64,000 nt of DNA from a virus. The notes under the pieces were generated by a model. That model saw only the letters and a list, made by a program, of their open reading frames with translations. It did no database searches and was not told the origin of the DNA. The stretch's first letter is position 1, and the number at the start of each line of letters is the position of its first letter. Shown here one piece after another: positions 1 to 64,000 of the stretch. The position numbers were made by a program, and so were the translations under genes. The stretch spans positions 39,167 through 103,166 of IMG/VR virus record IMGVR_UViG_3300017752_002245. One strand, written 5' to 3'.

Positions 1-1
1 T

Positions 2-622
2 ACGGGGAGACAATACAAAACCCCTGACGGAATCAACCTACCATCTATTACTACAGTACTGTCGATACTGTCTCGTGATTCTATTGCAAAATGGCGTAAA
101 CGTGTGGGTGAGGAAGAGGCAAATCGTGTCTCTACTCGTGCATCTGGACGTGGTACACGTGTTCACGAAATCTGTGAGAAGTATGTAGACAATGACCCAA
201 ACTATAAAGAAGGTTATACACCTGATATCATTGAGTCATTCAATCAGTTGAAACCTATCCTAGATGAACGTCTGACTAAAGTTCATGCACAAGAAGCACC
301 TCTCTACTCTACCCATCTGGGTGTTGCGGGTCGTGTTGACTGTGTAGGTATCTTTGATGGTAAACTATCCATCATTGATTACAAGACATCTATGAAACCT
401 AAGAAACTAGAATGGGTCAAAAATTACTTCATGCAAGAAGCTGGTTATGCTGTAATGTGGGAAGAACGTACAGGAATGCCGATTACACAACTCGTTACTA
501 TCATTTCTGTGGACAACAATGAACCTCAAGTGTTTATTGAACACCGTGATAACTGGATAAACACATTAAAAAATACCATTAAACAGTACAATGAGGAAAA
601 TTCCACTTCCGTTTTATTATAA
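2..622 (+). CDS. PD-(D/E)XK superfamily nuclease (5' truncated by window edge)
   Basis: The frame is open to the left edge, so the true start lies outside the window; about 206 residues are visible. The visible N-terminus carries a YKTPDGINLPSITTVLS segment seen in phage Cas4/RecB-like exonucleases. GTRVHE near residue 51 resembles the RecB-family helix motif, and GRVDCVG followed by IIDYKTS (about residues 112-130) gives the D...DxK nuclease core. From family knowledge it should be a metal-dependent DNA exonuclease used in recombination or DNA processing. The TAA stop overlaps a T4-type late promoter box serving the next gene. Confidence 0.75.
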   Translation, partial: TGRQYKTPDGINLPSITTVLSILSRDSIAKWRKRVGEEEANRVSTRASGRGTRVHEICEKYVDNDPNYKEGYTPDIIESFNQLKPILDERLTKVHAQEAPLYSTHLGVAGRVDCVGIFDGKLSIIDYKTSMKPKKLEWVKNYFMQEAGYAVMWEERTGMPITQLVTIISVDNNEPQVFIEHRDNWINTLKNTIKQYNEENSTSVLL

Positions 623-625
623 ATA
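618..625 (+). promoter_or_regulatory. T4-type late promoter (TATAAATA)
   Basis: An exact TATAAATA overlaps the stop of the nuclease gene, 36 nt before the next start at 662. By T4 spacing transcription would begin about position 631. A gp33 co-activator gene elsewhere in the window supports T4-style late transcription. Confidence 0.6.
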
Positions 626-661
626 GATGTATAATTACAGTTTATAACTTATGGGATATCG

Positions 662-1951
662 ATGCTTCAGTTTAATCAACTTACAGAAACCTCACTAACC
701 TTTGGGGAAATTGTGCGTCCTGATAGGGCGTATCGTGCTGACCTATTCATTACTAAGTACAAATCGGGTGAAGCATTCGAGACCACCAAGGGTGATTCGA
801 TTGTTCTACAGTATGACCCCGCAATTGAAAAGGCAATACGTACAGGTAACAAGAAAGGTTTACCAAAACTAAAGTCACTTGATGGTACGGTCATCGCTTT
901 TGGTCTACTCAAAAAGACTCTAGAGTTTGGTGGTGGTACATCTGGTTCTGGTGGTGGTTCAGATAATACTCGTGCAACCGAATCCGCACAATGTGTCTAT
1001 GCACAATTGATGTGGGACAATCCCAAGACCCAATTCTCACCTGACGAACTCAAGTCTGCATTCCAGAAAACAAATACCGATGCCAAGTTAGACGAGATTC
1101 TACTGGGTGATGACGAGTGGATTGCATCATCTATTAATGGTGCAAAGATTCTTCATAAAGTATTGAAGAAGAAACAGTATACGTGGCATCGTGGTTCACA
1201 GTGGGTGTCTAAACTTGAAGAAGTATACAAGAAACTCAATCGTGAAGAGAAACTATTCAGTAACGTAAACAAATGGACTCCCGCAGATATATGGGCAGTT
1301 GCTCGTGGTGCAGAAAACAAATACAACATTCATGATGCACTAAGTTTCTCAGAACTTAACAATGAACTCTTGAAAGCATATGCCGCTCGTGATATAATGG
1401 GTATATCACTCAAGAAGATTGGGAAGAAACCTAAGTTGTCACAAGTAAATTTCCGTAAACCGTTTGTTCCACCTCAGTTTACCAAACAAACATTTGGTAA
1501 GAGAAACTTCTATGGTGCAATGGACGGATACTTATATGGGTCTGGTGGATTCCAATTACAGTTCCGATTATTCCCAACCTTCCAATGTGAAATTATTGGT
1601 AAGAAAGCAAAACATGGTAAGGTGTCCTTTGGTGGTATCAGTGATGCAATGAAGGAAGCGACTGGTAGACCTCTGACACAGAAGAAAGTCGTTGAACAAT
1701 TACTTCTGAAAAACCCACAACAATTCTATGATAACTTCTGGAAGAACTATTCAATGACTACTGAGAAAGAAAGTAAAGATGAACTGTTTAAGAATCTACA
1801 GAAGAAAAAGTTTGAATGGCAAGTATCTAAATACATGGTAGTAGAACTATTTACTGCAATCAAAGGTCGGGAACAACAAGTACTTGACTATTTGGTTCGT
1901 ATCGCAAAGTCACAAACAAAGAACTCTGCTGTTCACTTGAAGGTGTCGTAA
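662..1951 (+). CDS. conserved T4-like phage protein of unknown function
   Basis: A 429-residue protein with no function I can assign. It has a Gly/Ser-rich linker (GGGTSGSGGGS, about residues 90-101) followed by a TESAQCVYAQ segment, then a KWTPADIWAV motif near residue 205. The C-terminal half is basic. The two motifs recall nuclease-like phage proteins, but I see no complete catalytic site. It is the first gene behind the late promoter at 618, and its stop overlaps the start of the next gene by 1 nt, so it probably belongs to the same late operon as the capsid-targeting-like proteins downstream. Confidence 0.55.
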   Translation: MLQFNQLTETSLTFGEIVRPDRAYRADLFITKYKSGEAFETTKGDSIVLQYDPAIEKAIRTGNKKGLPKLKSLDGTVIAFGLLKKTLEFGGGTSGSGGGSDNTRATESAQCVYAQLMWDNPKTQFSPDELKSAFQKTNTDAKLDEILLGDDEWIASSINGAKILHKVLKKKQYTWHRGSQWVSKLEEVYKKLNREEKLFSNVNKWTPADIWAVARGAENKYNIHDALSFSELNNELLKAYAARDIMGISLKKIGKKPKLSQVNFRKPFVPPQFTKQTFGKRNFYGAMDGYLYGSGGFQLQFRLFPTFQCEIIGKKAKHGKVSFGGISDAMKEATGRPLTQKKVVEQLLLKNPQQFYDNFWKNYSMTTEKESKDELFKNLQKKKFEWQVSKYMVVELFTAIKGREQQVLDYLVRIAKSQTKNSAVHLKVS

Positions 1952-3171
1952 TGAAGTTTAATGATTTTATAACAGAACAGAAAAACACTCACATGACCCA
2001 CATTGAGGATAAGGTTCTCTATGGGGGTGTCAATGGTACACGTCAAGCAATCAATGCACTACGTGAACTCCGTGACATGTTATCTGGACAAACTGACTCT
2101 AAACTGTCCACAAAATGGGATGGCGCTCCCGCAATCTTCTGTGGTCAAGACCCTAGTGATGGAAACTTCTTTGTTGCGAAGAAAGGTATCTTTGCGAAGA
2201 ATCCTAAAATCTACAAGTCTGAAGCGGACATTAAAGCGGACATGAGTGGTGACCTTGCAGACAAGATGAGTCTTGCATTGAAACATCTACCAGAACTTGG
2301 TATTAAAGGTGTGATTCAAGGAGACTTCTTGTTTTCAAAACCAGACGTTAGTACCGATACTATTGATGGTCAGAAGTATACAACCTTTCACCCGAATACA
2401 ATCATCTATGCAATACCCTATGACCAAGCGGATGCAGTCCGTAAAGCAAAGATTGGTATTGTATGGCATACCACCTATACTGGTAAAGACTTTATGTCGA
2501 TGAAAGCGACATATGGTGTAAACGTGTCGAAATTTAAGAGTTCTGTAAACATATGGTCACAGGATGCAATGTTGCGTGATGTGTCTGGTGCGACTATGAA
2601 TAAGAAGGAATCCGCAGAGGTAACCAAACATTTGTCCGATGCGGGTAAGATATTCAATAAGATATCTGGTTCTACTCTGCGTGAGTTAGAAAATAATAAA
2701 GACCTTGCAACCCTGATTGAACAGTACAATAACACTTTTGTGCGGAATCAAACTGTGATTGGCAACACTAATACGCACGTTCAAGGTCTAATCAAGTGGT
2801 TGAACGAAAAATTTAAGAAAGAAGCAGATAAACGTAGTACTGATAAAGGTAAGATGGTACAATTTAAGAAGTTAGAAGAGTTAATGAAGTTCTTCTCTCC
2901 AAGAAATAAAAAGAACTTAGTTGCAATGTTTGACTTACAAAAGAATATAGTTCTTGCAAAATTAAAACTTATAAATAAACTTAATAGCATAAGTTCATAT
3001 GACACCTTTGTTCAGACCAAGAAAGGTTATAAGGTAAAGACTGGTGCAGAAGGATTTGTTGCTATTGACAAACTGGGTGGTGATGCGGTCAAGTTGGTTG
3101 ACCGTCTTGAATTTTCATATAATAACTTCAGTCCAGATATACTGAAGGGATGGGATAAACCAAAGAGGTAA
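1951..3171 (+). CDS. ligase-like nucleotidyltransferase-fold protein (DUF6267-like) with capsid-targeting-like N-terminus
   Basis: A 406-residue protein. STKWDGAPAIF (residues 53-63) matches motif I (KxDG) of covalent nucleotidyltransferases such as DNA/RNA ligases. GVIQGDFLF, a downstream FHPNTIIYAIPYD block and IGIVWHTTY could correspond to motifs III, IIIa and IV. This resembles a phage family I recall as DUF6267; ligase activity is inference. The N-terminus MKFNDFITEQ looks like the T4 capsid-targeting peptide (MKTYQEFIAE), with a gp21-type Ile-x-Glu cleavage position after E9. It overlaps the upstream gene by 1 nt and is followed 3 nt later by a basic small protein. Confidence 0.6.
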   Translation: MKFNDFITEQKNTHMTHIEDKVLYGGVNGTRQAINALRELRDMLSGQTDSKLSTKWDGAPAIFCGQDPSDGNFFVAKKGIFAKNPKIYKSEADIKADMSGDLADKMSLALKHLPELGIKGVIQGDFLFSKPDVSTDTIDGQKYTTFHPNTIIYAIPYDQADAVRKAKIGIVWHTTYTGKDFMSMKATYGVNVSKFKSSVNIWSQDAMLRDVSGATMNKKESAEVTKHLSDAGKIFNKISGSTLRELENNKDLATLIEQYNNTFVRNQTVIGNTNTHVQGLIKWLNEKFKKEADKRSTDKGKMVQFKKLEELMKFFSPRNKKNLVAMFDLQKNIVLAKLKLINKLNSISSYDTFVQTKKGYKVKTGAEGFVAIDKLGGDAVKLVDRLEFSYNNFSPDILKGWDKPKR

Positions 3172-3174
3172 ACT

Positions 3175-3558
3175 ATGTCCAAACCAATAGGACTAAAAGA
3201 ATTCTTAAAAATTCTAGAGCAACCAGACGAAGCGTTGAATATGCAACAACGTATGAAACTGGCACGTTCGCTCAAGAAGAATAAAGCAAAAATTGCAATG
3301 GGTCGCAAACGTGCGGCACGTAAAGTTGCATCTCCAGAGAAACTCAAAAAACGTGCAATGAAACAAGCACGTATGACTTTCCTCAAGAAAATCACTAAAG
3401 GTGCTGATAAGGGTGACCTATCTATGGGTCGTAGAGCATCAATTGAGAAACGCCTAGATAAGATGAAACCCAAAATACAGAAACTCGCAAAGAAATTACT
3501 TCCAAAAGTTCGTAAGGGTGAATTGGAACGTAAACGAGGTGGAAACAAAAGTGATTAA
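3175..3558 (+). CDS. highly basic small phage protein
   Basis: A 127-residue protein dominated by Lys and Arg, with repeated KK/RK clusters and GRKRAARKVASPEKLKKRA in the middle. I do not recognise an enzyme motif. The charge suggests binding to DNA or to the acidic head core. It lies between two proteins with capsid-targeting-like N-termini, and its last 8 nt (GTGATTAA) contain the GTG start of the next gene, implying coupled translation. Confidence 0.55.
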   Translation: MSKPIGLKEFLKILEQPDEALNMQQRMKLARSLKKNKAKIAMGRKRAARKVASPEKLKKRAMKQARMTFLKKITKGADKGDLSMGRRASIEKRLDKMKPKIQKLAKKLLPKVRKGELERKRGGNKSD

Positions 3559-4939
3559 AGATTTTAAATCATATCTAGTCGAAGAGGCAAAAGAAGTTTA
3601 TTTTACATTTGGTAGAATGAACCCGCCTACGATTGGACATGGAAAAGTATTAGATACTATAGCAAAAAAAGCAAAGGGTGCAGACTATAAAGTCTATGTA
3701 TCCCAATCAACGGGCGCTAAAGACCCGTTGTCATATTCTGACAAAGTAAAACACCTACGTAAGATGTTACCAAAACATGGTCGTAATATCATGGTAGATA
3801 AAGGTGTAAGAAATGTATTTGATATTGCTGCAAAATTGTATGACCAAGGATACAAAAAAATAACCATGGTAGTCGGTGAAGACCGTCTCCGTGAGTTTGA
3901 AGTATTGTTGAACAAATACAACGGTAAGAAAGCACGTCATGGGTTCTATAACTTTGAATCAATCAATGTTGTATCTGCGGGAAGGAGAGACCCAGACGCA
4001 GAAGGTGTGGAGGGAATGTCTGCATCTAAACAACGTGCGAACGCAAAGGACAATGATTATCAAGCGTTTATTCAAGGTGTTCCATCTGGAATGTCTGACC
4101 GTGATACACGTAAGTTGTTCAATGATGTAAGGAAGGGGTTAGGTCTCAAGGAAGAGACATCTTTCAAACGTCATATTGAAATGGGTCATCTTTCAGAAAC
4201 AAGAGAACAATTCGTCAAAGGTGAGTTGTTTGAACTTGGTGATACTGTTGTTATTAAAGAAAGCGAAGAGGTCGGTGTCATTACAGTCCTTGGTGCAAAC
4301 TATGTCATTGTAGAATGTGGTGACAGAAAGATGCGTAAGTGGTTAGATGCAGTAGAATTAGTAGAGAAGAAAGCTGTACAAGACCCTGACATCAAAGACA
4401 AAGAAGGTACTCAACCCGCCAAGTATCACAAGGGACTAAAGAAGTCTACTAAAAACAAACGTGACGCACACTTCAAGAAACATGGTAAGAAAGCAGACGA
4501 TGATGAGTCTGCATATAAGCCAGCGCCTGGCGATAAGACCGCAAAGACTAAACCATCCAAGTACACAAAAGCATTCAAAGACATGTATGACGAAGATTGT
4601 TGGGATGGGTACAAACAAGTTGGTATGAAGAAAAAAGGTAACAAGAGTGTTCCTAATTGCGTACCAGTAAATGAGTATGGCGGCCCTAAAATCTCCAAAG
4701 CAGATTACCTGAAGAAACAACGTAGTGGTATTACTATCTCTACATCCGAAAATGCGGGTGAAGAAGGAACAAATAAACTTCTCAAGAAGTACAAAAAAGA
4801 TACTCCAATGGAAGATGCAGTCGCAAACGCAAAAGATAGAATCAAAGCAGAGAAGGAAAGGGACAAAAAGAAACATGATGGAATTCTTGACCGTGCCAGA
4901 CTTGCTCGTGCAAAAGCAAAAAATAGGGAAACCAAGTGA
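3551..4939 (+). CDS. cytidylyltransferase/NMNAT-like nucleotidyltransferase with C-terminal extension
   Basis: I chose the GTG at 3551 rather than the ATG at 3518. It overlaps the upstream gene by only 8 nt and gives MIKDFKSYLVEEAKE, a capsid-targeting-like N-terminus shared with its neighbours. The product is 462 residues. FGRMNPPTIGH (residues 20-30) is the (H/T)xGH nucleotide-binding motif, and GMSASKQR near residue 156 is the second, ISxTxxR-like motif. Together they place it in the NMN adenylyltransferase/cytidylyltransferase superfamily. The C-terminal 250 residues are Lys-rich and low in complexity. Substrate is unknown; NAD metabolism or nucleotide transfer is possible. Confidence 0.7.
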   Translation: MIKDFKSYLVEEAKEVYFTFGRMNPPTIGHGKVLDTIAKKAKGADYKVYVSQSTGAKDPLSYSDKVKHLRKMLPKHGRNIMVDKGVRNVFDIAAKLYDQGYKKITMVVGEDRLREFEVLLNKYNGKKARHGFYNFESINVVSAGRRDPDAEGVEGMSASKQRANAKDNDYQAFIQGVPSGMSDRDTRKLFNDVRKGLGLKEETSFKRHIEMGHLSETREQFVKGELFELGDTVVIKESEEVGVITVLGANYVIVECGDRKMRKWLDAVELVEKKAVQDPDIKDKEGTQPAKYHKGLKKSTKNKRDAHFKKHGKKADDDESAYKPAPGDKTAKTKPSKYTKAFKDMYDEDCWDGYKQVGMKKKGNKSVPNCVPVNEYGGPKISKADYLKKQRSGITISTSENAGEEGTNKLLKKYKKDTPMEDAVANAKDRIKAEKERDKKKHDGILDRARLARAKAKNRETK

Positions 4940-5163
4940 ACAAATTTAATCAACATATCGAAGAAGGTGCGTTGGCAGACAAGTCCAAGAAGTCTGGTAT
5001 CTCTGTAGACACTCTTCGCAAAGTTTATAATCGTGGTGTTGCCGCATGGAAGACTGGTCATAGGCCAGGCACTACTCCTCAACAATGGGGATATGCACGT
5101 GTGAACGCCTTCATAGTAAAGAAGAAAAAAGGTGGGTTGAACCACGATAAGGATTTAGCGTAA
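4936..5163 (+). CDS. small conserved phage protein (DUF5824-like) with capsid-targeting-like N-terminus
   Basis: A 75-residue protein. AAWKTGHRPGTTPQQWGYAR around residues 34-53 is a block I associate with the phage family DUF5824. It begins MNKFNQHIEEGA, with an I-E-E/G junction like a gp21 prohead-protease site. It overlaps the upstream stop by 4 nt and the downstream start by 1 nt. Function unknown. Confidence 0.6.
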   Translation: MNKFNQHIEEGALADKSKKSGISVDTLRKVYNRGVAAWKTGHRPGTTPQQWGYARVNAFIVKKKKGGLNHDKDLA

Positions 5164-6350
5164 TGAAAACATTAGAACAAATACTCGAAGGTAAAGACTT
5201 CGAACCTCATATGATGTATGACCCAAAGACTGGTAAAGGTTACAAGGCAGAAAAACCTGAAGACCATGAACGTATGAAGAAGATGGGATACTCTCATGAG
5301 AAACCAGAAGTCAAAGAAGACTTAAAAGAAGAGATGATTTCTTACAGAGTTAAGAAAATGCAGAAACCTGAAGAAGATAAATTTCAAAAGTCTGCTAAGA
5401 TGATGGGTTTAAAGTATACTAGTAATAAAGGTAGAGACGATACAGTAATCGTTATAAGTGGCACTAAAAAGAAACTCAGAGACTTTGATTCAGTAGTTAG
5501 AGGCAAATCATCATACGGTGACCCTTCAACAATCAAACATTTTGACGAAGGTCAGTTCTGGGGTCAAGACAAAATGGCAAAATCTATAGACAAAAAGATG
5601 TCAAAGACTCATGTCAGACTTACAAGAGACAGTAAGGGTGGATACGAAAGAGCGACAATACCTAAGAAAGACAAAAAGAAAATTGCACAAATGAAGAAAG
5701 ACGGATACAAAATAGACCCTACGTTTTCTAAAGAGTCTTTAGATGAACAACACCAAGAAGCATTAGATATGTTGCAAGAAAACTACAGAACTCTTGCACG
5801 TAAAGGTATGGGTACTGAGACTAAGAAGGATGCACGAGTAGGTTTGGAGTTAGATTTCTATGAGACTGAACGTGGTGACAAAGTATTCGGTAAGATTATC
5901 AAAGTAACTGGTACTGGATACACTGTACAAGCAATGGAACGTGGTAATAGTAAGAAGTATACCTTCAAGTTCCATGACCGTGCAAAAGCAAAGAAACTTC
6001 TTGAAGCAAGAGACTTCATGGAAAACTACCGTGCAAAACGTGATGCAATGAGAGATATGCCTAAACGTGGAAAAGACTCTGCGGATGATGACATTGAAGC
6101 GAATGACGATGACCGTAAAGCTGCATCTAAGAATGTTCTTATGCAAATCCGTAAAGCATCTGACCTACCTAAAGGTGGCCCGATTGAATTTGAAGGTGGT
6201 AAGAAAGGTAAGATTTCACAAGACGATGCAAAGAAAATATCTAAACTATTTGATATATTAAAGAAACCATCTGACAAACAAAAGTTTCAGAAAGTAATAT
6301 CAAAAGACTTGAGAAGTATTCAAGCACTATTAAAAAGGTTAGGTAAATGA
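5163..6350 (+). CDS. Lys-rich conserved T4-like phage protein, probable internal head protein
   Basis: A 395-residue protein very rich in Lys, Asp and Glu. It starts MKTLEQILEGKDF, a capsid-targeting-like peptide with a perfect L/I-x-E/G site after E9. YRTLARKGMGTE near residue 208 and the following 70 residues (ending FHDRAKAKKLLE) form a block I recall from marine T4-like phages. The C-terminus is a predicted helical basic segment. I see no catalytic motif. Packaging into the head is inference from the N-terminus and the neighbouring genes. Confidence 0.55.
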   Translation: MKTLEQILEGKDFEPHMMYDPKTGKGYKAEKPEDHERMKKMGYSHEKPEVKEDLKEEMISYRVKKMQKPEEDKFQKSAKMMGLKYTSNKGRDDTVIVISGTKKKLRDFDSVVRGKSSYGDPSTIKHFDEGQFWGQDKMAKSIDKKMSKTHVRLTRDSKGGYERATIPKKDKKKIAQMKKDGYKIDPTFSKESLDEQHQEALDMLQENYRTLARKGMGTETKKDARVGLELDFYETERGDKVFGKIIKVTGTGYTVQAMERGNSKKYTFKFHDRAKAKKLLEARDFMENYRAKRDAMRDMPKRGKDSADDDIEANDDDRKAASKNVLMQIRKASDLPKGGPIEFEGGKKGKISQDDAKKISKLFDILKKPSDKQKFQKVISKDLRSIQALLKRLGK

Positions 6351-6556
6351 AAGATTTAAAGAATTTTATGGAAGCAAAAAAGATGAAAGGACTGAGTCTT
6401 TATGGTTCTGAAATATCGAACATAAAAGGAAAAGACGGTAAACTATATAATGCAAAACCCGTACTTATGGGTGGTAAATTATCATATAGAGTTGAAGACC
6501 AATTTGGTAAATTTGAAACTCTTCCGTTAAAAAAATTCGCTGCTAAGTTCGGTTAG
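6347..6556 (+). CDS. small protein with capsid-targeting-like N-terminus
   Basis: A 69-residue protein starting MKDLKNFMEAKK, with an F-M-E/A junction resembling a prohead-protease site. The remainder is a small beta-rich, basic protein. It overlaps the upstream stop (ATGA). Function unknown; probably co-expressed with the other head-targeted candidates. Confidence 0.5.
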   Translation: MKDLKNFMEAKKMKGLSLYGSEISNIKGKDGKLYNAKPVLMGGKLSYRVEDQFGKFETLPLKKFAAKFG

Positions 6557-6811
6557 ATGAAAAAGTTTAGTGCATTCTCTACAATCTATGAGGAAGAAAA
6601 ACGTCTTCATAAATTAAAAGAAAAAAGTATGTTAATTACTGGAGATGACCACGCCCTAGATATAGTTCTAGGAGACTTAAAAAAGAAAATGTTTAATAAC
6701 ATTCGACATAACAAAATGGGTTTTGTGAATGGTATTGCAAAGATGGTAAGATATAAGTTGGATAAGGCTAAGCAACAAAAAGGTAAAGTGGCACTAGTGC
6801 CGATTAAATAG
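6557..6811 (+). CDS. small basic protein with capsid-targeting-like N-terminus
   Basis: An 84-residue protein starting MKKFSAFSTIYEEEKRL, a variant of the MKxFxxF pattern with an I-Y-E/E position. The rest is helical and basic and carries no recognised motif. The ATG follows the previous stop directly. Confidence 0.5.
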   Translation: MKKFSAFSTIYEEEKRLHKLKEKSMLITGDDHALDIVLGDLKKKMFNNIRHNKMGFVNGIAKMVRYKLDKAKQQKGKVALVPIK

Positions 6812-6812
6812 T

Positions 6813-7553
6813 ATGCCTAGAAATTATAAAAAAGAATATGAGAATTATCATTCTCGACCTGACCAAAAGAAAAGACGTGCAGCACGTAATGCCGCTCGTA
6901 AAATGCTAAAGGGAAGAAAAGAACTTACCGATGAGAAAGATGTTCATCATAAGGATAATGACCCATTAAACAACGATAAATCTAATCTCTCTATTGTATC
7001 ACAAAAGTATAACAGAAGAGAACCTAGATTGAGGACTGAAATGAAAACATTTAGTGACCACTGTAAATGTGGACACGAATCTGGACTAGTAGAGAGTAAT
7101 CTTTACAGAGTAGGTTCAGAAGCGTATTTTAAATACTGGAGAGACATTCGAGAAGAGTGGGAAAAAGGTAACGTAATGATTGAACCATCTGAAGTGGAAA
7201 TCATGGAAGGTGACCTTGGTAAATTCGCACGTTTTAATAATGAGAATGTTGCACTAGATTGTATCTTCGAAGAGGAGAAACAACCAGAACTAAACAAACC
7301 AAAAGCGGGTGGGCCGAAGAAGTACTATGTGTATGTCAAAGACCCCTCTTCTGGTAATATTAAAAAAGTATCTTGGGGTGACACCACTGGACTCAAAGTC
7401 AAGTTGAGTGACCCGAAGGCACGTAAGTCATTTGCTGCAAGACATGATTGTGCAAATAAGACAGACAAAACAAAAGCGGGATACTGGGCATGTAGATTGC
7501 CTAGATATGCTAAACAATTAGGATTAAGTGGTGGAGGAAATTTCTTTTGGTAA
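6813..7553 (+). CDS. HNH-like nuclease domain fused to a conserved phage C-terminal domain
   Basis: A 246-residue protein that appears to be a fusion. Residues 1-75 are basic and contain DVHHKDNDPLNNDKSNLSIV, an HNH-type motif (HH...N...N). Residues 77-150 are acidic and begin with an internal Met followed by KTFSDHCKCGHES. The C-terminus (about 205-246) has ARHDCANKTDKTKAGYWAC and LSGGGNFFW, a phage tail-end domain. An internal ATG at 7041 is preceded by GAGG at 7031-7034, so a second, shorter product with an MKTF start is possible. Function is inferred only from the HNH motif. Confidence 0.6.
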   Translation: MPRNYKKEYENYHSRPDQKKRRAARNAARKMLKGRKELTDEKDVHHKDNDPLNNDKSNLSIVSQKYNRREPRLRTEMKTFSDHCKCGHESGLVESNLYRVGSEAYFKYWRDIREEWEKGNVMIEPSEVEIMEGDLGKFARFNNENVALDCIFEEEKQPELNKPKAGGPKKYYVYVKDPSSGNIKKVSWGDTTGLKVKLSDPKARKSFAARHDCANKTDKTKAGYWACRLPRYAKQLGLSGGGNFFW

Positions 7554-7816
7554 AACCTTATACTGAGTTGAAGTGTAGTAATGGTAAGATAAGGGTTTTT
7601 AGGGAAAATGTCAAAGAAGAAGATTTAATCTGGCACAGAGATTTAAAAGATAGAAGTGTACATGTACTGGAAGGTCATGGATGGTGTTTACAGAAGGATA
7701 ACGAAGTACCACTTGACTTGTTAGAAGGACATACTTACAGTATTAACAAGATGGAATATCATCGTGTTATTAAAGGTAAAGGTGATTTGGTTATTAGAAT
7801 ATATGAAGGTACTTAA
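7547..7816 (+). CDS. small cupin-like protein
   Basis: The start is a TTG at 7547 with a strong GGAGGA at 7533-7538, 8 nt upstream, overlapping the previous stop. The 89-residue product has a small beta-barrel pattern (IWHRDLKDRSVHVLEG, GHGWCLQ, MEYHRVIKGKGDLVIRI) typical of short phage cupin-like proteins. The ligands are not clear. The next gene starts inside its 3' end. Confidence 0.55.
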   Translation: MVKPYTELKCSNGKIRVFRENVKEEDLIWHRDLKDRSVHVLEGHGWCLQKDNEVPLDLLEGHTYSINKMEYHRVIKGKGDLVIRIYEGT

Positions 7817-8495
7817 TGTAATTTATCGTGGTGGGGCTGGTGGTGAATTTTTTGGTGGACTCTTACAAGAACTTGAAGAGATTGCAACCAAAGAAATCAT
7901 AACTAATCCTGAGACGGAAAGATGGTTTTTGAAGAGAGAAGATTACCAGTCACATGAAATAGAAGTGACCAGAGGGAATCCTAGAGAAGTTCAGAAACCA
8001 AAATGGGATAAAGACTTGTGGAATGTTAGACTAGACCACGGGTATGGATTCCCAATTAATCAAGAGTTCTGGACAGAGTATTGTTGGAACGATTGGGATG
8101 AGACGAAGACTATTGTGTTCCTCTCAAAAACTAGAGAAAGTTTGGATTATACTCAACAACTTGCAAAGTGTAAGTTAGTTAGAGATGAAGACAGAGAAGC
8201 TGGTATGAATATGATTAAGGATGGTATTCTTGCTCATGACCAGTTTTGGAATAGACCGTGGGAATCACAGGCAGAGATGTTTGCGATGTGGATGGATACA
8301 ATACCCACAGAACATTCCATGTTATTGGTTGACCCTTGTGAGTTGTTTTTTAATAACAAGGATGATACTAAGACAGAATTAAAGAGAGTCAGTGAATATT
8401 TGGGTATGAAAATACCAAGTAACTGGCAAAATAAGGTAGAAAGTTATAGAGTTAGAAATCAAACTCTTATAAATAACACTATAACTTACATTTGA
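7803..8495 (+). CDS. sulfotransferase-like P-loop protein
   Basis: I placed the start at ATG 7803 (MKVLNVIYRGGAGGEFFGG), overlapping the cupin gene by 14 nt; the longer frame from 7764 would overlap more. The 230-residue product has a Gly-rich N-terminal loop, a VDPCELF strand and a C-terminal KVESYRVRNQTL segment, a layout like other phage sulfotransferase-like proteins in this window (34386, 35014). The Walker-type loop is atypical, so the activity is uncertain. Confidence 0.45.
   Translation: MKVLNVIYRGGAGGEFFGGLLQELEEIATKEIITNPETERWFLKREDYQSHEIEVTRGNPREVQKPKWDKDLWNVRLDHGYGFPINQEFWTEYCWNDWDETKTIVFLSKTRESLDYTQQLAKCKLVRDEDREAGMNMIKDGILAHDQFWNRPWESQAEMFAMWMDTIPTEHSMLLVDPCELFFNNKDDTKTELKRVSEYLGMKIPSNWQNKVESYRVRNQTLINNTITYI
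8468..8475 (+). promoter_or_regulatory. T4-type late promoter (TATAAATA)
   Basis: An exact TATAAATA near the 3' end of the preceding gene. The predicted transcript start, about 8481, lies 27 nt before the coiled-coil membrane protein at 8508. Confidence 0.5.
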
Positions 8496-8507
8496 TGGGA
8501 ACAAGTA

Positions 8508-8822
8508 ATGCCACAAGAAACGCAATCAGCTAAACTTACTAGAATAGAAGTAGAATCTAGCAACAGGTTTGACCGAATTGAGAACAAAATCGACAAGCTT
8601 GCTGAGGCATTAGTAGCACTTGCTCGTGTCGAGGAAAAGATGATATCCGTGGAACAGAACAATAGTAATAACTTCGACAGAATGAATCGTTTCTCTCAGA
8701 AGTTAGATGAGATAGAAAAAAAGGTTGATGCAAATGCAGCAACTGTTTCAATAATTAACAAAGTAGTTTATTTAATAAGTGCGGCAATAATTGCTAGTGC
8801 TGTAAAATTCTTTTGGATGTAG
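8508..8822 (+). CDS. coiled-coil protein with C-terminal membrane anchor
   Basis: A 104-residue protein with heptad-like helices through residues 10-80 (RFDRIENKIDKLAEAL, RFSQKLDEIEKKVD) and one C-terminal hydrophobic segment (VVYLISAAIIASAVKFF). This architecture recalls XhlA-type haemolysin/holin-associated proteins. A role in lysis or membrane tethering is inference. It follows a late promoter. Confidence 0.55.
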   Translation: MPQETQSAKLTRIEVESSNRFDRIENKIDKLAEALVALARVEEKMISVEQNNSNNFDRMNRFSQKLDEIEKKVDANAATVSIINKVVYLISAAIIASAVKFFWM

Positions 8823-8833
8823 GAGAACATAAC

Positions 8834-10078
8834 ATGAGAACTAAAGATATGAAATCGCTAATGGATGCCTACAACCAAGTCATCCTCGGTGAATCAGTAG
8901 AAATTGACGAAGCACGTCAAATGAAAGACCCTAAGAAAGACTCTATGGTCTCTAAGGGTGGTAAAACAATCGTAATCGATAAGTCAAAAGAGAAAGAATA
9001 CCTCAAGAAAGGTTGGTCTCTCGCAGAGAAGAAGAAACTTGACCCTGTCGATGACAAAGCAAACGATAAGAAATTCAAAGACCGTAAAGACAAAGACATC
9101 GACAATGATGGTGATGTAGATAGTTCTGACGAATATCTTCACAAAAGACGTAAAGCAACCGATGATGCAATCGATGGTGGTAAAAAACCTGCTAAGAACG
9201 AAGGTAAAAGAGGTTTTATCAAAGCTGCTAAAGACGCAAAAGCAAAAGGTGAAAAAGACTTTATGTTTGCGGGTAAGAAATACAATTGCGAAGATGCATT
9301 GAACGGAGACGAAGAAGAGTCAGAAGATAAACCTAAGAAGAAGAATCCTTTTCCACCTAAGAAAGACGGTGAAGAAAAAGATGAGAAAGATTCTGAAGAT
9401 AAGGATGATGACAAAGAGTCCGATGACGAAGAAGAGAAAGAAGTACCTAAAGTAGCTGGTAAGAAAGATGACAAGAAGAAAGTTGCATCTAATGCCAAGA
9501 CTGCTGAAATCTCTAAGATTGGTGAAAACTCTGCGGATGCAAAAGCGGCTGGTGTTGGAAGAACAGGTGAGACTTACAGAGACAGAATGAAAAGATTAGG
9601 TAAGACACAATCTGAATCATTAGACTTAGTTGATGCAATTAAAGACCTACATAAGATGTGGGAAAGTGCTGCAAAGAAGAGTGTTAAAGGTGCTACAGAT
9701 AAAGGTGAAGAGATTGATTCTAAACAGTCACCTAAGTCTAAAGAATTTGACAACGCTCATGATAAGTCTGATAAGAAAGTTGAAGACAATGTCGAAGATG
9801 CAAAAAAGAAAAACAAAGTTGCTCAAGACGCAACTAAGGCAAAGTCTGGTAAACGTCCTGTAGACCACGAAGTTGGTGACAAGAATGTTGTTAAGTCTAC
9901 CGAAGTTAAGGAAGACGCAGAACAAATAGTTAAACAAGCACAGGATATCATTCAAGGTAAGACTATGTCTGAGATTGCTGACTTAAACTCTGAGAAACCA
10001 AAGAATCCTCATGATGCACGTACTAGAGAAGCAAAAGCATTCTTGAAACGTATGGCTAAGAAACAAGGTACAGTATAA
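8834..10078 (+). CDS. highly charged, calcium-loop-containing protein, probable head core/internal protein
   Basis: ATG 8834 is preferred over 8813 because AGGAG sits at 8821-8825, 8 nt upstream. The 414-residue protein is extremely Lys/Asp/Glu-rich, with an acidic stretch around residues 160-210. DKDIDNDGDVDSSDEYL near residue 80 resembles a dockerin/EF-hand calcium loop. The N-terminus MRTKDMKSLMDAYNQVILGES is related to the MKxLM.. starts of internal head proteins. It is probably structural or packaged; no enzyme motif is visible. Confidence 0.5.
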   Translation: MRTKDMKSLMDAYNQVILGESVEIDEARQMKDPKKDSMVSKGGKTIVIDKSKEKEYLKKGWSLAEKKKLDPVDDKANDKKFKDRKDKDIDNDGDVDSSDEYLHKRRKATDDAIDGGKKPAKNEGKRGFIKAAKDAKAKGEKDFMFAGKKYNCEDALNGDEEESEDKPKKKNPFPPKKDGEEKDEKDSEDKDDDKESDDEEEKEVPKVAGKKDDKKKVASNAKTAEISKIGENSADAKAAGVGRTGETYRDRMKRLGKTQSESLDLVDAIKDLHKMWESAAKKSVKGATDKGEEIDSKQSPKSKEFDNAHDKSDKKVEDNVEDAKKKNKVAQDATKAKSGKRPVDHEVGDKNVVKSTEVKEDAEQIVKQAQDIIQGKTMSEIADLNSEKPKNPHDARTREAKAFLKRMAKKQGTV

Positions 10079-10338
10079 TGATTGTATTACAAGGAACTCA
10101 AGCTGCATGTGGTACAACCAGTGGTGCAGCATCAACTTTCGGTGACGCAAGTGCAGTAAGACTATTTAATAGTGGTACTACAATTCGTCTAATTACGTTA
10201 GAAAAGGCAGATGGTACTGATATAGGTACTATCTCCTTAAACGCAAAAGCGGAGATAACATTACGTAAATCTCCTACTGATAAAATATTCGCTGCAAATG
10301 CCGAAGTACTTGGTGTCGCAGTCGGATTTTCATACTAA
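10078..10338 (+). CDS. small virion-like beta protein
   Basis: An 86-residue protein rich in Thr, Ala and Gly with alternating strands and few charges (MIVLQGTQAACGTTSGAAS, IRLITLEKADGTDIG). Similar small proteins occur in marine T4-like phages, where I would expect a capsid or decoration role. Its start overlaps the previous stop by 1 nt. Function unproven. Confidence 0.45.
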   Translation: MIVLQGTQAACGTTSGAASTFGDASAVRLFNSGTTIRLITLEKADGTDIGTISLNAKAEITLRKSPTDKIFAANAEVLGVAVGFSY

Positions 10339-10354
10339 AAGAAGGTAAAATATT

Positions 10355-10699
10355 ATGACAATTAAAGCTCCCGCATGGTGCGAAAACGCAGTTCCCACTG
10401 CAAATGGATGGGAAGACCCTGATACAGGTGAATTATATGCATCTGGTGGATTCACTCCAGACCAAATTGCAGAGTTCCACGGAACTCCCCCTGCCCCTAA
10501 AGTCTTAAAAGAAGCACCTCCAGTGAATGATTTTGTAAAGACTCCAACAATGCTTCATGAAGCACCTGTTGGTGGTAAGTCTCTAGAAGAGATGACTAAA
10601 CTTGAATTAGAAGCACTTGGACGTACTCACGGTATTGAATTAGACCGTAGAAAATCTAAAGCAGACCTAATAGACGAAGTGAATGCAGTCATAGATTAG
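10355..10699 (+). CDS. small protein with C-terminal SAP/HeH-like helical domain
   Basis: A 114-residue protein. The N-terminus (APAWCENAVPTANGWEDPDTG) is a block I associate with marine T4-like phages. The C-terminal 35 residues (LEEMTKLELEALGRTHGIE, then RRKSKADLIDEV) look like a LEM/SAP/HeH helix-extended-loop-helix fold, which often binds nucleic acid or partner proteins. GAAGG upstream at 10341-10345 serves as ribosome site. Confidence 0.5.
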   Translation: MTIKAPAWCENAVPTANGWEDPDTGELYASGGFTPDQIAEFHGTPPAPKVLKEAPPVNDFVKTPTMLHEAPVGGKSLEEMTKLELEALGRTHGIELDRRKSKADLIDEVNAVID

Positions 10700-10709
10700 T
10701 AGATTTATT

Positions 10710-11450
10710 ATGAATCTTCTGGCGAAGGCAAACGAATATATTGTAGGAAATAGTGGATACGGAATCATAGGTCTGTTCTACATAAGTCTTGTAGTTGTCG
10801 GATATGATTTAGCAATCAATCAGAACTGGTCATTATTATGGTGGTATCCAATAGGAACTGTCATAATGTTAATACTCAGTTCTGCATTCTATCACCGTGC
10901 AATCGCACACCCAACATGGAAATGTCCAAACTGGTTGAGATATCCTTTAACGTTTATCTCTACTGGTCTTGGATTAGGTGCAGTAATCCCTTGGGTCGCA
11001 ACCCATAGACAACACCATTATCATTCAGAAGAAGAAGGTGACCCACATGGGCCTCAGTATTCTCTTCTACACAATCTGAATATATATCTTACTAAACCAA
11101 ACTTTATGTATGTCAGAGACATACTGAGAGACCCTCTATATGTTGCACAACTAAAATACTTTTGGTTATGGGCAGCAATTACTATTGGTCTCTTTAGTGC
11201 AATGTTTGGATTTGTTGAATGGGCATTCGTATATGTTACCATGATTGTACACCAAGTATTCTTGTTGTATGTTGGTCATATCAGATGGATTCCACAGAAT
11301 GGATGGAAAGGACATTTCCTTGGACTCATTTATTCACCTGAAATCTATCATCTAAAGCATCATGATAAACCCATGAACGCTAGACTTGGTAAAGTTGATT
11401 TACCCTATTTGTTATTAATTAAGTGGTTCAAACACAATGGTGTTAAATAG
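10710..11450 (+). CDS. membrane fatty-acid desaturase
   Basis: A 246-residue integral membrane protein with the three His boxes of acyl-lipid/acyl-CoA desaturases: HRAIAH (residues 62-67), HRQHH (99-103) and HLKHH (214-218), between about four hydrophobic segments. It is shorter than bacterial delta-9 enzymes (about 300) but keeps all eight iron ligands, so it should introduce a double bond into membrane acyl chains using O2 and two irons. The next gene, an acyl-CoA-synthetase-like protein, overlaps it by 14 nt, suggesting a joint lipid role. Confidence 0.85.
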   Translation: MNLLAKANEYIVGNSGYGIIGLFYISLVVVGYDLAINQNWSLLWWYPIGTVIMLILSSAFYHRAIAHPTWKCPNWLRYPLTFISTGLGLGAVIPWVATHRQHHYHSEEEGDPHGPQYSLLHNLNIYLTKPNFMYVRDILRDPLYVAQLKYFWLWAAITIGLFSAMFGFVEWAFVYVTMIVHQVFLLYVGHIRWIPQNGWKGHFLGLIYSPEIYHLKHHDKPMNARLGKVDLPYLLLIKWFKHNGVK

Positions 11451-12417
11451 AAATCTAATTCATTCCGACTTTATATTATACCCACATAGAATAAAACGAG
11501 AAAAGTTCTTTGAGGAGATTGACCGTGCAAAGAACTATCTATCAACACGATTCTCTAAGGGTGACCATATAACGATTGGATATACCAGTAATGACATAAA
11601 AGGTCTTGCGTTTATATTCGCATCTTTTGAACTGGGTATCGCAGTAAAAGTAATGAGTGAACCATTCTTCTGTGGCCCTGAGTTTGACCCAAAACGTTTT
11701 GAACATCTATTGACATTGATGAAAGACTATGATACAATAGACGGACGTTGGATACTTGATGGTATGGTCAACGATAGAGATGACCCTATACTAGGTGGAC
11801 GTGCTACAAAAAGAGATGTCTTTGGTAGTTCATTCCAAAAGTTAATAAATGAACTGGGTGTCCCAAACTATTATATGGGAGATTATAAGTCTTCTTCAAC
11901 AAACGTGATTGATGTTGATGTGAGACCAACAGATAACGCAACATCTTATTTTGAAGGTGGAGATTGGTTATCAGTTCCCCCAGTAAAATTTAAATCACAT
12001 GAATATATATTAGACCAAGTTAATAAACAACACATATGTTTTGAAAACAAGGTTGTTGGATTAACAAAAAACATACATCATGATAATGCATTGGAAAGAT
12101 TAATACTACCCGCAATGATGCAGAGTGGTAACCTTGTTGACTTCCAGATTCCTGAACCAGACTTTGGTGGATTCTTTGTTACAAATGACAAGATAAGTGC
12201 TGAACAAATGTTTGAATATATTATGATATATGGAAATAAACTTATTGATGCATTTAAAATTGATATTATTATGTCACCAACAGACGATACATTATTTAAA
12301 TTTCTTAATCACAGAGATAAAGACTTTGATAAAACACTAGAAGTTATACTTCATGATGAAATTACCGATGAACACAGAAAATGGGAATCTAAGATGGATA
12401 TTAAATTTCTGATATAA
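11437..12417 (+). CDS. degenerate acyl-adenylate (AMP-binding) enzyme-like protein
   Basis: A 326-residue protein that aligns by eye with the AMP-binding protein at 19963. KGDHITIGYTSNDIKGLAFI corresponds to KGDIVTIGIMVVDVKHIASI there, and GLTKNIHHDNALERLILPAM to HSRNLHHASAIMTHLLPAL. The nucleotide-binding SSTSGTTK loop is missing; the matching region reads SYFEGGDWLSVPP. It is also shorter (326 versus 411). It probably cannot form adenylates by the usual mechanism and may be a partner subunit or a decayed copy. It overlaps the desaturase gene. Confidence 0.55.
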   Translation: MVLNRNLIHSDFILYPHRIKREKFFEEIDRAKNYLSTRFSKGDHITIGYTSNDIKGLAFIFASFELGIAVKVMSEPFFCGPEFDPKRFEHLLTLMKDYDTIDGRWILDGMVNDRDDPILGGRATKRDVFGSSFQKLINELGVPNYYMGDYKSSSTNVIDVDVRPTDNATSYFEGGDWLSVPPVKFKSHEYILDQVNKQHICFENKVVGLTKNIHHDNALERLILPAMMQSGNLVDFQIPEPDFGGFFVTNDKISAEQMFEYIMIYGNKLIDAFKIDIIMSPTDDTLFKFLNHRDKDFDKTLEVILHDEITDEHRKWESKMDIKFLI

Positions 12418-12421
12418 CTTA

Positions 12422-12429
12422 TATACATA
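12422..12429 (+). promoter_or_regulatory. late-promoter-like box TATACATA exactly 5 nt before ATG
   Basis: TATACATA, then CCTAT, then ATG at 12435. The box-to-ATG distance equals that at 15122, 19568, 27189 and, on the minus strand, 46215 and 56486. T4 spacing would put the transcript start on the A of ATG. Two more ATGs could serve (12435 or 12438). Confidence 0.4.
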
Positions 12430-12434
12430 CCTAT

Positions 12435-12803
12435 ATGATGAAACTTACAAAAGATAACCTTACGATATACGCTGCTCAGCATTATCATAATCCACGTTGT
12501 ATTGACTCAGAAGAATTCTTCGAAGATTTAAAGAAATTCAAATACATTAAAAGGTTACTCAATAGGTATCGTGATACAGATATCCTGTCCGAACGACTTA
12601 TACTAAATCATCTCATTGTAATATTCAATGTGTTTGGTTTTGAAGCGGGACTTAACATCTTAGAACTCAAGATAGAACTTGAACATTGGGGAGTTTTAAA
12701 ACCCTTCCTAATATTCCTCAAGGCAATCAAGAATACTGAATACACCAACATTGAAATGGATGCAAAAGTAGTTGAGGCACTAAGAAAAATAGCACGAGAA
12801 TAA
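12435..12803 (+). CDS. conserved T4-like phage protein of unknown function
   Basis: A 122-residue helical protein. IYAAQHYHNPRCIDSEEF near residues 11-28, then DLKKFKYIKRLLNRY, is a block I recall from many marine T4-like phages, without a known function. No ribosome site precedes the ATG; instead a late-type box lies 5 nt upstream. It overlaps the next gene by 1 nt. Confidence 0.6.
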   Translation: MMKLTKDNLTIYAAQHYHNPRCIDSEEFFEDLKKFKYIKRLLNRYRDTDILSERLILNHLIVIFNVFGFEAGLNILELKIELEHWGVLKPFLIFLKAIKNTEYTNIEMDAKVVEALRKIARE

Positions 12804-13255
12804 TGGAACAACAAATTGACCGATGTGGTGATTGTCATTCCTGTTGTAAATCCTTTGGGGGGATTGATAATCAAATAAAATTAATTGAGTTAGACATTCA
12901 ATACGAATGGGACAGATGTAGTAAACTCTGTGATAACAATCGATGCACCATATATAATAAAAGACCACAAACATGCAGTGATTTCGAATGTCTCTATGTA
13001 GAGTCAGACTTACCTGAAGAGTATCTTCCTGATAAAATAGGGTTTGTTACCGAGATGCGAATAGATGCAGAAGGTCATTTTTTAAATATCGTTCCTAATC
13101 AATCTGCAAAATCTGGTGTAACTCCCGAAGAATTTTGGGAAAACAATTACAAAAATATCCATGTTATGATAACAACAGCGGAAGAAGTATGGTCGATACG
13201 AGTCCATACAATCAATATATCAACTGCATCTGGGTCACAGGATTTCAATGTCTAA
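12803..13255 (+). CDS. YkgJ-like cysteine-cluster (Zn/Fe-chelating) protein
   Basis: A 150-residue protein. CGDCHSCCKS near residues 8-17, C (about 35), C (about 40), KRPQTCSDFEC near residues 48-58 form the YkgJ-type cluster that binds Fe-S or zinc. It is one of two tandem copies with the next gene, which overlaps it by 8 nt. Bacterial relatives are poorly characterised; a redox or metal-sensing job is inference. Confidence 0.65.
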   Translation: MEQQIDRCGDCHSCCKSFGGIDNQIKLIELDIQYEWDRCSKLCDNNRCTIYNKRPQTCSDFECLYVESDLPEEYLPDKIGFVTEMRIDAEGHFLNIVPNQSAKSGVTPEEFWENNYKNIHVMITTAEEVWSIRVHTINISTASGSQDFNV

Positions 13256-13706
13256 TATAATTCCTACAGAATCTAAGTGTGGTGACTGTACTGTTTGTTG
13301 TGAAATCATGGGTTATACTGGTCTATGGAAGAGTGCAGACAGATATAATGAAGCAGAATTTTATGGTGTAGATTACGGTGCATGGAGTACTTGTAATAAA
13401 CTATGCGATACAGGTTGTTCTATTCAAGCGGACAAACCAAAAATATGTGACGAATTCTTTTGTTCTTACGTAGAACATGACCTAGAAAGCATATATAGAC
13501 CAAAGGACTTTGGTTTTGTTGCACATGTACAGAAGTGGGATGGTCGAGTTGGTATCCTATCCATGGATAAAACATTACCACCAGAGATTCAATACAACAA
13601 CAATAAAAGAAGACTAGATGACTTAATAGAAGAAATACTGGTAAGTGAAGGTAGACGCTTATCGGTGGATTTACATACCAAACAGGGAACAATACAACTA
13701 CGATGA
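13248..13706 (+). CDS. YkgJ-like cysteine-cluster protein, tandem paralogue
   Basis: A 152-residue protein with CGDCTVCCE near residues 11-19, CNKLCDTGC near residues 49-57 and KPKICDEFFC near 63-72. This is the same cysteine layout as its upstream neighbour but with diverged sequence, so the duplication is old. It overlaps the asparagine-synthetase-like gene by 4 nt, which suggests the cluster proteins work with that enzyme. Confidence 0.65.
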   Translation: MSNIIPTESKCGDCTVCCEIMGYTGLWKSADRYNEAEFYGVDYGAWSTCNKLCDTGCSIQADKPKICDEFFCSYVEHDLESIYRPKDFGFVAHVQKWDGRVGILSMDKTLPPEIQYNNNKRRLDDLIEEILVSEGRRLSVDLHTKQGTIQLR

Positions 13707-15103
13707 AATATTTTATATGCAAAGACTCAAGTAAGTTTAAAAAACATGAGTACACACAGTTCGGTCAATGGTGTTATTACCATGACGAACTGGTGAATGT
13801 CTGGAAAGGGCCAGACTATATTGTCATATATTCTGGTTACCTTATTGAAGGTGACATCGAAGACGCATGTGAACGTTGGAGTTTCAATGAAGAGAATGGA
13901 AACTTCTTTGCAATCAAATTGACCTCAGATAGATTTGAGATTGCGGTTGATTACTTCCAAAATCATAAAGTGTTTGTTGGACGTAGGTATGGAACAGAAA
14001 TTAGTAATTACATTCCGTTCATGACGATTGAGAAAGAAGACATTCGATATAGTTATCTTGAATATGGTCAAGCAGACCCACAGAAACGTGAGTTCAAACC
14101 TTTTGAAAACTCCACCTTTTATAGACACATCAATTCATATATTCCAGATTATGATTATGTGGGTGATTGCAAGAAAGCACTTGAAGAAGAGAAGTGGACT
14201 GATACTAATGCACTTGCAGATTATATCCATGAATGTATGGAACAACATTCAAATCTAATTAAGTCTCGTTATAAGAACAGGTTTATTTCTCTCAGTGAGG
14301 GAATAGATTCTGCACTCCAATCACAATACTTCTATGATGACCCACAACACATCTATAATATGATGCCGTGTCATGCGGGAGATGAGGGACTCAAGTGGAA
14401 AATGATTGCCGCAAAGAATTTCCCCGATGTGACACATGACGTGTGGGACAGTAATTTATCGATACAACATACTAAAGATTATATGAAAGATAGTAGTACA
14501 AGATGGGGTTCTATCTTACCTACGATGAAGATGGTTGCAGACTGTAAAGTAAAACCTGATATTGTTATGTATGGAGTTAACGGAGATGAAATGTTCTTCC
14601 GTGATTTGATTCCACATCTACACATGTTAATGGTAGAACATAAGGATGAAAGATATCTAGAAGCTGCAATTCAAAATATTATTGATGAGAAGACGCATCA
14701 TTATGGTGCATCCTATACACTGGGTACACATAAGACTACACAAACCTATCTAGACGAATGGTTCAAGGAGTGGATTGTTGAGGACATAGACTGGGAGAAT
14801 GCAGAGTACAATATGTTAAAACTTTTGACTCCAAAACTTTATAGTCGTAGTATCAGTGTAAATAATGATGTACTTACTGCATCTCTATATAATGACAGAA
14901 GGATATATCATGAAGTGTTTAAGACACCCAAGTCATTCCTTCTGGGTGATTCTATGGACTCACCTATACAAAGAGAGTTGTTAAAAAGATTTGATTATGA
15001 CTTTCAGACACCACATAAAGATGTATTATATGCGGTATATGAACCAATACTTTTAACCATTTTTGATGCAACTGTTGGACGAGATATATCACAACATATC
15101 TAA
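13703..15103 (+). CDS. asparagine-synthetase-like ATP-pyrophosphatase lacking the N-terminal Cys
   Basis: A 466-residue protein with AsnB architecture. Residues 1-125 look like the glutaminase fold, but the protein begins MKYFICKD, so the Cys nucleophile at position 2 is absent. FISLSEGIDSAL (about 193-204) is the PP-motif (SGGxDS variant), and YGVNGDEMFF near residue 290 is the conserved GxxGDE loop. Family knowledge predicts ATP-dependent amidation through an acyl-adenylate, here probably from free ammonia or another amine. The substrate may be a surface sugar or amino acid rather than aspartate. Confidence 0.65.
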   Translation: MKYFICKDSSKFKKHEYTQFGQWCYYHDELVNVWKGPDYIVIYSGYLIEGDIEDACERWSFNEENGNFFAIKLTSDRFEIAVDYFQNHKVFVGRRYGTEISNYIPFMTIEKEDIRYSYLEYGQADPQKREFKPFENSTFYRHINSYIPDYDYVGDCKKALEEEKWTDTNALADYIHECMEQHSNLIKSRYKNRFISLSEGIDSALQSQYFYDDPQHIYNMMPCHAGDEGLKWKMIAAKNFPDVTHDVWDSNLSIQHTKDYMKDSSTRWGSILPTMKMVADCKVKPDIVMYGVNGDEMFFRDLIPHLHMLMVEHKDERYLEAAIQNIIDEKTHHYGASYTLGTHKTTQTYLDEWFKEWIVEDIDWENAEYNMLKLLTPKLYSRSISVNNDVLTASLYNDRRIYHEVFKTPKSFLLGDSMDSPIQRELLKRFDYDFQTPHKDVLYAVYEPILLTIFDATVGRDISQHI

Positions 15104-15121
15104 TTTAAAAGTTTTTTAGAG

Positions 15122-15129
15122 TATAAATA
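15122..15129 (+). promoter_or_regulatory. T4-type late promoter fused to start codon (TATAAATA-GAACT-ATG)
   Basis: TATAAATAGAACTATG spans 15122-15137. The identical 16-mer occurs on the minus strand at 46207-46222 and 56478-56493, each ending in the ATG of a gene. T4 late promoters start 6 nt after the box, which is the A of ATG, predicting a leaderless mRNA. Confidence 0.6.
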
Positions 15130-15134
15130 GAACT

Positions 15135-15728
15135 ATGGGATTATTAAAAACAGCAGCAGACTTAGTATACACGATTCGATTCTTGAAACTATTGGTTACT
15201 CCAATTGAGAAAACCAAAGCATTCGAGGCGGGTATTATTGATGAGACTGGTAAGAAACGTAAGGACTTCAATACGAATAGTACTGATGACCGTGAAGCAT
15301 ATCGTTCTCATTACACACCCTTCCATCGTCTTGTGTTCAATCTTAAAAAGATTATGGCAAAAGCGCCAGGCGGTACATCCATAGTCGCAAGATATGGTGC
15401 TGCTCTTGCCCTTATTAAAGAACACGGTGAATTAAAAGATTCACATATTATGGACATACATGCAGAAACAGGGATTGATATCCTTGATGTTCTTGCAGAA
15501 AACTCGCAGTGGTTTGTCTTAAATGATAAACAATTGTCGCCTGGCATTTATCGTATCAAACATGATACCATGAATGGTCTATGTGAAGATGTCCATAAAA
15601 ATGATAAAATACGAGTAGAAGAAGATGCATATCCATTTGAAGAGATTTTAGGTATCGACATCTATAAAGGAATACACCTTGCAACAATGAGTGAAGTGTA
15701 TTTTACAACTGGGGAGTTAACCAGATGA
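15135..15728 (+). CDS. conserved T4-like phage protein, probably virion-associated
   Basis: A 197-residue protein. DLVYTIRFLKLLVTPIEKT near residues 9-27, FHRLVFNLKKIM near residues 63-74 and KAPGGTSIVARYGAALALI near residues 76-94 form a pattern I recall from many marine T4-like phages, usually annotated as structural or hypothetical. There is no ribosome site; the ATG lies 5 nt after a late promoter box. It overlaps the next gene by 4 nt. Confidence 0.6.
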   Translation: MGLLKTAADLVYTIRFLKLLVTPIEKTKAFEAGIIDETGKKRKDFNTNSTDDREAYRSHYTPFHRLVFNLKKIMAKAPGGTSIVARYGAALALIKEHGELKDSHIMDIHAETGIDILDVLAENSQWFVLNDKQLSPGIYRIKHDTMNGLCEDVHKNDKIRVEEDAYPFEEILGIDIYKGIHLATMSEVYFTTGELTR

Positions 15729-15886
15729 AGAAATTCAGAGATTTCGAAGAGGACATGACAACCAGTGCCGTTGCGGGTGCTGGCGATGATAGTACGACTG
15801 TCCCTGTCCATTTGAAAAAGAAGAAGAAGAAGAAACCAGAAGTACTTTCTAGGTTTAAAGAAATGAGAAAACGTTGGAGTAAATAA
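15725..15886 (+). CDS. 53-residue basic protein with capsid-targeting-like N-terminus
   Basis: The protein starts MKKFRDFEEDMTTSAVAG and carries a run of seven lysines followed by a basic helix (LSRFKEMRKRWSK). The ATG overlaps the upstream stop and the stop overlaps the next ATG (TAATG), so it sits in a tight three-gene unit. The start resembles the MKxFxxF head-targeting peptides elsewhere in this window. Function unknown. Confidence 0.55.
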   Translation: MKKFRDFEEDMTTSAVAGAGDDSTTVPVHLKKKKKKKPEVLSRFKEMRKRWSK

Positions 15887-16347
15887 TGCTAAGTGGATTA
15901 TTAGGTAGTGTGCTAGGTTTTGGGGGTTCAGTTGTACCCGCAATCACAGACCACTTTAAACAAAAGTCAAACAACAAATTTGAATTAGAAAAGATGGAAA
16001 AGATGGCAGAACTCCGTGCAAAGGGTTATGACCATGAAATCAAAATGTATGAACAGATGGGTGCTGATAAAGAGCATGACCGACTGATTCAACATGACAT
16101 CTCAATCAACCAAGGTACTGGTATTATTGCGGGTCTACAGAAGTCTGTACGTCCTGTAATCACATACTGTTTCTTTGGATTATTTTGTGCAATCGAAGTC
16201 GCTCTTTTGAGGGAAGCACTTAACAGTGGATTACCTCTTGCAGAGTCTTTAGGTCTTCTTTGGGATGGTGACACCAAGGCAATTTTTGCTGCAATTATTT
16301 CGTTCTGGTTCGGTTCTAGAGCAATCGATAAAAGACTTCAGAAATAA
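15886..16347 (+). CDS. holin-like membrane protein (3-TM gene-transfer-agent holin type)
   Basis: A 153-residue protein. An N-terminal hydrophobic helix (residues 1-20) is followed by a charged helical stretch and two more membrane segments (VITYCFFGLFCAIEVALL, then FAAIISFWFGSRAIDK). GLQKSVRPVITY and FWFGSRA are signatures of the three-TM holin family (PF11351-like) of gene transfer agents and marine phages. It would form the lysis pore. It is the last gene of its operon, ahead of a strong promoter for nrdA. Confidence 0.7.
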   Translation: MLSGLLGSVLGFGGSVVPAITDHFKQKSNNKFELEKMEKMAELRAKGYDHEIKMYEQMGADKEHDRLIQHDISINQGTGIIAGLQKSVRPVITYCFFGLFCAIEVALLREALNSGLPLAESLGLLWDGDTKAIFAAIISFWFGSRAIDKRLQK

Positions 16348-16348
16348 C

Positions 16349-16377
16349 TTGACATTTTACCCTTAATTGGGTATAAT
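16349..16377 (+). promoter_or_regulatory. sigma70-type promoter for nrdA
   Basis: TTGACA (16349-16354), a 17-nt spacer and TATAAT (16372-16377), perfect consensus on both elements. It lies just after the holin gene and about 74 nt before the nrdA start. Confidence 0.8.
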
Positions 16378-16394
16378 ACAATAACTGAAAAAAC

Positions 16395-16423
16395 TCAGGG
16401 GTATATATAATATTACCCCCTGA
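16395..16423 (+). promoter_or_regulatory. hairpin in nrdA 5' leader
   Basis: TCAGGGG (16395-16401) pairs with CCCCTGA (16417-16423), enclosing an AT-rich loop. It falls between the promoter and the nrdA ATG, so it would sit in the mRNA leader. No T-run follows, so it is more likely a stability or translation element than a terminator. Confidence 0.4.
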
Positions 16424-16450
16424 AAAACTATACTCTATGGAAAAGTAAAA

Positions 16451-18439
16451 ATGCCCGTCAAACTTGATAAAAAGAAAGATGCCCTACTGGAAGAATATGC
16501 AGTAGGAATGTTAAAAGATTTTTACTTACGTGATTATGAAAAGAGTCCTCAAGAAGGATTCAGACGAGCAGCAGAAGCTTGGTCTAAGTATAGAGAAGAA
16601 ATGGACGATGAACTCGCCCAACGTCTCTATGATTATGTAAGTAATAAATGGTTTATGTTCGCCTCCCCTGTGCTATCTAATGCACCCAATGGAGAAACTA
16701 AGAAAGATAAAGGGATGCCAATCTCTTGTTTCTTGACCTATGTACCAGATACCCTCGAAGGATTAATCGGTCACTCATCTGAGTTGAGATGGTTGTCTGT
16801 CTATGGTGGTGGTGTAGGTGGTCATTGGTCAGATGTAAGAACCGTATCAGACATAGCGCCTGGCCCGATTCCGTTCCTACATACTGTTGATGCAGATATG
16901 ATTGCATACCGTCAAGGTAAAACTCGTAAGGGTTCTTATGCCGCATACATGGATATATCACATCCTGATATTGTAGAATTCATGAACATGCGTATACCTA
17001 CAGGTGACGTACAACGTAAAGCATTAAACTTACACAATGCAATCAATATCTCAGATGAGTTTATGAATGCGGTAATGTCTAATGATACGTTTGACCTACG
17101 TGACCCTAAAGACGGAACAGTTAAAGAATCTATTGATGCACGTAAATTATGGGAACGTCTAATAGAGATTCGTTTCCGTACAGGTGAACCTTACCTAAAC
17201 TTTATTGATACCGCAAATGCGGGTCTACCAGAACCTCTTAAAGAAAAGGGGTTAAAGATACATGGGTCTAACCTATGTAATGAAATACATTTACCGACAT
17301 CCGAAGACAGGACTGCGGTATGTTGTTTGTCCTCATTAAATTTGGAGTATTATGATGACTGGAAAGATACGACAATCGTTCGTGATATTACTAGGATGCT
17401 TGACAATGTCTTGCAGTACTTTATTGAAAACGCCCCCGATACAATATCAAGAGCAAAGTATTCCGCAGAAAGAGAGAGAAGTATTGGAATCGGAGCAATG
17501 GGATTCCATTCCCTCTTGCAACGACACGGAGTTGCATGGGAGTCTGAAGCTGCAAGAGATATTAACCGCACAGTGTTTGCTCACATTAAATCAGAAGCAG
17601 TACTGGAAACTGAACTGCTCGCAGAAGAACGTGGTGCATATCCAGATGGGGAACTGTCTGGAAGAAGAAACTCCCATCTTCTTGCGATTGCTCCAAATGC
17701 CTCGTCTGGTGTAATTTTAGCGACAAGTCCATCTATTGAACCATTGAAGGCAAATGCATATACACATCGTACACGTGCGGGTTCATTTCTTGTAAAGAAT
17801 AAATACCTCGGCAGATTACTAGATGAAAAAGGTGAGAACAATGAATCTACTTGGACATCTATTATAACTAAAAAAGGTTCGGTACAACACTTACCATTCC
17901 TTAATGAAGGTGAAAAGGCAATCTATAGGACTGCGGATGAACTTGACCAGACATGGATTATTACCCATGCATCTGAACGTCAAGAATATATCTGTCAAGG
18001 TCAATCAGTAAATTTATTTTTCCCTACTGGTTGTGAAAAGTCTTATGTAAACAAGGTGCATCTAAAAGCATGGAGTGACGGACTCAAAGGTTTATATTAC
18101 CTAAGAACTGAGTCTAAACAACGTGCAGAGAATGTATCTGAAAAAGTAGAACGTGTTGCACTTGCGGGTGATACCCGTAGTATAGTCTATAGTAAAGCAG
18201 ATTGTCCTTTCTGTTCTATGGCAATGGAAGAACTAAAACTAAGAGGAATACCTTATGACAAGATTGACCTCAAGGATATTGGTAAGACTGCCGCAGAAGT
18301 AACAGGACGTAAAGTAAAAACAGTACCACAAATTTACATCGAAGGTGAATATGTCGGTGGGTACGAAGAATTGATGGAATATTTAAACAAACCAATAGAA
18401 ACAAACGAAGACGATGAATGTCGTGCTTGCGAGGGATAA
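16451..18439 (+). CDS. nrdA: class I ribonucleotide reductase large subunit fused to glutaredoxin
   Basis: A 662-residue protein converting ribonucleoside diphosphates to deoxy forms. SNLCNEI holds the radical Cys and Glu; PISCFLT and TAVCCLSS hold the redox Cys pair. The N-terminal ATP-cone domain is absent, so dATP feedback may be lost. From about residue 575 a complete glutaredoxin is fused (SKADCPFCSM with CPFC at 585-588, TVPQIYIEGEYVGGY), followed by a terminal CRAC (657-660) like the NrdA shuttle cysteines. The fusion would supply its own reductant. nrdB follows 3 nt downstream. Confidence 0.95.
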   Translation: MPVKLDKKKDALLEEYAVGMLKDFYLRDYEKSPQEGFRRAAEAWSKYREEMDDELAQRLYDYVSNKWFMFASPVLSNAPNGETKKDKGMPISCFLTYVPDTLEGLIGHSSELRWLSVYGGGVGGHWSDVRTVSDIAPGPIPFLHTVDADMIAYRQGKTRKGSYAAYMDISHPDIVEFMNMRIPTGDVQRKALNLHNAINISDEFMNAVMSNDTFDLRDPKDGTVKESIDARKLWERLIEIRFRTGEPYLNFIDTANAGLPEPLKEKGLKIHGSNLCNEIHLPTSEDRTAVCCLSSLNLEYYDDWKDTTIVRDITRMLDNVLQYFIENAPDTISRAKYSAERERSIGIGAMGFHSLLQRHGVAWESEAARDINRTVFAHIKSEAVLETELLAEERGAYPDGELSGRRNSHLLAIAPNASSGVILATSPSIEPLKANAYTHRTRAGSFLVKNKYLGRLLDEKGENNESTWTSIITKKGSVQHLPFLNEGEKAIYRTADELDQTWIITHASERQEYICQGQSVNLFFPTGCEKSYVNKVHLKAWSDGLKGLYYLRTESKQRAENVSEKVERVALAGDTRSIVYSKADCPFCSMAMEELKLRGIPYDKIDLKDIGKTAAEVTGRKVKTVPQIYIEGEYVGGYEELMEYLNKPIETNEDDECRACEG

Positions 18440-18442
18440 CAA

Positions 18443-19444
18443 ATGGCATTATTAGAATTTAGCAAAACATATAAACCTTTCCTCTACCCTTGGGCGGTGG
18501 AATTAACAAAGAAACATGAAGAAGTTCATTGGGTCGAAGATGAAGCGGAACTATCCGAAGACATCCAAGACTGGAGAACAAAACTGTCTGGTGAAGAGAA
18601 GGAATTTATTACTCAAGTATTGAGATTGTTTACTCAATCAGATGTACAGGTGGGTGAGAACTACCATGAACTGTTAATCCCTAAGTTCAAGAACAACGAG
18701 ATTCGTAACATGTTGTCTTCATTTGCAAACCGTGAAGGTGTACACCAACGTGCATATGCATTATTAAATGATACACTAGGATTACCAGACGAAGAACATT
18801 CTGCATTTATGGAATACAAAGAGATGGCAGACAAGATTGACTTCATGTCTCAAGGTGACATTAACACCCAAACAGGTCTTGCACTTGTACTTGCACAATC
18901 TGTATTCAACGAAGGTATGTCTCTGTTCGCATCATTTGTAATGTTGTTGAACTTCCAACGTTTCGGTAAGATGAAAGGTATGGGTACTATTGTAGAGTGG
19001 TCTATCAGAGATGAGACTATTCACGTACAGGGTAATGCAAAACTCTTCAGAGAGTTCTGTGAAGAACATCCACGTATCGTCAACGATGAGTTGAAGTCTA
19101 AAATCTATCAGATGGCACGTAATGCTGTTAAGTTAGAAGACCGATTCATTACACTTGCATATAAGTCTGGTGATATCGAAGGTTTATCTGAGGCAGATGT
19201 TAAACAATACATCCGTCACATTGCAGACCGTAGATTACTACAACTTGGTATGAAACCTAAGTTTGGTGTAAAGGACAATCCACTACCGTGGTTGGACTGG
19301 GTACTGAATGGTGCATCTCATGATAACTTCTTTGAAAAACGTGTGACTGAATATTCAGTTAACGGTATGGAAGGTGACTGGGGTTGGGTCGAAGAAGGTG
19401 ACCCTGAAAGTTGTGGATTGGATGGAACTGGTTGTGCCGCCTAG
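18443..19444 (+). CDS. nrdB: class I ribonucleotide reductase small subunit
   Basis: A 333-residue ferritin-like di-iron protein that generates the tyrosyl radical for NrdA. Visible metal and radical residues: the first acidic ligand in TQSDVQVGENY, NREGVHQRAYALL (Glu, His and the radical Tyr spaced as E115/H118/Y122 of E. coli), and SIRDETIHVQGN for the second ligand set. It forms an operon with nrdA. The final G of its TAG stop is the first base of the next gene's GTG. Confidence 0.93.
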   Translation: MALLEFSKTYKPFLYPWAVELTKKHEEVHWVEDEAELSEDIQDWRTKLSGEEKEFITQVLRLFTQSDVQVGENYHELLIPKFKNNEIRNMLSSFANREGVHQRAYALLNDTLGLPDEEHSAFMEYKEMADKIDFMSQGDINTQTGLALVLAQSVFNEGMSLFASFVMLLNFQRFGKMKGMGTIVEWSIRDETIHVQGNAKLFREFCEEHPRIVNDELKSKIYQMARNAVKLEDRFITLAYKSGDIEGLSEADVKQYIRHIADRRLLQLGMKPKFGVKDNPLPWLDWVLNGASHDNFFEKRVTEYSVNGMEGDWGWVEEGDPESCGLDGTGCAA

Positions 19445-19566
19445 TGGAAGACGACATAACCTACAATTTGGAATGTCATCTTTGTGAAACAGAAACGGAA
19501 GTACTCGTAAAGAATTGCGAGGAAGAACCCCAATATTGTCCCATGTGTGGGGTAGCAATAGACTAG
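19444..19566 (+). CDS. 40-residue zinc-ribbon protein
   Basis: The GTG start overlaps the nrdB stop by 1 nt. The product has two Cys pairs, LECHLC and QYCPMCG, typical of a zinc ribbon. Small zinc ribbons next to nrdB occur in T4-like marine phages as far as I recall. It may bind RNA polymerase or DNA; function unknown. Confidence 0.65.
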   Translation: MEDDITYNLECHLCETETEVLVKNCEEEPQYCPMCGVAID

Positions 19567-19567
19567 T

Positions 19568-19575
19568 TATATATA
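19568..19575 (+). promoter_or_regulatory. late-promoter-like box TATATATA 5 nt before ATG
   Basis: TATATATA, CTCGT, ATG (19581). Same geometry as the exact TATAAATA-GAACT-ATG copies in this window; one mismatch to the T4 late consensus. Confidence 0.4.
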
Positions 19576-19580
19576 CTCGT

Positions 19581-19985
19581 ATGTGGATATACGAGAATAA
19601 AGAGTTTAACCCTGAAGAAGAATTCTTGGAGGAATACCAAGGATTCGTCTATTGCGTTACAGAAGTATCAACAGGTAAGAAGTATATTGGTAAGAAATTC
19701 TTCTGGAAACCTAAGATACTTCCTGTTACAAAAACAAGAAAAAGACGCAAAAGAACAAGGGTTCAATCGGACTGGCGGAACTACTATGGTTCGTCAGAAA
19801 CAGTAAAAACACTCGTAGAAGGGGGTCAGGACTTCCAGAGAACCGTTCTAAGACTATGTCGTACTAAAGGTGAGTGTTCATACTACGAAGCGAAACTACA
19901 ATTTGAATATGATGTTTTGTTGAGTGATGAATACTATAATGAGTTTATAGGTTGTAAGATTCATGCAAAACATATTAAATCGTGA
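19581..19985 (+). CDS. GIY-YIG-like (Seg-type) endonuclease
   Basis: The start at 19581 fits the late-type box upstream; a longer frame from 19515 would overlap the zinc-ribbon gene. The 134-residue product has GFVYCVTEVSTGKKYIGKKF (the GIY...YIG-like pair), a basic KTRKRRKRTRVQSDWRNYYG segment and a conserved Glu in SYYEAKLQFE. It resembles T4 Seg-like nucleases. It may be a free-standing homing endonuclease or a DNA-processing enzyme. Confidence 0.65.
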   Translation: MWIYENKEFNPEEEFLEEYQGFVYCVTEVSTGKKYIGKKFFWKPKILPVTKTRKRRKRTRVQSDWRNYYGSSETVKTLVEGGQDFQRTVLRLCRTKGECSYYEAKLQFEYDVLLSDEYYNEFIGCKIHAKHIKS

Positions 19986-21198
19986 TGCAATTTCCTCTGG
20001 ACGAGGATTTGTATATGATAAGGTCGGCAAAAACACCGTCTGTTTAGAAATAAACAAAATAAAGAATTTACTCTGGGATGCGGGTGCAAGAAAAGGTGAC
20101 ATAGTAACTATCGGTATTATGGTAGTTGATGTGAAACATATCGCTTCTATCTTTGCATGTGCGGAACTAGGATTGAAAGTCTTTATCCTCAATAGTCCAG
20201 CAACAAAAGAATCCCTACCATTTACTAAACTTGCACTCCATGGCCCGAGTGATTTCACTATCTACAGTTCTCAAGAAGATACCACACAAGTCTATAATGG
20301 TCTTCACGATGAGATGATAAAACTATACGGTGGTATTCGTATTGATGTCATGGAAGATTCGTCTGATAGAAATATCCAAGGTGAGTTAGTATATCCAGAA
20401 GACACATTCTTAATAAGTTCTACCAGTGGAACAACTAAAGCATCTAGACCAATATTGTTTTCACACCAAGAAACAATGGCAATCGCCAAACGTAATATAG
20501 ATATATTTTGGTTTGGACATGATGCAAAGGTTATTCATTCTAGAAATCTACATCATGCATCCGCAATCATGACGCATCTGTTACCCGCACTTATGAATGC
20601 ATACTCACATAGTTCTTTTGCACTGGGTCATGATGGGTCGCACGAAGAAGATTATGACTATTTAAAGGGTCTGAAAGATTTATCAGACAGTCCTCCATCA
20701 AACATTATGATGCCTAATAAGAATGTTCTCTTTGATTTTCTAGAGAGTTTTGGGGGTGCATTCAAAAGAACTGTCAATGTCAATATGTGTGGATTCTTAA
20801 TGGATGCAGATTTCGTTGACCTTGCAAAAGAATACAATGTTTGTTTTCAGTCACATTACGGTAGTATTGATACCGCTATTCCCTTATTAATAAACCGTGT
20901 AGACAAAGATACGGTACATGTTCCTAATTCATTAGGGGTACTATGCGATGACTTTTATAAGACAACCCTTGAGGATGGTCGTATGAAGGTAGAATGCCCA
21001 TTCTGGAACGAACCAAGATACATGGATGATGAGATAGCTTTGTTTGATGGTGAATATATTTTAATGAGTAATCGTCCAGTATCCCTAAAAGATATGGGTG
21101 TACCAGAAGGATTTGATATAACTCCATTTTCCCATGATACTAAAATCGACTTTGAACAGTTGAGAGGATACTTAGATGTTACTAATAGCAGGGTGTAG
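19963..21198 (+). CDS. AMP-binding (acyl-CoA synthetase/ANL superfamily) enzyme
   Basis: A 411-residue protein. ISSTSGTTK (residues 151-159) is the ATP-phosphate-binding loop of adenylate-forming enzymes, followed by ILFSHQETMA and HSRNLHHASA. SHYGSIDTAIPL resembles the A5 motif (YGxTE-like). The C-terminal lid domain is short; the usual size is 500-600. It should activate a carboxylic acid as an acyl-AMP. It overlaps both neighbours, is paralogous to the loop-less protein at 11437, and precedes an SGNH-type hydrolase. The substrate may be a fatty acid or a glycan-linked acid. Confidence 0.75.
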   Translation: MQNILNRDAISSGRGFVYDKVGKNTVCLEINKIKNLLWDAGARKGDIVTIGIMVVDVKHIASIFACAELGLKVFILNSPATKESLPFTKLALHGPSDFTIYSSQEDTTQVYNGLHDEMIKLYGGIRIDVMEDSSDRNIQGELVYPEDTFLISSTSGTTKASRPILFSHQETMAIAKRNIDIFWFGHDAKVIHSRNLHHASAIMTHLLPALMNAYSHSSFALGHDGSHEEDYDYLKGLKDLSDSPPSNIMMPNKNVLFDFLESFGGAFKRTVNVNMCGFLMDADFVDLAKEYNVCFQSHYGSIDTAIPLLINRVDKDTVHVPNSLGVLCDDFYKTTLEDGRMKVECPFWNEPRYMDDEIALFDGEYILMSNRPVSLKDMGVPEGFDITPFSHDTKIDFEQLRGYLDVTNSRV

Positions 21199-21997
21199 TT
21201 TTGCATGGGGAGATGAGTTGGTTGGTTCAAGAAGCAAACCACCAACACATTATGATTTAGTATTCGGTAGTATTTTATCATTAAAGTTAGGGTTAGAGTA
21301 CAATAATATATCTGCATGTGGTAATTCTAACTACAAGATATTCCGTGACGTTATGAATAATATGCATCTAAACCCTAGTCACATCTTTATCTTGTGGTCT
21401 GACCCTTTGAGAAAAGAGAATCTATTAGAAGTAGATAACCATCAAAGAGACCTGTTAAAGGTACATACTACTATGTCTATGACTCAGTGGCACGAGAATC
21501 GATGGGATGACTTGATGCTTTCTATGGAAGAAGGTGTTGCACACAAGTGGGCAAGACATCATCCATTTAATTATATGACCTCGTTTGGAAGAAGTGAAAA
21601 AGCAATCGATGCATATGGTACAGGATTGTGTACTGGATTTACTCACCTATTACCTCAAATGATTGCAATGCAATATATGTGCGATGGTATGGGGATTAAG
21701 ATTTCTCAAGGTGTATTCCATGGAGAAGTTTTCTCTGAAGTGCAAAGATACATGGCAAAGATTGAAAGATTCCCTTCAAGTAATCAACTCAAAAAATGGA
21801 ACACATGGGTATTAGATTCACTTGACAAACTAAGACCAGAGAATAAACTGGGAATGAACCCCGACAAGTCATTCGATGAGAACGTCACCATAAAGTCTCT
21901 AATGGGGGACAGACCCATGAAGAAATGGGGTCATCCCGATGAAACTGCACATGTAGACTATGCAGAATACCTCTATAAAATCATAAAAAATCTATAA
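21176..21997 (+). CDS. SGNH/GDSL-like hydrolase
   Basis: A 273-residue protein with the four SGNH blocks: IAGCSFAWGDE (block I Ser), SACGNSNYKI (block III-like Gly/Asn), ILWSDPLR, and GHPDETAHVDYAEYL at the C-terminus supplying the Asp/His pair. These enzymes are esterases or O-acetyl/acyl transferases acting on lipids or sugars. It overlaps the AMP-binding enzyme by 23 nt, so the two probably act on the same acyl group. Confidence 0.7.
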   Translation: MLLIAGCSFAWGDELVGSRSKPPTHYDLVFGSILSLKLGLEYNNISACGNSNYKIFRDVMNNMHLNPSHIFILWSDPLRKENLLEVDNHQRDLLKVHTTMSMTQWHENRWDDLMLSMEEGVAHKWARHHPFNYMTSFGRSEKAIDAYGTGLCTGFTHLLPQMIAMQYMCDGMGIKISQGVFHGEVFSEVQRYMAKIERFPSSNQLKKWNTWVLDSLDKLRPENKLGMNPDKSFDENVTIKSLMGDRPMKKWGHPDETAHVDYAEYLYKIIKNL

Positions 21998-22004
21998 AAA
22001 AAGC

Positions 22005-22033
22005 TTGACAAACTCTGCTCTTGTTGTTATAAT
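22005..22033 (+). promoter_or_regulatory. sigma70-type extended -10 promoter
   Basis: TTGACA (22005-22010), 17 nt, TATAAT (22028-22033), with TGT directly before the -10 (extended -10). It drives the small gene at 22063. Confidence 0.8.
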
Positions 22034-22062
22034 AAGTATATAAAATGAGAAAAGGAGAGAAA

Positions 22063-22356
22063 ATGTTAACGTTTAATCAAGAAGTGGGTTATCCTACCAA
22101 CACCGAGAAAGGTCAATTCATTGAATACCTGATGTGTTTCTATGGTAAAGACCCTAAATGGGATGCGGTTTATCCCGAAATTGCAATGGGTACTATCGAT
22201 GCAGTTGAGTGTATGGAAGAATTCCTCAACGGTAAGTACGAGAGTGCAGTGGTTAAAGGTGAACATATCTGGGGTGGTGGAGACACTATCGACAGAGAAA
22301 TAGTTAGGGATATTTTCTTAAAAAAGTGTGAAAAAACCCTTGACAAACCTTGTTAA
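22063..22356 (+). CDS. small phage protein of unknown function
   Basis: ATG 22063 is preferred over 22045 because AGGAG (22053-22057) sits 5 nt upstream. The 97-residue product is acidic, with MLTFNQEVGYPTNTEKGQFI at the N-terminus and four cysteines. No motif recognised. It has its own strong promoter and the next promoter overlaps its 3' end, as expected for an early host-takeover gene. Confidence 0.6.
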   Translation: MLTFNQEVGYPTNTEKGQFIEYLMCFYGKDPKWDAVYPEIAMGTIDAVECMEEFLNGKYESAVVKGEHIWGGGDTIDREIVRDIFLKKCEKTLDKPC

Positions 22357-22368
22357 TCTTGTTATAAT
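22340..22368 (+). promoter_or_regulatory. sigma70-type extended -10 promoter
   Basis: TTGACA (22340-22345), 17 nt, TATAAT (22363-22368), preceded by TGT. The -35 lies inside the end of the upstream gene. It drives the gene at 22400. Confidence 0.8.
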
Positions 22369-22399
22369 AATAACATAAACTGAAGAAAGGAGATAAATT

Positions 22400-22819
22400 A
22401 TGGCGTTTGTGAGTCAAGAAGATAAAAAGAAACTTGCGGTTGGAATCAAAGAAGTCTGCAAGAAATATGGATACAAAGTATCTTTGGGTGTTAATCACCA
22501 CAGTACTTTGGTTGCAAAGGTCAAAGGTGCAGAAGACATCTTGACTGAATACTGTGAGGTTCAGATGCATCCTCAGAAGGTTTTGGAAAGAGAGAACAGA
22601 CACTACACGTTTGACCCTGTTGAAGTAATGGAAGATTCTAAGAAGTGGGGACATAGAGTCAACGAGTATTGGATTCCCGAAAACTATGGTGAGAAAGGTA
22701 TTCCTTTCTTGACTGAATTAAAAGGTGCAATGGAAGGTGAAGACTTCTTCAATGAAGATGACGCAATGACAGACTACTTCCACAGAAGTCACTATATTGA
22801 AATAAGTCTGTACTCATAA
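22400..22819 (+). CDS. small phage protein of unknown function
   Basis: A 139-residue protein behind AAAGGAGATAAATT and a consensus promoter. GYKVSLGVNHHSTLVAKVKG and HYTFDPVEVMEDSKKWGHRV are the most distinctive stretches. I do not recognise the family. The acidic composition and strong early-type promoter suggest an early regulatory or host-takeover role, which is inference. Confidence 0.6.
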   Translation: MAFVSQEDKKKLAVGIKEVCKKYGYKVSLGVNHHSTLVAKVKGAEDILTEYCEVQMHPQKVLERENRHYTFDPVEVMEDSKKWGHRVNEYWIPENYGEKGIPFLTELKGAMEGEDFFNEDDAMTDYFHRSHYIEISLYS

Positions 22820-22831
22820 GGAGATATTGTA

Positions 22832-22984
22832 ATGGAAATGTATTTTGAAATTTTAGATGACTTGAGAGAGTCTGGTGAAATCAACATGTTTGCTGCACCA
22901 AGGGTGTTACAAGAAATGTTTGATTTGAGTAAATTTGAGGCAAGGGACATCGTCTCTGCGTGGATGAAACAATTTAATGGTTGA
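22832..22984 (+). CDS. 50-residue acidic helical protein
   Basis: AAGGAGATATTGTA precedes the ATG. The product (MEMYFEILDDLRESGEINM...) is a small helical acidic protein with no known motif. Its TGA stop overlaps the -35 of the next promoter. It is probably transcribed from the promoter at 22340. Confidence 0.55.
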   Translation: MEMYFEILDDLRESGEINMFAAPRVLQEMFDLSKFEARDIVSAWMKQFNG

Positions 22985-23009
22985 CAAACCATGTACTTAA
23001 TGTTATGAT
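22981..23009 (+). promoter_or_regulatory. sigma70-type extended -10 promoter
   Basis: TTGACA (22981-22986), 17 nt, TATGAT (23004-23009), preceded by TGT. One mismatch in the -10. It drives the gene at 23036. Confidence 0.7.
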
Positions 23010-23035
23010 ATATAATTAAATAAGGAGTTACTTCA

Positions 23036-23221
23036 ATGTCTATAACTGTTGAAGAAATTGAAAAGAAAGTATCTGCAATCGAATCAATGATTGCGGGTGC
23101 GGAAAAGCTACTTGTGGCATCACAAGAAACTGGAAATGAAGAAGGTGTCGCATCTGCGACATATCTGGTCGTTGAATATGAACAAATGTTGAAAGAATTT
23201 TGTAAATATTATAACGTTTAG
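23036..23221 (+). CDS. 61-residue helical protein of unknown function
   Basis: AAGGAG lies 8 nt upstream of the ATG. The product (MSITVEEIEKKVSAIESMI...) is a two-helix acidic protein that could form a coiled coil. It is not recognised. It belongs to the chain of small genes with individual strong promoters between 22 and 24 kb. Confidence 0.55.
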   Translation: MSITVEEIEKKVSAIESMIAGAEKLLVASQETGNEEGVASATYLVVEYEQMLKEFCKYYNV

Positions 23222-23258
23222 AGAATCTTTTTCGTATATATAATATTAAGAGGAAAAT

Positions 23259-23681
23259 ATGCAGAAAGAAGTATTTGAAATCTTCGAGGATTTCACTAAA
23301 CTCAAAGCACGGAAAGATAAAATTACTTTCCTAAGAGAACAAGGGAATGAAGTCCCTGCCATTAAAGACATAGTCCGAGGTGCATTCGACACCCGACTAA
23401 AGTTTGTCTTACCCGTAGGTAAACCACCTTACTCCCCAAACAGACCTGAGTCTGTACCATCATCACTGAGAAAACTGCACAAACAGTTCGGTGACTATGT
23501 GGAAGGTGCAAGGTCATCCGCAATGGGTCAAATCAGACTAGAAACAAGATTCATCCAACTATTAGAAAGTATCCATGCAGAGGATGCTCTAATCGTTCTG
23601 GATATGGTGGCAAAGAAACCACCAGTAAAAGGATTGACAAAGAAAATAGTAGAGGAGGCTTTTCCAAACCTATTGACTTGA
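23259..23681 (+). CDS. conserved T4-like phage protein (DUF6433-like)
   Basis: A 140-residue protein with AGAGGAAAAT before the ATG. TRLKFVLPVGKPPYSPN and PSSLRKLHKQFGDYVEG are strongly conserved-looking blocks that I associate with DUF6433 of T4-like phages. It is mainly helical and basic. No function is known to me. Confidence 0.6.
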   Translation: MQKEVFEIFEDFTKLKARKDKITFLREQGNEVPAIKDIVRGAFDTRLKFVLPVGKPPYSPNRPESVPSSLRKLHKQFGDYVEGARSSAMGQIRLETRFIQLLESIHAEDALIVLDMVAKKPPVKGLTKKIVEEAFPNLLT

Positions 23682-23733
23682 TATTTTGTTATGTTGTTAC
23701 GTAAACTCACAACAGCAACCGTAAGGAGCAAAT

Positions 23734-23910
23734 ATGCCAAGAAACCAAATAGAACGATTAAAGAGTGACAGTCGAGAACTTGATAACTATATCCACCGTC
23801 TCAAGAAAAAAGGACGAGACAACCTTGCTCATAAGTTATCGATTAAAAAATCATTCTTAAATCAGACTATTACCGAGTACGAAAATCTGGACACTCAAAT
23901 TCTAGCATAA
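23734..23910 (+). CDS. 58-residue basic helical protein
   Basis: The start has TAAGGAG 7-8 nt upstream. The product (MPRNQIERLKSDSRELDNYIHR...) is Lys/Arg-rich and predicted all-helical. No family recognised. A TTGATA box at 23679 could be part of a weak promoter. A hairpin follows the gene. Confidence 0.55.
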   Translation: MPRNQIERLKSDSRELDNYIHRLKKKGRDNLAHKLSIKKSFLNQTITEYENLDTQILA

Positions 23911-23936
23911 CTAAGGTAGGTGGTCAAAATCTCGTA

Positions 23937-23955
23937 GGGGGTGCTTAGGCACCCT
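23937..23955 (+). terminator. GC-rich hairpin, possible terminator
   Basis: GGGGTGC-TTAG-GCACCC forms a strong stem-loop 27 nt after the 58-residue gene. No long T-run follows, so termination may be weak or the hairpin may protect mRNA ends. It separates the small-gene cluster from panD. Confidence 0.45.
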
Positions 23956-23981
23956 CTTCGTCAATTGGAATTATTATTATT

Positions 23982-24320
23982 ATGACAATAACAATGCTGA
24001 AATCTAAAATCCATGGTGCAAAAGTGACTGAGTGTGATTTGCATTATGAAGGGTCAATCAAAATTGACCGTTTCTGGATGAAAAAAGTCGGAATCCTTCC
24101 CAACGAACAAGTAGATGTTGTTAACCTAAATACAGGTGGACGATGGACTACTTATGCTATCGAAGGAGAAACATGGCAAATTGGTGTCAATGGTGCGGGT
24201 GCAAGATTAGCTGTACCTGAAGATGAACTAATCATCATGGCATACTGTCAAGTTTCTACCCTGAGAGCAAGAACTCTATCCCCCAAAATATTAATAAACA
24301 AAGAGATGTATAAAATCTGA
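23982..24320 (+). CDS. panD: aspartate 1-decarboxylase (PanD)
   Basis: A 112-residue protein matching bacterial PanD (about 126). It decarboxylates L-aspartate to beta-alanine for pantothenate and CoA synthesis. HYEGSIKID places the self-cleavage Gly24-Ser25 exactly as in E. coli, so the pyruvoyl cofactor should form. Lys9, GGRWTTYAI (Arg/Thr/Tyr) and IGVNGAGAR (Asn) match the substrate pocket. Only the C-terminal tail is short. It overlaps the next gene by 1 nt and sits upstream of phoH. It is an unusual auxiliary gene for a phage. Confidence 0.9.
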   Translation: MTITMLKSKIHGAKVTECDLHYEGSIKIDRFWMKKVGILPNEQVDVVNLNTGGRWTTYAIEGETWQIGVNGAGARLAVPEDELIIMAYCQVSTLRARTLSPKILINKEMYKI

Positions 24321-24565
24321 TGCCCCTATATACAGTAGTAAATGAAAAAACTGGAGAAACAGAGGACTGTTTTTGTTCTTATGTACGTCTCCAAAAAAGA
24401 TTAAAAGAACTAGGTTCTGATTGGAAACAACAGATTGGCGCTCCCGCATTAATAAGTGGTACTGGTAATGTTGTTAACAAAACAAGTAGTGATTGGAAAG
24501 ACCACTTGAAGAATATCGAGAAAGGTGCTGGCGGTAAACGACAAGGGGTAGATTTTAAAAGATGA
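24320..24565 (+). CDS. small conserved phage protein
   Basis: An 81-residue protein starting MPLYTVVNEKTGETEDCFCS, which resembles the N-terminus of FmdB-like small regulators but lacks the second Cys pair. AlA-rich IGAPALISGTGNVV and a basic C-terminus follow. It overlaps panD by 1 nt and phoH by 4 nt. Function unknown. Confidence 0.6.
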   Translation: MPLYTVVNEKTGETEDCFCSYVRLQKRLKELGSDWKQQIGAPALISGTGNVVNKTSSDWKDHLKNIEKGAGGKRQGVDFKR

Positions 24566-25248
24566 CAATGAAGCGTCTCAAGATAGACCATTTGATGACA
24601 TACGATGCAATAACATCCAATCAACAAATTGCATATGAATCTTGGAAAGACGGAGACCATTTAGTTCTCTGCGGTTCTGCGGGTACTGGTAAGACCTTTG
24701 TTGGTATGTATCTTGCACTACAGGATGTCCTTGATAAATCTTATGAACAGGATAAACTTGTTATTGTAAGAAGTGTTGTTCCTACCAGAGAAATGGGTTA
24801 TTTGCCTGGCAGTGTTGAAGAAAAGATTGATGCCTATGTTGCACCCTATAAATCAATTGCAACTGAACTCTTCAATGAGAAGATGGCATATGAGAATTTA
24901 GAACAACAAGGAATTATTGAGTTTGTATCAACATCGTTTATACGTGGTACAACTCTAGATAACTGTGTGGTATTGGTTGATGAGATGCAGAATCTTACCT
25001 TCCACGAACTAGACAGTATCATTACAAGAGTGGGTAAGAATAGTCGTATTATCTTCTCTGGTGATTATTATCAGTCTGACCTGAAGTCCAGTTCAGATAA
25101 AAAGGGTATTCTTGACTTCATGAATATTATGGAAGTCATGAATAATTTTACAACTATAGAATATGGATGGGCAGACATCGTCCGTTCAGACTTTGTTAGA
25201 GACTATATAATGACAAAGGAGATGGTTGAAAGAGGAAACATAAAATGA
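24562..25248 (+). CDS. phoH: PhoH-like ATPase
   Basis: A 228-residue protein. LCGSAGTGKTF is Walker A, VVLVDEMQNL is Walker B, and VPTREMGYLPGSVEEK and FSGDYYQSD are typical PhoH motifs. PhoH proteins are RNA helicase/endonuclease-like ATPases, common in marine phages. Often linked to phosphate stress, their role in infection is unclear. It overlaps its neighbours by 4 nt on each side. Confidence 0.9.
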   Translation: MTMKRLKIDHLMTYDAITSNQQIAYESWKDGDHLVLCGSAGTGKTFVGMYLALQDVLDKSYEQDKLVIVRSVVPTREMGYLPGSVEEKIDAYVAPYKSIATELFNEKMAYENLEQQGIIEFVSTSFIRGTTLDNCVVLVDEMQNLTFHELDSIITRVGKNSRIIFSGDYYQSDLKSSSDKKGILDFMNIMEVMNNFTTIEYGWADIVRSDFVRDYIMTKEMVERGNIK

Positions 25249-25709
25249 AATTAAGTAAAAATTTTACACTCAATGAGTTTACTAAGTCTATGACTGCAAC
25301 TCGTTTGGGTATCGATAACACTCCCCAAGACGAACATCTAGAAGCTGCAAAGGAATTGTTTGAGAACTGTGTACAGAAAGTTCGGGAACACTGGGGTATC
25401 ACACGTATTAGTTCGGGATATAGAAGTCCCGCATTAAATAAAGCAATTGGTGGTTCTACTAGGTCACAACACAGTAAAGGTCAAGCAGTTGACTTTGAAT
25501 GTGATGGAACAGACAATCTAGAAGTCGCAAAATGGATTAGAGATAATCTAGACTTTGACCAAGTTATCTCTGAGTTCTATGTAGAAGGTGACCCAACGTC
25601 TGGTTGGATTCATCTATCTTACGTAAATCCTGAAGAGAATCGTAACAGGTGTTTGACTGCAAAACGTGTAGATGGTAAAGTCCAATATAGTGTTGGATTA
25701 CCTGAGTGA
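25245..25709 (+). CDS. peptidase M15-like endolysin (D-Ala carboxypeptidase type)
   Basis: A 154-residue protein. GYRSPALNKAIGGSTRSQH then GQAVDFE gives the zinc motif SxHxxGxAxD, and GWIHLSY supplies the third His of M15_3 peptidases. These cleave peptidoglycan crosslinks, so it is a likely endolysin. There is no signal peptide, consistent with a holin-dependent lysin. It overlaps phoH by 4 nt and the first glycan gene by 4 nt. Confidence 0.8.
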   Translation: MKLSKNFTLNEFTKSMTATRLGIDNTPQDEHLEAAKELFENCVQKVREHWGITRISSGYRSPALNKAIGGSTRSQHSKGQAVDFECDGTDNLEVAKWIRDNLDFDQVISEFYVEGDPTSGWIHLSYVNPEENRNRCLTAKRVDGKVQYSVGLPE

Positions 25710-26536
25710 ATTTAATATTCCAGTACATGATAACAAACGAGGAGACGGAAAAACGAGCTCCTGTCCCACAATATCCTCAAGGTACTAGGTCTGAATTATA
25801 TCGTGTAACTGGTGATTTATCTGCAAAGTCGTTTCAAATCTATGCAGATAAGATTGGATGCAAACACCAATATTCTACTAAACAAGTGTACACCAAACAC
25901 TTTGAAGGGTCAACCGTTCTTTTATTTGAATGTCTAAGAATCATCTTTGACCCTATTTACGACCAATTTGAGAAGATTGCGTTTATTGATACCGACATAA
26001 TCTGTAATACTGAAGAGAACATCTTTGACCAATGCGGTGAGTATGAGGTAACAGGTGTCTTAGAATCAGAGATTAAAACATCTAAAGGTGGTGGATATAA
26101 TACTTGGGATTACAATGATAAAACAAAAAAGTCCTTAATAACTAAGTATGAACGCAATGGTATCCCTATTGTCCCTACAAAACCCCCACATCGTGCTTCT
26201 TGCGTTACAACATTCAATACTGGTGTGTTGGTGTGGACTAAACAAGCACGTCTTAAAGCACGTAGGGAGTTTGACCCTTGGTGGAGTTATATGCAAGATG
26301 GAGACCAACACGGAGACCCATTTTGGTTGAATAATGACCAACCTTGGATATCTGGTCAAATAATGAAACACGGGTTAACATGGCAAAGTATCGACCAGAA
26401 ATGGAATGATACCCCTACACACTGGGAAGATGACCGTGGATATGACATGAATTTCCTTCATTATACAGGTGGTGGTAATAAGGTTGTCATGTTAGATGAC
26501 TATAAACAAGGTAAATTTAAATATTTAAAGCCTTGA
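25706..26536 (+). CDS. glycosyltransferase, GT8-like
   Basis: GTG start at 25706 overlaps the M15 gene. The 276-residue product has FIDTDIIC near residue 94, the DxD motif of GT-A enzymes, preceded by VLLFECLRIIFDP and followed by TTFNTGVLVWT and NNDQPWISGQ, as in GT8. The C-terminus FLHYTGGG carries the second metal-ligand His. It should transfer a hexose from a nucleotide sugar. First gene of the glycan module. Confidence 0.7.
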   Translation: MNLIFQYMITNEETEKRAPVPQYPQGTRSELYRVTGDLSAKSFQIYADKIGCKHQYSTKQVYTKHFEGSTVLLFECLRIIFDPIYDQFEKIAFIDTDIICNTEENIFDQCGEYEVTGVLESEIKTSKGGGYNTWDYNDKTKKSLITKYERNGIPIVPTKPPHRASCVTTFNTGVLVWTKQARLKARREFDPWWSYMQDGDQHGDPFWLNNDQPWISGQIMKHGLTWQSIDQKWNDTPTHWEDDRGYDMNFLHYTGGGNKVVMLDDYKQGKFKYLKP

Positions 26537-26561
26537 CATTTCACGCATTTCTTGTTATAAT
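26533..26561 (+). promoter_or_regulatory. sigma70-type extended -10 promoter
   Basis: TTGACA (26533-26538), 17 nt, TATAAT (26556-26561), preceded by TGT. The predicted start falls at 26568, on the A of the annotated ATG, so the HAD gene is either leaderless or starts at GTG 26601. Confidence 0.75.
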
Positions 26562-26567
26562 AGTAAC

Positions 26568-27182
26568 ATGAATGAAAAGACTAACAATATAGGAAAAAAA
26601 GTGCTAAGTCAGTACCATAAGGTAATACTTACAGACGCAGATGGTGTTCTCCTGAATTGGGGATACGCATTTGACGTATGGATGACCGAGAAAGGTTATA
26701 CCGCAGAAAACAAATTAGAATACAATGTCGGTACGATATATGGTATTACTAAAGAAGAATCAAGAAAACTAGTCAGAGAGTTCAACGAATCTGCCCATAT
26801 GGGTTTTGTGCCTCCATTAAGAGACGCAATCCAGTATGTCAGAAAGTTGCACGAAGAACACGGATATGTGTTCCACCTGATTACGTCAATGAGTAAAGAC
26901 GAGAATGCACAGAAACTAAGAACAATGAATATCAAGAAGTTGTTCGGTGAGACTGCATTCGTCAAGTTCATTTACCTAGATACTGGTGCAGACAAAGACG
27001 AAGTTCTAAGTAAGTACGAAGGTACAGGTTATACTTGGGTTGAAGACAAAGTTGAAAACGCAGTTGCGGGTGACAAGTTTGGTCTAGATTCTATCGTTAT
27101 GGAACATGGATATAACATGAATAACGAAGAGTTCCCCCTCATGAAGGGTTGGAAGGACGTATACGAATACCTAGTTGGGTAA
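26568..27182 (+). CDS. HAD-superfamily phosphatase (5'-nucleotidase-like)
   Basis: A 204-residue protein with TDADGVLLNW (DxDG motif I), HLITSM (motif II Thr/Ser), and WVEDKVENAVAG (motif IV Asp pair). The fold resembles 5'(3')-deoxyribonucleotidases and phage HADs. Substrate unknown. A GTG at 26601 with AGGA upstream is an alternative start that still leaves motif I intact. It has a consensus promoter of its own. Confidence 0.7.
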   Translation: MNEKTNNIGKKVLSQYHKVILTDADGVLLNWGYAFDVWMTEKGYTAENKLEYNVGTIYGITKEESRKLVREFNESAHMGFVPPLRDAIQYVRKLHEEHGYVFHLITSMSKDENAQKLRTMNIKKLFGETAFVKFIYLDTGADKDEVLSKYEGTGYTWVEDKVENAVAGDKFGLDSIVMEHGYNMNNEEFPLMKGWKDVYEYLVG

Positions 27183-27188
27183 ATAACT

Positions 27189-27196
27189 TATATATA
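27189..27196 (+). promoter_or_regulatory. late-promoter-like box TATATATA 5 nt before ATG
   Basis: TATATATA, CCTAC, ATG (27202). Geometry identical to the TATAAATA-GAACT-ATG copies; no ribosome site is visible before this ATG. Confidence 0.4.
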
Positions 27197-27201
27197 CCTA
27201 C

Positions 27202-27858
27202 ATGAGATATGTAGGTTATTCAGAATTCTACCATGATGCCGCACTTGCCATTGTTGAAAACGATGGTACAGTTGCTTTCGCATCCCAATCAGAAAGATAC
27301 AGTGGTGTTAAGATGGATGGTCTAATCCATCCACCTATGTGGAATATGGTTAATGACGATGACCATGTTACTTTCTATGAAGATATGGAAGAACGTGTTA
27401 GAGTCATGGGAGGTCTAAGAACCTTCGGTGCTAGGGGCAACCTTGCTAACAAAAATACTGTTGCTAACCCAGAAATAACTGAATTAAAACGACCAATCCA
27501 CTCGATGGCAATATATGATGATTTCAATAAACATCATGAAAGTCATGCCGCATTAGGATTCTTTACCCGTCCATGGGAATCAAAAGAAGATACTGTAATT
27601 GTATCTGTCGATGGTTCGGGAGAAGTAGAATCTACCGTAATCTATGACCACAATTTTAAACCCTTAAAAGTAGTTAAATGGCCTCAATCCTTGGGGACTC
27701 TCTATGGTATGGGATGTACTGCAATAAAACTAAAACCTCTGAGAGATGAATATATTCTTATGGGTCTTTCTGCATATGGTGAATCTAAGGATGAACTATA
27801 TCAAATCTTAGAAGATTCCTATTACTGGCATGAAACTAAAAAAGGGAAAGAAGTGTGA
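27202..27858 (+). CDS. carbamoyltransferase (NodU/CmcH-like), N-terminal fragment ending at in-frame TGA
   Basis: This 218-residue segment has YSEFYHDAALAIVENDG, KHHESHAALGFF (metal-binding His) and VDGSGEVESTVI, the Kae1-like core of O-carbamoyltransferases (usual length 500-600). The reading frame continues unchanged past the TGA at 27856-27858 into the C-terminal part beginning near 27877, so one codon change breaks the gene. Intact enzymes carbamoylate sugar or antibiotic hydroxyls using carbamoyl phosphate and ATP. It could be a pseudogene, a two-subunit enzyme, stop readthrough or a sequencing error. Confidence 0.8.
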   Translation: MRYVGYSEFYHDAALAIVENDGTVAFASQSERYSGVKMDGLIHPPMWNMVNDDDHVTFYEDMEERVRVMGGLRTFGARGNLANKNTVANPEITELKRPIHSMAIYDDFNKHHESHAALGFFTRPWESKEDTVIVSVDGSGEVESTVIYDHNFKPLKVVKWPQSLGTLYGMGCTAIKLKPLRDEYILMGLSAYGESKDELYQILEDSYYWHETKKGKEV

Positions 27859-27876
27859 GATATAGTTCAGTTCAGA

Positions 27877-28728
27877 ATGGAATGTATTGCAGATAGTGAA
27901 CTTGCGTATAGAGACTTTCAGTTTGAAAAACAATTTAAGAAACTAGCAAGGAGACATAGGGAAGAAGACGTAGCTGCAACAGTTCAGAAGTTCTTCGAGA
28001 CAGAGATTATAAAACTTATGACCGAAGCACGACAATACGGTTCTAAGTTAATCTTTGCTGGCGGTTGCGCCCAAAACGTTGTTGCAAATTCTTTAATTCG
28101 TCCTATGTTTGATGAGATGCATATTCCAATCGCACCCAATGATGCGGGTAATGCTCTTGGTTGTGCTGCTTATACATGGCATAAGGAGACAGGCGGAACA
28201 CATCTGAAGTGGTCTCCATACCTTGGACATAACATAGAACGTGACATAGACCCTAAAGAAGTTGCACAATACCTTGCAGACAATAAGGTGTGTGGAGTTG
28301 CAAATGGACGTGCAGAATACGGGCCTCGTGCATTAGGTAATCGTTCACTACTTGCAGATGTAAGATATGATGTAAAGGATACAGTTAATGATATCAAACA
28401 GAGACATAGATTTAGACCATTCGCACCTGCTATACTATCAGAACATGCGAAAGATTACTTCGAAGGGCCAATGAATCAATACATGCAATTTACATCAATT
28501 GCAAAACACGATTATTCTTCGGTAACTCATGTAGATGGAACTGCAAGGGTTCAGTTAGTTGAACCTGATTGTGAGTCCGTCCTACGTCAGATACTAGAAG
28601 AGTATTACAAATTAACGGGTGTACCGATGCTACTAAATACATCATTGAACATTCGAAATAAACCTATGGTCAATACCATAGAAGATGCTATAGAATGGGA
28701 AAAAAAATATAAAGTAAAAGTATTTTAG
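27877..28728 (+). CDS. carbamoyltransferase, C-terminal fragment
   Basis: Same frame as the preceding fragment. From ATG 27877 the product is 283 residues, with IFAGGCAQNVVANS and PNDAGNALGCAAYTWH (Kae1-like phosphate loop) and the C-terminal carbamoyltransferase domain with YGPRALGNRSLLAD, RHRFRPFAPAIL and PMLLNTSLNIRNKPM. No convincing ribosome site precedes this ATG, so separate translation may be poor. Sequence conservation appears full-length, which argues that the break is recent or tolerated. Confidence 0.8.
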   Translation: MECIADSELAYRDFQFEKQFKKLARRHREEDVAATVQKFFETEIIKLMTEARQYGSKLIFAGGCAQNVVANSLIRPMFDEMHIPIAPNDAGNALGCAAYTWHKETGGTHLKWSPYLGHNIERDIDPKEVAQYLADNKVCGVANGRAEYGPRALGNRSLLADVRYDVKDTVNDIKQRHRFRPFAPAILSEHAKDYFEGPMNQYMQFTSIAKHDYSSVTHVDGTARVQLVEPDCESVLRQILEEYYKLTGVPMLLNTSLNIRNKPMVNTIEDAIEWEKKYKVKVF

Positions 28729-28738
28729 GAGAAGTACA

Positions 28739-29128
28739 ATGGCAAAAGAAATCGCAGACACTCCTGTAGGACAAGCAACAGTTGACTTGGAAAAGTATAC
28801 TGAATTAGTTCTCAAGGTGGATGAAGCACAAGATAAAATTAAAGAGATGGAAAAACTCTCTAAAGAACTGCAAGTTGTAACAGCGGCAGCAAAACCAGTA
28901 CCGAAAGGTTTTTGGTCTTTGTTTAGAGACGAGAACGACATCAACGAAAAATCAATTATTGGATTTGCATCATTTATAATGATGGTCATATTTGGTATTT
29001 TTGATTTGATTACCGCAATGGACGGTACACCACTAGAGATATCTGATACAATCTATACGTCTTTTGTTGTTGTAACACTAGGTTCGTTTGGTATTGCAGA
29101 AGCAGGAAAAGCGTTCTCAGGTAAATAA
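28739..29128 (+). CDS. coiled-coil protein with two membrane segments
   Basis: TAGGAGAAGTACA precedes the ATG. The 129-residue product has a helical, charged N-terminal half, then two hydrophobic segments (IIGFASFIMMVIFGIFDLI and IYTSFVVVTLGSFGIAEAG) joined by an acidic loop. It may be a holin or another inner-membrane protein; I cannot tell which. It is placed between the carbamoyltransferase and a glycosyltransferase-like gene. Confidence 0.55.
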   Translation: MAKEIADTPVGQATVDLEKYTELVLKVDEAQDKIKEMEKLSKELQVVTAAAKPVPKGFWSLFRDENDINEKSIIGFASFIMMVIFGIFDLITAMDGTPLEISDTIYTSFVVVTLGSFGIAEAGKAFSGK

Positions 29129-29129
29129 A

Positions 29130-29927
29130 ATGGAAAAAGTTAGGTGGAGAGGAACTTGGGGCGTAGGAGATTTTCAACACGCCCTAAACTGTTGTCATAA
29201 CTATTGTTTCGAGAACAAGACGAAAGTCAATCTAGAAATGCATTGGTCTCACGATGAAGACTATTTACATCATCCAGATGACCCAGAAACAATCGTAGAA
29301 CGAATGAACTGGTTACATAAGAAGTATCATCGACAAGATGACGTAACAGTTACTCATATATTTAATTCAGATTTGTTTCTTACTGGTAATGTCAATCCTG
29401 ATAAAAAGAAAGACCGTTTCTATTTTGCAGACTATGACCCTAATGGAGCGCCACCTAATGATTGGTTATTTAAGAAAGAAGAGTATATACCTAAGAAAAA
29501 TAAGATAGTTATATGGACACCCGCATACAATAGTGAACCACCAAGAAATTGGAAAAGGTTCTTGACAATTGATGATTGGTCTGATATAATAAGCTTGCTG
29601 CGTTGGGAGGGTTGGATACTAGTTGAATTGACTTATAGAACACCTATCAAAGATGCATATAAACAGATACAAGAAGCAGACTTTATTGTATCATACGATG
29701 GTATGTGGCATTACATTGCAAGAAACTTTGGTAAACCAATGTTCATTCCATCATGGGAAGGAATAACAGATTATAATACTCCTCAGTGTATAAGAAAACC
29801 TAATAGAGACCAGACTATGGAATTCTTCGGTGACGGTGGTGAGGGATTTGAACCTAATATGTCCCTAATGAAAGACAAAGCATATGCATATATAAATATG
29901 TTAAAACAAAAGTACCATGAAAAGTAA
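29130..29927 (+). CDS. glycosyltransferase-like protein (possibly GT9/heptosyltransferase type)
   Basis: Start 29130 is taken rather than 29088, which would overlap the membrane protein by 41 nt. The 265-residue product starts with RWRGTWGVGDFQHALN (compare GLGDxL of heptosyltransferases) and ends with ADFIVSYDGMWHYIARNFGK, then PMFIPSWEG, like the GT9 nucleotide-sugar site. Activity is inferred from these two blocks. A promoter-like TTGACA-17-TATAAT lies within it at 29562-29590. Confidence 0.5.
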   Translation: MEKVRWRGTWGVGDFQHALNCCHNYCFENKTKVNLEMHWSHDEDYLHHPDDPETIVERMNWLHKKYHRQDDVTVTHIFNSDLFLTGNVNPDKKKDRFYFADYDPNGAPPNDWLFKKEEYIPKKNKIVIWTPAYNSEPPRNWKRFLTIDDWSDIISLLRWEGWILVELTYRTPIKDAYKQIQEADFIVSYDGMWHYIARNFGKPMFIPSWEGITDYNTPQCIRKPNRDQTMEFFGDGGEGFEPNMSLMKDKAYAYINMLKQKYHEK

Positions 29928-30093
29928 AAAGATATTACAAGTAGTAAACCTATCACCCGATGAATCAAGAATTGAAAGATTAACGGAAATGCATCCGATG
30001 AGACAAGTTGCGTATGCATCTGTGATACAGGTACTTGTATTTGGATTTATGTTATTATCATTCTGGATGATAAATCTAGTAGTAGGTCATTAG
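29917..30093 (+). CDS. 58-residue single-span membrane protein
   Basis: It overlaps the previous gene by 11 nt and the radical SAM gene by 1 nt. The N-terminal half is charged (SPDESRIERLTEMHP); the C-terminal half is one hydrophobic helix (VLVFGFMLLSFWMINLVV). A TATAAATA at 29891-29898 is a possible late promoter. Function unknown. Confidence 0.55.
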   Translation: MKSKKILQVVNLSPDESRIERLTEMHPMRQVAYASVIQVLVFGFMLLSFWMINLVVGH

Positions 30094-31055
30094 TGAAAAT
30101 AGATAGAGCAGTAATTGAAATTAACGGTGGGTGTAACTACTCATGTACTATGTGTCCACAGGATATGCGTACTGGTGGAAGACACAAAGACTTTCTCAAG
30201 AAGATGGGACTAGAAGAGTTTGAGAAGAATGTCGCAGATTGCGCCCAACACGGACTAAGAGTAGTCAATCTAGAAGGTAGTGGAGAACCCACACTGAATA
30301 GAAATCTACCTGAATACATTAAGATTGTAAAGAAGTATGGAGCGAAGTGTTTCATGTTCTCTAATGGATTCCGTATGCACGGTAAGTTCATGGAAGATTG
30401 TGTTGATGCGGGACTAGACTTCTATCGATTCTCTTTTATTGGATATAGTCCTGAGAAGTATGATGAATGGATGAACAATATTATTGGAGGAAACTTTAAT
30501 CATATTGTAAAAAACATACGTGAAATGAAAGCATATGTAGATAAGACTGGTTCAGATTGTTCTGTTGCAACCTATCATCTTATTACTGATAATGACAATT
30601 TAGACTTTGAACTGAATGCATATAAGAAGTTAGTGAATGACCTTGGGGTAAAGACTGAGATATGGAAGATGCATAACTGGTCTGGTGTCTATGACCCTAA
30701 ACAAAATACACGTAGTGGTGAAGAAAAAACATGTGGTAGACCGTTTAGTCCTGACGTTGTTATACGTGCTGGCGGTTCTGGTGGGAAAAGAGGTGGTGTC
30801 GCACCTTGTTGTCAAGTATTAGGACAAGATGAGAAAGCAGTCCTTGGACATACAAGTGAGAATACTATTGAAGAGATATGGAACGGGCCAGAGTATACCA
30901 AGTTACGTGAAGACCACACAAATAAAACATATCCTGACTATTGTAAAACATGCGACTTCCTATTAGATGACCCTGAAGTATTAGTTTATACTAATCATGA
31001 ACGTGACTTGATGAAGATGCATGGAACTGAGTTTGACTTAAATGATTTCAGATAA
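30093..31055 (+). CDS. radical SAM enzyme with SPASM-type C-terminus
   Basis: A 320-residue protein. GGCNYSCTMC (residues 12-21) is the CxxxCxxC cluster that binds the 4Fe-4S/SAM centre, NLEGSGEPTLN is the GGE-like motif, and C-terminal cysteines (KTCGRPF, PCCQV, YCKTCDF) make a SPASM/Twitch-like auxiliary cluster. GTG start overlaps the previous stop. Such enzymes modify peptides or sugars; in a glycan module, a sugar dehydrogenation or epimerisation is plausible but unproven. Confidence 0.8.
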   Translation: MKIDRAVIEINGGCNYSCTMCPQDMRTGGRHKDFLKKMGLEEFEKNVADCAQHGLRVVNLEGSGEPTLNRNLPEYIKIVKKYGAKCFMFSNGFRMHGKFMEDCVDAGLDFYRFSFIGYSPEKYDEWMNNIIGGNFNHIVKNIREMKAYVDKTGSDCSVATYHLITDNDNLDFELNAYKKLVNDLGVKTEIWKMHNWSGVYDPKQNTRSGEEKTCGRPFSPDVVIRAGGSGGKRGGVAPCCQVLGQDEKAVLGHTSENTIEEIWNGPEYTKLREDHTNKTYPDYCKTCDFLLDDPEVLVYTNHERDLMKMHGTEFDLNDFR

Positions 31056-31638
31056 TTTATGGATGATACAGATACCTGACCATAGGGTATCTCAACATTA
31101 CGCAAATTTGTGTATCCCAACTTGGGACTGTAATGTTAATCTATTTAATGCATATACTCCAAATCATATGCCAGACTATCTTGACTTCAATTTGATGTGG
31201 GGAGATAGACCTTTTAGTGAGAGTGAGAAAGCAGGATTCTATAGTCACCTAGAACTATGGAAAAAATGTTTTGAAGAAGACAAACCTATCGCAATCATCG
31301 AACACGATGTTGCACAACGTAAAAAGGATATGCCAATTATAGGTGATTTCTTTGCGTTTGCAGACTTTATTGATGAGGATGACTGGAAAAATTATTCTAC
31401 CCGATTCAAGGGTCACCCTTACTGGGGAACAGAAGAACCATTGTGTCCTGTAACTCATGCATACTATATGACACCCGATGTTGCGGAGTCTATGTTCTAT
31501 ACAATATCAGAACAACAAATCAATAAGTTTGTGGACGATTACATGTGGGAGTTTATGGGTAAAGATAAAAGTAAAATAATGCGATACTCTAGACCTATAT
31601 ACACTGACTACATTGGAGGAACAATGGTTCATGAATAG
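31042..31638 (+). CDS. glycosyltransferase family 25-like protein
   Basis: A 198-residue protein. SEKAGFYSHLELWKKC and IAIIEHDVA (ExD motif) match the GT25 fold (LPS galactosyltransferases and procollagen-type), and THAYYMTPDVAE is the typical acceptor-side block. Shorter than most GT25 enzymes (about 250). It is one of three GT25-like genes here (also 39510 and 40405). It overlaps both neighbours. Confidence 0.65.
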   Translation: MISDNLWMIQIPDHRVSQHYANLCIPTWDCNVNLFNAYTPNHMPDYLDFNLMWGDRPFSESEKAGFYSHLELWKKCFEEDKPIAIIEHDVAQRKKDMPIIGDFFAFADFIDEDDWKNYSTRFKGHPYWGTEEPLCPVTHAYYMTPDVAESMFYTISEQQINKFVDDYMWEFMGKDKSKIMRYSRPIYTDYIGGTMVHE

Positions 31639-32422
31639 ATTGATATATCAAGTATCAGTTGGTAAACCATCCAAACTATACCAACACTGTATCCGAAGTG
31701 TACATGATTACTGTGAACGACATGGTATCAAACACATTGTATTAACTCAACCTAAACTAAGAATCAAACCTGATATCTTTACCAGTGGACGTAGTGAAGA
31801 ATCTTACATGAAATATGGGGGATATCTTCCTATATTTGAAAAGGAGAACGCATTTGACTATCTCGATAGATTTGACCAAGTTGCGATTGTGGATGCCGAT
31901 ATATACATCCGAGATGATGCACCCAATATATTTGATGATTTTGGTACTGACCACGCATTTGGGGCAGTAGCAGAACGTGAGATGGATATCCAACAATGGT
32001 ATGGTGGTAAGATTCAAAACTATTCCGCCATGCAGTATCGACACCTACACGGTAGTGGACAGGGCGATTTCAAACCAAACGAATTAGGTTATGAGTTCTT
32101 TAACATGGGAATGATTCTCTTGAACTCCGAACTATTCAAACCATACCTTAAAGGACAAGACCCACACACCTTTTTGAATCGTATGGAATTTAAAGACTTT
32201 GTAGATGGTCTTGGTGCATACAAGTGGAGTACTGACCAGACCTTACTAAACTATTTCCTGAAGAAGTATAAGATACCTACCAAACATATGGATGGTAAAT
32301 GGAATGGACTATTTGGTGCAATCAATAATATAGAAGATTGTAACTTTGTACATTTCTTTCTAAAGGATAAACTCCCCGATGGTGGAGAAAATGTTGACCA
32401 GTTAATGAATCAAATCGTATAA
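31631..32422 (+). CDS. glycosyltransferase, GT8-like
   Basis: Start 31631 chosen over 31613 as it overlaps the GT25 gene by 8 nt only. The 263-residue product has VAIVDADIYIRDDAPNIF (DxD at about residue 90), GYEFFNMGMILLNSELF and STDQTLLNYFLKK, the classical GT8 layout, and NFVHFFLKDK near the end. It should add a hexose to a phage or host glycan. A late promoter overlaps its stop codon. Confidence 0.72.
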   Translation: MNRLIYQVSVGKPSKLYQHCIRSVHDYCERHGIKHIVLTQPKLRIKPDIFTSGRSEESYMKYGGYLPIFEKENAFDYLDRFDQVAIVDADIYIRDDAPNIFDDFGTDHAFGAVAEREMDIQQWYGGKIQNYSAMQYRHLHGSGQGDFKPNELGYEFFNMGMILLNSELFKPYLKGQDPHTFLNRMEFKDFVDGLGAYKWSTDQTLLNYFLKKYKIPTKHMDGKWNGLFGAINNIEDCNFVHFFLKDKLPDGGENVDQLMNQIV

Positions 32423-32425
32423 ATA
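32418..32425 (+). promoter_or_regulatory. T4-type late promoter (TATAAATA)
   Basis: An exact TATAAATA at the end of the GT8 gene. The predicted start, about 32431, gives a 47-nt leader that ends with AGGAG before the gene at 32478. Confidence 0.55.
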
Positions 32426-32477
32426 CTATAGACAATACCGTCAAAACTTATATTAATAGAGTGATAGGAGAAACAAT

Positions 32478-33176
32478 ATGTTAACCCCACAAGAATTTGT
32501 GAAGAAAATTCGCAACGAAAACCAACCACTATTTGAAGCATCCAAGATGAATACTAAGGCGTATTTTGAAGGTGACCTTCCTGAAGAGGAAATGGTTAAT
32601 CATTTCATTGGTCGTATGGTCAATGAACGTATGAACATGTCTGAGATTTGTGATGCAATCGCAAGGTCACCCGATGACGCAGACCCTAGAGAGTTAGAAC
32701 TTCTAACTAAACAAGCAGCAGATGAAGCAAAACATTACCGTATGGTTCGAGAAGTAATTGAACACATCAAAGGTGAAGAGATTGATGTAGTCCATGCACT
32801 TGAATCAGAAAGAAAGGCAAACACCGCAAAAGGTGCTGCACTTCTAGAAAAATATGATGCACAAGAAGATGAGGCAGTCCTTGCCGCATACCAACTTGTT
32901 GCAGAAGGACGTGCGGAAGCAGTCTGGAATCAGATGGCAGACACTATCGAAGATGACTTTATCTCTTCTCGTTATCGTGAGATTGCGAAAGACGAAGGTT
33001 TCCACAGTGCAATCGGTGGATACTCGTTACGTAAACTTGCTACAGACGAAAAGACTCAAAGTCGTGTCCAACGTGTTGTTGACGCAATGCGTAAAGACCT
33101 ATTTGAAATCTCTTGTAGAAACCAAGTTGAAGCACAAGGTTCGAGAGAACTTGTGAATGCAGCTTACGGTTGGTAG
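32478..33176 (+). CDS. ferritin-like di-iron helical protein
   Basis: A 232-residue all-helical protein with two ExxH motifs (DEAKHYRMV near residue 88 and DEGFHSAIGG near residue 175) plus acidic residues in NERMNMSEI and EGRAEAVW. This pattern predicts a four-helix di-iron carboxylate centre, as in ferritin-like oxidases or oxygenases. AGGAG precedes the ATG. It has its own late promoter and leads a three-gene set with an amidotransferase and a cupin. The substrate is unknown. Confidence 0.65.
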   Translation: MLTPQEFVKKIRNENQPLFEASKMNTKAYFEGDLPEEEMVNHFIGRMVNERMNMSEICDAIARSPDDADPRELELLTKQAADEAKHYRMVREVIEHIKGEEIDVVHALESERKANTAKGAALLEKYDAQEDEAVLAAYQLVAEGRAEAVWNQMADTIEDDFISSRYREIAKDEGFHSAIGGYSLRKLATDEKTQSRVQRVVDAMRKDLFEISCRNQVEAQGSRELVNAAYGW

Positions 33177-33728
33177 ATGAAAATAGGACTCACGCAAAGA
33201 GTCCTCACGCACAATAAACAAGTACATGATTCCTTAGACCGTTGTTGGTATACATTTCTAAGGGGTCATGAACTTGTTCCTATCCCAAATCGTGAAGACT
33301 TGGATTACGAATCCCTTGCAGAATCTCTAGACCTTCTCATAATTACAGGAGGAGGAAACGAGCGTCTTCGAATTACTACAGAAGTAAACATGGCAACAGA
33401 GATGTCAACTCTGAGATTACCCATACTTGGTATATGTCATGGTGCATTTTTACTCACAGAGATTCTTGGTGGTAAAACAAGAACAGGTAAAGAGAATCAC
33501 TATGATGTAGAACATATTGTACACAGTAAGTATGAACCTCATTTAGTTAATAGTTTTCACAATATTGCTATTGACAAATGCCCCCCAAATAGTGTACAAT
33601 TATGTACAGATGCAGAAGGTGATTGTGAATCTTGGATAAAGGATAACATCTGTGCAATCGTGTGGCATCCTGAACGGATGATAATACCCTATATACCTAC
33701 AGAGATTATGAAGGCAACAGGACTATGA
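33177..33728 (+). CDS. class I glutamine amidotransferase-like (peptidase C26/PuuD-like)
   Basis: A 183-residue protein. LLIITGGGNERL is the oxyanion-strand region, ILGICHGAFLL carries the nucleophilic Cys, and IVWHPERM gives the His-x-Glu of the triad. The family hydrolyses gamma-glutamyl bonds or supplies ammonia to partner enzymes. It begins at the base after the ferritin-like stop and overlaps the cupin by 4 nt, suggesting a shared pathway. Confidence 0.75.
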   Translation: MKIGLTQRVLTHNKQVHDSLDRCWYTFLRGHELVPIPNREDLDYESLAESLDLLIITGGGNERLRITTEVNMATEMSTLRLPILGICHGAFLLTEILGGKTRTGKENHYDVEHIVHSKYEPHLVNSFHNIAIDKCPPNSVQLCTDAEGDCESWIKDNICAIVWHPERMIIPYIPTEIMKATGL

Positions 33729-34408
33729 TTAAAATTATAAAAGAAGGTCAGACCCACCAAGTTCGTGATATATGGAGTTATGATATCACGTTTATTAAAG
33801 GTAGGTACACAAGTGACGATGGGTTTTCGGAATTCGTAGGAATGACTCACGGAACGAGTTACTTGATGGGTAAGAACGCTAGTATCAGTATAACTGATGG
33901 ATTGTCAGTCAATGGTAAAGATTTTGCGGGACAAACAAGTAATAAGTTTACCGTATATGATGACTCCACATTTGCCCATATAAAATTCTATGGTCTGTCC
34001 ATGAATGATGAACGTATGTTTATACCTCATGGGAATTCAAAAGGTAATCTATCGTACATGGATGGTGGTACAAATACTACCGCAGTAAATCCAGGCAGAC
34101 TAGGATTACCTGTTATCAACTATGTCCATTTCCCCGCAGGGATGAAACAAACCCTACACACCCATCCAAGTCAACGTATTGCTCTTATCCTTTCTGGTAA
34201 AGGTGAGATTGAACTTGACGATGGTGTAATGTTTCCTATCAAAGAAGGTGACTGTTGGGTGATGGAAAGAAATGTATTACACAACTTTATGTGTAATCAA
34301 GGTGAAGATGTCACCCTATTCGTGTTCAGTCCTGACTCTGGTACAGGGCCGACAGATGAAATTAACCCATTGAAGGTGAGAACTTATGTCGGACAAACAA
34401 GAGTCTAA
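33725..34408 (+). CDS. cupin-domain protein
   Basis: A 227-residue protein. The C-terminal half is a cupin: HFPAGMKQTLHTHPSQRIAL (HxH metal ligands), SGKGEIELDDG, and EGDCWVMERNVLHNF (third His). The usual Glu ligand after HxH is not evident. The N-terminal 110 residues look like a second, degenerate beta-barrel. It could be a dioxygenase, isomerase or sugar-binding protein; the context favours small-molecule or sugar modification. Confidence 0.65.
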   Translation: MIKIIKEGQTHQVRDIWSYDITFIKGRYTSDDGFSEFVGMTHGTSYLMGKNASISITDGLSVNGKDFAGQTSNKFTVYDDSTFAHIKFYGLSMNDERMFIPHGNSKGNLSYMDGGTNTTAVNPGRLGLPVINYVHFPAGMKQTLHTHPSQRIALILSGKGEIELDDGVMFPIKEGDCWVMERNVLHNFMCNQGEDVTLFVFSPDSGTGPTDEINPLKVRTYVGQTRV

Positions 34409-35024
34409 GAAACTAATCATAATTACAGGGCCGCAAGGTTCTGGAAATCATCTATTCAGTAAAGTTTTTGGTTTCCATCCCGCAGTAGAGGGTTGGAACT
34501 TTGGAGATAAGTACTGGATACCATCTGACGAAGAACCCTTCGCAGAGTGTTGGGTTGACCCATCTAGAACAAAGAGTATGTTGACTCAACAATATATGGT
34601 TGCGAATGTCAGTGTACCGTTTGTCTTTGATGGTGTCAAACAAGTCCCTCAAATACAAGAAGTTGTTTATGAAGCAGAAGAAGCGGGATATGAAGTAAGC
34701 GTCTGTATTGTGGTACGAGATGAGAACATTAATAGAATGCAACAATTTAGAGTCCGTAAGGAAATAACTTTACAGACTGCACTACAATACTATTATAATC
34801 TAGATGCAGAGACAGAGTTTCTCTCCGTTGAATCTCTATATCTATACAAAGCAAAATACTTGAAGTGGTTATCTAAGGTTCTTGACTTTCCTATTGCATG
34901 GTTTGATGAACGAATAGAAGATACTCTAAAAGACAATCAGAACGAGAAGTACGTGAAACGTGTAAAGAAACACTGGTTAGATGAACAGGTATGGAACGGA
35001 ATAAAACCAAAAAATGAAAGATAA
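34386..35024 (+). CDS. sulfotransferase/kinase-like P-loop protein
   Basis: A 212-residue protein. LIIITGPQGSGNHLFSKVFG near the N-terminus is a P-loop of the GxxxSGxx kind found in sulfotransferases, and CIVVRDENINRMQQFRVRKE may bind the 3'-phosphate of PAPS. No other motif is clear. It overlaps the cupin and the next, similar protein. Confidence 0.5.
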   Translation: MSDKQESKKLIIITGPQGSGNHLFSKVFGFHPAVEGWNFGDKYWIPSDEEPFAECWVDPSRTKSMLTQQYMVANVSVPFVFDGVKQVPQIQEVVYEAEEAGYEVSVCIVVRDENINRMQQFRVRKEITLQTALQYYYNLDAETEFLSVESLYLYKAKYLKWLSKVLDFPIAWFDERIEDTLKDNQNEKYVKRVKKHWLDEQVWNGIKPKNER

Positions 35025-35592
35025 TTATTTATTAATGACAGGAGCGCCAGGCAGTAGATGGTCTGGAGTTGCAAATAACATTCACTCATCTAGTAGTTTT
35101 GACCAGACTGATAACACAGAAGAGAGGTCATTCTCTCATCATAATGGATTAGTACATGGGGGTGCATACTTTGACCCTATGATGGAATTTGGATTACATA
35201 GAGGTGAATGGGATAAACCTTTTTCTGGTAAAGGTATTAGACTAATAAAGTCACATACCTTATCTACATGTTTACATTACTTTGATAAGTTTCCTATTGT
35301 TATGGTAATAAGAAATGATTATGAGTGTTGGACGTGGTGGAACGAGTGTGGTGGTTTTGATATTCCATATCCTAGTTATGAATGGTACAAGAATCAAGAT
35401 AACATGTTCACACAGATACAATTACAAAATACTGCTATAATGTCATTCATATATAATAAGAAGGACAAAGTAATTAAATGTAAAGATAACTTTGAAGTAC
35501 TTGATACTCTAGGATTAAATGCACACCCTAAAGATGTGCAGAGAGATGAATATAATAAAAAGGATGTGAGTGTATATGTCTACCAACCTTAA
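35014..35592 (+). CDS. sulfotransferase-like protein
   Basis: A 192-residue protein. LLMTGAPGSRWSGVANNI at the N-terminus is a P-loop-like segment (compare the upstream gene), IRLIKSHTL and PIVMVIRNDYECWTWW resemble the acceptor-helix and PAPS-binding (RN..) regions of sulfotransferases. It overlaps both neighbours by 11-23 nt. The donor and acceptor are unknown. Confidence 0.5.
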   Translation: MKDNYLLMTGAPGSRWSGVANNIHSSSSFDQTDNTEERSFSHHNGLVHGGAYFDPMMEFGLHRGEWDKPFSGKGIRLIKSHTLSTCLHYFDKFPIVMVIRNDYECWTWWNECGGFDIPYPSYEWYKNQDNMFTQIQLQNTAIMSFIYNKKDKVIKCKDNFEVLDTLGLNAHPKDVQRDEYNKKDVSVYVYQP

Positions 35593-36121
35593 TCCACATA
35601 TGGATTTTTTAAAAGATTATTTCACTTACGATTGGCCAAGTTCACGCACTGCGGGACTTGATAGGTATTACTGGACGGGATTTAGATTAATTGAAGAAAT
35701 CAAAGAAGAAGAATCAGTTCTGGATGTTGGTTGTGGTCTCAATCCTCTTAAGCGTCACATTACCAATCTTCATGGAATCGATATTACAAACATAGGTTCT
35801 GACGAACAGGTTGCAATAGAAGACTACCACACAGATAAGAAGTTTGATGTTGCATTTGCATTGGGTAGTATTAATTTTGGTGATTGGGAACTAATTCAAC
35901 AACAGACTAAGTCAATGTGTAATGCATTGAAACAGAAGTCTCGTATCTATTGGAGATGTAATCCCGCACACCGTGACCATGGTAATGATAAGGTACAGGA
36001 TGTACCTTTTTGGCACTGGTCACTAGATGACCACCTCTTGTTATCAAAACAAAACGGATTCCAAATAACAGAATTTATGCAAGACTTGAATCGTTATTAT
36101 GTCAAGTGGGAAAGAGAATGA
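35570..36121 (+). CDS. class I SAM-dependent methyltransferase
   Basis: A 183-residue protein. ESVLDVGCGLNPLKRH is motif I of Rossmann-fold methyltransferases, HGIDIT carries the acidic ribose ligand and FDVAFALGSINFGDW is motif IV. ATG 35570 or 35576 could be the start. It would methylate a sugar or small molecule in this glycan module. It overlaps the next gene by 4 nt. Confidence 0.7.
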   Translation: MYMSTNLNPHMDFLKDYFTYDWPSSRTAGLDRYYWTGFRLIEEIKEEESVLDVGCGLNPLKRHITNLHGIDITNIGSDEQVAIEDYHTDKKFDVAFALGSINFGDWELIQQQTKSMCNALKQKSRIYWRCNPAHRDHGNDKVQDVPFWHWSLDDHLLLSKQNGFQITEFMQDLNRYYVKWERE

Positions 36122-36828
36122 AGATGTTTGTACACATCCCTAAAAATGGTGGGATGACAATAAGAAAGAATCATAAGATTCGTCAACAAGTGTTATTAGC
36201 AACACCTGACAATCATAAGAACAGAGCATATACTCAAGGTCTTGAGGAAAAGATGTCACAAACAAAAGACCACCAAGGATATGAACATGCACGTTGGAGA
36301 GACTGGAAACAAGATTTAAAAGACACACATAAAGCAGTTGCAATTGTTCGTAATCCGTGGGACAGAGTATGTTCTCGTTATATGTTCGCAAAGAAGGTAA
36401 TGGAATACGAAGGAACTCAACCAGAAAAATATGCAGACACTTCATCATTTGAGGCATTCCTAGAGGAACGTCACATATGGGGTGGACAAGAATACTTATG
36501 GCATCGTGCGATACGTGGATGGTATCCCGCATATGACCATGTATCAGATGAAGAGGGGAAAAACCGTTGTGACATCCTACGGTTTGAAAACTATAACGAA
36601 GATGTCAAACTATATTTTGGATTGTTAGAGAATCCAGAAGCAAGAAATATTACTCGTGTACCTAATGACAAAGGTAAGACAGGATACGGTACTTCTTATA
36701 GGGATATATACACTAAAGATACTATTCAGATAATTGCTGACTGGTATAAGAAAGACATTGACTATTGGGGATTCGATTTCGATAGTGGTGCAACGAGGAA
36801 TTATTGGAATGTTAAAACAACTATTTGA
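36118..36828 (+). CDS. carbohydrate sulfotransferase-like enzyme
   Basis: ATG 36118 overlaps the previous stop (ATGA); a GTG at 36106 is the alternative. The 236-residue product has FVHIPKNGGMTIRK, the 5'-phosphosulfate loop of carbohydrate sulfotransferases, and VAIVRNPWDRVCSRY, the 3'-phosphate site. These two motifs make it the clearest sulfotransferase in the window. It should transfer sulfate from PAPS to a glycan hydroxyl. Confidence 0.75.
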   Translation: MKMFVHIPKNGGMTIRKNHKIRQQVLLATPDNHKNRAYTQGLEEKMSQTKDHQGYEHARWRDWKQDLKDTHKAVAIVRNPWDRVCSRYMFAKKVMEYEGTQPEKYADTSSFEAFLEERHIWGGQEYLWHRAIRGWYPAYDHVSDEEGKNRCDILRFENYNEDVKLYFGLLENPEARNITRVPNDKGKTGYGTSYRDIYTKDTIQIIADWYKKDIDYWGFDFDSGATRNYWNVKTTI

Positions 36829-37426
36829 CAAATACGATTGTGATAAGGGTACAGAGAAACACCATTATTATAAAGAATACGAACCCTACATGGAGTCTGT
36901 AAGAGAAGACCCCATCAATCTATTGGAGATTGGAACATTTAAAGCAGCGTCTACTCGTGCATTTCATGAATATTTTCCTAATGGAACAATCTATACGATT
37001 GATATATTTGCAAGGACAAACCCAAAAGACCTAGACATCCTACACAAAGATAGAGTTGAATGGTTAAAGTGGGATTCTACTGACGCAGCACTTGGAAAGA
37101 AAATACGAGAAACTTGGGGTGATGTAAAGTTTGATTTTATTATTGACGATGGCGCTCATTGGCCAGAAGCAAATAGATTAACTTTTGAGAACTGTGTTTC
37201 TTTTATGAAAGAAGATGGAACATACTTTGTCGAAGATGTCTGGCCTATGGATAAAATGAGTCGTAGTGAATTAGACAACCCATGGTTATTAAGACAGTCT
37301 GAAAGATATGATATGTTAAAACACATTAGGTTTATGAATCATTTAGATAGTTATAACACAACTCACTATGACCGCAGAAAAGAAACTAAATGCGGTGATA
37401 CATATATAATTGCAATAAAAAACTAG
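36809..37426 (+). CDS. class I SAM-dependent methyltransferase
   Basis: Start 36809 gives MLKQLFDKYDCDKGTEKHHY, with GAGGA about 10 nt upstream; longer frames overlap the sulfotransferase by more. The 205-residue product has LLEIGTFKAASTRAF (motif I), IYTIDIFA (acidic ribose ligand) and FDFIIDDGAHW (motif IV). It resembles sugar O-methyltransferases of cephalosporin-hydroxylase/TylF type. Confidence 0.7.
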   Translation: MLKQLFDKYDCDKGTEKHHYYKEYEPYMESVREDPINLLEIGTFKAASTRAFHEYFPNGTIYTIDIFARTNPKDLDILHKDRVEWLKWDSTDAALGKKIRETWGDVKFDFIIDDGAHWPEANRLTFENCVSFMKEDGTYFVEDVWPMDKMSRSELDNPWLLRQSERYDMLKHIRFMNHLDSYNTTHYDRRKETKCGDTYIIAIKN

Positions 37427-37438
37427 GATAGCAAGTGC

Positions 37439-38776
37439 ATGATAAAATTAGTTTTATTTGATTTAGACGGTGTTCTTGTAGACACCAAACAAATGCATTT
37501 TGATGCATTGAATCAAGCATTGGAAAAGAATGATTACCTTCCAATAACTCTAAATGAACATCTTTTAAGATTCGATGGATTGACAACTGACCAGAAGTTG
37601 GATATTTTAGAAATCCCTGATAAAGATAAAAGAAAAATTCATACTCGTAAACAGGCATATACGTATATGACTCTGAATACGATTAAACCAAACCATGATA
37701 TTATAGAGTTATTCGAACAACTTAGAGGTGAAGGATATAAGATTGGTGTATGTTCCAATGCAATTGAAAAGACCGTAGAGAATTGTTTAGAACAACTCAT
37801 GTTAACTCCATGGTGTGACATTGTATTAAGTAGTTGGGATGTTGAAAACAACAAACCTCATCCAGAAATTTATTGGAAAGCAATGTCCAAGATGGGAGTC
37901 TATCCTGATGAAACCGTGATAGTAGAAGATTCTCCGACAGGATTAACTTCTGCATATGGTTCTGGTGCAAATGTAATAAGAGTTGGTTCTCCCGCAGACA
38001 CCAACGTTAAGTTACTTGATAGAATAAAAGAACCCCAAAATACAATACCTAAATGGGAAGATAAAGAACTCAATGTTCTTATTCCTATGGCGGGTGCGGG
38101 TAGTCGTTTTCAGAAGGCAGGATATACTTTTCCAAAACCATTGATTGATGTTAATGGTAAACCTATGATTCAACATGTAGTTGAAAATCTAGGTCTTGAT
38201 GCAAACTATATCTTTATTGTACAGAAGGAACACAGAGAAAAGTATAACTTAGATTCTATGTTAAATCTAATTGCACCTGACTGTACTATTGTAGAAGTAG
38301 ATGGTATCACTGAAGGTGCTGCATGTACAACACTACTTGCAAAACAGTATATTGATAATGACCAACAATTGTTTATTGCAAACTCAGACCAGTACGTAGA
38401 ATGGAACTCTCTAGATTTCATGTATAAAATGCAATCAACCTCAGTAGATGGTGGTATTGTTACTTTCAAATCAACACACCCTAAGTGGAGTTATGCAAAG
38501 ACAGATAATTCTGGAAGAGTTTATAGAGTTGCAGAGAAAAATCCAATCAGTGATAACGCAACTGTAGGATTTTATTACTGGAAAAAGGGTAGTGATTATT
38601 GCGAATACGCAGAGAAAATGATTGAAGATGATATTAGAGTTAACAACGAATTCTATGTTTGTCCTGTATTTAATGAAGCAATTAAAGATGGAAAACATAT
38701 TGCAACATTCACCGCATCACAAATGTGGGGTCTGGGAACACCAGAAGACCTAGAAAGATATCTATTGAGTTGGTAA
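37439..38776 (+). CDS. bifunctional HAD phosphatase-sugar nucleotidylyltransferase fusion
   Basis: A 445-residue two-domain protein. Residues 1-205: FDLDGVLVDT (HAD motif I), GVCSNA (motif II), KPHPEIYWKAM (Lys of motif III) and IVEDSPTGLTSA (motif IV), as in beta-phosphoglucomutase-like phosphatases. Residues 212-445: IPMAGAGSRFQKAGY then FPKPLIDVNGKPM, the NTP-transferase signature of sugar-1-phosphate nucleotidylyltransferases. It would dephosphorylate a sugar phosphate and activate the sugar with a nucleotide. The exact sugar is unknown. Confidence 0.85.
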   Translation: MIKLVLFDLDGVLVDTKQMHFDALNQALEKNDYLPITLNEHLLRFDGLTTDQKLDILEIPDKDKRKIHTRKQAYTYMTLNTIKPNHDIIELFEQLRGEGYKIGVCSNAIEKTVENCLEQLMLTPWCDIVLSSWDVENNKPHPEIYWKAMSKMGVYPDETVIVEDSPTGLTSAYGSGANVIRVGSPADTNVKLLDRIKEPQNTIPKWEDKELNVLIPMAGAGSRFQKAGYTFPKPLIDVNGKPMIQHVVENLGLDANYIFIVQKEHREKYNLDSMLNLIAPDCTIVEVDGITEGAACTTLLAKQYIDNDQQLFIANSDQYVEWNSLDFMYKMQSTSVDGGIVTFKSTHPKWSYAKTDNSGRVYRVAEKNPISDNATVGFYYWKKGSDYCEYAEKMIEDDIRVNNEFYVCPVFNEAIKDGKHIATFTASQMWGLGTPEDLERYLLSW

Positions 38777-39529
38777 ATGAAGACTGCATTATGTTTGTCT
38801 GGTAGATGGAATGAATACTGTCACCAGAAATGGATGGATAGAACACAAGAGATAATTCCTCACGACAAGATGTTCACGGGTACATGGAAGGGTCAAGACT
38901 ATGATGCTGACTACTACTTTGATGACCCTGAGAATCTGTACCATCCAGTATTCGACACCGAACCCTATCCCGATGACGCAAGTACACTAAGGAGAGATAT
39001 CTTTCCTCATTACTTGGAGAGACATAAAGAAGACCCTACCTATCACAACAGTCAGTTAAGACACGCATACGCAAGTGCGAACTGGCACAAACAACTTCTC
39101 ATACACAATGAGATGATGAAGTCGATACCTAAAGAATATGATATGATTATTCGAACAAGGTTTGACGTAATCGTGTCTGACCAACTCCCTTGGAAAGATA
39201 TGATTAAGGATTCATATGACAGGTTAATTCCGAAGGGATTCAACTGTATGAATTACTATGGTACACATGACTTCAATAAGATTAAAGGTATGGGAAAAGA
39301 GACTACCTACTACATCAATGATGCATTGATAATCCATCCCAGAGAATGTTGGGATACCGATTTAGTGGACTCACTATATAAAGATAAGAAGTTAAAAAGT
39401 GCAGAAGAGGGATGGTATCAAATACTATCTGAACCGTTTGGATTTTATCATGAAAGTTATCATGGTGGATGTTACCTATCAGAGAGATGGGAGTATGTAA
39501 GAGATGTTGATGAAAGCCTTCATAATTAG
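38777..39529 (+). CDS. glycosyltransferase-like / LPS-synthesis-type protein
   Basis: A 250-residue protein starting MKTALCLSGRWNEY, similar to the ALCxSGxxR starts of a phage/LPS (WavE-like) family, with YDMIIRTRFDVIVSD in the middle (RxRFD, typical of these enzymes) and EEGWYQILSEPFGF near the end. The ATG directly follows the previous stop. The function as a sugar transferase is inferred. Confidence 0.55.
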   Translation: MKTALCLSGRWNEYCHQKWMDRTQEIIPHDKMFTGTWKGQDYDADYYFDDPENLYHPVFDTEPYPDDASTLRRDIFPHYLERHKEDPTYHNSQLRHAYASANWHKQLLIHNEMMKSIPKEYDMIIRTRFDVIVSDQLPWKDMIKDSYDRLIPKGFNCMNYYGTHDFNKIKGMGKETTYYINDALIIHPRECWDTDLVDSLYKDKKLKSAEEGWYQILSEPFGFYHESYHGGCYLSERWEYVRDVDESLHN

Positions 39530-40223
39530 TATGATAAACAATCACGAGTCCACAGTTGCGACTCGACATGTTATTGAATCAATAAAGAAAACTGGAACAA
39601 AACTAGAACCTATCATTCTACCCGCTACCACACCAAAGACTATTGGTGAAGGGATAGACCAGTTGGATATGAATGGTGTTGCATGGACGTATCCTCTAGA
39701 TGAACACCAAGACGGTCTTGATATGAAAACAGGACTACGTCTTACTCACTACAAAACTGCGAATCATAGTAATCGTGTTGCATGTCTAATATCTCATATG
39801 AGATGTTGGCAGAAGTCGATTGACCTTGATGAAACTATTGTTGTACTGGAACACGATGCATTATTTACAGATTCTCTTTTACCAGAGGACTTGACTTCTG
39901 AGTGGAAGGGTGGTATAATAGGCTTAAATAATCCAATAGGTGCGACACGTAGAGCGCACGTATTTGATGCACAAGTGAAAAAAATACATGGACTACAGGG
40001 TGTTCCTTCAGTAGATGATTGGGATGTACCCCAAGGTCTTGCGGGTAACTCTGCATATATGATATCACCTAAGGCAGCTAAGAAACTGATAAATAAGGTG
40101 AAAGAAATCGGAATGTGGCCAAACGATGCACTAATGTGTAAACAATTGTTTCCTTGGTTACAAGTCGTATATCCATATTACACCACAATACAGAAAGGGT
40201 TGAAGTCAACTACAACACAATAA
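39510..40223 (+). CDS. glycosyltransferase family 25-like protein
   Basis: Start 39510 (MKAFIISMINNHES) overlaps the previous gene by 20 nt. The 237-residue product has the GT25 pattern: NRVACLISHMRCWQKSID, TIVVLEHDALF (ExD) and GNSAYMISPKAAKKL, then MWPNDALMCKQ and YTTIQK near the end. Related to the genes at 31042 and 40405. It should transfer galactose or another hexose. Confidence 0.72.
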   Translation: MKAFIISMINNHESTVATRHVIESIKKTGTKLEPIILPATTPKTIGEGIDQLDMNGVAWTYPLDEHQDGLDMKTGLRLTHYKTANHSNRVACLISHMRCWQKSIDLDETIVVLEHDALFTDSLLPEDLTSEWKGGIIGLNNPIGATRRAHVFDAQVKKIHGLQGVPSVDDWDVPQGLAGNSAYMISPKAAKKLINKVKEIGMWPNDALMCKQLFPWLQVVYPYYTTIQKGLKSTTTQ

Positions 40224-40408
40224 TGGAAATACCACCCGTATCATCAATACCCAAGGTAACAGACCGTTCGTATACTGTTGAACGAGTCAATAAAGTTGCA
40301 GGCGGAGATTATAAAGTTGAAAGTACAACTTATTATGTTACTACATATGATAATAAAGGGAGAATAACGACTACAACTAATACTAGTCAATTGAGTTTTT
40401 TAATATGA
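40223..40408 (+). CDS. 61-residue protein of unknown function
   Basis: The ATG overlaps the previous stop (TAATG). The product (MEIPPVSSIPKVTDRSYTVE...) is Thr/Val-rich and probably beta-stranded. No family recognised. It is sandwiched between two GT25 genes and overlaps the next start by 4 nt. Confidence 0.5.
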   Translation: MEIPPVSSIPKVTDRSYTVERVNKVAGGDYKVESTTYYVTTYDNKGRITTTTNTSQLSFLI

Positions 40409-41052
40409 AAGCGTTTGTAATTACAATAAAAGATAATCCATCGTCTGTTCAAGTTGCTGATAGGTGTATTGAATCGGGTAAACGTCATGGACTAACGATT
40501 GAAAAGTTTGATGCAATCACCCCCGCAGATAATCCTGTAGAACTATTACAGACAAGAGGTATTGACCCAATACAATTTGATGAGAAATATTCTCGTAATT
40601 TAAATTGTATTTCTGCATTCTTATCACACTACGCATTGTGGGAAGCTTGTTCTAAGGGTAACGAAGACTTTATTATCTTTGAACATGATGCAGTTATGGT
40701 TACACCTTTACCAATGTTGTTTCCTAACTATGTAATGAACATAGGTCATCCATCTTACGGTAAATGGAACAAACCAAACTTTCTGGGACTTAATCCTTTA
40801 ACCACCAAAAGATATTTTCCTGGCGCTCATGCGTATTGGGTTACTCCCAAAGGTGGTAAACTATTAGTAGAGAATGCACCATTGTATGCAAAACCTACCG
40901 ATGTATATTTAAATTTAGATACCTTCCCTTGGTTACAAGAATGTCATCCATTTGTTGCAGAAGCACGGGACACATTTACTACCATTCAAGTAGAAGAAGG
41001 ATGTCTTGCAAAACACAATTGGAAAGAAGGATATGACATTATCGATGCTTAA
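40405..41052 (+). CDS. glycosyltransferase family 25-like protein
   Basis: A 215-residue protein with AFVITIKDNPSSVQVADRCI, NLNCISAFLSHYALWEAC, FIIFEHDAVM (ExD) and GAHAYWVTPKGGKLLV: all GT25 landmarks. It shares its MKAFxI start with the gene at 39510, so the two probably arose by duplication. Confidence 0.72.
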   Translation: MKAFVITIKDNPSSVQVADRCIESGKRHGLTIEKFDAITPADNPVELLQTRGIDPIQFDEKYSRNLNCISAFLSHYALWEACSKGNEDFIIFEHDAVMVTPLPMLFPNYVMNIGHPSYGKWNKPNFLGLNPLTTKRYFPGAHAYWVTPKGGKLLVENAPLYAKPTDVYLNLDTFPWLQECHPFVAEARDTFTTIQVEEGCLAKHNWKEGYDIIDA

Positions 41053-41710
41053 AGTTTTTTTGACAGGATGTGATAATAACACAGAATGGCAATTACCATG
41101 GTTTTTAGAAAACTATAAAAAACACAATACTATACCTATTGTTCTTGCAGATTTTGGTATGTCTAAAGAGGCACGTGCAAAAGCAGAAGAAGACTTTGAT
41201 TTAGTAATAACAGTTAAGAGTGAAGCACAGGGATGGTTTAAGAAACCTCGTGCGATTCTAGATGCAACTAAGTTAGATGGTGTAAAGAAAGTTTGTTGGT
41301 TGGATACTGATTGTGAAGTAACCGATGACATATCACCAATATTCAATCTATCAGAATATGGTAAGTTGGGTATGGTAAAAGACCGACCTTGGAGTACACG
41401 TAGAAGTGAACTTGGAAGTTGGTATAACTCTGGAGTTGTTCTGGTGGAAAACACTCCAAATATCCTGAAGAGTTGGGCAGACGAATGTATTCGAAACCCT
41501 GTTCAAGGAGACCAAGAGGTTCTTTATATAATGATGGGAGGGGATGAGATTACGAAGATGTCGTATATTAAACCTATACCTCATGTGTACAACACTTTAC
41601 GGTTGGACTATATAGATAACATACAAGTAAAGAACCCTAAAATAATCCATCACACTGGAAAAAAAGGGAACGAAGTAATAAGGAGACAGATAAATGAATT
41701 ATCTACTTGA
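41045..41710 (+). CDS. glycosyltransferase, GT8-like
   Basis: ATG 41045 gives MLKVFLTGCDNNTEWQLPWF with an 8-nt overlap; ATG 41033 is the alternative. The 221-residue product has VCWLDTDCEVTDDI (DxD), WYNSGVVLVEN and GDQEVLYIMM, and IIHHTGKK at the end, fitting GT8/GT-A enzymes. It is the last clear glycosyltransferase of the module. Confidence 0.65.
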   Translation: MLKVFLTGCDNNTEWQLPWFLENYKKHNTIPIVLADFGMSKEARAKAEEDFDLVITVKSEAQGWFKKPRAILDATKLDGVKKVCWLDTDCEVTDDISPIFNLSEYGKLGMVKDRPWSTRRSELGSWYNSGVVLVENTPNILKSWADECIRNPVQGDQEVLYIMMGGDEITKMSYIKPIPHVYNTLRLDYIDNIQVKNPKIIHHTGKKGNEVIRRQINELST

Positions 41711-41915
41711 AGCATTAGTAAGAAAATTAGACGGTGATATTGCCGTTGCAAAAGCAAATGTTGACGTGTACATGAAAAACGCTGCTGGTATAGGAGAACA
41801 TCCTGATATCGTAGAATCTATTGAAACACAGATTAGTAAAATTGCAGAAGCCGAAGATAAGATGAATATAATTCATACTCATTTCGGATGGAATAAAGGA
41901 AAGAAGAATGTATGA
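41694..41915 (+). CDS. small conserved phage protein
   Basis: A 73-residue helical protein (MNYLLEALVRKLDGDIAVAK...GWNKGKKNV). AGGAG lies about 12 nt before the ATG. It resembles small hypothetical proteins of marine T4-like phages. It overlaps both neighbours. Function unknown. Confidence 0.55.
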   Translation: MNYLLEALVRKLDGDIAVAKANVDVYMKNAAGIGEHPDIVESIETQISKIAEAEDKMNIIHTHFGWNKGKKNV

Positions 41916-42315
41916 ATATAGAACAAAAGTTGTACGTGTTGTTGACGGTGATACCGTTGACGTTGACATCGATTTGGGTTTTGGTGTTTGGCTTCGAAAG
42001 TCAAGAATCAGACTTCTTGGCGTGGACACCCCAGAATCACGAACACGTGACCTCGTAGAAAAGAAATATGGATTAGCTGCAAAAGCATTTCTAAAGAAGA
42101 GTTTAGGTACTTCTCCTATTCTTAAAACAACAAAGGATGGTAAAGGTAAGTTCGGACGTATTCTTGGTGAATTCCTTGTTGATTTTGATGACGGTAGTCG
42201 TATTAATATTAATCAATATTTGGTTGACAATTACCACGCAGTGGAGTATAATGGACAGTCTAAAGATATTATTGCAGACCAACATTTGGCAAATAGAGAA
42301 TTAGTACAACTGTAG
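41908..42315 (+). CDS. staphylococcal-nuclease-like (SNase/thermonuclease) protein
   Basis: A 135-residue protein. VVDGDTVDVDIDLGF and RIRLLGVDTPESRTR are the SNase OB-fold metal and active-site segments, and KFGRILGEFLVD carries the second catalytic Arg. It should cleave DNA or RNA non-specifically with Ca2+. No signal peptide, so it would act in the cytoplasm, perhaps on host nucleic acids. Confidence 0.8.
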   Translation: MYEYRTKVVRVVDGDTVDVDIDLGFGVWLRKSRIRLLGVDTPESRTRDLVEKKYGLAAKAFLKKSLGTSPILKTTKDGKGKFGRILGEFLVDFDDGSRININQYLVDNYHAVEYNGQSKDIIADQHLANRELVQL

Positions 42316-42323
42316 AGTAAATT

Positions 42324-42953
42324 ATGAGAGTTAATGTATTGGGTAACGGTGACAATGCGGGATTGTTCGAAAGGGGAACGCCTGGCAAACTGTTAGTTTG
42401 TAATATGCCACCATTTGAAATCCCACGCAAAGAAGTTCACGCAACCTGTATGGTGGACTTCAAGATGATGAAGGCACTACAAGAAGGTCATGTTAAGTTA
42501 GACATGTATGACTGGATTCTTGGAACTAGACCTAAAATCTGGATGGAGAATTCTGGTACTTTCTATATGAAATACTCTCACCTTATCAAGGGATTCTATT
42601 CACATATCCCTAAGTATGCGGGAGACCCAAAGTATGCCGCAACTAACTTTAACTGTGGTCACATGGCAGTTCACTATGCATGTGCAAAGATGAGAGCAAC
42701 CGAAGTTCACATCTATGGATTCGATAGTATCTTTGATATGAATCTGGGTAGTTTCACTGACCTAATTTTAGAAAGTGACCGTTCTACAAACAATACAGTA
42801 AGACTTGCGGGAAACTGGAGACCTATATGGACAGAGATGTTCAAAGAATTTAAAGAGGTCAAGTTTCATTTATATCATAGTCACAAAAACATTAAAATCC
42901 CTGTATCAAAAAATGTAGAGATTCACACAAAATCCATGCATGATAATACTTGA
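42324..42953 (+). CDS. Rossmann-like protein, possibly sialyltransferase/DUF115-type
   Basis: A 209-residue protein. NVLGNGDNAGLFE at the N-terminus and HMAVHYACAKMRATEVHIYG, followed by FDS, match the layout of GT42 sialyltransferase-like and DUF115/MptE-like proteins, in which GNGPS and a second GxD block bind CMP-sugar. Key residues differ, so the assignment is weak. Its TGA stop overlaps the -35 of the tRNA promoter. Confidence 0.45.
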   Translation: MRVNVLGNGDNAGLFERGTPGKLLVCNMPPFEIPRKEVHATCMVDFKMMKALQEGHVKLDMYDWILGTRPKIWMENSGTFYMKYSHLIKGFYSHIPKYAGDPKYAATNFNCGHMAVHYACAKMRATEVHIYGFDSIFDMNLGSFTDLILESDRSTNNTVRLAGNWRPIWTEMFKEFKEVKFHLYHSHKNIKIPVSKNVEIHTKSMHDNT

Positions 42954-42978
42954 CATTTAATATCAATAGTGATATAAT
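42950..42978 (+). promoter_or_regulatory. sigma70-type promoter for the tRNA genes
   Basis: TTGACA (42950-42955), 17 nt, TATAAT (42973-42978). It lies 19 nt before tRNA-Arg(UCU). Confidence 0.8.
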
Positions 42979-42996
42979 ATCTTATTGATTGGAAAA

Positions 42997-43072
42997 CGTC
43001 TCATGGTGAAACTGGATATCATCCGAGTCTTCTAAACTTGTGTTCAAGGTTCGAGTCCTTGTGGGACGGCCA
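42997..43072 (+). tRNA. tRNA-Arg (anticodon UCU)
   Basis: A 76-nt cloverleaf with encoded CCA. The acceptor stem CGTCTCA pairs with TGGGACG, the anticodon stem is CGAGT/ACTTG with loop CTTCTAA (anticodon TCT), and the T-arm contains GGTTCGAGTCC. It reads AGA/AGG codons; AGA is frequent in this genome. Confidence 0.9.
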
Positions 43073-43082
43073 ATCAACGATT

Positions 43083-43157
43083 GCCTCCGTAGTTTAACGG
43101 ATAAAACAGTCCGCTACGAACGGACAACTCGTGGTTCGATTCCATGCGGGGGCACCA
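43083..43157 (+). tRNA. tRNA-Arg (anticodon ACG)
   Basis: A 75-nt cloverleaf with encoded CCA. The acceptor GCCTCCG pairs with CGGGGGC, the anticodon stem GTCCG/CGGAC encloses CTACGAA (anticodon ACG), and the T-loop is GGTTCGATTCC. After A34-to-inosine editing by host TadA it would read CGT, CGC and CGA; CGT is abundant here. Confidence 0.9.
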
Positions 43158-43175
43158 GTTTAAGAGCTAAAAAGG

Positions 43176-43183
43176 TATAAATA
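43176..43183 (+). promoter_or_regulatory. T4-type late promoter (TATAAATA)
   Basis: An exact TATAAATA immediately before the ATG at 43184. The predicted transcript start, 43189, lies after that ATG, which favours the next ATG at 43196 as the real start. Confidence 0.5.
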
Positions 43184-43378
43184 ATGCTACAGACTATGAA
43201 AATTAATCTAGAAGATGAAGAATCTTCGGATTATAGAATATTTAAAATGAATGATGGATATGATTTCGGAGATTTATCTGATTCAGACCTATCATTTTTT
43301 AGTAAGACTGAGTTAGACGAGGGTCAAAAAATGGCAGTAGTCAATAACAAAAGTCTTTTCATATACATAGAGGAGTAA
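43184..43378 (+). CDS. small acidic protein of unknown function
   Basis: A 64-residue acidic protein. The late promoter directly upstream would start transcription at 43189, so translation more likely begins at ATG 43196 (MKINLEDEESSDYRIF, 60 residues). No motif recognised. It is followed 4 nt later by a membrane protein gene and a terminator. Confidence 0.5.
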   Translation: MLQTMKINLEDEESSDYRIFKMNDGYDFGDLSDSDLSFFSKTELDEGQKMAVVNNKSLFIYIEE

Positions 43379-43382
43379 CTCA

Positions 43383-43595
43383 ATGGATAAAGTAACAGAA
43401 ATAATTAACAACCTTAGAGGAATATTGGTAGACCCAATAGTAGACCTATGGGAAGAGTACAAGGGCGAAGTCGGTCTTGTTATCGGAACATTAAGTTTAG
43501 TTGTAGGAATATTCCAAGGAGCATCATTACTGATTGTCTCTGGTTTGGTTCTAGTCGCAATGACTTGTGTCGATATTTATGATAAGTATGTTTAA
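43383..43595 (+). CDS. small membrane protein
   Basis: A 70-residue protein with GAGGAG about 6 nt upstream. Two hydrophobic segments (VGLVIGTLSLVVGIFQGAS and LLIVSGLVLVAMTCV) separated by a short turn. It may be a holin-like or anti-superinfection membrane protein; nothing more can be said. A terminator follows. Confidence 0.55.
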   Translation: MDKVTEIINNLRGILVDPIVDLWEEYKGEVGLVIGTLSLVVGIFQGASLLIVSGLVLVAMTCVDIYDKYV

Positions 43596-43619
43596 TTAAT
43601 TGCTTAATTGATTACGAAC

Positions 43620-43648
43620 AAAGAGGACTTTATGTCCTCTTTTTCTTT
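43620..43648 (+). terminator. terminator between convergent genes
   Basis: GAGGAC (43623-43628) pairs with GTCCTC (43634-43639) around a 5-nt loop, extended by A-T pairs and followed by a T-run on the plus strand. The TAA stop of the minus-strand kinase gene (43630-43632) lies in the loop, so the same hairpin ends both transcripts. Confidence 0.75.
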
Positions 43649-44310
43649 TCTCTCTCTTGTTTAATCCACTTCTTCGCTTTACTATTATCTACTGGACTAC
43701 GTAAGAACTTCTGAATATCTCTATATGCACGTAGAGTTTCTGCCTTGTAGTCTTTACCGTCTGAGTTATCGACAATCAACATATCCTTCTTACCAAACAT
43801 CTGTTGAAATGCACCGATGTTCTTTTGAACAGTCTTCCAGTATGAAGTTACTTCTTTCTCACCAATAGTACGGTCACGTTCGGAGTCTCGTTTGATTGCA
43901 GTTTCTAGGTCAGTGTTTACAAATATCATTGCAGTATCATAACCTAACGCTTCCATTGACTGTACTTGTTTCTTAACCTTTGGAAAATCTTTACCAGTAC
44001 CATCAATAACTACACCAAGTCTACCCATAAGGTATCTTGCTTGTTTCTTACCTGTTAATGCCTTTGCACGTCCACGAATATCTTGACCTTGAACTGAGAA
44101 GATGTTTTCAGGAGACATTTCAAGTCCTGCTTTTTTCATTGCAGATTCGTATGCGTCATCCGAATTAACTACCTTCAGACCGAGGGCGGGGAGACCCGTT
44201 TTCCCGACAATGAAGGACTTACCACTGCCTGGCCCGCCTGCTAGGAAAACTGCTTTAAAGATTGCGGGGTCATCCACACCCTCTGTCATAAACTTTTTAA
44301 ACTTAATCAT
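43630..44310 (-). CDS. P-loop kinase (zeta-toxin-like) with capsid-targeting-like N-terminus
   Basis: A 226-residue protein. FLAGGPGSGKSFIVGKTGL is Walker A, VVNSDDAYESAM and VVIDGTGKDF follow as in zeta-toxin/AAA_33 kinases, and RDSERDRTIGEKEV looks like the lid. It begins MIKFKKFMTEGVDD, matching the MKxFxxF-x-T/V-E head-targeting pattern with a T-E/G site. It could phosphorylate a small molecule or nucleic acid after being injected with the genome; that is inference. Its start overlaps the upstream gene by 1 nt. Confidence 0.7.
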   Translation of the reverse strand: MIKFKKFMTEGVDDPAIFKAVFLAGGPGSGKSFIVGKTGLPALGLKVVNSDDAYESAMKKAGLEMSPENIFSVQGQDIRGRAKALTGKKQARYLMGRLGVVIDGTGKDFPKVKKQVQSMEALGYDTAMIFVNTDLETAIKRDSERDRTIGEKEVTSYWKTVQKNIGAFQQMFGKKDMLIVDNSDGKDYKAETLRAYRDIQKFLRSPVDNSKAKKWIKQEREKKKRT

Positions 44311-45140
44311 TAGTATACCTTAATTACTTTTTGCAAAATAGAAGTCATCTGTGTTGCAATATTTGTTTTAAAATTATCGTCTCCGTAGTTTTCGTGTACG
44401 GTATTACTACCCAAATAATGTAACACGTCATTTACATCCTTTGGTGTTCCCGTTAAACGAGTCGGGCGTTCTGGTATAGGATTTCCCCTACGTATTTCCA
44501 TTCTTATATTATGGTCTTGAAAATCATCTATTAAATCAAAATCTTCGGTGCAATATGATGCAAAGTCATCTTTGATATCTTGTGCATTATATGTAGTACC
44601 TTCTGGAATACTAAATCCCGCAAGAAAGACTGCATCAAATTTGACATCTTCTGGTGGTACAACGTTGTAGTTATCCGCACCCATCTCATACATTCCATTA
44701 GAAGATATAATGTTTACACCAAAGTCTAGATGAAGGTCTTGATATAAACTTGTATGTCCGTCTGGATATGGAACATATATGTTAGGAGAACAATTAAAAT
44801 GTTTATTAATAATAGGAGTCATATGTTGACTCGCATTACTTTGCATTGTCTCGTAGTTGGCATCCATTAGTTTTGGAAACCTACCGTTTCTAAAAGAAGG
44901 AACAAACAAGACGTTTTGATACTTCATTGATGTTAAAAAATTACTGTATGTTATGCCAGCAACGACATGTCTTTCTGTTCCAATAATTTTATCGGTCAAA
45001 CTATCAGTTGTATATCCTTTTATAATACCACGAATCTTTGTCTTTAATGCAGTATCAGCTTCATCCGAAACAAATAATGTGTTTAGGTTTCCGTTCGCAG
45101 ATATTACTACATTATTGGATGACTCGTAATGAGTAGACAT
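44310..45140 (-). CDS. unknown protein, tandem paralogue A
   Basis: A 276-residue protein of unknown fold. It shares blocks with its upstream neighbour: VKFDAVFLAGFSIPEGTTY here corresponds to VKFDCIVLLGVEADKKGTY there, and both end in KVY. The common core reads as alternating strands and helices (LFVPSFRNGRFPKLMD, NIYVPYPDG). It overlaps both neighbours by 1 nt. Possibly virion-associated. Confidence 0.55.
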   Translation of the reverse strand: MSTHYESSNNVVISANGNLNTLFVSDEADTALKTKIRGIIKGYTTDSLTDKIIGTERHVVAGITYSNFLTSMKYQNVLFVPSFRNGRFPKLMDANYETMQSNASQHMTPIINKHFNCSPNIYVPYPDGHTSLYQDLHLDFGVNIISSNGMYEMGADNYNVVPPEDVKFDAVFLAGFSIPEGTTYNAQDIKDDFASYCTEDFDLIDDFQDHNIRMEIRRGNPIPERPTRLTGTPKDVNDVLHYLGSNTVHENYGDDNFKTNIATQMTSILQKVIKVY

Positions 45141-45937
45141 TAGTATACCTTGTAATAATCGTTTATTTCTTCAATATTTAATGCAACTCTGTAATAATTC
45201 AGTTTTTGTTTTAAACTTAACATGTAAGGTTCAGAGTCTACAACACGTTTTTCTAGGTCAATAAGTTTCTTAGGAGTATTAACACAAGTATACATTCTAT
45301 CTTTATAAAGTTCTATGTCTCTAGTACTACCATTAATATTAGTCTCTGATAATCTACGAATATCAATCAAGTCAACATTAGGTGAAATACAGTATGGTGC
45401 AAATTTCTTCTTGATATCATCAATCTGGTAAGTACCTTTCTTATCCGCTTCAACACCTAATAGAACAATACAATCAAATTTTACGTCAGTTTGAATTTTA
45501 AAATCGTGGTCAAGTCTGAAATATGAATCACACTCTATTTGATTTACTTCGTAATGGTCATATAAATCTTTCATGTAATTATCACCATTCTTTGGCATAG
45601 TTACATATATGTTACCTTCAGATTCATTTACTGCATGAACGATAGGAAGTAGATGGTCACCCGCACTATTGATTGGACGATAGTTTCTATCTCTTAGTCG
45701 TTCATAGTTAGAATCTTCGAATGAAGTTACTACAAGAATATTTGAATATCCACCAGACACAATCATTCCATCTATAATAGATGCATCTGTTATCAATGGT
45801 ACAAAATCTTTTCTTGTGACATTCTTGTTATTAAAAACAGATATCTTTCCGAGAGATTCCATCAACTTAGTCTTTGTATCAAGGTTGATGAGATTGTTCG
45901 TATCTATCCCTTTAGGTTGTGTCTTGTATAATAACAT
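45140..45937 (-). CDS. unknown protein, tandem paralogue B
   Basis: A 265-residue protein homologous to the next gene downstream (44310) by NILVVTSFEDSNYERLRD, NIYVTMPKNGDNYMKDLYDH and the GTYQIDDIKKKFAPYC block. No catalytic motif recognised. It is expressed in the late minus-strand unit that starts with the small protein at 45937. Confidence 0.55.
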   Translation of the reverse strand: MLLYKTQPKGIDTNNLINLDTKTKLMESLGKISVFNNKNVTRKDFVPLITDASIIDGMIVSGGYSNILVVTSFEDSNYERLRDRNYRPINSAGDHLLPIVHAVNESEGNIYVTMPKNGDNYMKDLYDHYEVNQIECDSYFRLDHDFKIQTDVKFDCIVLLGVEADKKGTYQIDDIKKKFAPYCISPNVDLIDIRRLSETNINGSTRDIELYKDRMYTCVNTPKKLIDLEKRVVDSEPYMLSLKQKLNYYRVALNIEEINDYYKVY

Positions 45938-46209
45938 TATGTCCCCTTATAAATCTTTTGAATGTGGTCTTCGAATTGTTCTATCTTTTCGAGACGATTT
46001 GGCCAGAGAATGTATTCTTTCTCTGGATTCTGTTTTAGATTGTTCAATAGGGGTTGAACCGCATTAAACAACGTGTCTAGTTTTTCTTGAGTTTCGGACA
46101 CAGATGCAGTAGTAGAAGCAACTGACGCTTGTGCTTGTTGCACAACCTCTAGTTCATTCTCATCTACAAGGGTGAATCCGAAATCAAATAGTTCGTTTGA
46201 ATTACTCAT
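45937..46209 (-). CDS. small conserved T4-like phage protein
   Basis: A 90-residue protein: an acidic N-terminus (FDFGFTLVDENELE), a helical coiled segment, and a C-terminal PEKEYILWPNRLEKIEQFED block that I recall as strongly conserved in T4-like phages. There is no ribosome site; TATAAATA-GAACT precedes the ATG. Likely a virion or assembly protein. Confidence 0.6.
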   Translation of the reverse strand: MSNSNELFDFGFTLVDENELEVVQQAQASVASTTASVSETQEKLDTLFNAVQPLLNNLKQNPEKEYILWPNRLEKIEQFEDHIQKIYKGT

Positions 46210-46214
46210 AGTTC

Positions 46215-46222
46215 TATTTATA
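46215..46222 (-). promoter_or_regulatory. T4-type late promoter fused to start codon (TATAAATA-GAACT-ATG)
   Basis: Reverse-strand TATAAATAGAACTATG, identical to the copies at 15122 and 56486(-). Another minus-strand TATAAATA lies at 46277-46284 and could be a second start. Confidence 0.6.
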
Positions 46223-46246
46223 CCTTTAAATAATTGTAAAAAACAC

Positions 46247-46275
46247 TTGACAAAGTGTGTTTTATCCTGTATAGT
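46247..46275 (+). promoter_or_regulatory. sigma70-type promoter
   Basis: TTGACA (46247-46252), 17 nt, TATAGT (46270-46275). It drives the plus-strand gene at 46301 and is divergent from the late promoter on the other strand. Confidence 0.7.
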
Positions 46276-46300
46276 GTATTTATATAGTCTGGAGATATAG

Positions 46301-46597
46301 ATGCAAACATTTCACGGTTCAATGAAATACGACATGCATGGTCGTAAACGTAAGACGAATGCATGGAAGAAGACCCCCAAACGCAAACCTGAGTTCAAAC
46401 CTCTTGAAAACTACTCTATAGGTAATGGTGAAGACCATCGTAAGAAATACCCGTCCGCTAGTGACATGGGTTATGTCCCTCAAAAAGACAACTCTTATAA
46501 ATTAGAAGAGTCCAAGAAGTTTACTGTCGCACCCGCATACAATAAAGGTGCATACCAAGTCATCCCCCGTGGTGACGTTAAACATATAGGAAAATAA
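46301..46597 (+). CDS. small basic phage protein
   Basis: A 98-residue protein with GGAGATATAG upstream. The N-terminal third is basic (HGRKRKTNAWKKTPKRKP), and DHRKKYPSASDMGYVP and AYNKGAYQVIPRGDVKHIGK follow. I recall similar short proteins in marine T4-like phages but not their function. Confidence 0.55.
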   Translation: MQTFHGSMKYDMHGRKRKTNAWKKTPKRKPEFKPLENYSIGNGEDHRKKYPSASDMGYVPQKDNSYKLEESKKFTVAPAYNKGAYQVIPRGDVKHIGK

Positions 46598-46599
46598 CT

Positions 46600-46758
46600 A
46601 TGTTACCCAAAGATGAACGTGATGAATTCGAGATATTTGCTCGTGAGATGTATCAAGAAAACTGTCGTGAAAGAGACATTTATAACGAACCTCTACTTAC
46701 CTTTGACGAGTACGTTGAAAAAAATAATCAATTTTTGCTTGACAACTTGCGTAAATAG
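46600..46758 (+). CDS. 52-residue acidic helical protein
   Basis: The ATG follows the previous stop by 2 nt. The product (MLPKDERDEFEIFAREMYQE...) is helical and acidic, with no recognised motif. The next promoter overlaps its 3' end, like the small genes at 22-23 kb. Confidence 0.55.
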   Translation: MLPKDERDEFEIFAREMYQENCRERDIYNEPLLTFDEYVEKNNQFLLDNLRK

Positions 46759-46767
46759 TGTTATAAT
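46739..46767 (+). promoter_or_regulatory. sigma70-type extended -10 promoter
   Basis: TTGACA (46739-46744), 17 nt, TATAAT (46762-46767), preceded by TGT. It drives the genes from 46803. Confidence 0.8.
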
Positions 46768-46802
46768 ACTTGTATTGATAATGAGAACTATGAGAGGAAA
46801 TT

Positions 46803-47282
46803 ATGAAATTAGTTATTCAAACCCAATATAAAGAGAACTATGCCGCACATAATGAGGATTATGTCCACGGTGTCTCCGAATCCTATTGGAAGAACAAGGG
46901 TGGTAGCACCTACATTGTGGACTATGTGTCCATAGAACAAGCTCAATCTGAAGGATACTACGAAGAGTTGTATTCTAAAATTGAGTTCAGTAATGAGGCA
47001 TGTGAAGAATATGTCATTAGTGCAGAAGTAATAGATGATATTGATTTCGATATCACCAACCACGTTGAGAAGTGGGAGACTCCTATTATGTTAAGGAATT
47101 TTTCTGGTACTAAGTTCCATGCGACTAGAACCACCATAAATGGTGAGTATGGTTACATGAAATCCGATATCGCAAAGACCGAAAGAACTTGGGTCTTGGG
47201 TGATGACGAGTCTGGTGAGTATCACCTACATCTAACCGATGGTAGAGTTATGACCAGTGACCAGTATAGGGAGGCGGCATAA
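46803..47282 (+). CDS. conserved phage protein of unknown function
   Basis: A 159-residue protein preceded by GAGGAAATT. It starts MKLVIQTQYKENYAAHN and has YWKNKGGSTYIVDYVS and a C-terminal HLHLTDGRVMTSDQYREA block that looks conserved. I recall relatives in T4-like cyanophages without known function. It overlaps the next gene by 1 nt. Confidence 0.55.
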   Translation: MKLVIQTQYKENYAAHNEDYVHGVSESYWKNKGGSTYIVDYVSIEQAQSEGYYEELYSKIEFSNEACEEYVISAEVIDDIDFDITNHVEKWETPIMLRNFSGTKFHATRTTINGEYGYMKSDIAKTERTWVLGDDESGEYHLHLTDGRVMTSDQYREAA

Positions 47283-47557
47283 TGGCAGATAGACTTATGA
47301 ATGGTGGGTGTATGGTCGAGAAATTCGAGATGCCTGAAGTAGATGGGTATCAACTCGTCTACAAATTTGATAATGGTTATGGTGCATCTGTAGTCAAACA
47401 TGACTTCTCTTACGGTGGTAAGAAAGGTCTATATGAACTTGCAGTACTTGACAATGAAGGTGCGTTGTGTTATAATACTGGTATAACTGAAGATGTTGTC
47501 GGTCACCTAACAATGGGTGAAGTCGATAAATTACTTGTGGAGATATCACATCTATGA
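47282..47557 (+). CDS. small phage protein of unknown function
   Basis: A 91-residue protein (KFDNGYGASVVKHDFSYGGK in the middle). Its codons for VLDNEGALCYNTG are also a full TTGACA-N17-TATAAT promoter at 47448-47476. It overlaps the next gene by 4 nt. No family recognised. Confidence 0.55.
   Translation: MADRLMNGGCMVEKFEMPEVDGYQLVYKFDNGYGASVVKHDFSYGGKKGLYELAVLDNEGALCYNTGITEDVVGHLTMGEVDKLLVEISHL
47448..47476 (+). promoter_or_regulatory. sigma70-type extended -10 promoter inside a coding region
   Basis: TTGACA (47448-47453), 17 nt, TATAAT (47471-47476), preceded by TGT. It would start transcripts about 70 nt before the gene at 47554. Confidence 0.6.
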
Positions 47558-48111
47558 ACATATTCCATTTAGACCAAGACCCTACAATTGCCGCACAGAT
47601 GATGTGTGACAAACACGTGGTCAAGATGGTTGTCGAATACGGACAGCTACTGTCTACTGCACATCGTGTACTAGATGGTGAATTGTATTTGGACAAGACC
47701 AAGAATGGTCGTAACATCAAACGATGGAGACTAAAACCAACTGCACAAGAAGAACTCTTGTACAAAGCATCTCATGTCAATCACCCATCTAATATTTGGG
47801 TACGTGATAATGACAAGAACTATCGATGGTTGTATAAACACTTCAAAGCGTTGTGTAAAGAGTACACTCATCGTTACGGTAAGATACATATGACCGATGA
47901 CAAACTTAGTGGTCAGTTATGGTTTGCACCACGCAATATCAAACAGACAGTAACCACAACCAAATTCGCACAAGCAATGCCTGAGTATTGCAAACGTGAA
48001 GACCCTGTAGAAGCATATCGCTACTACTATATCAATGAAAAGAAAGACTTTGCGAAGTGGACTAACCGTGCAATGCCATGGTGGTATCAACAAGCAGTCG
48101 GTGGATTTTAA
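47554..48111 (+). CDS. widely conserved phage protein of unknown function
   Basis: A 185-residue protein. MNIFHLDQDPTIAAQMMCDK, then HVVKMVVEYGQLLSTAHRVL, and NHPSNIWVRDNDKNYRWLYK then HFKALCKEYTHRYGKIH, are very conserved in phages and many bacteria as I recall them. The pattern of His, Asp and Trp looks enzymatic, but I know no activity. It has a probable internal promoter just upstream. Confidence 0.6.
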   Translation: MNIFHLDQDPTIAAQMMCDKHVVKMVVEYGQLLSTAHRVLDGELYLDKTKNGRNIKRWRLKPTAQEELLYKASHVNHPSNIWVRDNDKNYRWLYKHFKALCKEYTHRYGKIHMTDDKLSGQLWFAPRNIKQTVTTTKFAQAMPEYCKREDPVEAYRYYYINEKKDFAKWTNRAMPWWYQQAVGGF

Positions 48112-48124
48112 AATGGAGAAAGAA

Positions 48125-48379
48125 ATGAAATACCAAGAAATCGTTGACACCTTACGGGAAGGTGTAGTGAACTTATCGTTTACGAAAGTAAAGGATGGAG
48201 AAGTTCGTAATATGAGAGCAACACTGGTATCCGAACAGATACCACAGGATAAAATGCCTAAGACAGATGCAAACGCAAATACTGAAAAGAACCAACTTGC
48301 GGTTCGTGTATTTGATTTGGATTTACAGGACTGGCGTTCATTCCGTGTAGATTCGCTCTTGACTTTTAACGCAGTATAA
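48125..48379 (+). CDS. small SH3-like phage protein (DUF2693-like)
   Basis: ATG 48125 follows GGAGAAAGAA. The 84-residue product has EGVVNLSFTKVKDGEVRNMR, then LRVFDLDLQDWRSFRVDSLL-type strands (here AVRVFDLDLQDWRSFRVDSL), the layout of DUF2693 proteins of T4-like phages. Probably a small beta-barrel adaptor. Function unknown. Confidence 0.65.
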   Translation: MKYQEIVDTLREGVVNLSFTKVKDGEVRNMRATLVSEQIPQDKMPKTDANANTEKNQLAVRVFDLDLQDWRSFRVDSLLTFNAV

Positions 48380-48396
48380 GTTATACTATATAAGAT

Positions 48397-49047
48397 ATGG
48401 TTAAGAAACTAACAGCAGCACAAAAAGCGAAGAAGACTAGGGAAGCGAATAAGAAACGTGCCTTAGAGGAACTCGGTTACGAACGTAAGAAAGTCAAACG
48501 CACACGCAAACCTATGACTGAAGAACAAAGGGAAGCAGCGATTGAACGTCTTGCAAAAGCACGTGCAGCTAGAGGTGCAGATGGTAGTAAGTCTGTCCAC
48601 AAGGACATTCGAGATTTACCTGAAGACCATTTCTTGCATTGGAAGAAAGTCAAAGAGTGGTTGAAGTGTAATCAAGACCAACTAAAGGGAATGAGAAGTT
48701 ATAAGAATTCTAAGAATGCGAAAGAACGTTCTGAATATATAGACTTAAACACTTACATAACCAACATGAAGAGATATCTGTCTCAAGGTGTTTGGTTAGA
48801 TTTTCGTTATGGTGAACAACGTGAGGGACGTATCCAGAAGGTGTGTGTCGCAATGGCATACTATCCTGATGGTACTCCCAAACGTCAATACAATTGTTGG
48901 TATCCTGATATCGCACAAGTCTGGACTCGTGAACTTGAAGAAGAGTTCGCAAAGGATTCAGACTATGCTAATCAATTTAAATTGGAAAAACCTCCAGTTC
49001 CAGAAGTTATAAATAATGAGGAAGAGGATATAGAAGATGAAAGTTGA
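48397..49047 (+). CDS. conserved T4-like phage protein with basic N-terminus
   Basis: A 216-residue protein. Residues 1-65 are Lys/Arg/Ala-rich helices, the centre has HFLHWKKVKEWLKCNQDQLK and YITNMKRYLSQGVWLDFRYG, and the C-terminus is acidic. Similar proteins occur in marine T4-like phages; the charge pattern suggests DNA or RNA-polymerase binding. It overlaps the gp33 gene by 11 nt. Confidence 0.55.
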   Translation: MVKKLTAAQKAKKTREANKKRALEELGYERKKVKRTRKPMTEEQREAAIERLAKARAARGADGSKSVHKDIRDLPEDHFLHWKKVKEWLKCNQDQLKGMRSYKNSKNAKERSEYIDLNTYITNMKRYLSQGVWLDFRYGEQREGRIQKVCVAMAYYPDGTPKRQYNCWYPDIAQVWTRELEEEFAKDSDYANQFKLEKPPVPEVINNEEEDIEDES

Positions 49048-49312
49048 TATGATTATGGGTGGAGTAGATTCCTCGGAAGAAGAATCTAACTTCATGAACA
49101 AGAAGAAATTTACACGTATGGTTGAAGACTGTGTGAGAACAAAGTCTATGTCATACATGGATACGGTTGTTTATCTGTGTGAACAGAACAACTTAGAGAT
49201 TGAGGATGTCAAGAAATATATTTCGACATCTGTCAAAGAGAAGATTGAGTTTGAAGCAATGAAGCTTAACTTTCTCGAAAAGGGTGGTGACCTTTCCCTA
49301 AATAAAGGTTGA
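49037..49312 (+). CDS. 33: late-transcription co-activator gp33
   Basis: A 91-residue protein (T4 gp33 is 112). FTRMVEDCVRTKSMSYMDTV, VYLCEQNNLEIEDVKKYIS and VKEKIEFEAMKLNFL follow the T4 gp33 pattern that bridges RNA polymerase, the late sigma gp55 and the sliding clamp. It lies directly upstream of gene 32, as in T4-like phages. Its presence supports the late-promoter calls in this window. Confidence 0.8.
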   Translation: MKVDMIMGGVDSSEEESNFMNKKKFTRMVEDCVRTKSMSYMDTVVYLCEQNNLEIEDVKKYISTSVKEKIEFEAMKLNFLEKGGDLSLNKG

Positions 49313-49337
49313 CATTACTTGATTGTAGTGTTATAAT
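49309..49337 (+). promoter_or_regulatory. sigma70-type extended -10 promoter for gene 32
   Basis: TTGACA (49309-49314), 17 nt, TATAAT (49332-49337), preceded by TGT. The leader runs from about 49344 to 49400 and contains a 15-codon ORF (49351-49398). Confidence 0.8.
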
Positions 49338-49400
49338 ACGAAACTATATTATGAATAAAGTGGATAAACTAAAATACGCAAATATACGGAGAATATAAAT

Positions 49401-50318
49401 ATGTCTTTTGCAAACTTAAAAACCAATCGTACCGATGTGTCCAAACTGGCATCTGCCGCACAGGAAATGTCTGGTACAAAACAAACTAACAAATACGAAG
49501 ATACTCGTTTCTGGAAACCAACTGTTGATGACAGTGGTAACGGATATGCAGTTGTTCGTTTTCTTCCTGCCGCAGAAGGGTCAGAATTACCATGGGTAAG
49601 ATACTTTGACCATTTCTTTAAAGGGCCAACAGGTCAATGGTACGTTGAGAAGTCTCTGACTACTCTAGGTAACAATGACCCAGTGAGTGAATATAACTCA
49701 CGTCTTTGGAACACAGGTATCGATGAAGACAAAGAAACTGCACGTAGACAGAAGCGTAGACTTCACTATGTTGCAAACATCTTAGTTGTTAGTGACCCAT
49801 CTAATCCTACTAACGAAGGTAAAGTATTCCTTTATGACTTCGGTAAGAAAATCTTTGATAAGGTTATGGATAAGATGCAACCTGAATTTCCTGGCGAAGA
49901 ACCAATCAATCCATTTGACTTTTGGACTGGTGCGGATTTTCAACTGAAGATTCGTAATGTTGCGGGTTACAGAAACTATGATAAATCGGAGTTCAAAGTC
50001 GCTTCTGCATTGTTTGAAGGTGACGAAACTAAACTCGAAGCAACATACAATCAGTTACATGATTCAAGTGAGTTTGCTGATACTGGTTCATACAAATCTT
50101 ATGACGAACTGAAAAGTCGTTTAGAGGTTGTACTGGGTCAATCAACTGGGTCGGGTTCAACGGTAAAGAATGATTCTTTAACACAGACTGCGGAAGTAGT
50201 TGCTGCTAAAGAAAAAGAACCACAAGTTCTTGCATCTGCACCAGAACCTAATATCACAGCATCGACTGACGAAGATGATACTTTATCATACTTCGCAAAG
50301 TTAGCTGCTGAAGACTAA
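49401..50318 (+). CDS. 32: single-stranded DNA-binding protein gp32
   Basis: A 305-residue protein (T4: 301). MSFANLKTNRTDVSKLASAA is the cooperativity (LAST-like) N-terminus; DTRFWKPTVDDSGNGYAVVR then FLPAAEGSELPWVRYFDHFF and GQWYVEKSLTTLG form the OB fold. The T4 zinc-finger Cys/His set is absent, as there are no cysteines. The C-terminus is acidic (EDDTLSYFAKLAAED), the protein-interaction tail. It coats ssDNA in replication and recombination. CGGAG lies 8-9 nt upstream and a strong terminator follows. Confidence 0.93.
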   Translation: MSFANLKTNRTDVSKLASAAQEMSGTKQTNKYEDTRFWKPTVDDSGNGYAVVRFLPAAEGSELPWVRYFDHFFKGPTGQWYVEKSLTTLGNNDPVSEYNSRLWNTGIDEDKETARRQKRRLHYVANILVVSDPSNPTNEGKVFLYDFGKKIFDKVMDKMQPEFPGEEPINPFDFWTGADFQLKIRNVAGYRNYDKSEFKVASALFEGDETKLEATYNQLHDSSEFADTGSYKSYDELKSRLEVVLGQSTGSGSTVKNDSLTQTAEVVAAKEKEPQVLASAPEPNITASTDEDDTLSYFAKLAAED

Positions 50319-50340
50319 ACGTTTACTAGTAACGTTGGAA

Positions 50341-50367
50341 GGGGAGACTTCGGTCTCCCTTTTTTTT
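50341..50367 (+). terminator. rho-independent terminator after gene 32
   Basis: GGGAGAC-TTCG-GTCTCCC with a stable UUCG tetraloop followed by eight Ts. It separates gene 32 from the receptor-like gene 11 nt later. Confidence 0.93.
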
Positions 50368-50378
50368 AAGGAAAAATA

Positions 50379-51854
50379 ATGAAAAAAATAATATTAATAT
50401 TAGCGTTGATGTCATTTAACGTTAATGCAAATGAAATCGAAGAAGTTGTTGTAGTAGGTGCAAAAATATACCAAGGTGTTGCAGACCCTACCTCAGACAA
50501 CATATTAACAACAATCGAACCTACCAAACCATTCGTCCTTGGGGCATTTAATGGTCTTCAATTGTCTGGAACAGATACAAAACATACTGGTGTTTTTAAG
50601 AACGGTATCCCAGTAAATGACCCTAGTTCTGGATGGTATGACTTTGGTCAAGACCTATCAACTAATCAAAGGGTTACAATTATATCTGGTGCAAACAGTG
50701 TTAGATATGGTAGTGGTTCAATGGCAGGAGTTGTTCTATTAGAGGATGACTTTGGAAAAGGATTCTATACCACAGTATCGACAGATAAAACTAAGATGAT
50801 GGTAGAGCATGAATTCTTTCAAATCGCAACTTATCGTGGAACATCTGGTTCAGTTAAGACAGACAACGATGAAGTCGATTGGTATGAAAACAAGACATTT
50901 AAATTAGGACATGATATCTACAATCTAGAAGTTGTAGACTACTCGTATGATTATGACGGTTGTTATAATGAATACTTTGTATTGACTGACGATTGTAATG
51001 TTGAAGGTCAGAAGATTAATGTTTCAATTGACCATGATAGATTTACTCTAGGTCATACTACAAATGAATCAATCTATAATACTGGAACTGTAATTGAATC
51101 CGATAGAACTTATGGTGATATCCTTTTATATGATGACAATGGTCATGAACTAGGTGTCACTGCACAGAAAGAAACTTACGGTGAGAGAAAAAGATATACA
51201 AACGCTGCTTACTATATTTGGTCTAATGACAATGTAAGTCTTGGATATAGGTATGAAGAAGGTGAACGTATTGTAAGACTAGGATTAGAAAACAATGGAT
51301 ATAGATTCTCTATGGGTAATAGTTATCGACTACCTAATCTATACGAACAGTTTGGTGATTCTTGGGTATCAGCAAATCCTAACTTGTTACCAGAACAAGG
51401 ACGTGGAACTGAATTAGGATACAAAGGATTATCTCTGTATTACTATAAGTTTGATGAAGGAATAGATTTTGATATGAATGCTTATTCTTATATCAACACT
51501 GGTGAATATAGGTCTAGAGGTATTAGATTAGAAAAGAACATTGGTAAGGTATTTGTATATGGTGAGATTACAGATTCAGATAAACTAAGAGTTCCAAACT
51601 ATAGAACAAAGATTGCATATACAGACTATGGATTTACTATTGAGTATCTAGGAGAGTTTGATAAAGGTGTTGACTTTGATGGTAGACTAATTGACGATGT
51701 CAGTACATTTAATATCAGTTATAGTTTCACTAATGGTGCAATAGGTACTTATAAACTTGAGATAGAAGACGCATTAGATAACTCGTATGAGTATATTCCA
51801 GACTATGCGGCTGGTGGACGTATCTTTAGACTTAGTTGGAATCTTTTATGGTAA
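50379..51854 (+). CDS. TonB-dependent outer-membrane receptor-like protein
   Basis: A 491-residue protein with a signal peptide (cut after NVNA, residue 17), a TonB-box-like EEVVVVGA (21-28), a plug (NGLQLSGTDTKHTGVFKNG, NDPSSGWYDFG, GANSVRYGSGSMAGVV) closely resembling BtuB-type receptors, and a barrel with YRLPNLYEQFGDSWVSANPN and LLPEQGRGTELGYKG. It ends in Trp, as exported barrels do. The barrel (about 365 residues) is smaller than BtuB's (about 460). It follows the gene-32 terminator with AAGGA as ribosome site. It could mask the host receptor against superinfection or import a metal or vitamin. No promoter is obvious. Confidence 0.88.
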   Translation: MKKIILILALMSFNVNANEIEEVVVVGAKIYQGVADPTSDNILTTIEPTKPFVLGAFNGLQLSGTDTKHTGVFKNGIPVNDPSSGWYDFGQDLSTNQRVTIISGANSVRYGSGSMAGVVLLEDDFGKGFYTTVSTDKTKMMVEHEFFQIATYRGTSGSVKTDNDEVDWYENKTFKLGHDIYNLEVVDYSYDYDGCYNEYFVLTDDCNVEGQKINVSIDHDRFTLGHTTNESIYNTGTVIESDRTYGDILLYDDNGHELGVTAQKETYGERKRYTNAAYYIWSNDNVSLGYRYEEGERIVRLGLENNGYRFSMGNSYRLPNLYEQFGDSWVSANPNLLPEQGRGTELGYKGLSLYYYKFDEGIDFDMNAYSYINTGEYRSRGIRLEKNIGKVFVYGEITDSDKLRVPNYRTKIAYTDYGFTIEYLGEFDKGVDFDGRLIDDVSTFNISYSFTNGAIGTYKLEIEDALDNSYEYIPDYAAGGRIFRLSWNLLW

Positions 51855-52175
51855 AGGGTCAAATCCTATAGAAGTCCCACATCCACAGGATGATACTTCT
51901 CTAGGGTTTGTTATCTTGAAATACTCGTTAAGACCTTGCTTAGTCCAATCTAAAGTAGATTCTTCTAAGTAAGGTAATGACATCTCATCAATAACTATAG
52001 TAAACTTACCATAGTCAAAAGCAATATCATCGTCTTTAGACTCATCCGCATACTCAATAACATATTCAAAACCAACACATCCCCCTGAAGTAACACCAAG
52101 ACGTATCATCTTCATATGTCTGTCTTCAGTTCTCTGAATACATTTCTGTACAGCAGCGTCAGTCAATTCAATCAC
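51846..52175 (-). CDS. A-type iron-sulfur carrier (IscA/SufA/HesB family)
   Basis: A 109-residue protein of usual length. VTSGGCVGFEY (Cys33) and SSCGCGTSIGF (Cys97, Cys99) are the three conserved cysteines that bind and transfer Fe-S clusters. Its 3' end overlaps the receptor gene on the other strand by 9 nt, and its start overlaps the IscU gene by 4 nt, so the two Fe-S genes are co-transcribed. Confidence 0.92.
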   Translation of the reverse strand: MIELTDAAVQKCIQRTEDRHMKMIRLGVTSGGCVGFEYVIEYADESKDDDIAFDYGKFTIVIDEMSLPYLEESTLDWTKQGLNEYFKITNPREVSSCGCGTSIGFDPLP

Positions 52176-52594
52176 GGAAACATTGCCCGTTCGAATTTAT
52201 TATTTTTCTGTTCCCAATCTTCTACTGCTTTTTTTATAGAGTCTTCTGCGAGGACTGAACAGTGGAGTTTGATTGGAGGTAAGTCAAGAGCATCTGCAAT
52301 TTCTTTATCTTTAATCTGTTTTGCTTCGTCAATTGTTTTGCCTTTAAGTAAGTCAACGAACATTGAACTTGATGCAATCGCACTTCCGCATCCATAGGTT
52401 TTGAATTTGACATCTACTATCATCTCGTTTTCGTCTAGTTTCAATTGCAGTTTCATAACGTCTCCACATGCGGGAGCGCCTGCCATTCCTGTTGCAATGT
52501 CTGGGTCATTAGGGTCAAATCTACCAACACTAAATTGTTCTGGTGCATTTAATACACCCTCGAATCTGTCTATTACTTTTTGTGAGTATGCCAT
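52172..52594 (-). CDS. iscU: iron-sulfur cluster scaffold protein IscU
   Basis: A 140-residue protein. APACGDVMKLQL (Cys43, Asp45), KTYGCGSAIASSSM (Cys69) and LPPIKLHCSVLAED (Cys112, with the LPPxK chaperone-binding motif at 105-109) are all present. It assembles 2Fe-2S clusters for transfer by carriers such as SufA/IscA. It begins exactly where the tape-measure-like gene ends (1-nt overlap), so it is embedded in a baseplate operon. Intact residues argue for function. Confidence 0.93.
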   Translation of the reverse strand: MAYSQKVIDRFEGVLNAPEQFSVGRFDPNDPDIATGMAGAPACGDVMKLQLKLDENEMIVDVKFKTYGCGSAIASSSMFVDLLKGKTIDEAKQIKDKEIADALDLPPIKLHCSVLAEDSIKKAVEDWEQKNNKFERAMFP

Positions 52595-54276
52595 TATGCA
52601 ACCCTGTCTAAGTCATCTGTAGCGGGTGAAGCGTCACCATATACTGCTTGACTACTTGAGTTGGTTGTGTTAGTTGTTGTTGATGGTGCAATCACTGTAT
52701 TACCCGCAGATTGTTTTGCCTGTAATTCATCTAGTTTTGCTTGCAATTTCATTATACGTTCTTCCGTATACATTGCACCTTTACTACCACCCTTACCTTG
52801 TTCATTATACTTAACCATACGGTCTTGATTAAGTTTTAGGTGTCTCTTGTAACGTTCTTCTTCTGCCGCCATCATATCTTGTTCAGACTTAGGGGCTCTT
52901 TTTGTTTCTGTATAATTGAATCCGTCTTCGTCTGTACCTCGAACTTCATGGAAATCATCGTCTTGTGGTGGTGTAACAACTTGTTTTTCTACTTTAGGAA
53001 CTACTTTACCTTCTTTAATTTCTTTTACTTCTGGTTCTTCGTCACCACCAAATCCAAAGAATCCTGCTATTGAACTACCAATAGCTTTAAACTTCTGTTT
53101 GACAAATCCAGTAATACCACTAAAGATACTTTTGATACCCTCTATCAAATCTGACGCTAGGGTTGAGAACATGTTACCGTCTTTACCATCAAACAGAGAC
53201 ATGACTGCTCTGAATGGGAACATCAATCCATCAAAAATCATATCTTGGAATGAAAACTCAGCAAGTTTTTCTTTGAAGGAGTCGAATCCAAATAGACCCG
53301 CAACAAAACCAATTACCATTTTACCAAGGTCAAGTAAACCACCAATAAAACCAGATGTAATTCCCGCAAAGAAACCACTAATAGCGGCACTAATTTTTGC
53401 AAAGATTCCACCCTCAGTATCAGTGAACGCTTTGAATGAACCAATAAACCCATCAATGATACTAATGATTGCAACTGTAATCGGCCCACCTAAGAACTTA
53501 CCTATTCTTTTGAACACATTAAAGAATGGTTTAACGACTTCACCAAGTCGAGCAAAGATACTTCCCCCTTCAGATGCACCTTTTGTAATTGTTTTAAATG
53601 TCTCTCCCAGTTTAGAAAAATTCTTGAGTTGATTCCTTATGACATCTGAACTTAGAAAAAACGCTTTTATATTTCTACCGATAGATTTAAAAAAGTCACC
53701 TATCTTACCAAAGAACTCAAAGAACTTAGTTGAACCAGAACGAACACTAGCAATAACACCCTTAAACCTTTTTGCAATACTTTCTAGAGTTGTGGTAAAT
53801 CTACCAAACACTTTAAAGGTATCACCTTTTAAGATTTGTCCTGTTCCAGCTTTACGGAAGATATCTCCTAGTGCATCAAATAACATTGTAATTGGTTTGA
53901 TTACTCTGTTACTAAAGGCAGTTTTTATAAACTTTGGAGTTATTAATTTGAAAGAGTCTTTGATACCATCAAGAAAACCAACAACAAGTCCCGTAAGTGC
54001 CGCACCAATAGCACCAATTACTCCAAGGAAACCCATCCCCTTTGCATCACCTACCATCTGTCCAAATCTAGGTTGGTCGCCACCACTCTTTTCTTTCTTC
54101 TTTTCACGTTCCTTTTCAAGATTGTCGCCTGCCTGATTTGCCATAGATTTAAAGTATTGTGCAAAAGATTTATTCAGACTAGCAAGTTCGCTAATCTGTT
54201 TCTCGTCTCTTTTTTCACTTTTAATACCTTCAATCTGAACTGCTTCAGTGAGGTGTGATATGGTTAATTCTGCCAT
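52594..54276 (-). CDS. tape-measure/baseplate hub protein (gp29-like)
   Basis: A 560-residue protein close to T4 gp29 (590). It follows gp26/gp51 as in T4-like baseplate clusters, has many Gly/Phe/Ile-rich helical hydrophobic segments (GFLGVIGAIGAALTGLVVG, ISGFFAGITSGFIGG), a charged linker with HEVRGTDEDGFNYTET, and a coiled C-terminus. These are tape-measure traits. The N-terminus MAELTISHLTEAVQIEG is typical of phage tail proteins. I see no direct sequence match that proves gp29. Confidence 0.6.
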   Translation of the reverse strand: MAELTISHLTEAVQIEGIKSEKRDEKQISELASLNKSFAQYFKSMANQAGDNLEKEREKKKEKSGGDQPRFGQMVGDAKGMGFLGVIGAIGAALTGLVVGFLDGIKDSFKLITPKFIKTAFSNRVIKPITMLFDALGDIFRKAGTGQILKGDTFKVFGRFTTTLESIAKRFKGVIASVRSGSTKFFEFFGKIGDFFKSIGRNIKAFFLSSDVIRNQLKNFSKLGETFKTITKGASEGGSIFARLGEVVKPFFNVFKRIGKFLGGPITVAIISIIDGFIGSFKAFTDTEGGIFAKISAAISGFFAGITSGFIGGLLDLGKMVIGFVAGLFGFDSFKEKLAEFSFQDMIFDGLMFPFRAVMSLFDGKDGNMFSTLASDLIEGIKSIFSGITGFVKQKFKAIGSSIAGFFGFGGDEEPEVKEIKEGKVVPKVEKQVVTPPQDDDFHEVRGTDEDGFNYTETKRAPKSEQDMMAAEEERYKRHLKLNQDRMVKYNEQGKGGSKGAMYTEERIMKLQAKLDELQAKQSAGNTVIAPSTTTNTTNSSSQAVYGDASPATDDLDRVA

Positions 54277-54280
54277 TGTC

Positions 54281-54466
54281 TTATCCGTTTTGGTTTTTCA
54301 TTCGTTCTTCTTGTTCTTTAAGATATTCCTCTAGTAATACTAGGTAAATCTCCCTCTCCCATGGCATCATATGTTCTATGTCATACAATGAATAATTAAA
54401 GTGTTGCATTAACGCAAAGTTGGTCTTAAAATGATTGACCAAATTATCATGCGAGAGGCATATTAA
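54281..54466 (-). CDS. 51: gp51-like baseplate hub assembly ORF, probably expressed by -1 frameshift from gp26
   Basis: A 61-codon frame not starting with ATG: LICLSHDNLVNHFKTNFALM, QHFNYSLYDIEHM, then MPWEREIYLVLLEEYLKEQ, ending KNQNG. The MPWERExYLxLL motif and position are those of the short gp51-like protein of T4-like phages. The gp26 gene ends in GAT TTT TTT TAA; a -1 slip on the T-run (54465-54472) enters exactly this frame. The first in-frame Mets are 20-35 residues in. An upstream AGG-type start is not evident. Confidence 0.7.
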   Translation of the reverse strand, partial: LICLSHDNLVNHFKTNFALMQHFNYSLYDIEHMMPWEREIYLVLLEEYLKEQEERMKNQNG

Positions 54467-55170
54467 AAAAAATCTTGAAGACCCTCCAGAGTCACTTTAT
54501 TCTCGTGACCACATGTACATTTAAACTCTACTTCTTTTTTCATGACTGGTACAGTTTTTAGGTATTCACCAACCTTTGTAAACTGTATGTTTGTCATTGA
54601 ATCTATAAATTCATTCAGTTCTTTTTTACTTACGTCTGATACAAGATGATGTTCGTCTTCTGTCATGATTGCAACCATACAGTCTTCTAACATCATGAAT
54701 CCAAACTCCGCTTCAGAAACACCTTCACGGAAGTTCTTTACGAATCCATCATAAGTAGGATATCTCAGTTCAATAGAGATATCATCTGTAATCTCAACCA
54801 CATTGTTTGCATCTGATTTTGTAACTTCAAGAGACGATAAGTCAATATCAACCTCTGTCCTTAACTCACATTCTTCAGCCTCACATTTAAAGTGTAAGGT
54901 TGATGTCTCACCAACCGACTTACTACGAATCTGAGTGAACATGTATTCAACATCGAACGTTGCAAGGTCACTTGTTTTAATATCTTCATTCACACATGCG
55001 ACAACGGTATCGACCATTGCCCTCATTGCCTGTTTCTGGTCTTGCGACTCAAAAGCAGAGAGAAGAAGTTTCTCTTCTTTGACCAAATATGGTCTATATG
55101 TGACAACCTTTTCAGATGATGGGATTACCATCTCATACTTTAGATTATCATTTAACTTAGGTAGTGCCAT
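54463..55170 (-). CDS. 26: baseplate hub assembly protein gp26-like
   Basis: ATG 55170 (MALPKLNDNLKYEMVIPSSE) has GGAG 6 nt upstream; the ATG at 55182 overlaps that site. The 235-residue product matches the T4_baseplate family (PF12322-like) by TYRPYLVKEEKLLLSAFESQ, ISIELRYPTYDGF and FKCTCGHENKV. Cys pairs FKCEAEEC and KCTCGH may bind zinc. Its last codons form the T8 slippery run described for gp51. It is likely the chaperone for tape-measure assembly, as lambda G and GT are. Confidence 0.75.
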   Translation of the reverse strand: MALPKLNDNLKYEMVIPSSEKVVTYRPYLVKEEKLLLSAFESQDQKQAMRAMVDTVVACVNEDIKTSDLATFDVEYMFTQIRSKSVGETSTLHFKCEAEECELRTEVDIDLSSLEVTKSDANNVVEITDDISIELRYPTYDGFVKNFREGVSEAEFGFMMLEDCMVAIMTEDEHHLVSDVSKKELNEFIDSMTNIQFTKVGEYLKTVPVMKKEVEFKCTCGHENKVTLEGLQDFF

Positions 55171-55185
55171 TATATTCTCCAAATA

Positions 55186-55887
55186 TTATAAAAATTTCCT
55201 AATCAGTTCACCCGCAAGTCCTTCGACAAAATCGTTTCCTACACGGTCACCCTTTTTTGACTTCCAATTCTTATATGACAGTTGTACCGTCACTTCAAGT
55301 AATTGTCCGTCATCACTCAACTCAATTGCATTCAATGTTGTTGGGTATGCTTTATCTAGGAGTAACGTATATGTGATATCGTCACCGAACACCGCATTTA
55401 AATCAAACTCACCTTGTGCGAGGTCTAACGGGCCTAGTCTTGGTAATCTTCCTCTAATTGCAGAAGGAATTTTACCAGAGTCAAATAGTTTCTTTTTCTT
55501 TATAGGGAAAGAAATACCCTTTTTAATATGTTGAATAATAACAGGATGTGTGTAATCGTTGTAATATCCAACTTCTTTTGTTTCTGCATTTACTGCTTGT
55601 TCTTGCCACAGTTCAAAGTATTCTCTGATACCCATATCATTCAAACAATGGAACGTGAGTGTTACGTCATCTACTGCATAACCATATGCAACTTTAGTAA
55701 CATCAATACCCATTGGTCTTTCTGTAGAAAGAATTTGTCTGCCAGGCAATGACGCTGCTTTACATAACAAGTTTAAGTTACGTGCGTCACCTTTGATAGG
55801 TGGTAAGAAAATCTTATATAGACTTCCTAATGCGATTCCCCCGCCAGCACCTACAGATGATTTAAAATCGTCAATACGAATACTCAT
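55186..55887 (-). CDS. tail-tube-fold baseplate protein (gp54-like)
   Basis: A 233-residue protein with the tube-fold pattern of T4 gp19/gp54: LCKAASLPGRQILSTERPM near residue 42, then ITKVAYGYAVDDVTLTFHCL-type strands (here VTKVAYGYAVDDVTLTFHCL), and TLNAIELS before a VTVQLSYKNW strand. The baseplate-tube initiator gp54 fits its location between gp26 and structural genes; tail-tube-like alternatives cannot be excluded. A 1-nt overlap joins it to the gene upstream. Confidence 0.6.
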   Translation of the reverse strand: MSIRIDDFKSSVGAGGGIALGSLYKIFLPPIKGDARNLNLLCKAASLPGRQILSTERPMGIDVTKVAYGYAVDDVTLTFHCLNDMGIREYFELWQEQAVNAETKEVGYYNDYTHPVIIQHIKKGISFPIKKKKLFDSGKIPSAIRGRLPRLGPLDLAQGEFDLNAVFGDDITYTLLLDKAYPTTLNAIELSDDGQLLEVTVQLSYKNWKSKKGDRVGNDFVEGLAGELIRKFL

Positions 55888-56480
55888 TAGTCTTTACCTA
55901 TTGCCTGTCTTGAATCATAGAATACTTTCTGTGAGTTCGATTTACGGAACTGTGCAGTCGGTAAGAATGTTGCAATCTCCCACTCTGGAGCAGGAACTTC
56001 TGCAAACTTACTCTTGACATGTGAATTCAAGTAGTGTTTAAAACATGGTTTGTAGTATCGCAACTTTGCAATACCCTGTAATCTCTTGTAAGTAATATTA
56101 AACTTTGCATCGTCAGAGTTCTTACTGGACGCAACTTCCATCAATGCATCCAACATTTTTGCACGAAGGATAGGTGGAAGATAATGAAGATTGATTCCAT
56201 AGAATCCACCCTCTGCTGGCCCGACTACAATAATCAATGGGAATGCATCATAGTATGGAAGTTTATCTTTAGTCTTTGGGTCATAGAAAAACATCTGCAT
56301 AGAACCAATAATACCACGATTCGCTCTTTGTTTTATCTGGTCTTCTTTCATCAATGCTTCACGATTGATAGACCGCATGTTAGATGCTTTCTTTCTGAAC
56401 CATTCACGGGATTCTTTGGTACGGGGAGTAACTCCCGCACGGAATGCCTGTAATTCTAGTCTGTTGAATATATTACTCAT
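55887..56480 (-). CDS. conserved T4-like head/tail protein (possibly DNA end protector gp2-like)
   Basis: A 197-residue protein. MQMFFYDPKTKDKLPYYDAF and GGFYGINLHYLPPILRAKML, then PAPEWEIATFLPTAQFRK, are conserved blocks I associate with marine T4-like phages, where the protein is often named gp2-like, but I am not sure of that name. No ribosome site; TATAAATA-GAACT immediately precedes the ATG. It is likely a virion assembly protein. Confidence 0.55.
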   Translation of the reverse strand: MSNIFNRLELQAFRAGVTPRTKESREWFRKKASNMRSINREALMKEDQIKQRANRGIIGSMQMFFYDPKTKDKLPYYDAFPLIIVVGPAEGGFYGINLHYLPPILRAKMLDALMEVASSKNSDDAKFNITYKRLQGIAKLRYYKPCFKHYLNSHVKSKFAEVPAPEWEIATFLPTAQFRKSNSQKVFYDSRQAIGKD

Positions 56481-56484
56481 AGTT

Positions 56485-58215
56485 CTATTTATACCAATTT
56501 AACTTATCTTTCTTATATCTTTCGAGGTTTTTGAAATATTTCTTTACGTCTTTTCTTGTTATATCGGGTAGTTTTTCTTCGTAAGTCTCTCTCAAGTCAT
56601 ATCCTAGTTGTTTGTACCAACCCATATGCCATCCAGATAGACTTTCTGGTCTTCCTAGTTTGATTATTCTGTCTGATTGATACTTAGTAGTCCATTCTAA
56701 CATGTCAATTTGGTCGTAATTTCCACTTGGATGTACCCATACTTGTTGAAATGTTTTTTCTGCACGGTTTTTTAACTCTTCCTTTAGAGCAGCATCTTTT
56801 GGAAAATTATCTACCATTTGTCGTAAAGAGGGGTTTGGGTTTATTACTCTCTTTACTTCCCAGTGTTGATAATAGTAATTTTCTATAGCTTTATCTAAAA
56901 GAGTTTTATCTCTCCACGTGTATCCATATTTGGACGGGTCTTTTTCTATATCTGAAACTGCATCAACACCATCTGAGACATGTTGTGATATATACAATGG
57001 ATGTATTGTAACTTGATTCCACCAATACTTATTCAACCATTCTCCAGATTTATCTAAAGTTTCAAATGTTTCGTGAGGTAATCCCGCAATCATTGTCAAT
57101 GTTTGATTGTAATGATTACCAGTATGTCTATTCTTCTTAAAATACTCTGCGGATGCAAGTAATCCCTCTTGCATCTGTAATGGAGAAAAACCTTTGTTAA
57201 TAGATTTACCAGATGCATGGTTAAATGTTTCAATACCCATAGACTGACTGGTAAATCCCATATCAATCATATTGTCCCAGTCTTGTTTTGCTCGTCTTAT
57301 TAACAAGTCACCACGAATAAATCCATGGAACTGAGGTTGAAAGGGAAGTTTTCTTACAACGTCTGCAAACTTTGATATGTACTCAGAACTTGCATTAGCG
57401 GTCTCATCTGCAAGACAGTAATGTGTTACACCCCATTTCTCATAGTTCTCTCTTAGTTCTTCTTCAAAGTTTTCTGCATGTCTACTATGGTCACCCTTAA
57501 CACCTAACGGGGAGTAGTCACAGAATGTACATTTGAATATACATCCTCTAGACAACTCCATGGTCAATACTTCATCCTTTTGTATAAAATCTCTTTCTTC
57601 GTATGATGTGTGTGGATTCTTATGAGGAAATGCGGGATAGTCATTAAAACAATCCATAATAACAAATTCCTTTCCTACCATGTCTATTTGATTGAAAGGA
57701 TTAATTTTGACTTTTACTTTAGGGTGTTTTGCATTACCAGTAAAATAATCACACAGAGCGACAATTGCATGTTCTCCATTACCTATACAAAAGTAATCGA
57801 CATTTTCGTGTCGGATAACATTAACTAGTTTATTTGCACCTACTACGATTTTTACCCAAGGGTATCTTTCCTTAATGTGTTTTATGAGTCTGTTTTGTTT
57901 TCTTACTATAGGTGGTGCTTCGTGAATTGAATATGTGAAGAACACACTGAACCCTATCCATTTGGTATTCTTAGTGATTCGAGTTTCACAAAATTCATGT
58001 AGTTCACTATCGTCCCATGCCTCAAGAAAGTCTACAACTTCAATGTCCCACTTCCCAGTATTTCTTAAATGGGTTGCAATTCTATGAGCGCCCGTTCCCC
58101 TAACTGGCATTTCTTCCCAATTACCAGAATCATAAACTGCATGTTCTGGAACAAATCCTTTACCTATCGGGTATGTAAAGGACGCACCAGTTATTATTAA
58201 TCCATGGTGTTTCAT
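56485..58215 (-). CDS. radical SAM protein with N-terminal cobalamin-binding-like domain
   Basis: A 576-residue protein. The N-terminal 170 residues look like a B12-binding Rossmann domain (FSVFFTYSIHEAP, IKIVVGANKLV-like strands) but without a clear DxHxxG motif. MELSRGCIFKCTFCDYS carries CxxxCxxC for the 4Fe-4S/SAM site, and TMIAGLPHETFETL is typical of this superfamily. Substrate unknown; sugar or lipid modification fits. It interrupts the structural operon, between gp4 and the gene at 55887, overlapping gp4 by 4 nt. Confidence 0.75.
   Translation of the reverse strand: MKHHGLIITGASFTYPIGKGFVPEHAVYDSGNWEEMPVRGTGAHRIATHLRNTGKWDIEVVDFLEAWDDSELHEFCETRITKNTKWIGFSVFFTYSIHEAPPIVRKQNRLIKHIKERYPWVKIVVGANKLVNVIRHENVDYFCIGNGEHAIVALCDYFTGNAKHPKVKVKINPFNQIDMVGKEFVIMDCFNDYPAFPHKNPHTSYEERDFIQKDEVLTMELSRGCIFKCTFCDYSPLGVKGDHSRHAENFEEELRENYEKWGVTHYCLADETANASSEYISKFADVVRKLPFQPQFHGFIRGDLLIRRAKQDWDNMIDMGFTSQSMGIETFNHASGKSINKGFSPLQMQEGLLASAEYFKKNRHTGNHYNQTLTMIAGLPHETFETLDKSGEWLNKYWWNQVTIHPLYISQHVSDGVDAVSDIEKDPSKYGYTWRDKTLLDKAIENYYYQHWEVKRVINPNPSLRQMVDNFPKDAALKEELKNRAEKTFQQVWVHPSGNYDQIDMLEWTTKYQSDRIIKLGRPESLSGWHMGWYKQLGYDLRETYEEKLPDITRKDVKKYFKNLERYKKDKLNWYK
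56486..56493 (-). promoter_or_regulatory. T4-type late promoter fused to start codon (TATAAATA-GAACT-ATG)
   Basis: Reverse-strand TATAAATAGAACTATG, third identical copy. It lies at the 3' end of the radical SAM gene and would start a leaderless mRNA for the gene at 56480. Confidence 0.6.
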
Positions 58216-58688
58216 CTTTTTCTTTTGGTGAAAGGTCTCAGTGGTTTTGTTGATTTAGGAATAAGAGACTTGAGTGGTTCATTCTTTTCAGTCCAGATAA
58301 CAAATCTCCATCCACGGTCTTTTGCATATTCATTTGCCGCTTCCCACTTATTTATATTCTTTACGTAAGTCATACTTTCAGATATAAACTTTTTAGTTCT
58401 GCGACTACCTGTAGGAATTCTAGTCTCTTTATCTGGTTTAATCTCAACCAACCAAGTCTTACCATCTTCCATGACCATTTTTAAATCCATAAAATATCTA
58501 TGATAACGCTTGTCAACTTCATATAAGTATGGTATAATAACCTCTTCAGAAGACCATTTTACTACTTTGGGGTTGTTATCACACCATTTGAATGCATGTT
58601 TCTCCCACAGAGAACGATATACCACAACAGTATGGTCTCCCTCGTACTTCTTTGTGTTTTTTACTCTGTATCTACCCGAATATGCCAT
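58212..58688 (-). CDS. 4: head completion protein gp4
   Basis: A 158-residue protein (T4 gp4 is 150). MAYSGRYRVKNTKKYEGDHT, YRSLWEKHAFKWCDNNPKV, WSSEEVIIPYLYEVDKRYHR, YFMDLKM and WLVEIKPDKET match T4 gp4/gp50, a small nuclease-like protein that completes the head before tail joining. The D...ExK residues suit a PD-(D/E)XK fold. It is first in its operon, with a late promoter at 58725. Confidence 0.85.
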   Translation of the reverse strand: MAYSGRYRVKNTKKYEGDHTVVVYRSLWEKHAFKWCDNNPKVVKWSSEEVIIPYLYEVDKRYHRYFMDLKMVMEDGKTWLVEIKPDKETRIPTGSRRTKKFISESMTYVKNINKWEAANEYAKDRGWRFVIWTEKNEPLKSLIPKSTKPLRPFTKRKR

Positions 58689-58696
58689 AAAAACCT

Positions 58697-58704
58697 TATA
58701 AATA
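58697..58704 (+). promoter_or_regulatory. T4-type late promoter, plus strand (TATAAATA)
   Basis: An exact box 39 nt before gp48 at 58744. It is divergent from, and interleaved with, the minus-strand box at 58725, so each transcript starts across the other's leader. Confidence 0.6.
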
Positions 58705-58724
58705 AAGATAACTGATTTATAACC

Positions 58725-58732
58725 TATTTATA
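58725..58732 (-). promoter_or_regulatory. T4-type late promoter, minus strand (TATAAATA)
   Basis: Reverse-strand TATAAATA. It drives gp4 (start 58688), predicted transcript start about 58719. Confidence 0.6.
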
Positions 58733-58743
58733 GAGAAATTACA

Positions 58744-59787
58744 ATGCCGACAGTCACAAACATTCAAGACGTACAGGTAGGAGATACTTTAACTTCTGCA
58801 CAAATAGTTGAAGCAGCAACTGGTAGAAAGCCTGGCATCGAAGAAAACAAAAGTCGAAAAGACTTAGAGTATCCACTTAACAATCCTGACGAATATAAAG
58901 GTCGTTTAATCTTTAACGTAATGAAAGAACCTGAGACTGACCTTGGTAATATTTCAGAAGCAGCAACTTCTTTTGCAAAGTCTGTTGGGGCGGGTTTAAA
59001 GAATGCACTTAAAACTGAAAACCCTGAAGAAGTTGCAAAAGCAGTTAAATCTCACAAAGGTGAAGATAACGTTCCTATTATTAAACAAAGACCATTAATT
59101 AAACTTGATAGACAAGTATCGATGTATCTACCTGTTGGTCTACAATACCGTGATAACGTTGCATATGAGAATATGGACTTAGGTGGTGCGGGTGCGGCTG
59201 CGGAAAGAGGATTACAATCTGGTTCTGGTGCTATTAAGAATTTGATTGAAGGTGGAATGAAAACTCTGAGTGCGGGTCTTAGTGGTGCGGCAAACAAAGA
59301 TGTTGCAAAACTAGGTGTTGTTAAACTTGCATCTAAGTTACCTGACGAAGTATCGGGTGCATTCAAATCAGCAGCGGGGGTGACAACTAATCCAAACACT
59401 CGTGTATTATTTAAACAAGTTAATCTTCGTGAATTTGCATTTGCATTTAAGTTCATTGCAACTTCGTCAAAAGAAGCAGAAGAAGTAAAAGAGATTATTA
59501 AACTATTTAGAACAGAACTATATCCAGAGAATATTAATCTAGACGTGGGTGGAAGTCAAGTTTCTATTGGTTACAAGTTTCCCAACAAATTCCAGATTGA
59601 TATTGAATATGATGGAGAAGAGATTGCAACAAGAATTAAACCGTGTTTCCTTAGAGATGTTAGTGTAACATATAATAACACATCAATGACTATGCACAAT
59701 GACGGGAACTTTCAAGAAATCGAAATGTCATTATCATTCCAAGAAACAAGAACACTCAACAGAAAAGATGTAGAGGAAGGATTCTAA
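58744..59787 (+). CDS. 48: baseplate tail-tube cap protein gp48-like
   Basis: A 347-residue protein (T4 gp48 is 364). The C-terminal half (LFKQVNLREFAFAFKFIATS, EEVKEIIKLFRTELYPE, IKPCFLRDVSVTYNN, NFQEIEMSLSFQETRTLNRK) follows T4 gp48, the cap that starts the tail tube. The middle is Ala/Gly-rich. It leads the plus-strand baseplate operon. Adjacent genes overlap by 1 nt. Confidence 0.75.
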   Translation: MPTVTNIQDVQVGDTLTSAQIVEAATGRKPGIEENKSRKDLEYPLNNPDEYKGRLIFNVMKEPETDLGNISEAATSFAKSVGAGLKNALKTENPEEVAKAVKSHKGEDNVPIIKQRPLIKLDRQVSMYLPVGLQYRDNVAYENMDLGGAGAAAERGLQSGSGAIKNLIEGGMKTLSAGLSGAANKDVAKLGVVKLASKLPDEVSGAFKSAAGVTTNPNTRVLFKQVNLREFAFAFKFIATSSKEAEEVKEIIKLFRTELYPENINLDVGGSQVSIGYKFPNKFQIDIEYDGEEIATRIKPCFLRDVSVTYNNTSMTMHNDGNFQEIEMSLSFQETRTLNRKDVEEGF

Positions 59788-60569
59788 TGACAACAAAATA
59801 TTTTAAAAACTTTAATATTGTCGGATATAATTTTGGTAATGAGACCTCTTCAGTTCTCTTCGATGACCTCTCACAATATGTAGATATTATTGATGGACTG
59901 AAAGATAATGTTTCTTTCTATGAACAGTATACTGTAGTTGCGGGTGAAAGACCTGATACTCTTTCATACAAGTTATATGGAACTACTAATTATTACTGGA
60001 CATTCTTTCTTATGAATGACCACTTACGTGAGTCTGGATGGCCAATCCCTACATATGAACTATTGGATACTGCAAAAACAAAATATCCATATAGAATTGT
60101 TACAACAAACTCAGATATATCAACATCATTTCCAGTTGGTCAGATTGTAACTGGAGTAAATAGTGGTACTGTCGGTACTATAATCAAACGAAACCTTGAC
60201 ATGGGTCAATTAGTAATTGATACTTCATTAACGCCTGGCGATTACTTTGGTAAATATCCTAACCTTGAAAACTTTGGCCCTACAGAGAACATACAATACA
60301 CTGCTCAAGATGGTGCATTCTATACTGCAACACTTGTTAAAGAATCTGAACAATACAATGCAGTTCATCATTATGAAGATACTAATGGTGTATGGCAAGA
60401 CTTGACATTATTTGATTTTGATACACCAAATCCTCTCTGGAAACCTGTCACTTATAGAGATAGAATTGAAGCAAGGAACGATGAATTAAAATTTATTAAT
60501 GTTTTAAAACCCGATGTGGTAGACAACGTAGTTAGTGAATTCAATAACTTTCATAAAAGAGTAGGTTAA
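59787..60569 (+). CDS. 53: baseplate wedge protein gp53
   Basis: A 260-residue protein. TKYFKNFNIVGYNFGNET and VSFYEQYTVVAGERPDTLSY, KLYGTTNYYWTFFLMNDHL are hallmark gp53 segments; T4 gp53 is 196 residues, and phages of this group carry extra C-terminal sequence. It joins wedges into the baseplate. Confidence 0.85.
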   Translation: MTTKYFKNFNIVGYNFGNETSSVLFDDLSQYVDIIDGLKDNVSFYEQYTVVAGERPDTLSYKLYGTTNYYWTFFLMNDHLRESGWPIPTYELLDTAKTKYPYRIVTTNSDISTSFPVGQIVTGVNSGTVGTIIKRNLDMGQLVIDTSLTPGDYFGKYPNLENFGPTENIQYTAQDGAFYTATLVKESEQYNAVHHYEDTNGVWQDLTLFDFDTPNPLWKPVTYRDRIEARNDELKFINVLKPDVVDNVVSEFNNFHKRVG

Positions 60570-61921
60570 TGTCCACATCTCAACAGTTCAAAATAACTGA
60601 GGCATCAATCTCGGCAGACCGTTTCGGTGGATTTGCATCAAATTCTTTTGATGTTCGTACATCTGTTGCGGAATTAAATATATTTGAAAGTTTAGATAAA
60701 CCTTATTTGACGGGAACTGTTGTTATTCTTGATGACAAAGCATTGTTTGATTCAATGAATTTTCAAGGAACAGAACGATTTCGTATAAAACTTTCTTCTG
60801 CGGATGAAACTTTAGATACCGTATTCGAACGTACCTTTATGATGACTGGAATCGAGCGTTCGGTCAAGGGAAATGATAACGGAAAATCTAGTATGTATGT
60901 TATTACATTACTAGACGAACATGCATATCTGAGTAGTCTAACAAGAATTAGTAAATCGTTTAACGGACGTATTGACAAGATTATTATTAAACTTCTTGCA
61001 ACTCAAATGAATATGGATGTGGACGTTTCTTATTTGTTTAGAGGTGACGGTAAAGAATCTCTACCTGTTCAATCTAATATGAAAGGTATTATTCCTAACC
61101 TGAGTCCTATACAAACAATTAAATGGTTGATACAAAGAGCGACCACAGTTACAGGGTCACCTTTCTTTGCTTATGCATCTATGCATGATGACAATCTTCG
61201 TCTAGGTAATTTAGATGCCATGTTATCACAAAAAGCGTTTAACTCAAAATTACCTTACACATATAACCCAGCAAATGTTTCTAGTGCAGATACCCAATCG
61301 GAAGTAGAAAAAACATTTACTATTAAAGCATTAAAAACATCTAAGATGGGAAACACATTGAAACTTATTCAAGAAGGTGCAGTTTCATCACAGATGTCAA
61401 ATACTAATCTTAACACAGGACAAATATTTAGTCAACACTTTTCAATAAGAAATACCTTGAATAAATTAAATAATCATGGTATAATTGGAGAATATCAGAA
61501 TGTATTTGATACTGAGTTTAAGATGGACGAATCTCTTGTAGATACTTTTGAATCACAGAGGTTTCATACAATAACATCTAGTGGTACATATGGTAGATTT
61601 AAAAGTTACCATGATGAGTTTGATGCGACTAAGTTTGAAAAGAAACTTGAAAGTAAAGCATTACACAATACTCTATATAAAAACATGATGAATGTAGTTA
61701 TTGAAGGTGCGGGATTTATTGTTTCGAAAGCAAGTGTTGGTGACATAGTAAATTTAAAAATTGTAAATGATAATACAGAACAAGATAGAAATGTCGGTGA
61801 AGATGACTTAATAGATAAAACTAAATCTGGTGATTGTATTATATACGATACTAGACATACTTTCTCTGGAACACAACACACGGTGTCTATGAACGTATGT
61901 AAACTGGAGAAACTTTCATAA
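60569..61921 (+). CDS. baseplate hub protein (gp27-like)
   Basis: A 450-residue protein between gp53 and gp5. It has duplicated-barrel traits of gp27-like hubs: VVILDDKALFDSMNFQGTER, ITLLDEHAYLSSLTRISKSF, SPIQTIKWLIQRATTVTG and DCIIYDTRHTFSGTQHTVSM. T4 gp27 is 391 residues and lies next to gp5 in function. The assignment rests on position and these segments, not on a full alignment. Confidence 0.6.
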   Translation: MSTSQQFKITEASISADRFGGFASNSFDVRTSVAELNIFESLDKPYLTGTVVILDDKALFDSMNFQGTERFRIKLSSADETLDTVFERTFMMTGIERSVKGNDNGKSSMYVITLLDEHAYLSSLTRISKSFNGRIDKIIIKLLATQMNMDVDVSYLFRGDGKESLPVQSNMKGIIPNLSPIQTIKWLIQRATTVTGSPFFAYASMHDDNLRLGNLDAMLSQKAFNSKLPYTYNPANVSSADTQSEVEKTFTIKALKTSKMGNTLKLIQEGAVSSQMSNTNLNTGQIFSQHFSIRNTLNKLNNHGIIGEYQNVFDTEFKMDESLVDTFESQRFHTITSSGTYGRFKSYHDEFDATKFEKKLESKALHNTLYKNMMNVVIEGAGFIVSKASVGDIVNLKIVNDNTEQDRNVGEDDLIDKTKSGDCIIYDTRHTFSGTQHTVSMNVCKLEKLS

Positions 61922-62781
61922 TGAAACCAATTCTTTCAGAGTATTATGGTGATAACACACGATGGTTTATTGCAACTGTTGTGGATTCTTCACCACCATA
62001 TGGTTTTGAAGGACGAGTAAAAATTCGTGTACATGGATTACATACCTCGTCTACTAAACTAATACCTCAACATGACCTACCATGGGCGCAATGCGTTGTA
62101 CCTACAACAGAAGGTGGAATATCTGGTATTGGAAGAATGCCACAGGTTCAACCTAATGCATTGGTCTTCGGTATGTTTATGGATGGTGTAAATTCACAAA
62201 CACCTATTGTATTAGGTAGTCTACCGCATATTGAATTACCTACAAGAACTCAACTAGGTCAAGTGGGTGAAGATATTGGAGAAGATAACAAACCAGAAGG
62301 TCTGTGGCAAAGTGTTATTGCCGCAGTAAAACCAAAAGATGTTGATATACAAAATGACAATAGTGGTAATATTAATAATCTGGTAAGATTGTCACGAGAA
62401 AAAACTGCGGTCAAGTTCTTTTTAAATCTTGGATATACTGTTAAACAATCTATAGGTTTAGTTTCTGGTCTTGAGATGGCTTCTGGTTTAAGAACTGGTG
62501 TTAATGTTCAATCAAGTGGTCTTGGAAGGTATTCTAGAAAAAGGTATAATGATTTACAAAACTTTTCTAATGACTACAATCAATTTATGGTTCAACTTGC
62601 CTTCATTGCATACGAATTAAATGGGTCACAAACAAACGCAAATATAAAACTACTACAATCAGATAAGTTAGAAGGTTCTGATGGAGTGTGTAGGGTAGTG
62701 TGTAAGTATTATATTCAAGATGAGTCTCTTACAAAACAGTCAGAACTTGCCGCACGAAGAATGATGGATAGGATAGCATAA
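61921..62781 (+). CDS. 5: gp5-like OB-fold hub with tail-lysozyme-like domain
   Basis: A 286-residue protein. Residues 1-105 form the gp5 OB fold (GFEGRVKIRVHGLHT, LPWAQCVVPTTEGGISGIG, NSQTPIVLGSLPHI). Residues 155-286 (TAVKFFLNLGYTVKQSIGLV, LGRYSRKRYNDLQNFSNDYN, QFMVQLAFIAYEL) look like the phage tail lysozyme domain. The triple-helical needle of T4 gp5 is absent. It should sit at the tail tip and breach peptidoglycan. Confidence 0.75.
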   Translation: MKPILSEYYGDNTRWFIATVVDSSPPYGFEGRVKIRVHGLHTSSTKLIPQHDLPWAQCVVPTTEGGISGIGRMPQVQPNALVFGMFMDGVNSQTPIVLGSLPHIELPTRTQLGQVGEDIGEDNKPEGLWQSVIAAVKPKDVDIQNDNSGNINNLVRLSREKTAVKFFLNLGYTVKQSIGLVSGLEMASGLRTGVNVQSSGLGRYSRKRYNDLQNFSNDYNQFMVQLAFIAYELNGSQTNANIKLLQSDKLEGSDGVCRVVCKYYIQDESLTKQSELAARRMMDRIA

Positions 62782-64000
62782 TGGCATTAAACAAATCTTC
62801 ACTCAACAGTACAATAAACTCTGAAATCAATAAACAGGTTGAAGGGAATGCTAATTATGCCTCTAGTGCTGTAAACACTATCGAAGATACATTTGCAAAG
62901 ACCACAAGTAAAATTGGTAAGGTTGATGGAGAAGTCTTAGGTGGAGTTCAGTCTTTAGGTTCGTCTGCTCTTGACGGAAACGAAGTATTAAAAGATGGTA
63001 TAGGAAAACTTACAGATAAGATTCCTAGTTTAGGAGGTACTGCAACTGCACAATCATCCATACCAAACCTTTTAGGTTTATCAGAAGCAGACCCTACTGC
63101 ATCTGCAATGGAAGCAGTTGGTGGTGCATCACCCAAAGACCTTCAATCCGCAGTAGATAAAGTAACAACTATCTCTGGTGAATCGATGACTGATATATCT
63201 ACATTTACTGCCAGTATTGCTTCCGCTGATGAACTAACAAGTATTACCGCTGCTCTTCCTTCTTTAGAAATTCCTAGTCTTGATGCAGTCGTAGGTGAGA
63301 TTACCCCTGTTGCAAGTCTGAGTAGTCTTGGAGATGGTGTGAAGGATGCAGTATCAGATGCAACTAGTATTGGTGGTCTTAGTGCGTCACTCCCGTCACC
63401 AAAGAATACATTAAGTAATTTCGGTAGTGTTGGTGATTTAGTTTCAAGTGGATTGAACGATATTACAACCGCTGCTACAGGATTTGTAAATGATGCAACC
63501 AAGTTTGCAGATGACTTTGCATCATCGATAGACAAAGGTGTCAGTGGAGTTTTACAGAATCTTGCAGAGGGATTGACAGGACAAGCATCTTCTTTCCTCG
63601 CTAATATTGTGCCTGGCGGTATTAGTTCAACTGAAGCAGAGAGAAGAGAAATATTAAGACAGTTTTCAACGGGAGACCCAACAGAAAAAACTAAAGCAGT
63701 TAAAACACTGACATCAAAATCTAATAACGTGTCTCCTGAAATGAAAAGTATTATTGATAAAGTAGAAGCGACTACACCTAATACATTGTCAGATAAAGTT
63801 GCAAACGAAGCAAAAAAACAAGGTGTTCCTCAAGAAAAAATAGATGTAGCTATTGCAGAATTACAAACAATTGATAATAGTTTAGAACAACTTGATACAA
63901 CTATTGGTGGTACAGTTGTTATTGACCAGAGTATGTTTGATGAAGACTTTTCTATTGGTCAAAATGAATCTAAGTGGTCTGGTCGTACATCTAAAGATGA
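62781..64000 (+). CDS. tail/baseplate protein (truncated at window edge)
   Basis: The ATG overlaps the gp5 stop (TAATG). At least 406 residues are visible, Ser/Gly/Ala/Asp-rich with repeated SLxxLG-type turns (VGGASPKDLQSAVDKVTTIS, IPSLDAVVGEITPVASLSSL), suggesting a long structural protein. The last visible residues IGQNESKWSGRTSKD could begin a new domain. Function unknown; probably part of the tail fibre or tip complex. Confidence 0.55.
   Translation, partial: MALNKSSLNSTINSEINKQVEGNANYASSAVNTIEDTFAKTTSKIGKVDGEVLGGVQSLGSSALDGNEVLKDGIGKLTDKIPSLGGTATAQSSIPNLLGLSEADPTASAMEAVGGASPKDLQSAVDKVTTISGESMTDISTFTASIASADELTSITAALPSLEIPSLDAVVGEITPVASLSSLGDGVKDAVSDATSIGGLSASLPSPKNTLSNFGSVGDLVSSGLNDITTAATGFVNDATKFADDFASSIDKGVSGVLQNLAEGLTGQASSFLANIVPGGISSTEAERREILRQFSTGDPTEKTKAVKTLTSKSNNVSPEMKSIIDKVEATTPNTLSDKVANEAKKQGVPQEKIDVAIAELQTIDNSLEQLDTTIGGTVVIDQSMFDEDFSIGQNESKWSGRTSKD

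What the first reader, a model, noticed from the sequence alone, without database searches (positions are those of the whole stretch)
37439..38776. HAD phosphatase fused to a sugar nucleotidylyltransferase
One polypeptide combines a beta-phosphoglucomutase-like phosphatase with a sugar-1-phosphate nucleotidylyltransferase. These are normally separate steps of, for example, GDP- or ADP-heptose synthesis, so the fusion predicts which sugar the module uses.
Basis: partly seen in the sequence, partly recalled or inferred. Interest (0 to 1): 0.55.

Follow-up and report, generated by a model that had tools for sequence, protein, structure and literature searches.

The report
Phage enzyme fusing phosphatase and nucleotidyltransferase
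An aquatic phage gene joins a phosphatase to an enzyme that attaches small phosphorylated molecules to nucleotides; the fusion is real and common in such phages, but nothing found ties it to the sugar heptose, and its true substrate is unknown.

Summary
Window 37439-38776 encodes one 445-aa protein: a HAD-IA (beta-phosphoglucomutase-like) domain, residues 1-190, plus a GT-A nucleotidylyltransferase (NTase), 211-442. Main catalytic residues of both domains are conserved in 90 family members. The window lies in a 103-kb T4-like phage record. The fusion is not peculiar to it: at about 52% identity it occurs in cultured Synechococcus phages, and at least 586 IMG/VR stretches encode relatives. In bacteria the same two enzymes are separate genes of polysaccharide clusters, usually with a GDPD-like phosphodiesterase. 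A short GDPD-like protein also accompanies the phage fusion in 60 of 90 loci. The heptose reading is not supported: the HAD is not GmhB-type, the NTase misses the HddC model, and GmhA-type isomerases and GHMP kinases are absent from all 16 phage records tested, with a PfkB kinase in 1. Best guess: the HAD domain supplies or trims a sugar- or polyol-monophosphate that the NTase turns into a nucleotide-activated donor for the phage's glycosyltransferases. Substrate and nucleotide remain unknown. New variant of a known kind; modest interest.

The parts
37439..38776 (+). HAD-NTase fusion gene, 445 aa (P0001)
   Evidence: full-length relatives
37439..38008 (+). HAD-IA domain, residues 1-190; motifs D8/D10 (37460-37468), S106 (37754-37756), K139 (37853-37855), E163-D164 (37925-37930); helical cap inserted between motifs I and II
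   Evidence: Pfam/NCBIfam; conservation; model; VIA Z 22.9 to beta-PGM
38009..38068 (+). linker, residues 191-210, variable in length among relatives
   Evidence: alignment
38069..38764 (+). GT-A nucleotidylyltransferase domain, residues 211-442; GAGSRF (38093-38110), K233 (38135-38137), D317 (38387-38389), EKNPIS (38534-38551), GLGTPEDL (38729-38752)
   Evidence: Pfam; PHROG 3980 3e-76; 4evw 2.5e-23 and Z 27.4; conservation
36734..37426 (+). upstream neighbour, methyltransferase-like (Methyltransf_24 6.4e-5, under the cut-off)
   Evidence: conserved next to the fusion in sister phages
38777..39529 (+). downstream neighbour, starts at the base after the fusion's stop; no Pfam match; its cluster occurs in 30 of the 91 loci given
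39504..41710 (+). two GT25-like ORFs (39504-40223, 40405-41052) and one GT8-like ORF (41006-41710, under the cut-off): possible users of an activated donor
   Evidence: Pfam
33177..33728 (+). class-I glutamine amidotransferase of the same gene run; best NCBIfam match gamma-glutamyl-CDP-amidate hydrolase, 54.9 bits against a cut-off of 250
   Evidence: in sister phages; none in INPHARED

Best explanation
A phage-encoded bifunctional donor-making enzyme. Shown by sequence and model: both folds, conserved main active-site residues, fusion as one conserved protein. Inferred: the N-terminal HAD-IA domain acts as a phosphohydrolase that makes (from a bisphosphate) or limits the pool of a small sugar- or polyol-monophosphate, and the C-terminal NTase couples that monophosphate to a nucleoside triphosphate (CTP is my guess, from reported substrates of the COG1213 group, whose membership I did not test) to give an NDP-activated donor for the phage's own glycosyltransferases. 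The fusion most likely arose by joining neighbouring genes of a bacterial polysaccharide module (phosphodiesterase, HAD, NTase, degenerate NTase paralogue, cupin). Substrate and nucleotide are not determined.
For: Both active sites kept over 52-100% identity. Fused rows lie on one side of one branch in both domain trees, 23 fused against 7 (HAD) and 16 (NTase) bacterial rows. HAD and NTase occur as separate genes together with a GDPD-like gene in Pseudomonas, Ruegeria, Acetobacter, Scandinavium, Rhizobium and Marinifaba, in several beside ABC export, WavE or O-antigen ligase genes; in Rhizobium K1/93 they are in one frame 17 bases apart. The window module holds GT25-like, GT8-like and sulfotransferase-like genes. 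Related phage NTase domains are fused to sugar-phosphate enzymes instead: RpiB in Bellamy and DHBP synthase in S-SKS1. [quoted passage not shown]
Against: A phosphatase before an NTase needs a bisphosphate, and no kinase that would make one was found in the module; it would have to be a host metabolite. The GDPD-like partner is missing from the window's clade (0 matches in records of 149, 141 and 144 kb). Nucleotide and substrate are not derived from any test; COG membership was not tested. Second metal ligand of the NTase not identified. I found no biochemical data for this fusion or for 4evw.
Confidence: 0.5

Rival explanations
1. The HAD domain is a phosphomutase (6-phosphate to beta-1-phosphate) and the protein turns a hexose-6-phosphate straight into an NDP-sugar, needing no other enzyme.
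For: Closest solved HAD folds are beta-phosphoglucomutases; D10 is kept, and H20 and K71 align with H20 and, by my recalled numbering, K76 of beta-PGM. Explains why no kinase is present.
Against: beta-PGM's phosphate-binding Arg49 (role recalled) falls on T50, which is T in 89 of 89 rows with letters there. Score far under the bPGM equivalog cut-off, 89.6 vs 189.4.
Confidence: 0.2
2. The module makes CDP-glycerol or a similar polyol donor: the GDPD-like enzyme frees a polyol phosphate from glycerophosphodiesters, the NTase activates it and the HAD domain trims excess.
For: GDPD-like protein in 60 of 90 loci, direct neighbour in 40; in INPHARED it occurs in 16 records, all 16 with this NTase (16 of 18 Synechococcus NTase records); GDPD-like gene in the bacterial module.
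Against: Absent from 7 of 16 phage records carrying the fusion, including the window's own clade. GDPD is a broad fold whose substrate here is unknown; no CDP-glycerol transferase seen in the window's Pfam scans, which covered only part of its genes.
Confidence: 0.15
3. The window's module makes a phosphoramidate or phospho-amino-acid group as in Campylobacter: NTase = phosphoglutamine cytidylyltransferase, amidotransferase 33177-33728 = gamma-glutamyl-CDP-amidate hydrolase.
For: Best NCBIfam match of the amidotransferase is that hydrolase; the gene stays in the same gene run in four sister contigs whose fetched stretch covers it and the whole fusion (L005-L008).
Against: Only 54.9 bits against a cut-off of 250, and this model also rings below its cut-off in all 14 control genomes; PPDK_N, which I take (recalled) to mark the glutamine kinase, in 0 of 16 records; no relative of the amidotransferase in INPHARED, which holds phages with the fusion.
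Confidence: 0.06
4. Heptose activation as the first reader suggests (GmhB-like phosphatase plus HddC/HldC-like NTase).
For: Same order of reactions; weak match of the NTase to WcbM of the 6-deoxy-D-manno-heptose pathway (5xhw, E 3.4e-6, 117 residues).
Against: HAD class wrong, HddC model not matched, GmhA-type isomerase 0 of 16, GHMP kinase 0 of 16, PfkB kinase 1 of 16.
Confidence: 0.04

Closest known systems
HAD-NTase proteins of Synechococcus phages (B23 gp352, S-CAM9 S820908_181, S-PRM1, S-8S55, DSL-LC03), annotated as glucose-1-phosphate thymidylyltransferase, nucleoside-diphosphate-sugar pyrophosphorylase or HAD hydrolase
   Same: Same two domains in the same order, about 52% identity over the whole length
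   Different: Different phage groups; a GDPD-like gene is found in all 11 of these records and not in the window's record
Bacterial polysaccharide module with separate HAD, NTase, GDPD-like phosphodiesterase, NTase paralogue and cupin genes (e.g. Pseudomonas pMRCP2, Marinifaba aquimaris)
   Same: HAD about 44% and NTase about 47% identical to phage domains
   Different: Not fused: seven plasmid loci with both genes inspected plus Marinifaba, none fused; 0 fused in 398 Pseudomonadota genomes, which include Marinifaba
PDB 4evw, Vibrio cholerae nucleoside-diphosphate-sugar pyrophosphorylase (function not established in what I found)
   Same: NTase fold Z 27.4 and motifs PMAG..SRF, EKNPISD, Y..P..NE.I
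   Different: Single domain, 28% identity
Lactococcus beta-phosphoglucomutase (1lvh)
   Same: HAD fold with cap, catalytic residues, H20
   Different: Arg49 position is Thr; not fused; bPGM cut-off not reached
Cyanophage NTase-RpiB (Bellamy) and NTase-DHBP synthase (S-SKS1)
   Same: Related NTase domain (30-43%) in glycan modules
   Different: Fusion partner is a sugar-phosphate isomerase or synthase

Membership tests
HAD subfamily IA hydrolases | NCBIfam TIGR01509 (HAD-IA variant 3) cut-off | tested here: met
   60.3 vs 29.4 bits
HAD subfamily IA hydrolases | motif I DxD, motif II S/T, motif III K, motif IV acidic pair | tested here: met
   89 of 89 (D8, D10; one row has no letters there) and 90 of 90 rows
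beta-phosphoglucomutase | bPGM equivalog cut-off TIGR01990 | tested here: not met
   89.6 vs 189.4 bits
beta-phosphoglucomutase | cap Arg49 equivalent (role recalled) | tested here: not met
   T50 in 89 of 89 rows with letters, by the alignment; the gap placement there is not firm
GT-A sugar nucleotidylyltransferases (PF00483) | Pfam gathering score | tested here: met
   48.2 vs 21.2 bits
GT-A sugar nucleotidylyltransferases (PF00483) | signature GxGxR...K and metal-binding Asp | tested here: met
   G219, G221, R223, K233, D317 in 90 of 90
GT-A sugar nucleotidylyltransferases (PF00483) | second metal ligand | tested here: inconclusive
   no Asp/Asn seen at the expected place in GLGTPEDL; the alignment served badly because its reference rows look like KdsB
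GmhB (heptose bisphosphate phosphatase) | HAD-IIIA subfamily cut-off TIGR01662 | tested here: not met
   36.3 vs 44.6 bits
HddC (heptose-1-phosphate guanylyltransferase) | match to NCBIfam NF049965 | tested here: not met
   not among the 22 families at E <= 1e-3 for the NTase domain
heptose pathway | GmhA-type isomerase (SIS_2) in the same phage | tested here: not met
   0 of 16 records; several records are fragments
heptose pathway | heptose kinase of PfkB or GHMP type in the same phage | tested here: not met
   PfkB 1 of 16 and not in G000; GHMP 0 of 16
COG1213 cytidylyltransferases (LicC, IMPCT, Cj1416, CpgD) | CTP specificity | not testable with these tools
   needs enzymology
COG1213 cytidylyltransferases (LicC, IMPCT, Cj1416, CpgD) | COG1213 domain | not tested
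   no COG library at hand
Campylobacter phosphoramidate pathway | glutamine kinase (PPDK_N domain, recalled) | tested here: not met
   0 of 16 records
Campylobacter phosphoramidate pathway | amidotransferase equivalog NF045546 cut-off | tested here: not met
   54.9 vs 250 bits; over the cut-off in 0 of 1

The most novel reading that the evidence does not exclude
The fusion, in most loci with a minimal 147-aa GDPD-like phosphodiesterase, is a compact, widely spread phage route to a nucleotide-activated sugar or polyol that has not been described, condensed from a rare bacterial five-gene polysaccharide module; phages would use it to build or alter surface glycans during infection.
Probability: 0.3. 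Interest if true: 0.6.

Novelty: new variant of a known kind. Interest (0 to 1): 0.36.

Why it matters
Nucleotide-sugar enzymes carried by these phages are filed under single-domain names. A fusion this common in virus contigs, with a frequent partner gene and an unfused bacterial counterpart, points to a shared but unidentified donor molecule, and gives a clear candidate protein and substrate classes to assay. It also shows that the present labels on the cyanophage homologues (glucose-1-phosphate thymidylyltransferase and others) rest on one domain only.

Tried and rejected
Heptose reading: rejected. Phosphoramidate reading, first suggested by the amidotransferase match: low, no PPDK_N domain, weak score, and the model rings below cut-off in all 14 control genomes. 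Genome scan: of 117 relatives the best 80 were kept, nearly all short matches around residues 210-250; the eight read look like KdsB and say nothing on the fusion, so the bacterial counterpart was found through plasmids instead. The GDPD-like protein had no Pfam match at E <= 0.05 in B23; its assignment rests on the conserved HR..EN / ExD / HD pattern (pattern recalled), on the annotation in DSL-LC03 and on weak profile matches to the bacterial phosphodiesterases (1.7e-7 to 4.2e-5). In VIA's list only NTases and beta-PGMs are shown; absence of other families there is no evidence. Literature: the searches listed no paper that I could recognise as treating this fusion or the function of 4evw; the library lacks most subscription journals. 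Passages only were read of PMC12275187 and PMC10714395. A viral structure hit called glycosyltransferase/phospholipase of Bodo saltans virus might be an NTase joined to a phospholipase-type domain; not followed up.

Full report
What is there. The ORF at 37439-38776 on the + strand encodes 445 residues without a stop. Twelve bases separate it from the preceding gene, and the next gene starts at the base after its stop codon. Residues 5-182 match HAD_2 (3.4e-36) and 217-438 NTP_transferase (1.4e-12). The window is bases 39167-103166 of a 103,166-base virus record with ribonucleotide reductase and T4-type structural genes (recognised by eye). An AlphaFold2 model from 45 aligned sequences has mean pLDDT 87.8 and pTM 0.62; the halves match beta-phosphoglucomutase and 4evw.

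Is each domain active? In the alignment of 90 fusion proteins, D8 and D10 are kept in 89 of 89 rows with letters, residue 106 is S in 88 and T in 2, and K139, E163 and D164 are kept in 90 of 90; in the NTase, G219, G221, R223, K233 and D317 are in 90 of 90. What I could not settle is the second metal ligand of the NTase. The bacterial relatives aligned (Pseudomonas, Acetobacter, Legionella) end in a similar G/F-x-P-x-DL motif, so whatever stands there seems a family trait rather than decay.

How widespread. In INPHARED 11 records hold a match over at least 80% of the protein, all Synechococcus phages, at 47-52%. Four contigs besides the window's record carry it at 100%, one of them truncated.

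Neighbours. I clustered the ORFs of 91 loci; 90 hold the fusion in one cluster. A protein of about 147 aa occurs in 60 of these 90 and is the direct neighbour in 40 (22 upstream, 18 downstream); flanks are cut by contig ends in many loci. It carries the conserved pattern of glycerophosphodiester phosphodiesterases (HR, EN, ExD, HD; pattern recalled). In INPHARED it occurs in 16 of 50,697 records, all 16 being among the 18 Synechococcus records with this NTase; the two without are both S-SKS1 records. Many of these records are near-copies. In 16 longer records it is found in 9, and not in the window's record or its clade (G000, G001, G002, G004); in a second set, many of them short fragments, in 9 of 21. 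So the association is strong but not obligatory.

Bacterial counterpart. On plasmids the two domains are separate genes. I read ten such loci. Seven hold both HAD and NTase (Pseudomonas, Ruegeria, Acetobacter, Scandinavium, two Rhizobium, Azospirillum), none fused; in Scandinavium the two are about 5 kb apart. Five of the seven have a GDPD-like gene by BLAST and profile; the other two were not tested. Marinifaba shows the order phosphodiesterase, HAD, second NTase, cupin, NTase and then two genes that read like an ABC exporter (exporter recognised by eye). The second NTase looks degenerate in Pseudomonas (no GxGxR..K, no NSD; read). Three further loci (Legionella, two E. coli plasmids) have a related NTase in other company: a kinase-like gene (by eye), small HAD and WavE in Legionella; an aminoglycoside-phosphotransferase-like gene and a CDP-glycerol transferase family gene in one E. 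coli; a phosphodiesterase, a kinase and an aldolase in the other. In 398 Pseudomonadota genomes, 4 matched at 1e-30, 2 had both HAD and NTase, 0 as one frame. In trees of both domains the fused rows lie on one side of one supported branch (100/100 HAD, 97/95 NTase), which agrees with a single fusion but, unrooted, does not prove it.

Which sugar? Nothing names it. The HAD domain is HAD-IA and fails the beta-PGM equivalog and the HAD-IIIA cut-off. The NTase matches no NCBIfam model above its cut-off. Heptose companions are missing, and PPDK_N, my marker for glutamine kinase, is missing too. Related phage NTases fused to RpiB or DHBP synthase show that this NTase stock has been joined to sugar-phosphate enzymes more than once, which supports reading the HAD as supplier of the NTase's substrate. 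Papers, in passages read, report COG1213 cytidylyltransferases acting on phosphosugars, phosphocholine, phosphoglutamine and phosphoglycerate (PMC12275187), and propose a phosphotransferase-plus-cytidylyltransferase pair for flagellin glycan in C. difficile (PMC10714395). Hence the best guess of a small phosphorylated sugar or polyol with CTP, at confidence 0.5 for the general mechanism only.

Verdict. The parts are known folds, the cyanophage homologues are already in GenBank under single-domain names, and a bacterial unfused version exists, so it is a new variant of a known kind. What lifts it above ordinary is its spread in aquatic phages and its link with a GDPD-like partner.

Noticed in passing
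window 50379-51854 (+): 491-aa protein with a TonB-dependent receptor Plug domain (PF07715, 8e-7, above the cut-off) among T4-type phage genes, unusual for a phage.
   Followed up: no
window 27202-28728 (+): NodU-type carbamoyltransferase interrupted by one in-frame stop in this record; an intact copy exists in a sister phage record at 99.8% identity.
   Followed up: partly
window 33177-33728 (+): Class-I glutamine amidotransferase nearest to gamma-glutamyl-CDP-amidate hydrolase but far under its cut-off; conserved in sister phages, no match in INPHARED.
   Followed up: partly
L094 11992-13149; L097 8992-10149; L098 6001-7428: Related cyanophage NTases carry other partners: RpiB-type isomerase (Bellamy; SynMITS9220M01 by equal length and synteny, not scanned) and DHBP synthase (S-SKS1).
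   Followed up: partly
L199 8033-11447 (-): Compact bacterial module phosphodiesterase-HAD-NTase paralogue-cupin-NTase next to ABC-export-like genes in Marinifaba aquimaris.
   Followed up: partly
BFVD A0A2H4UUJ1 (no window coordinates): Bodo saltans virus protein named glycosyltransferase/phospholipase matches the model; perhaps an NTase joined to a phospholipase-type domain.
   Followed up: no
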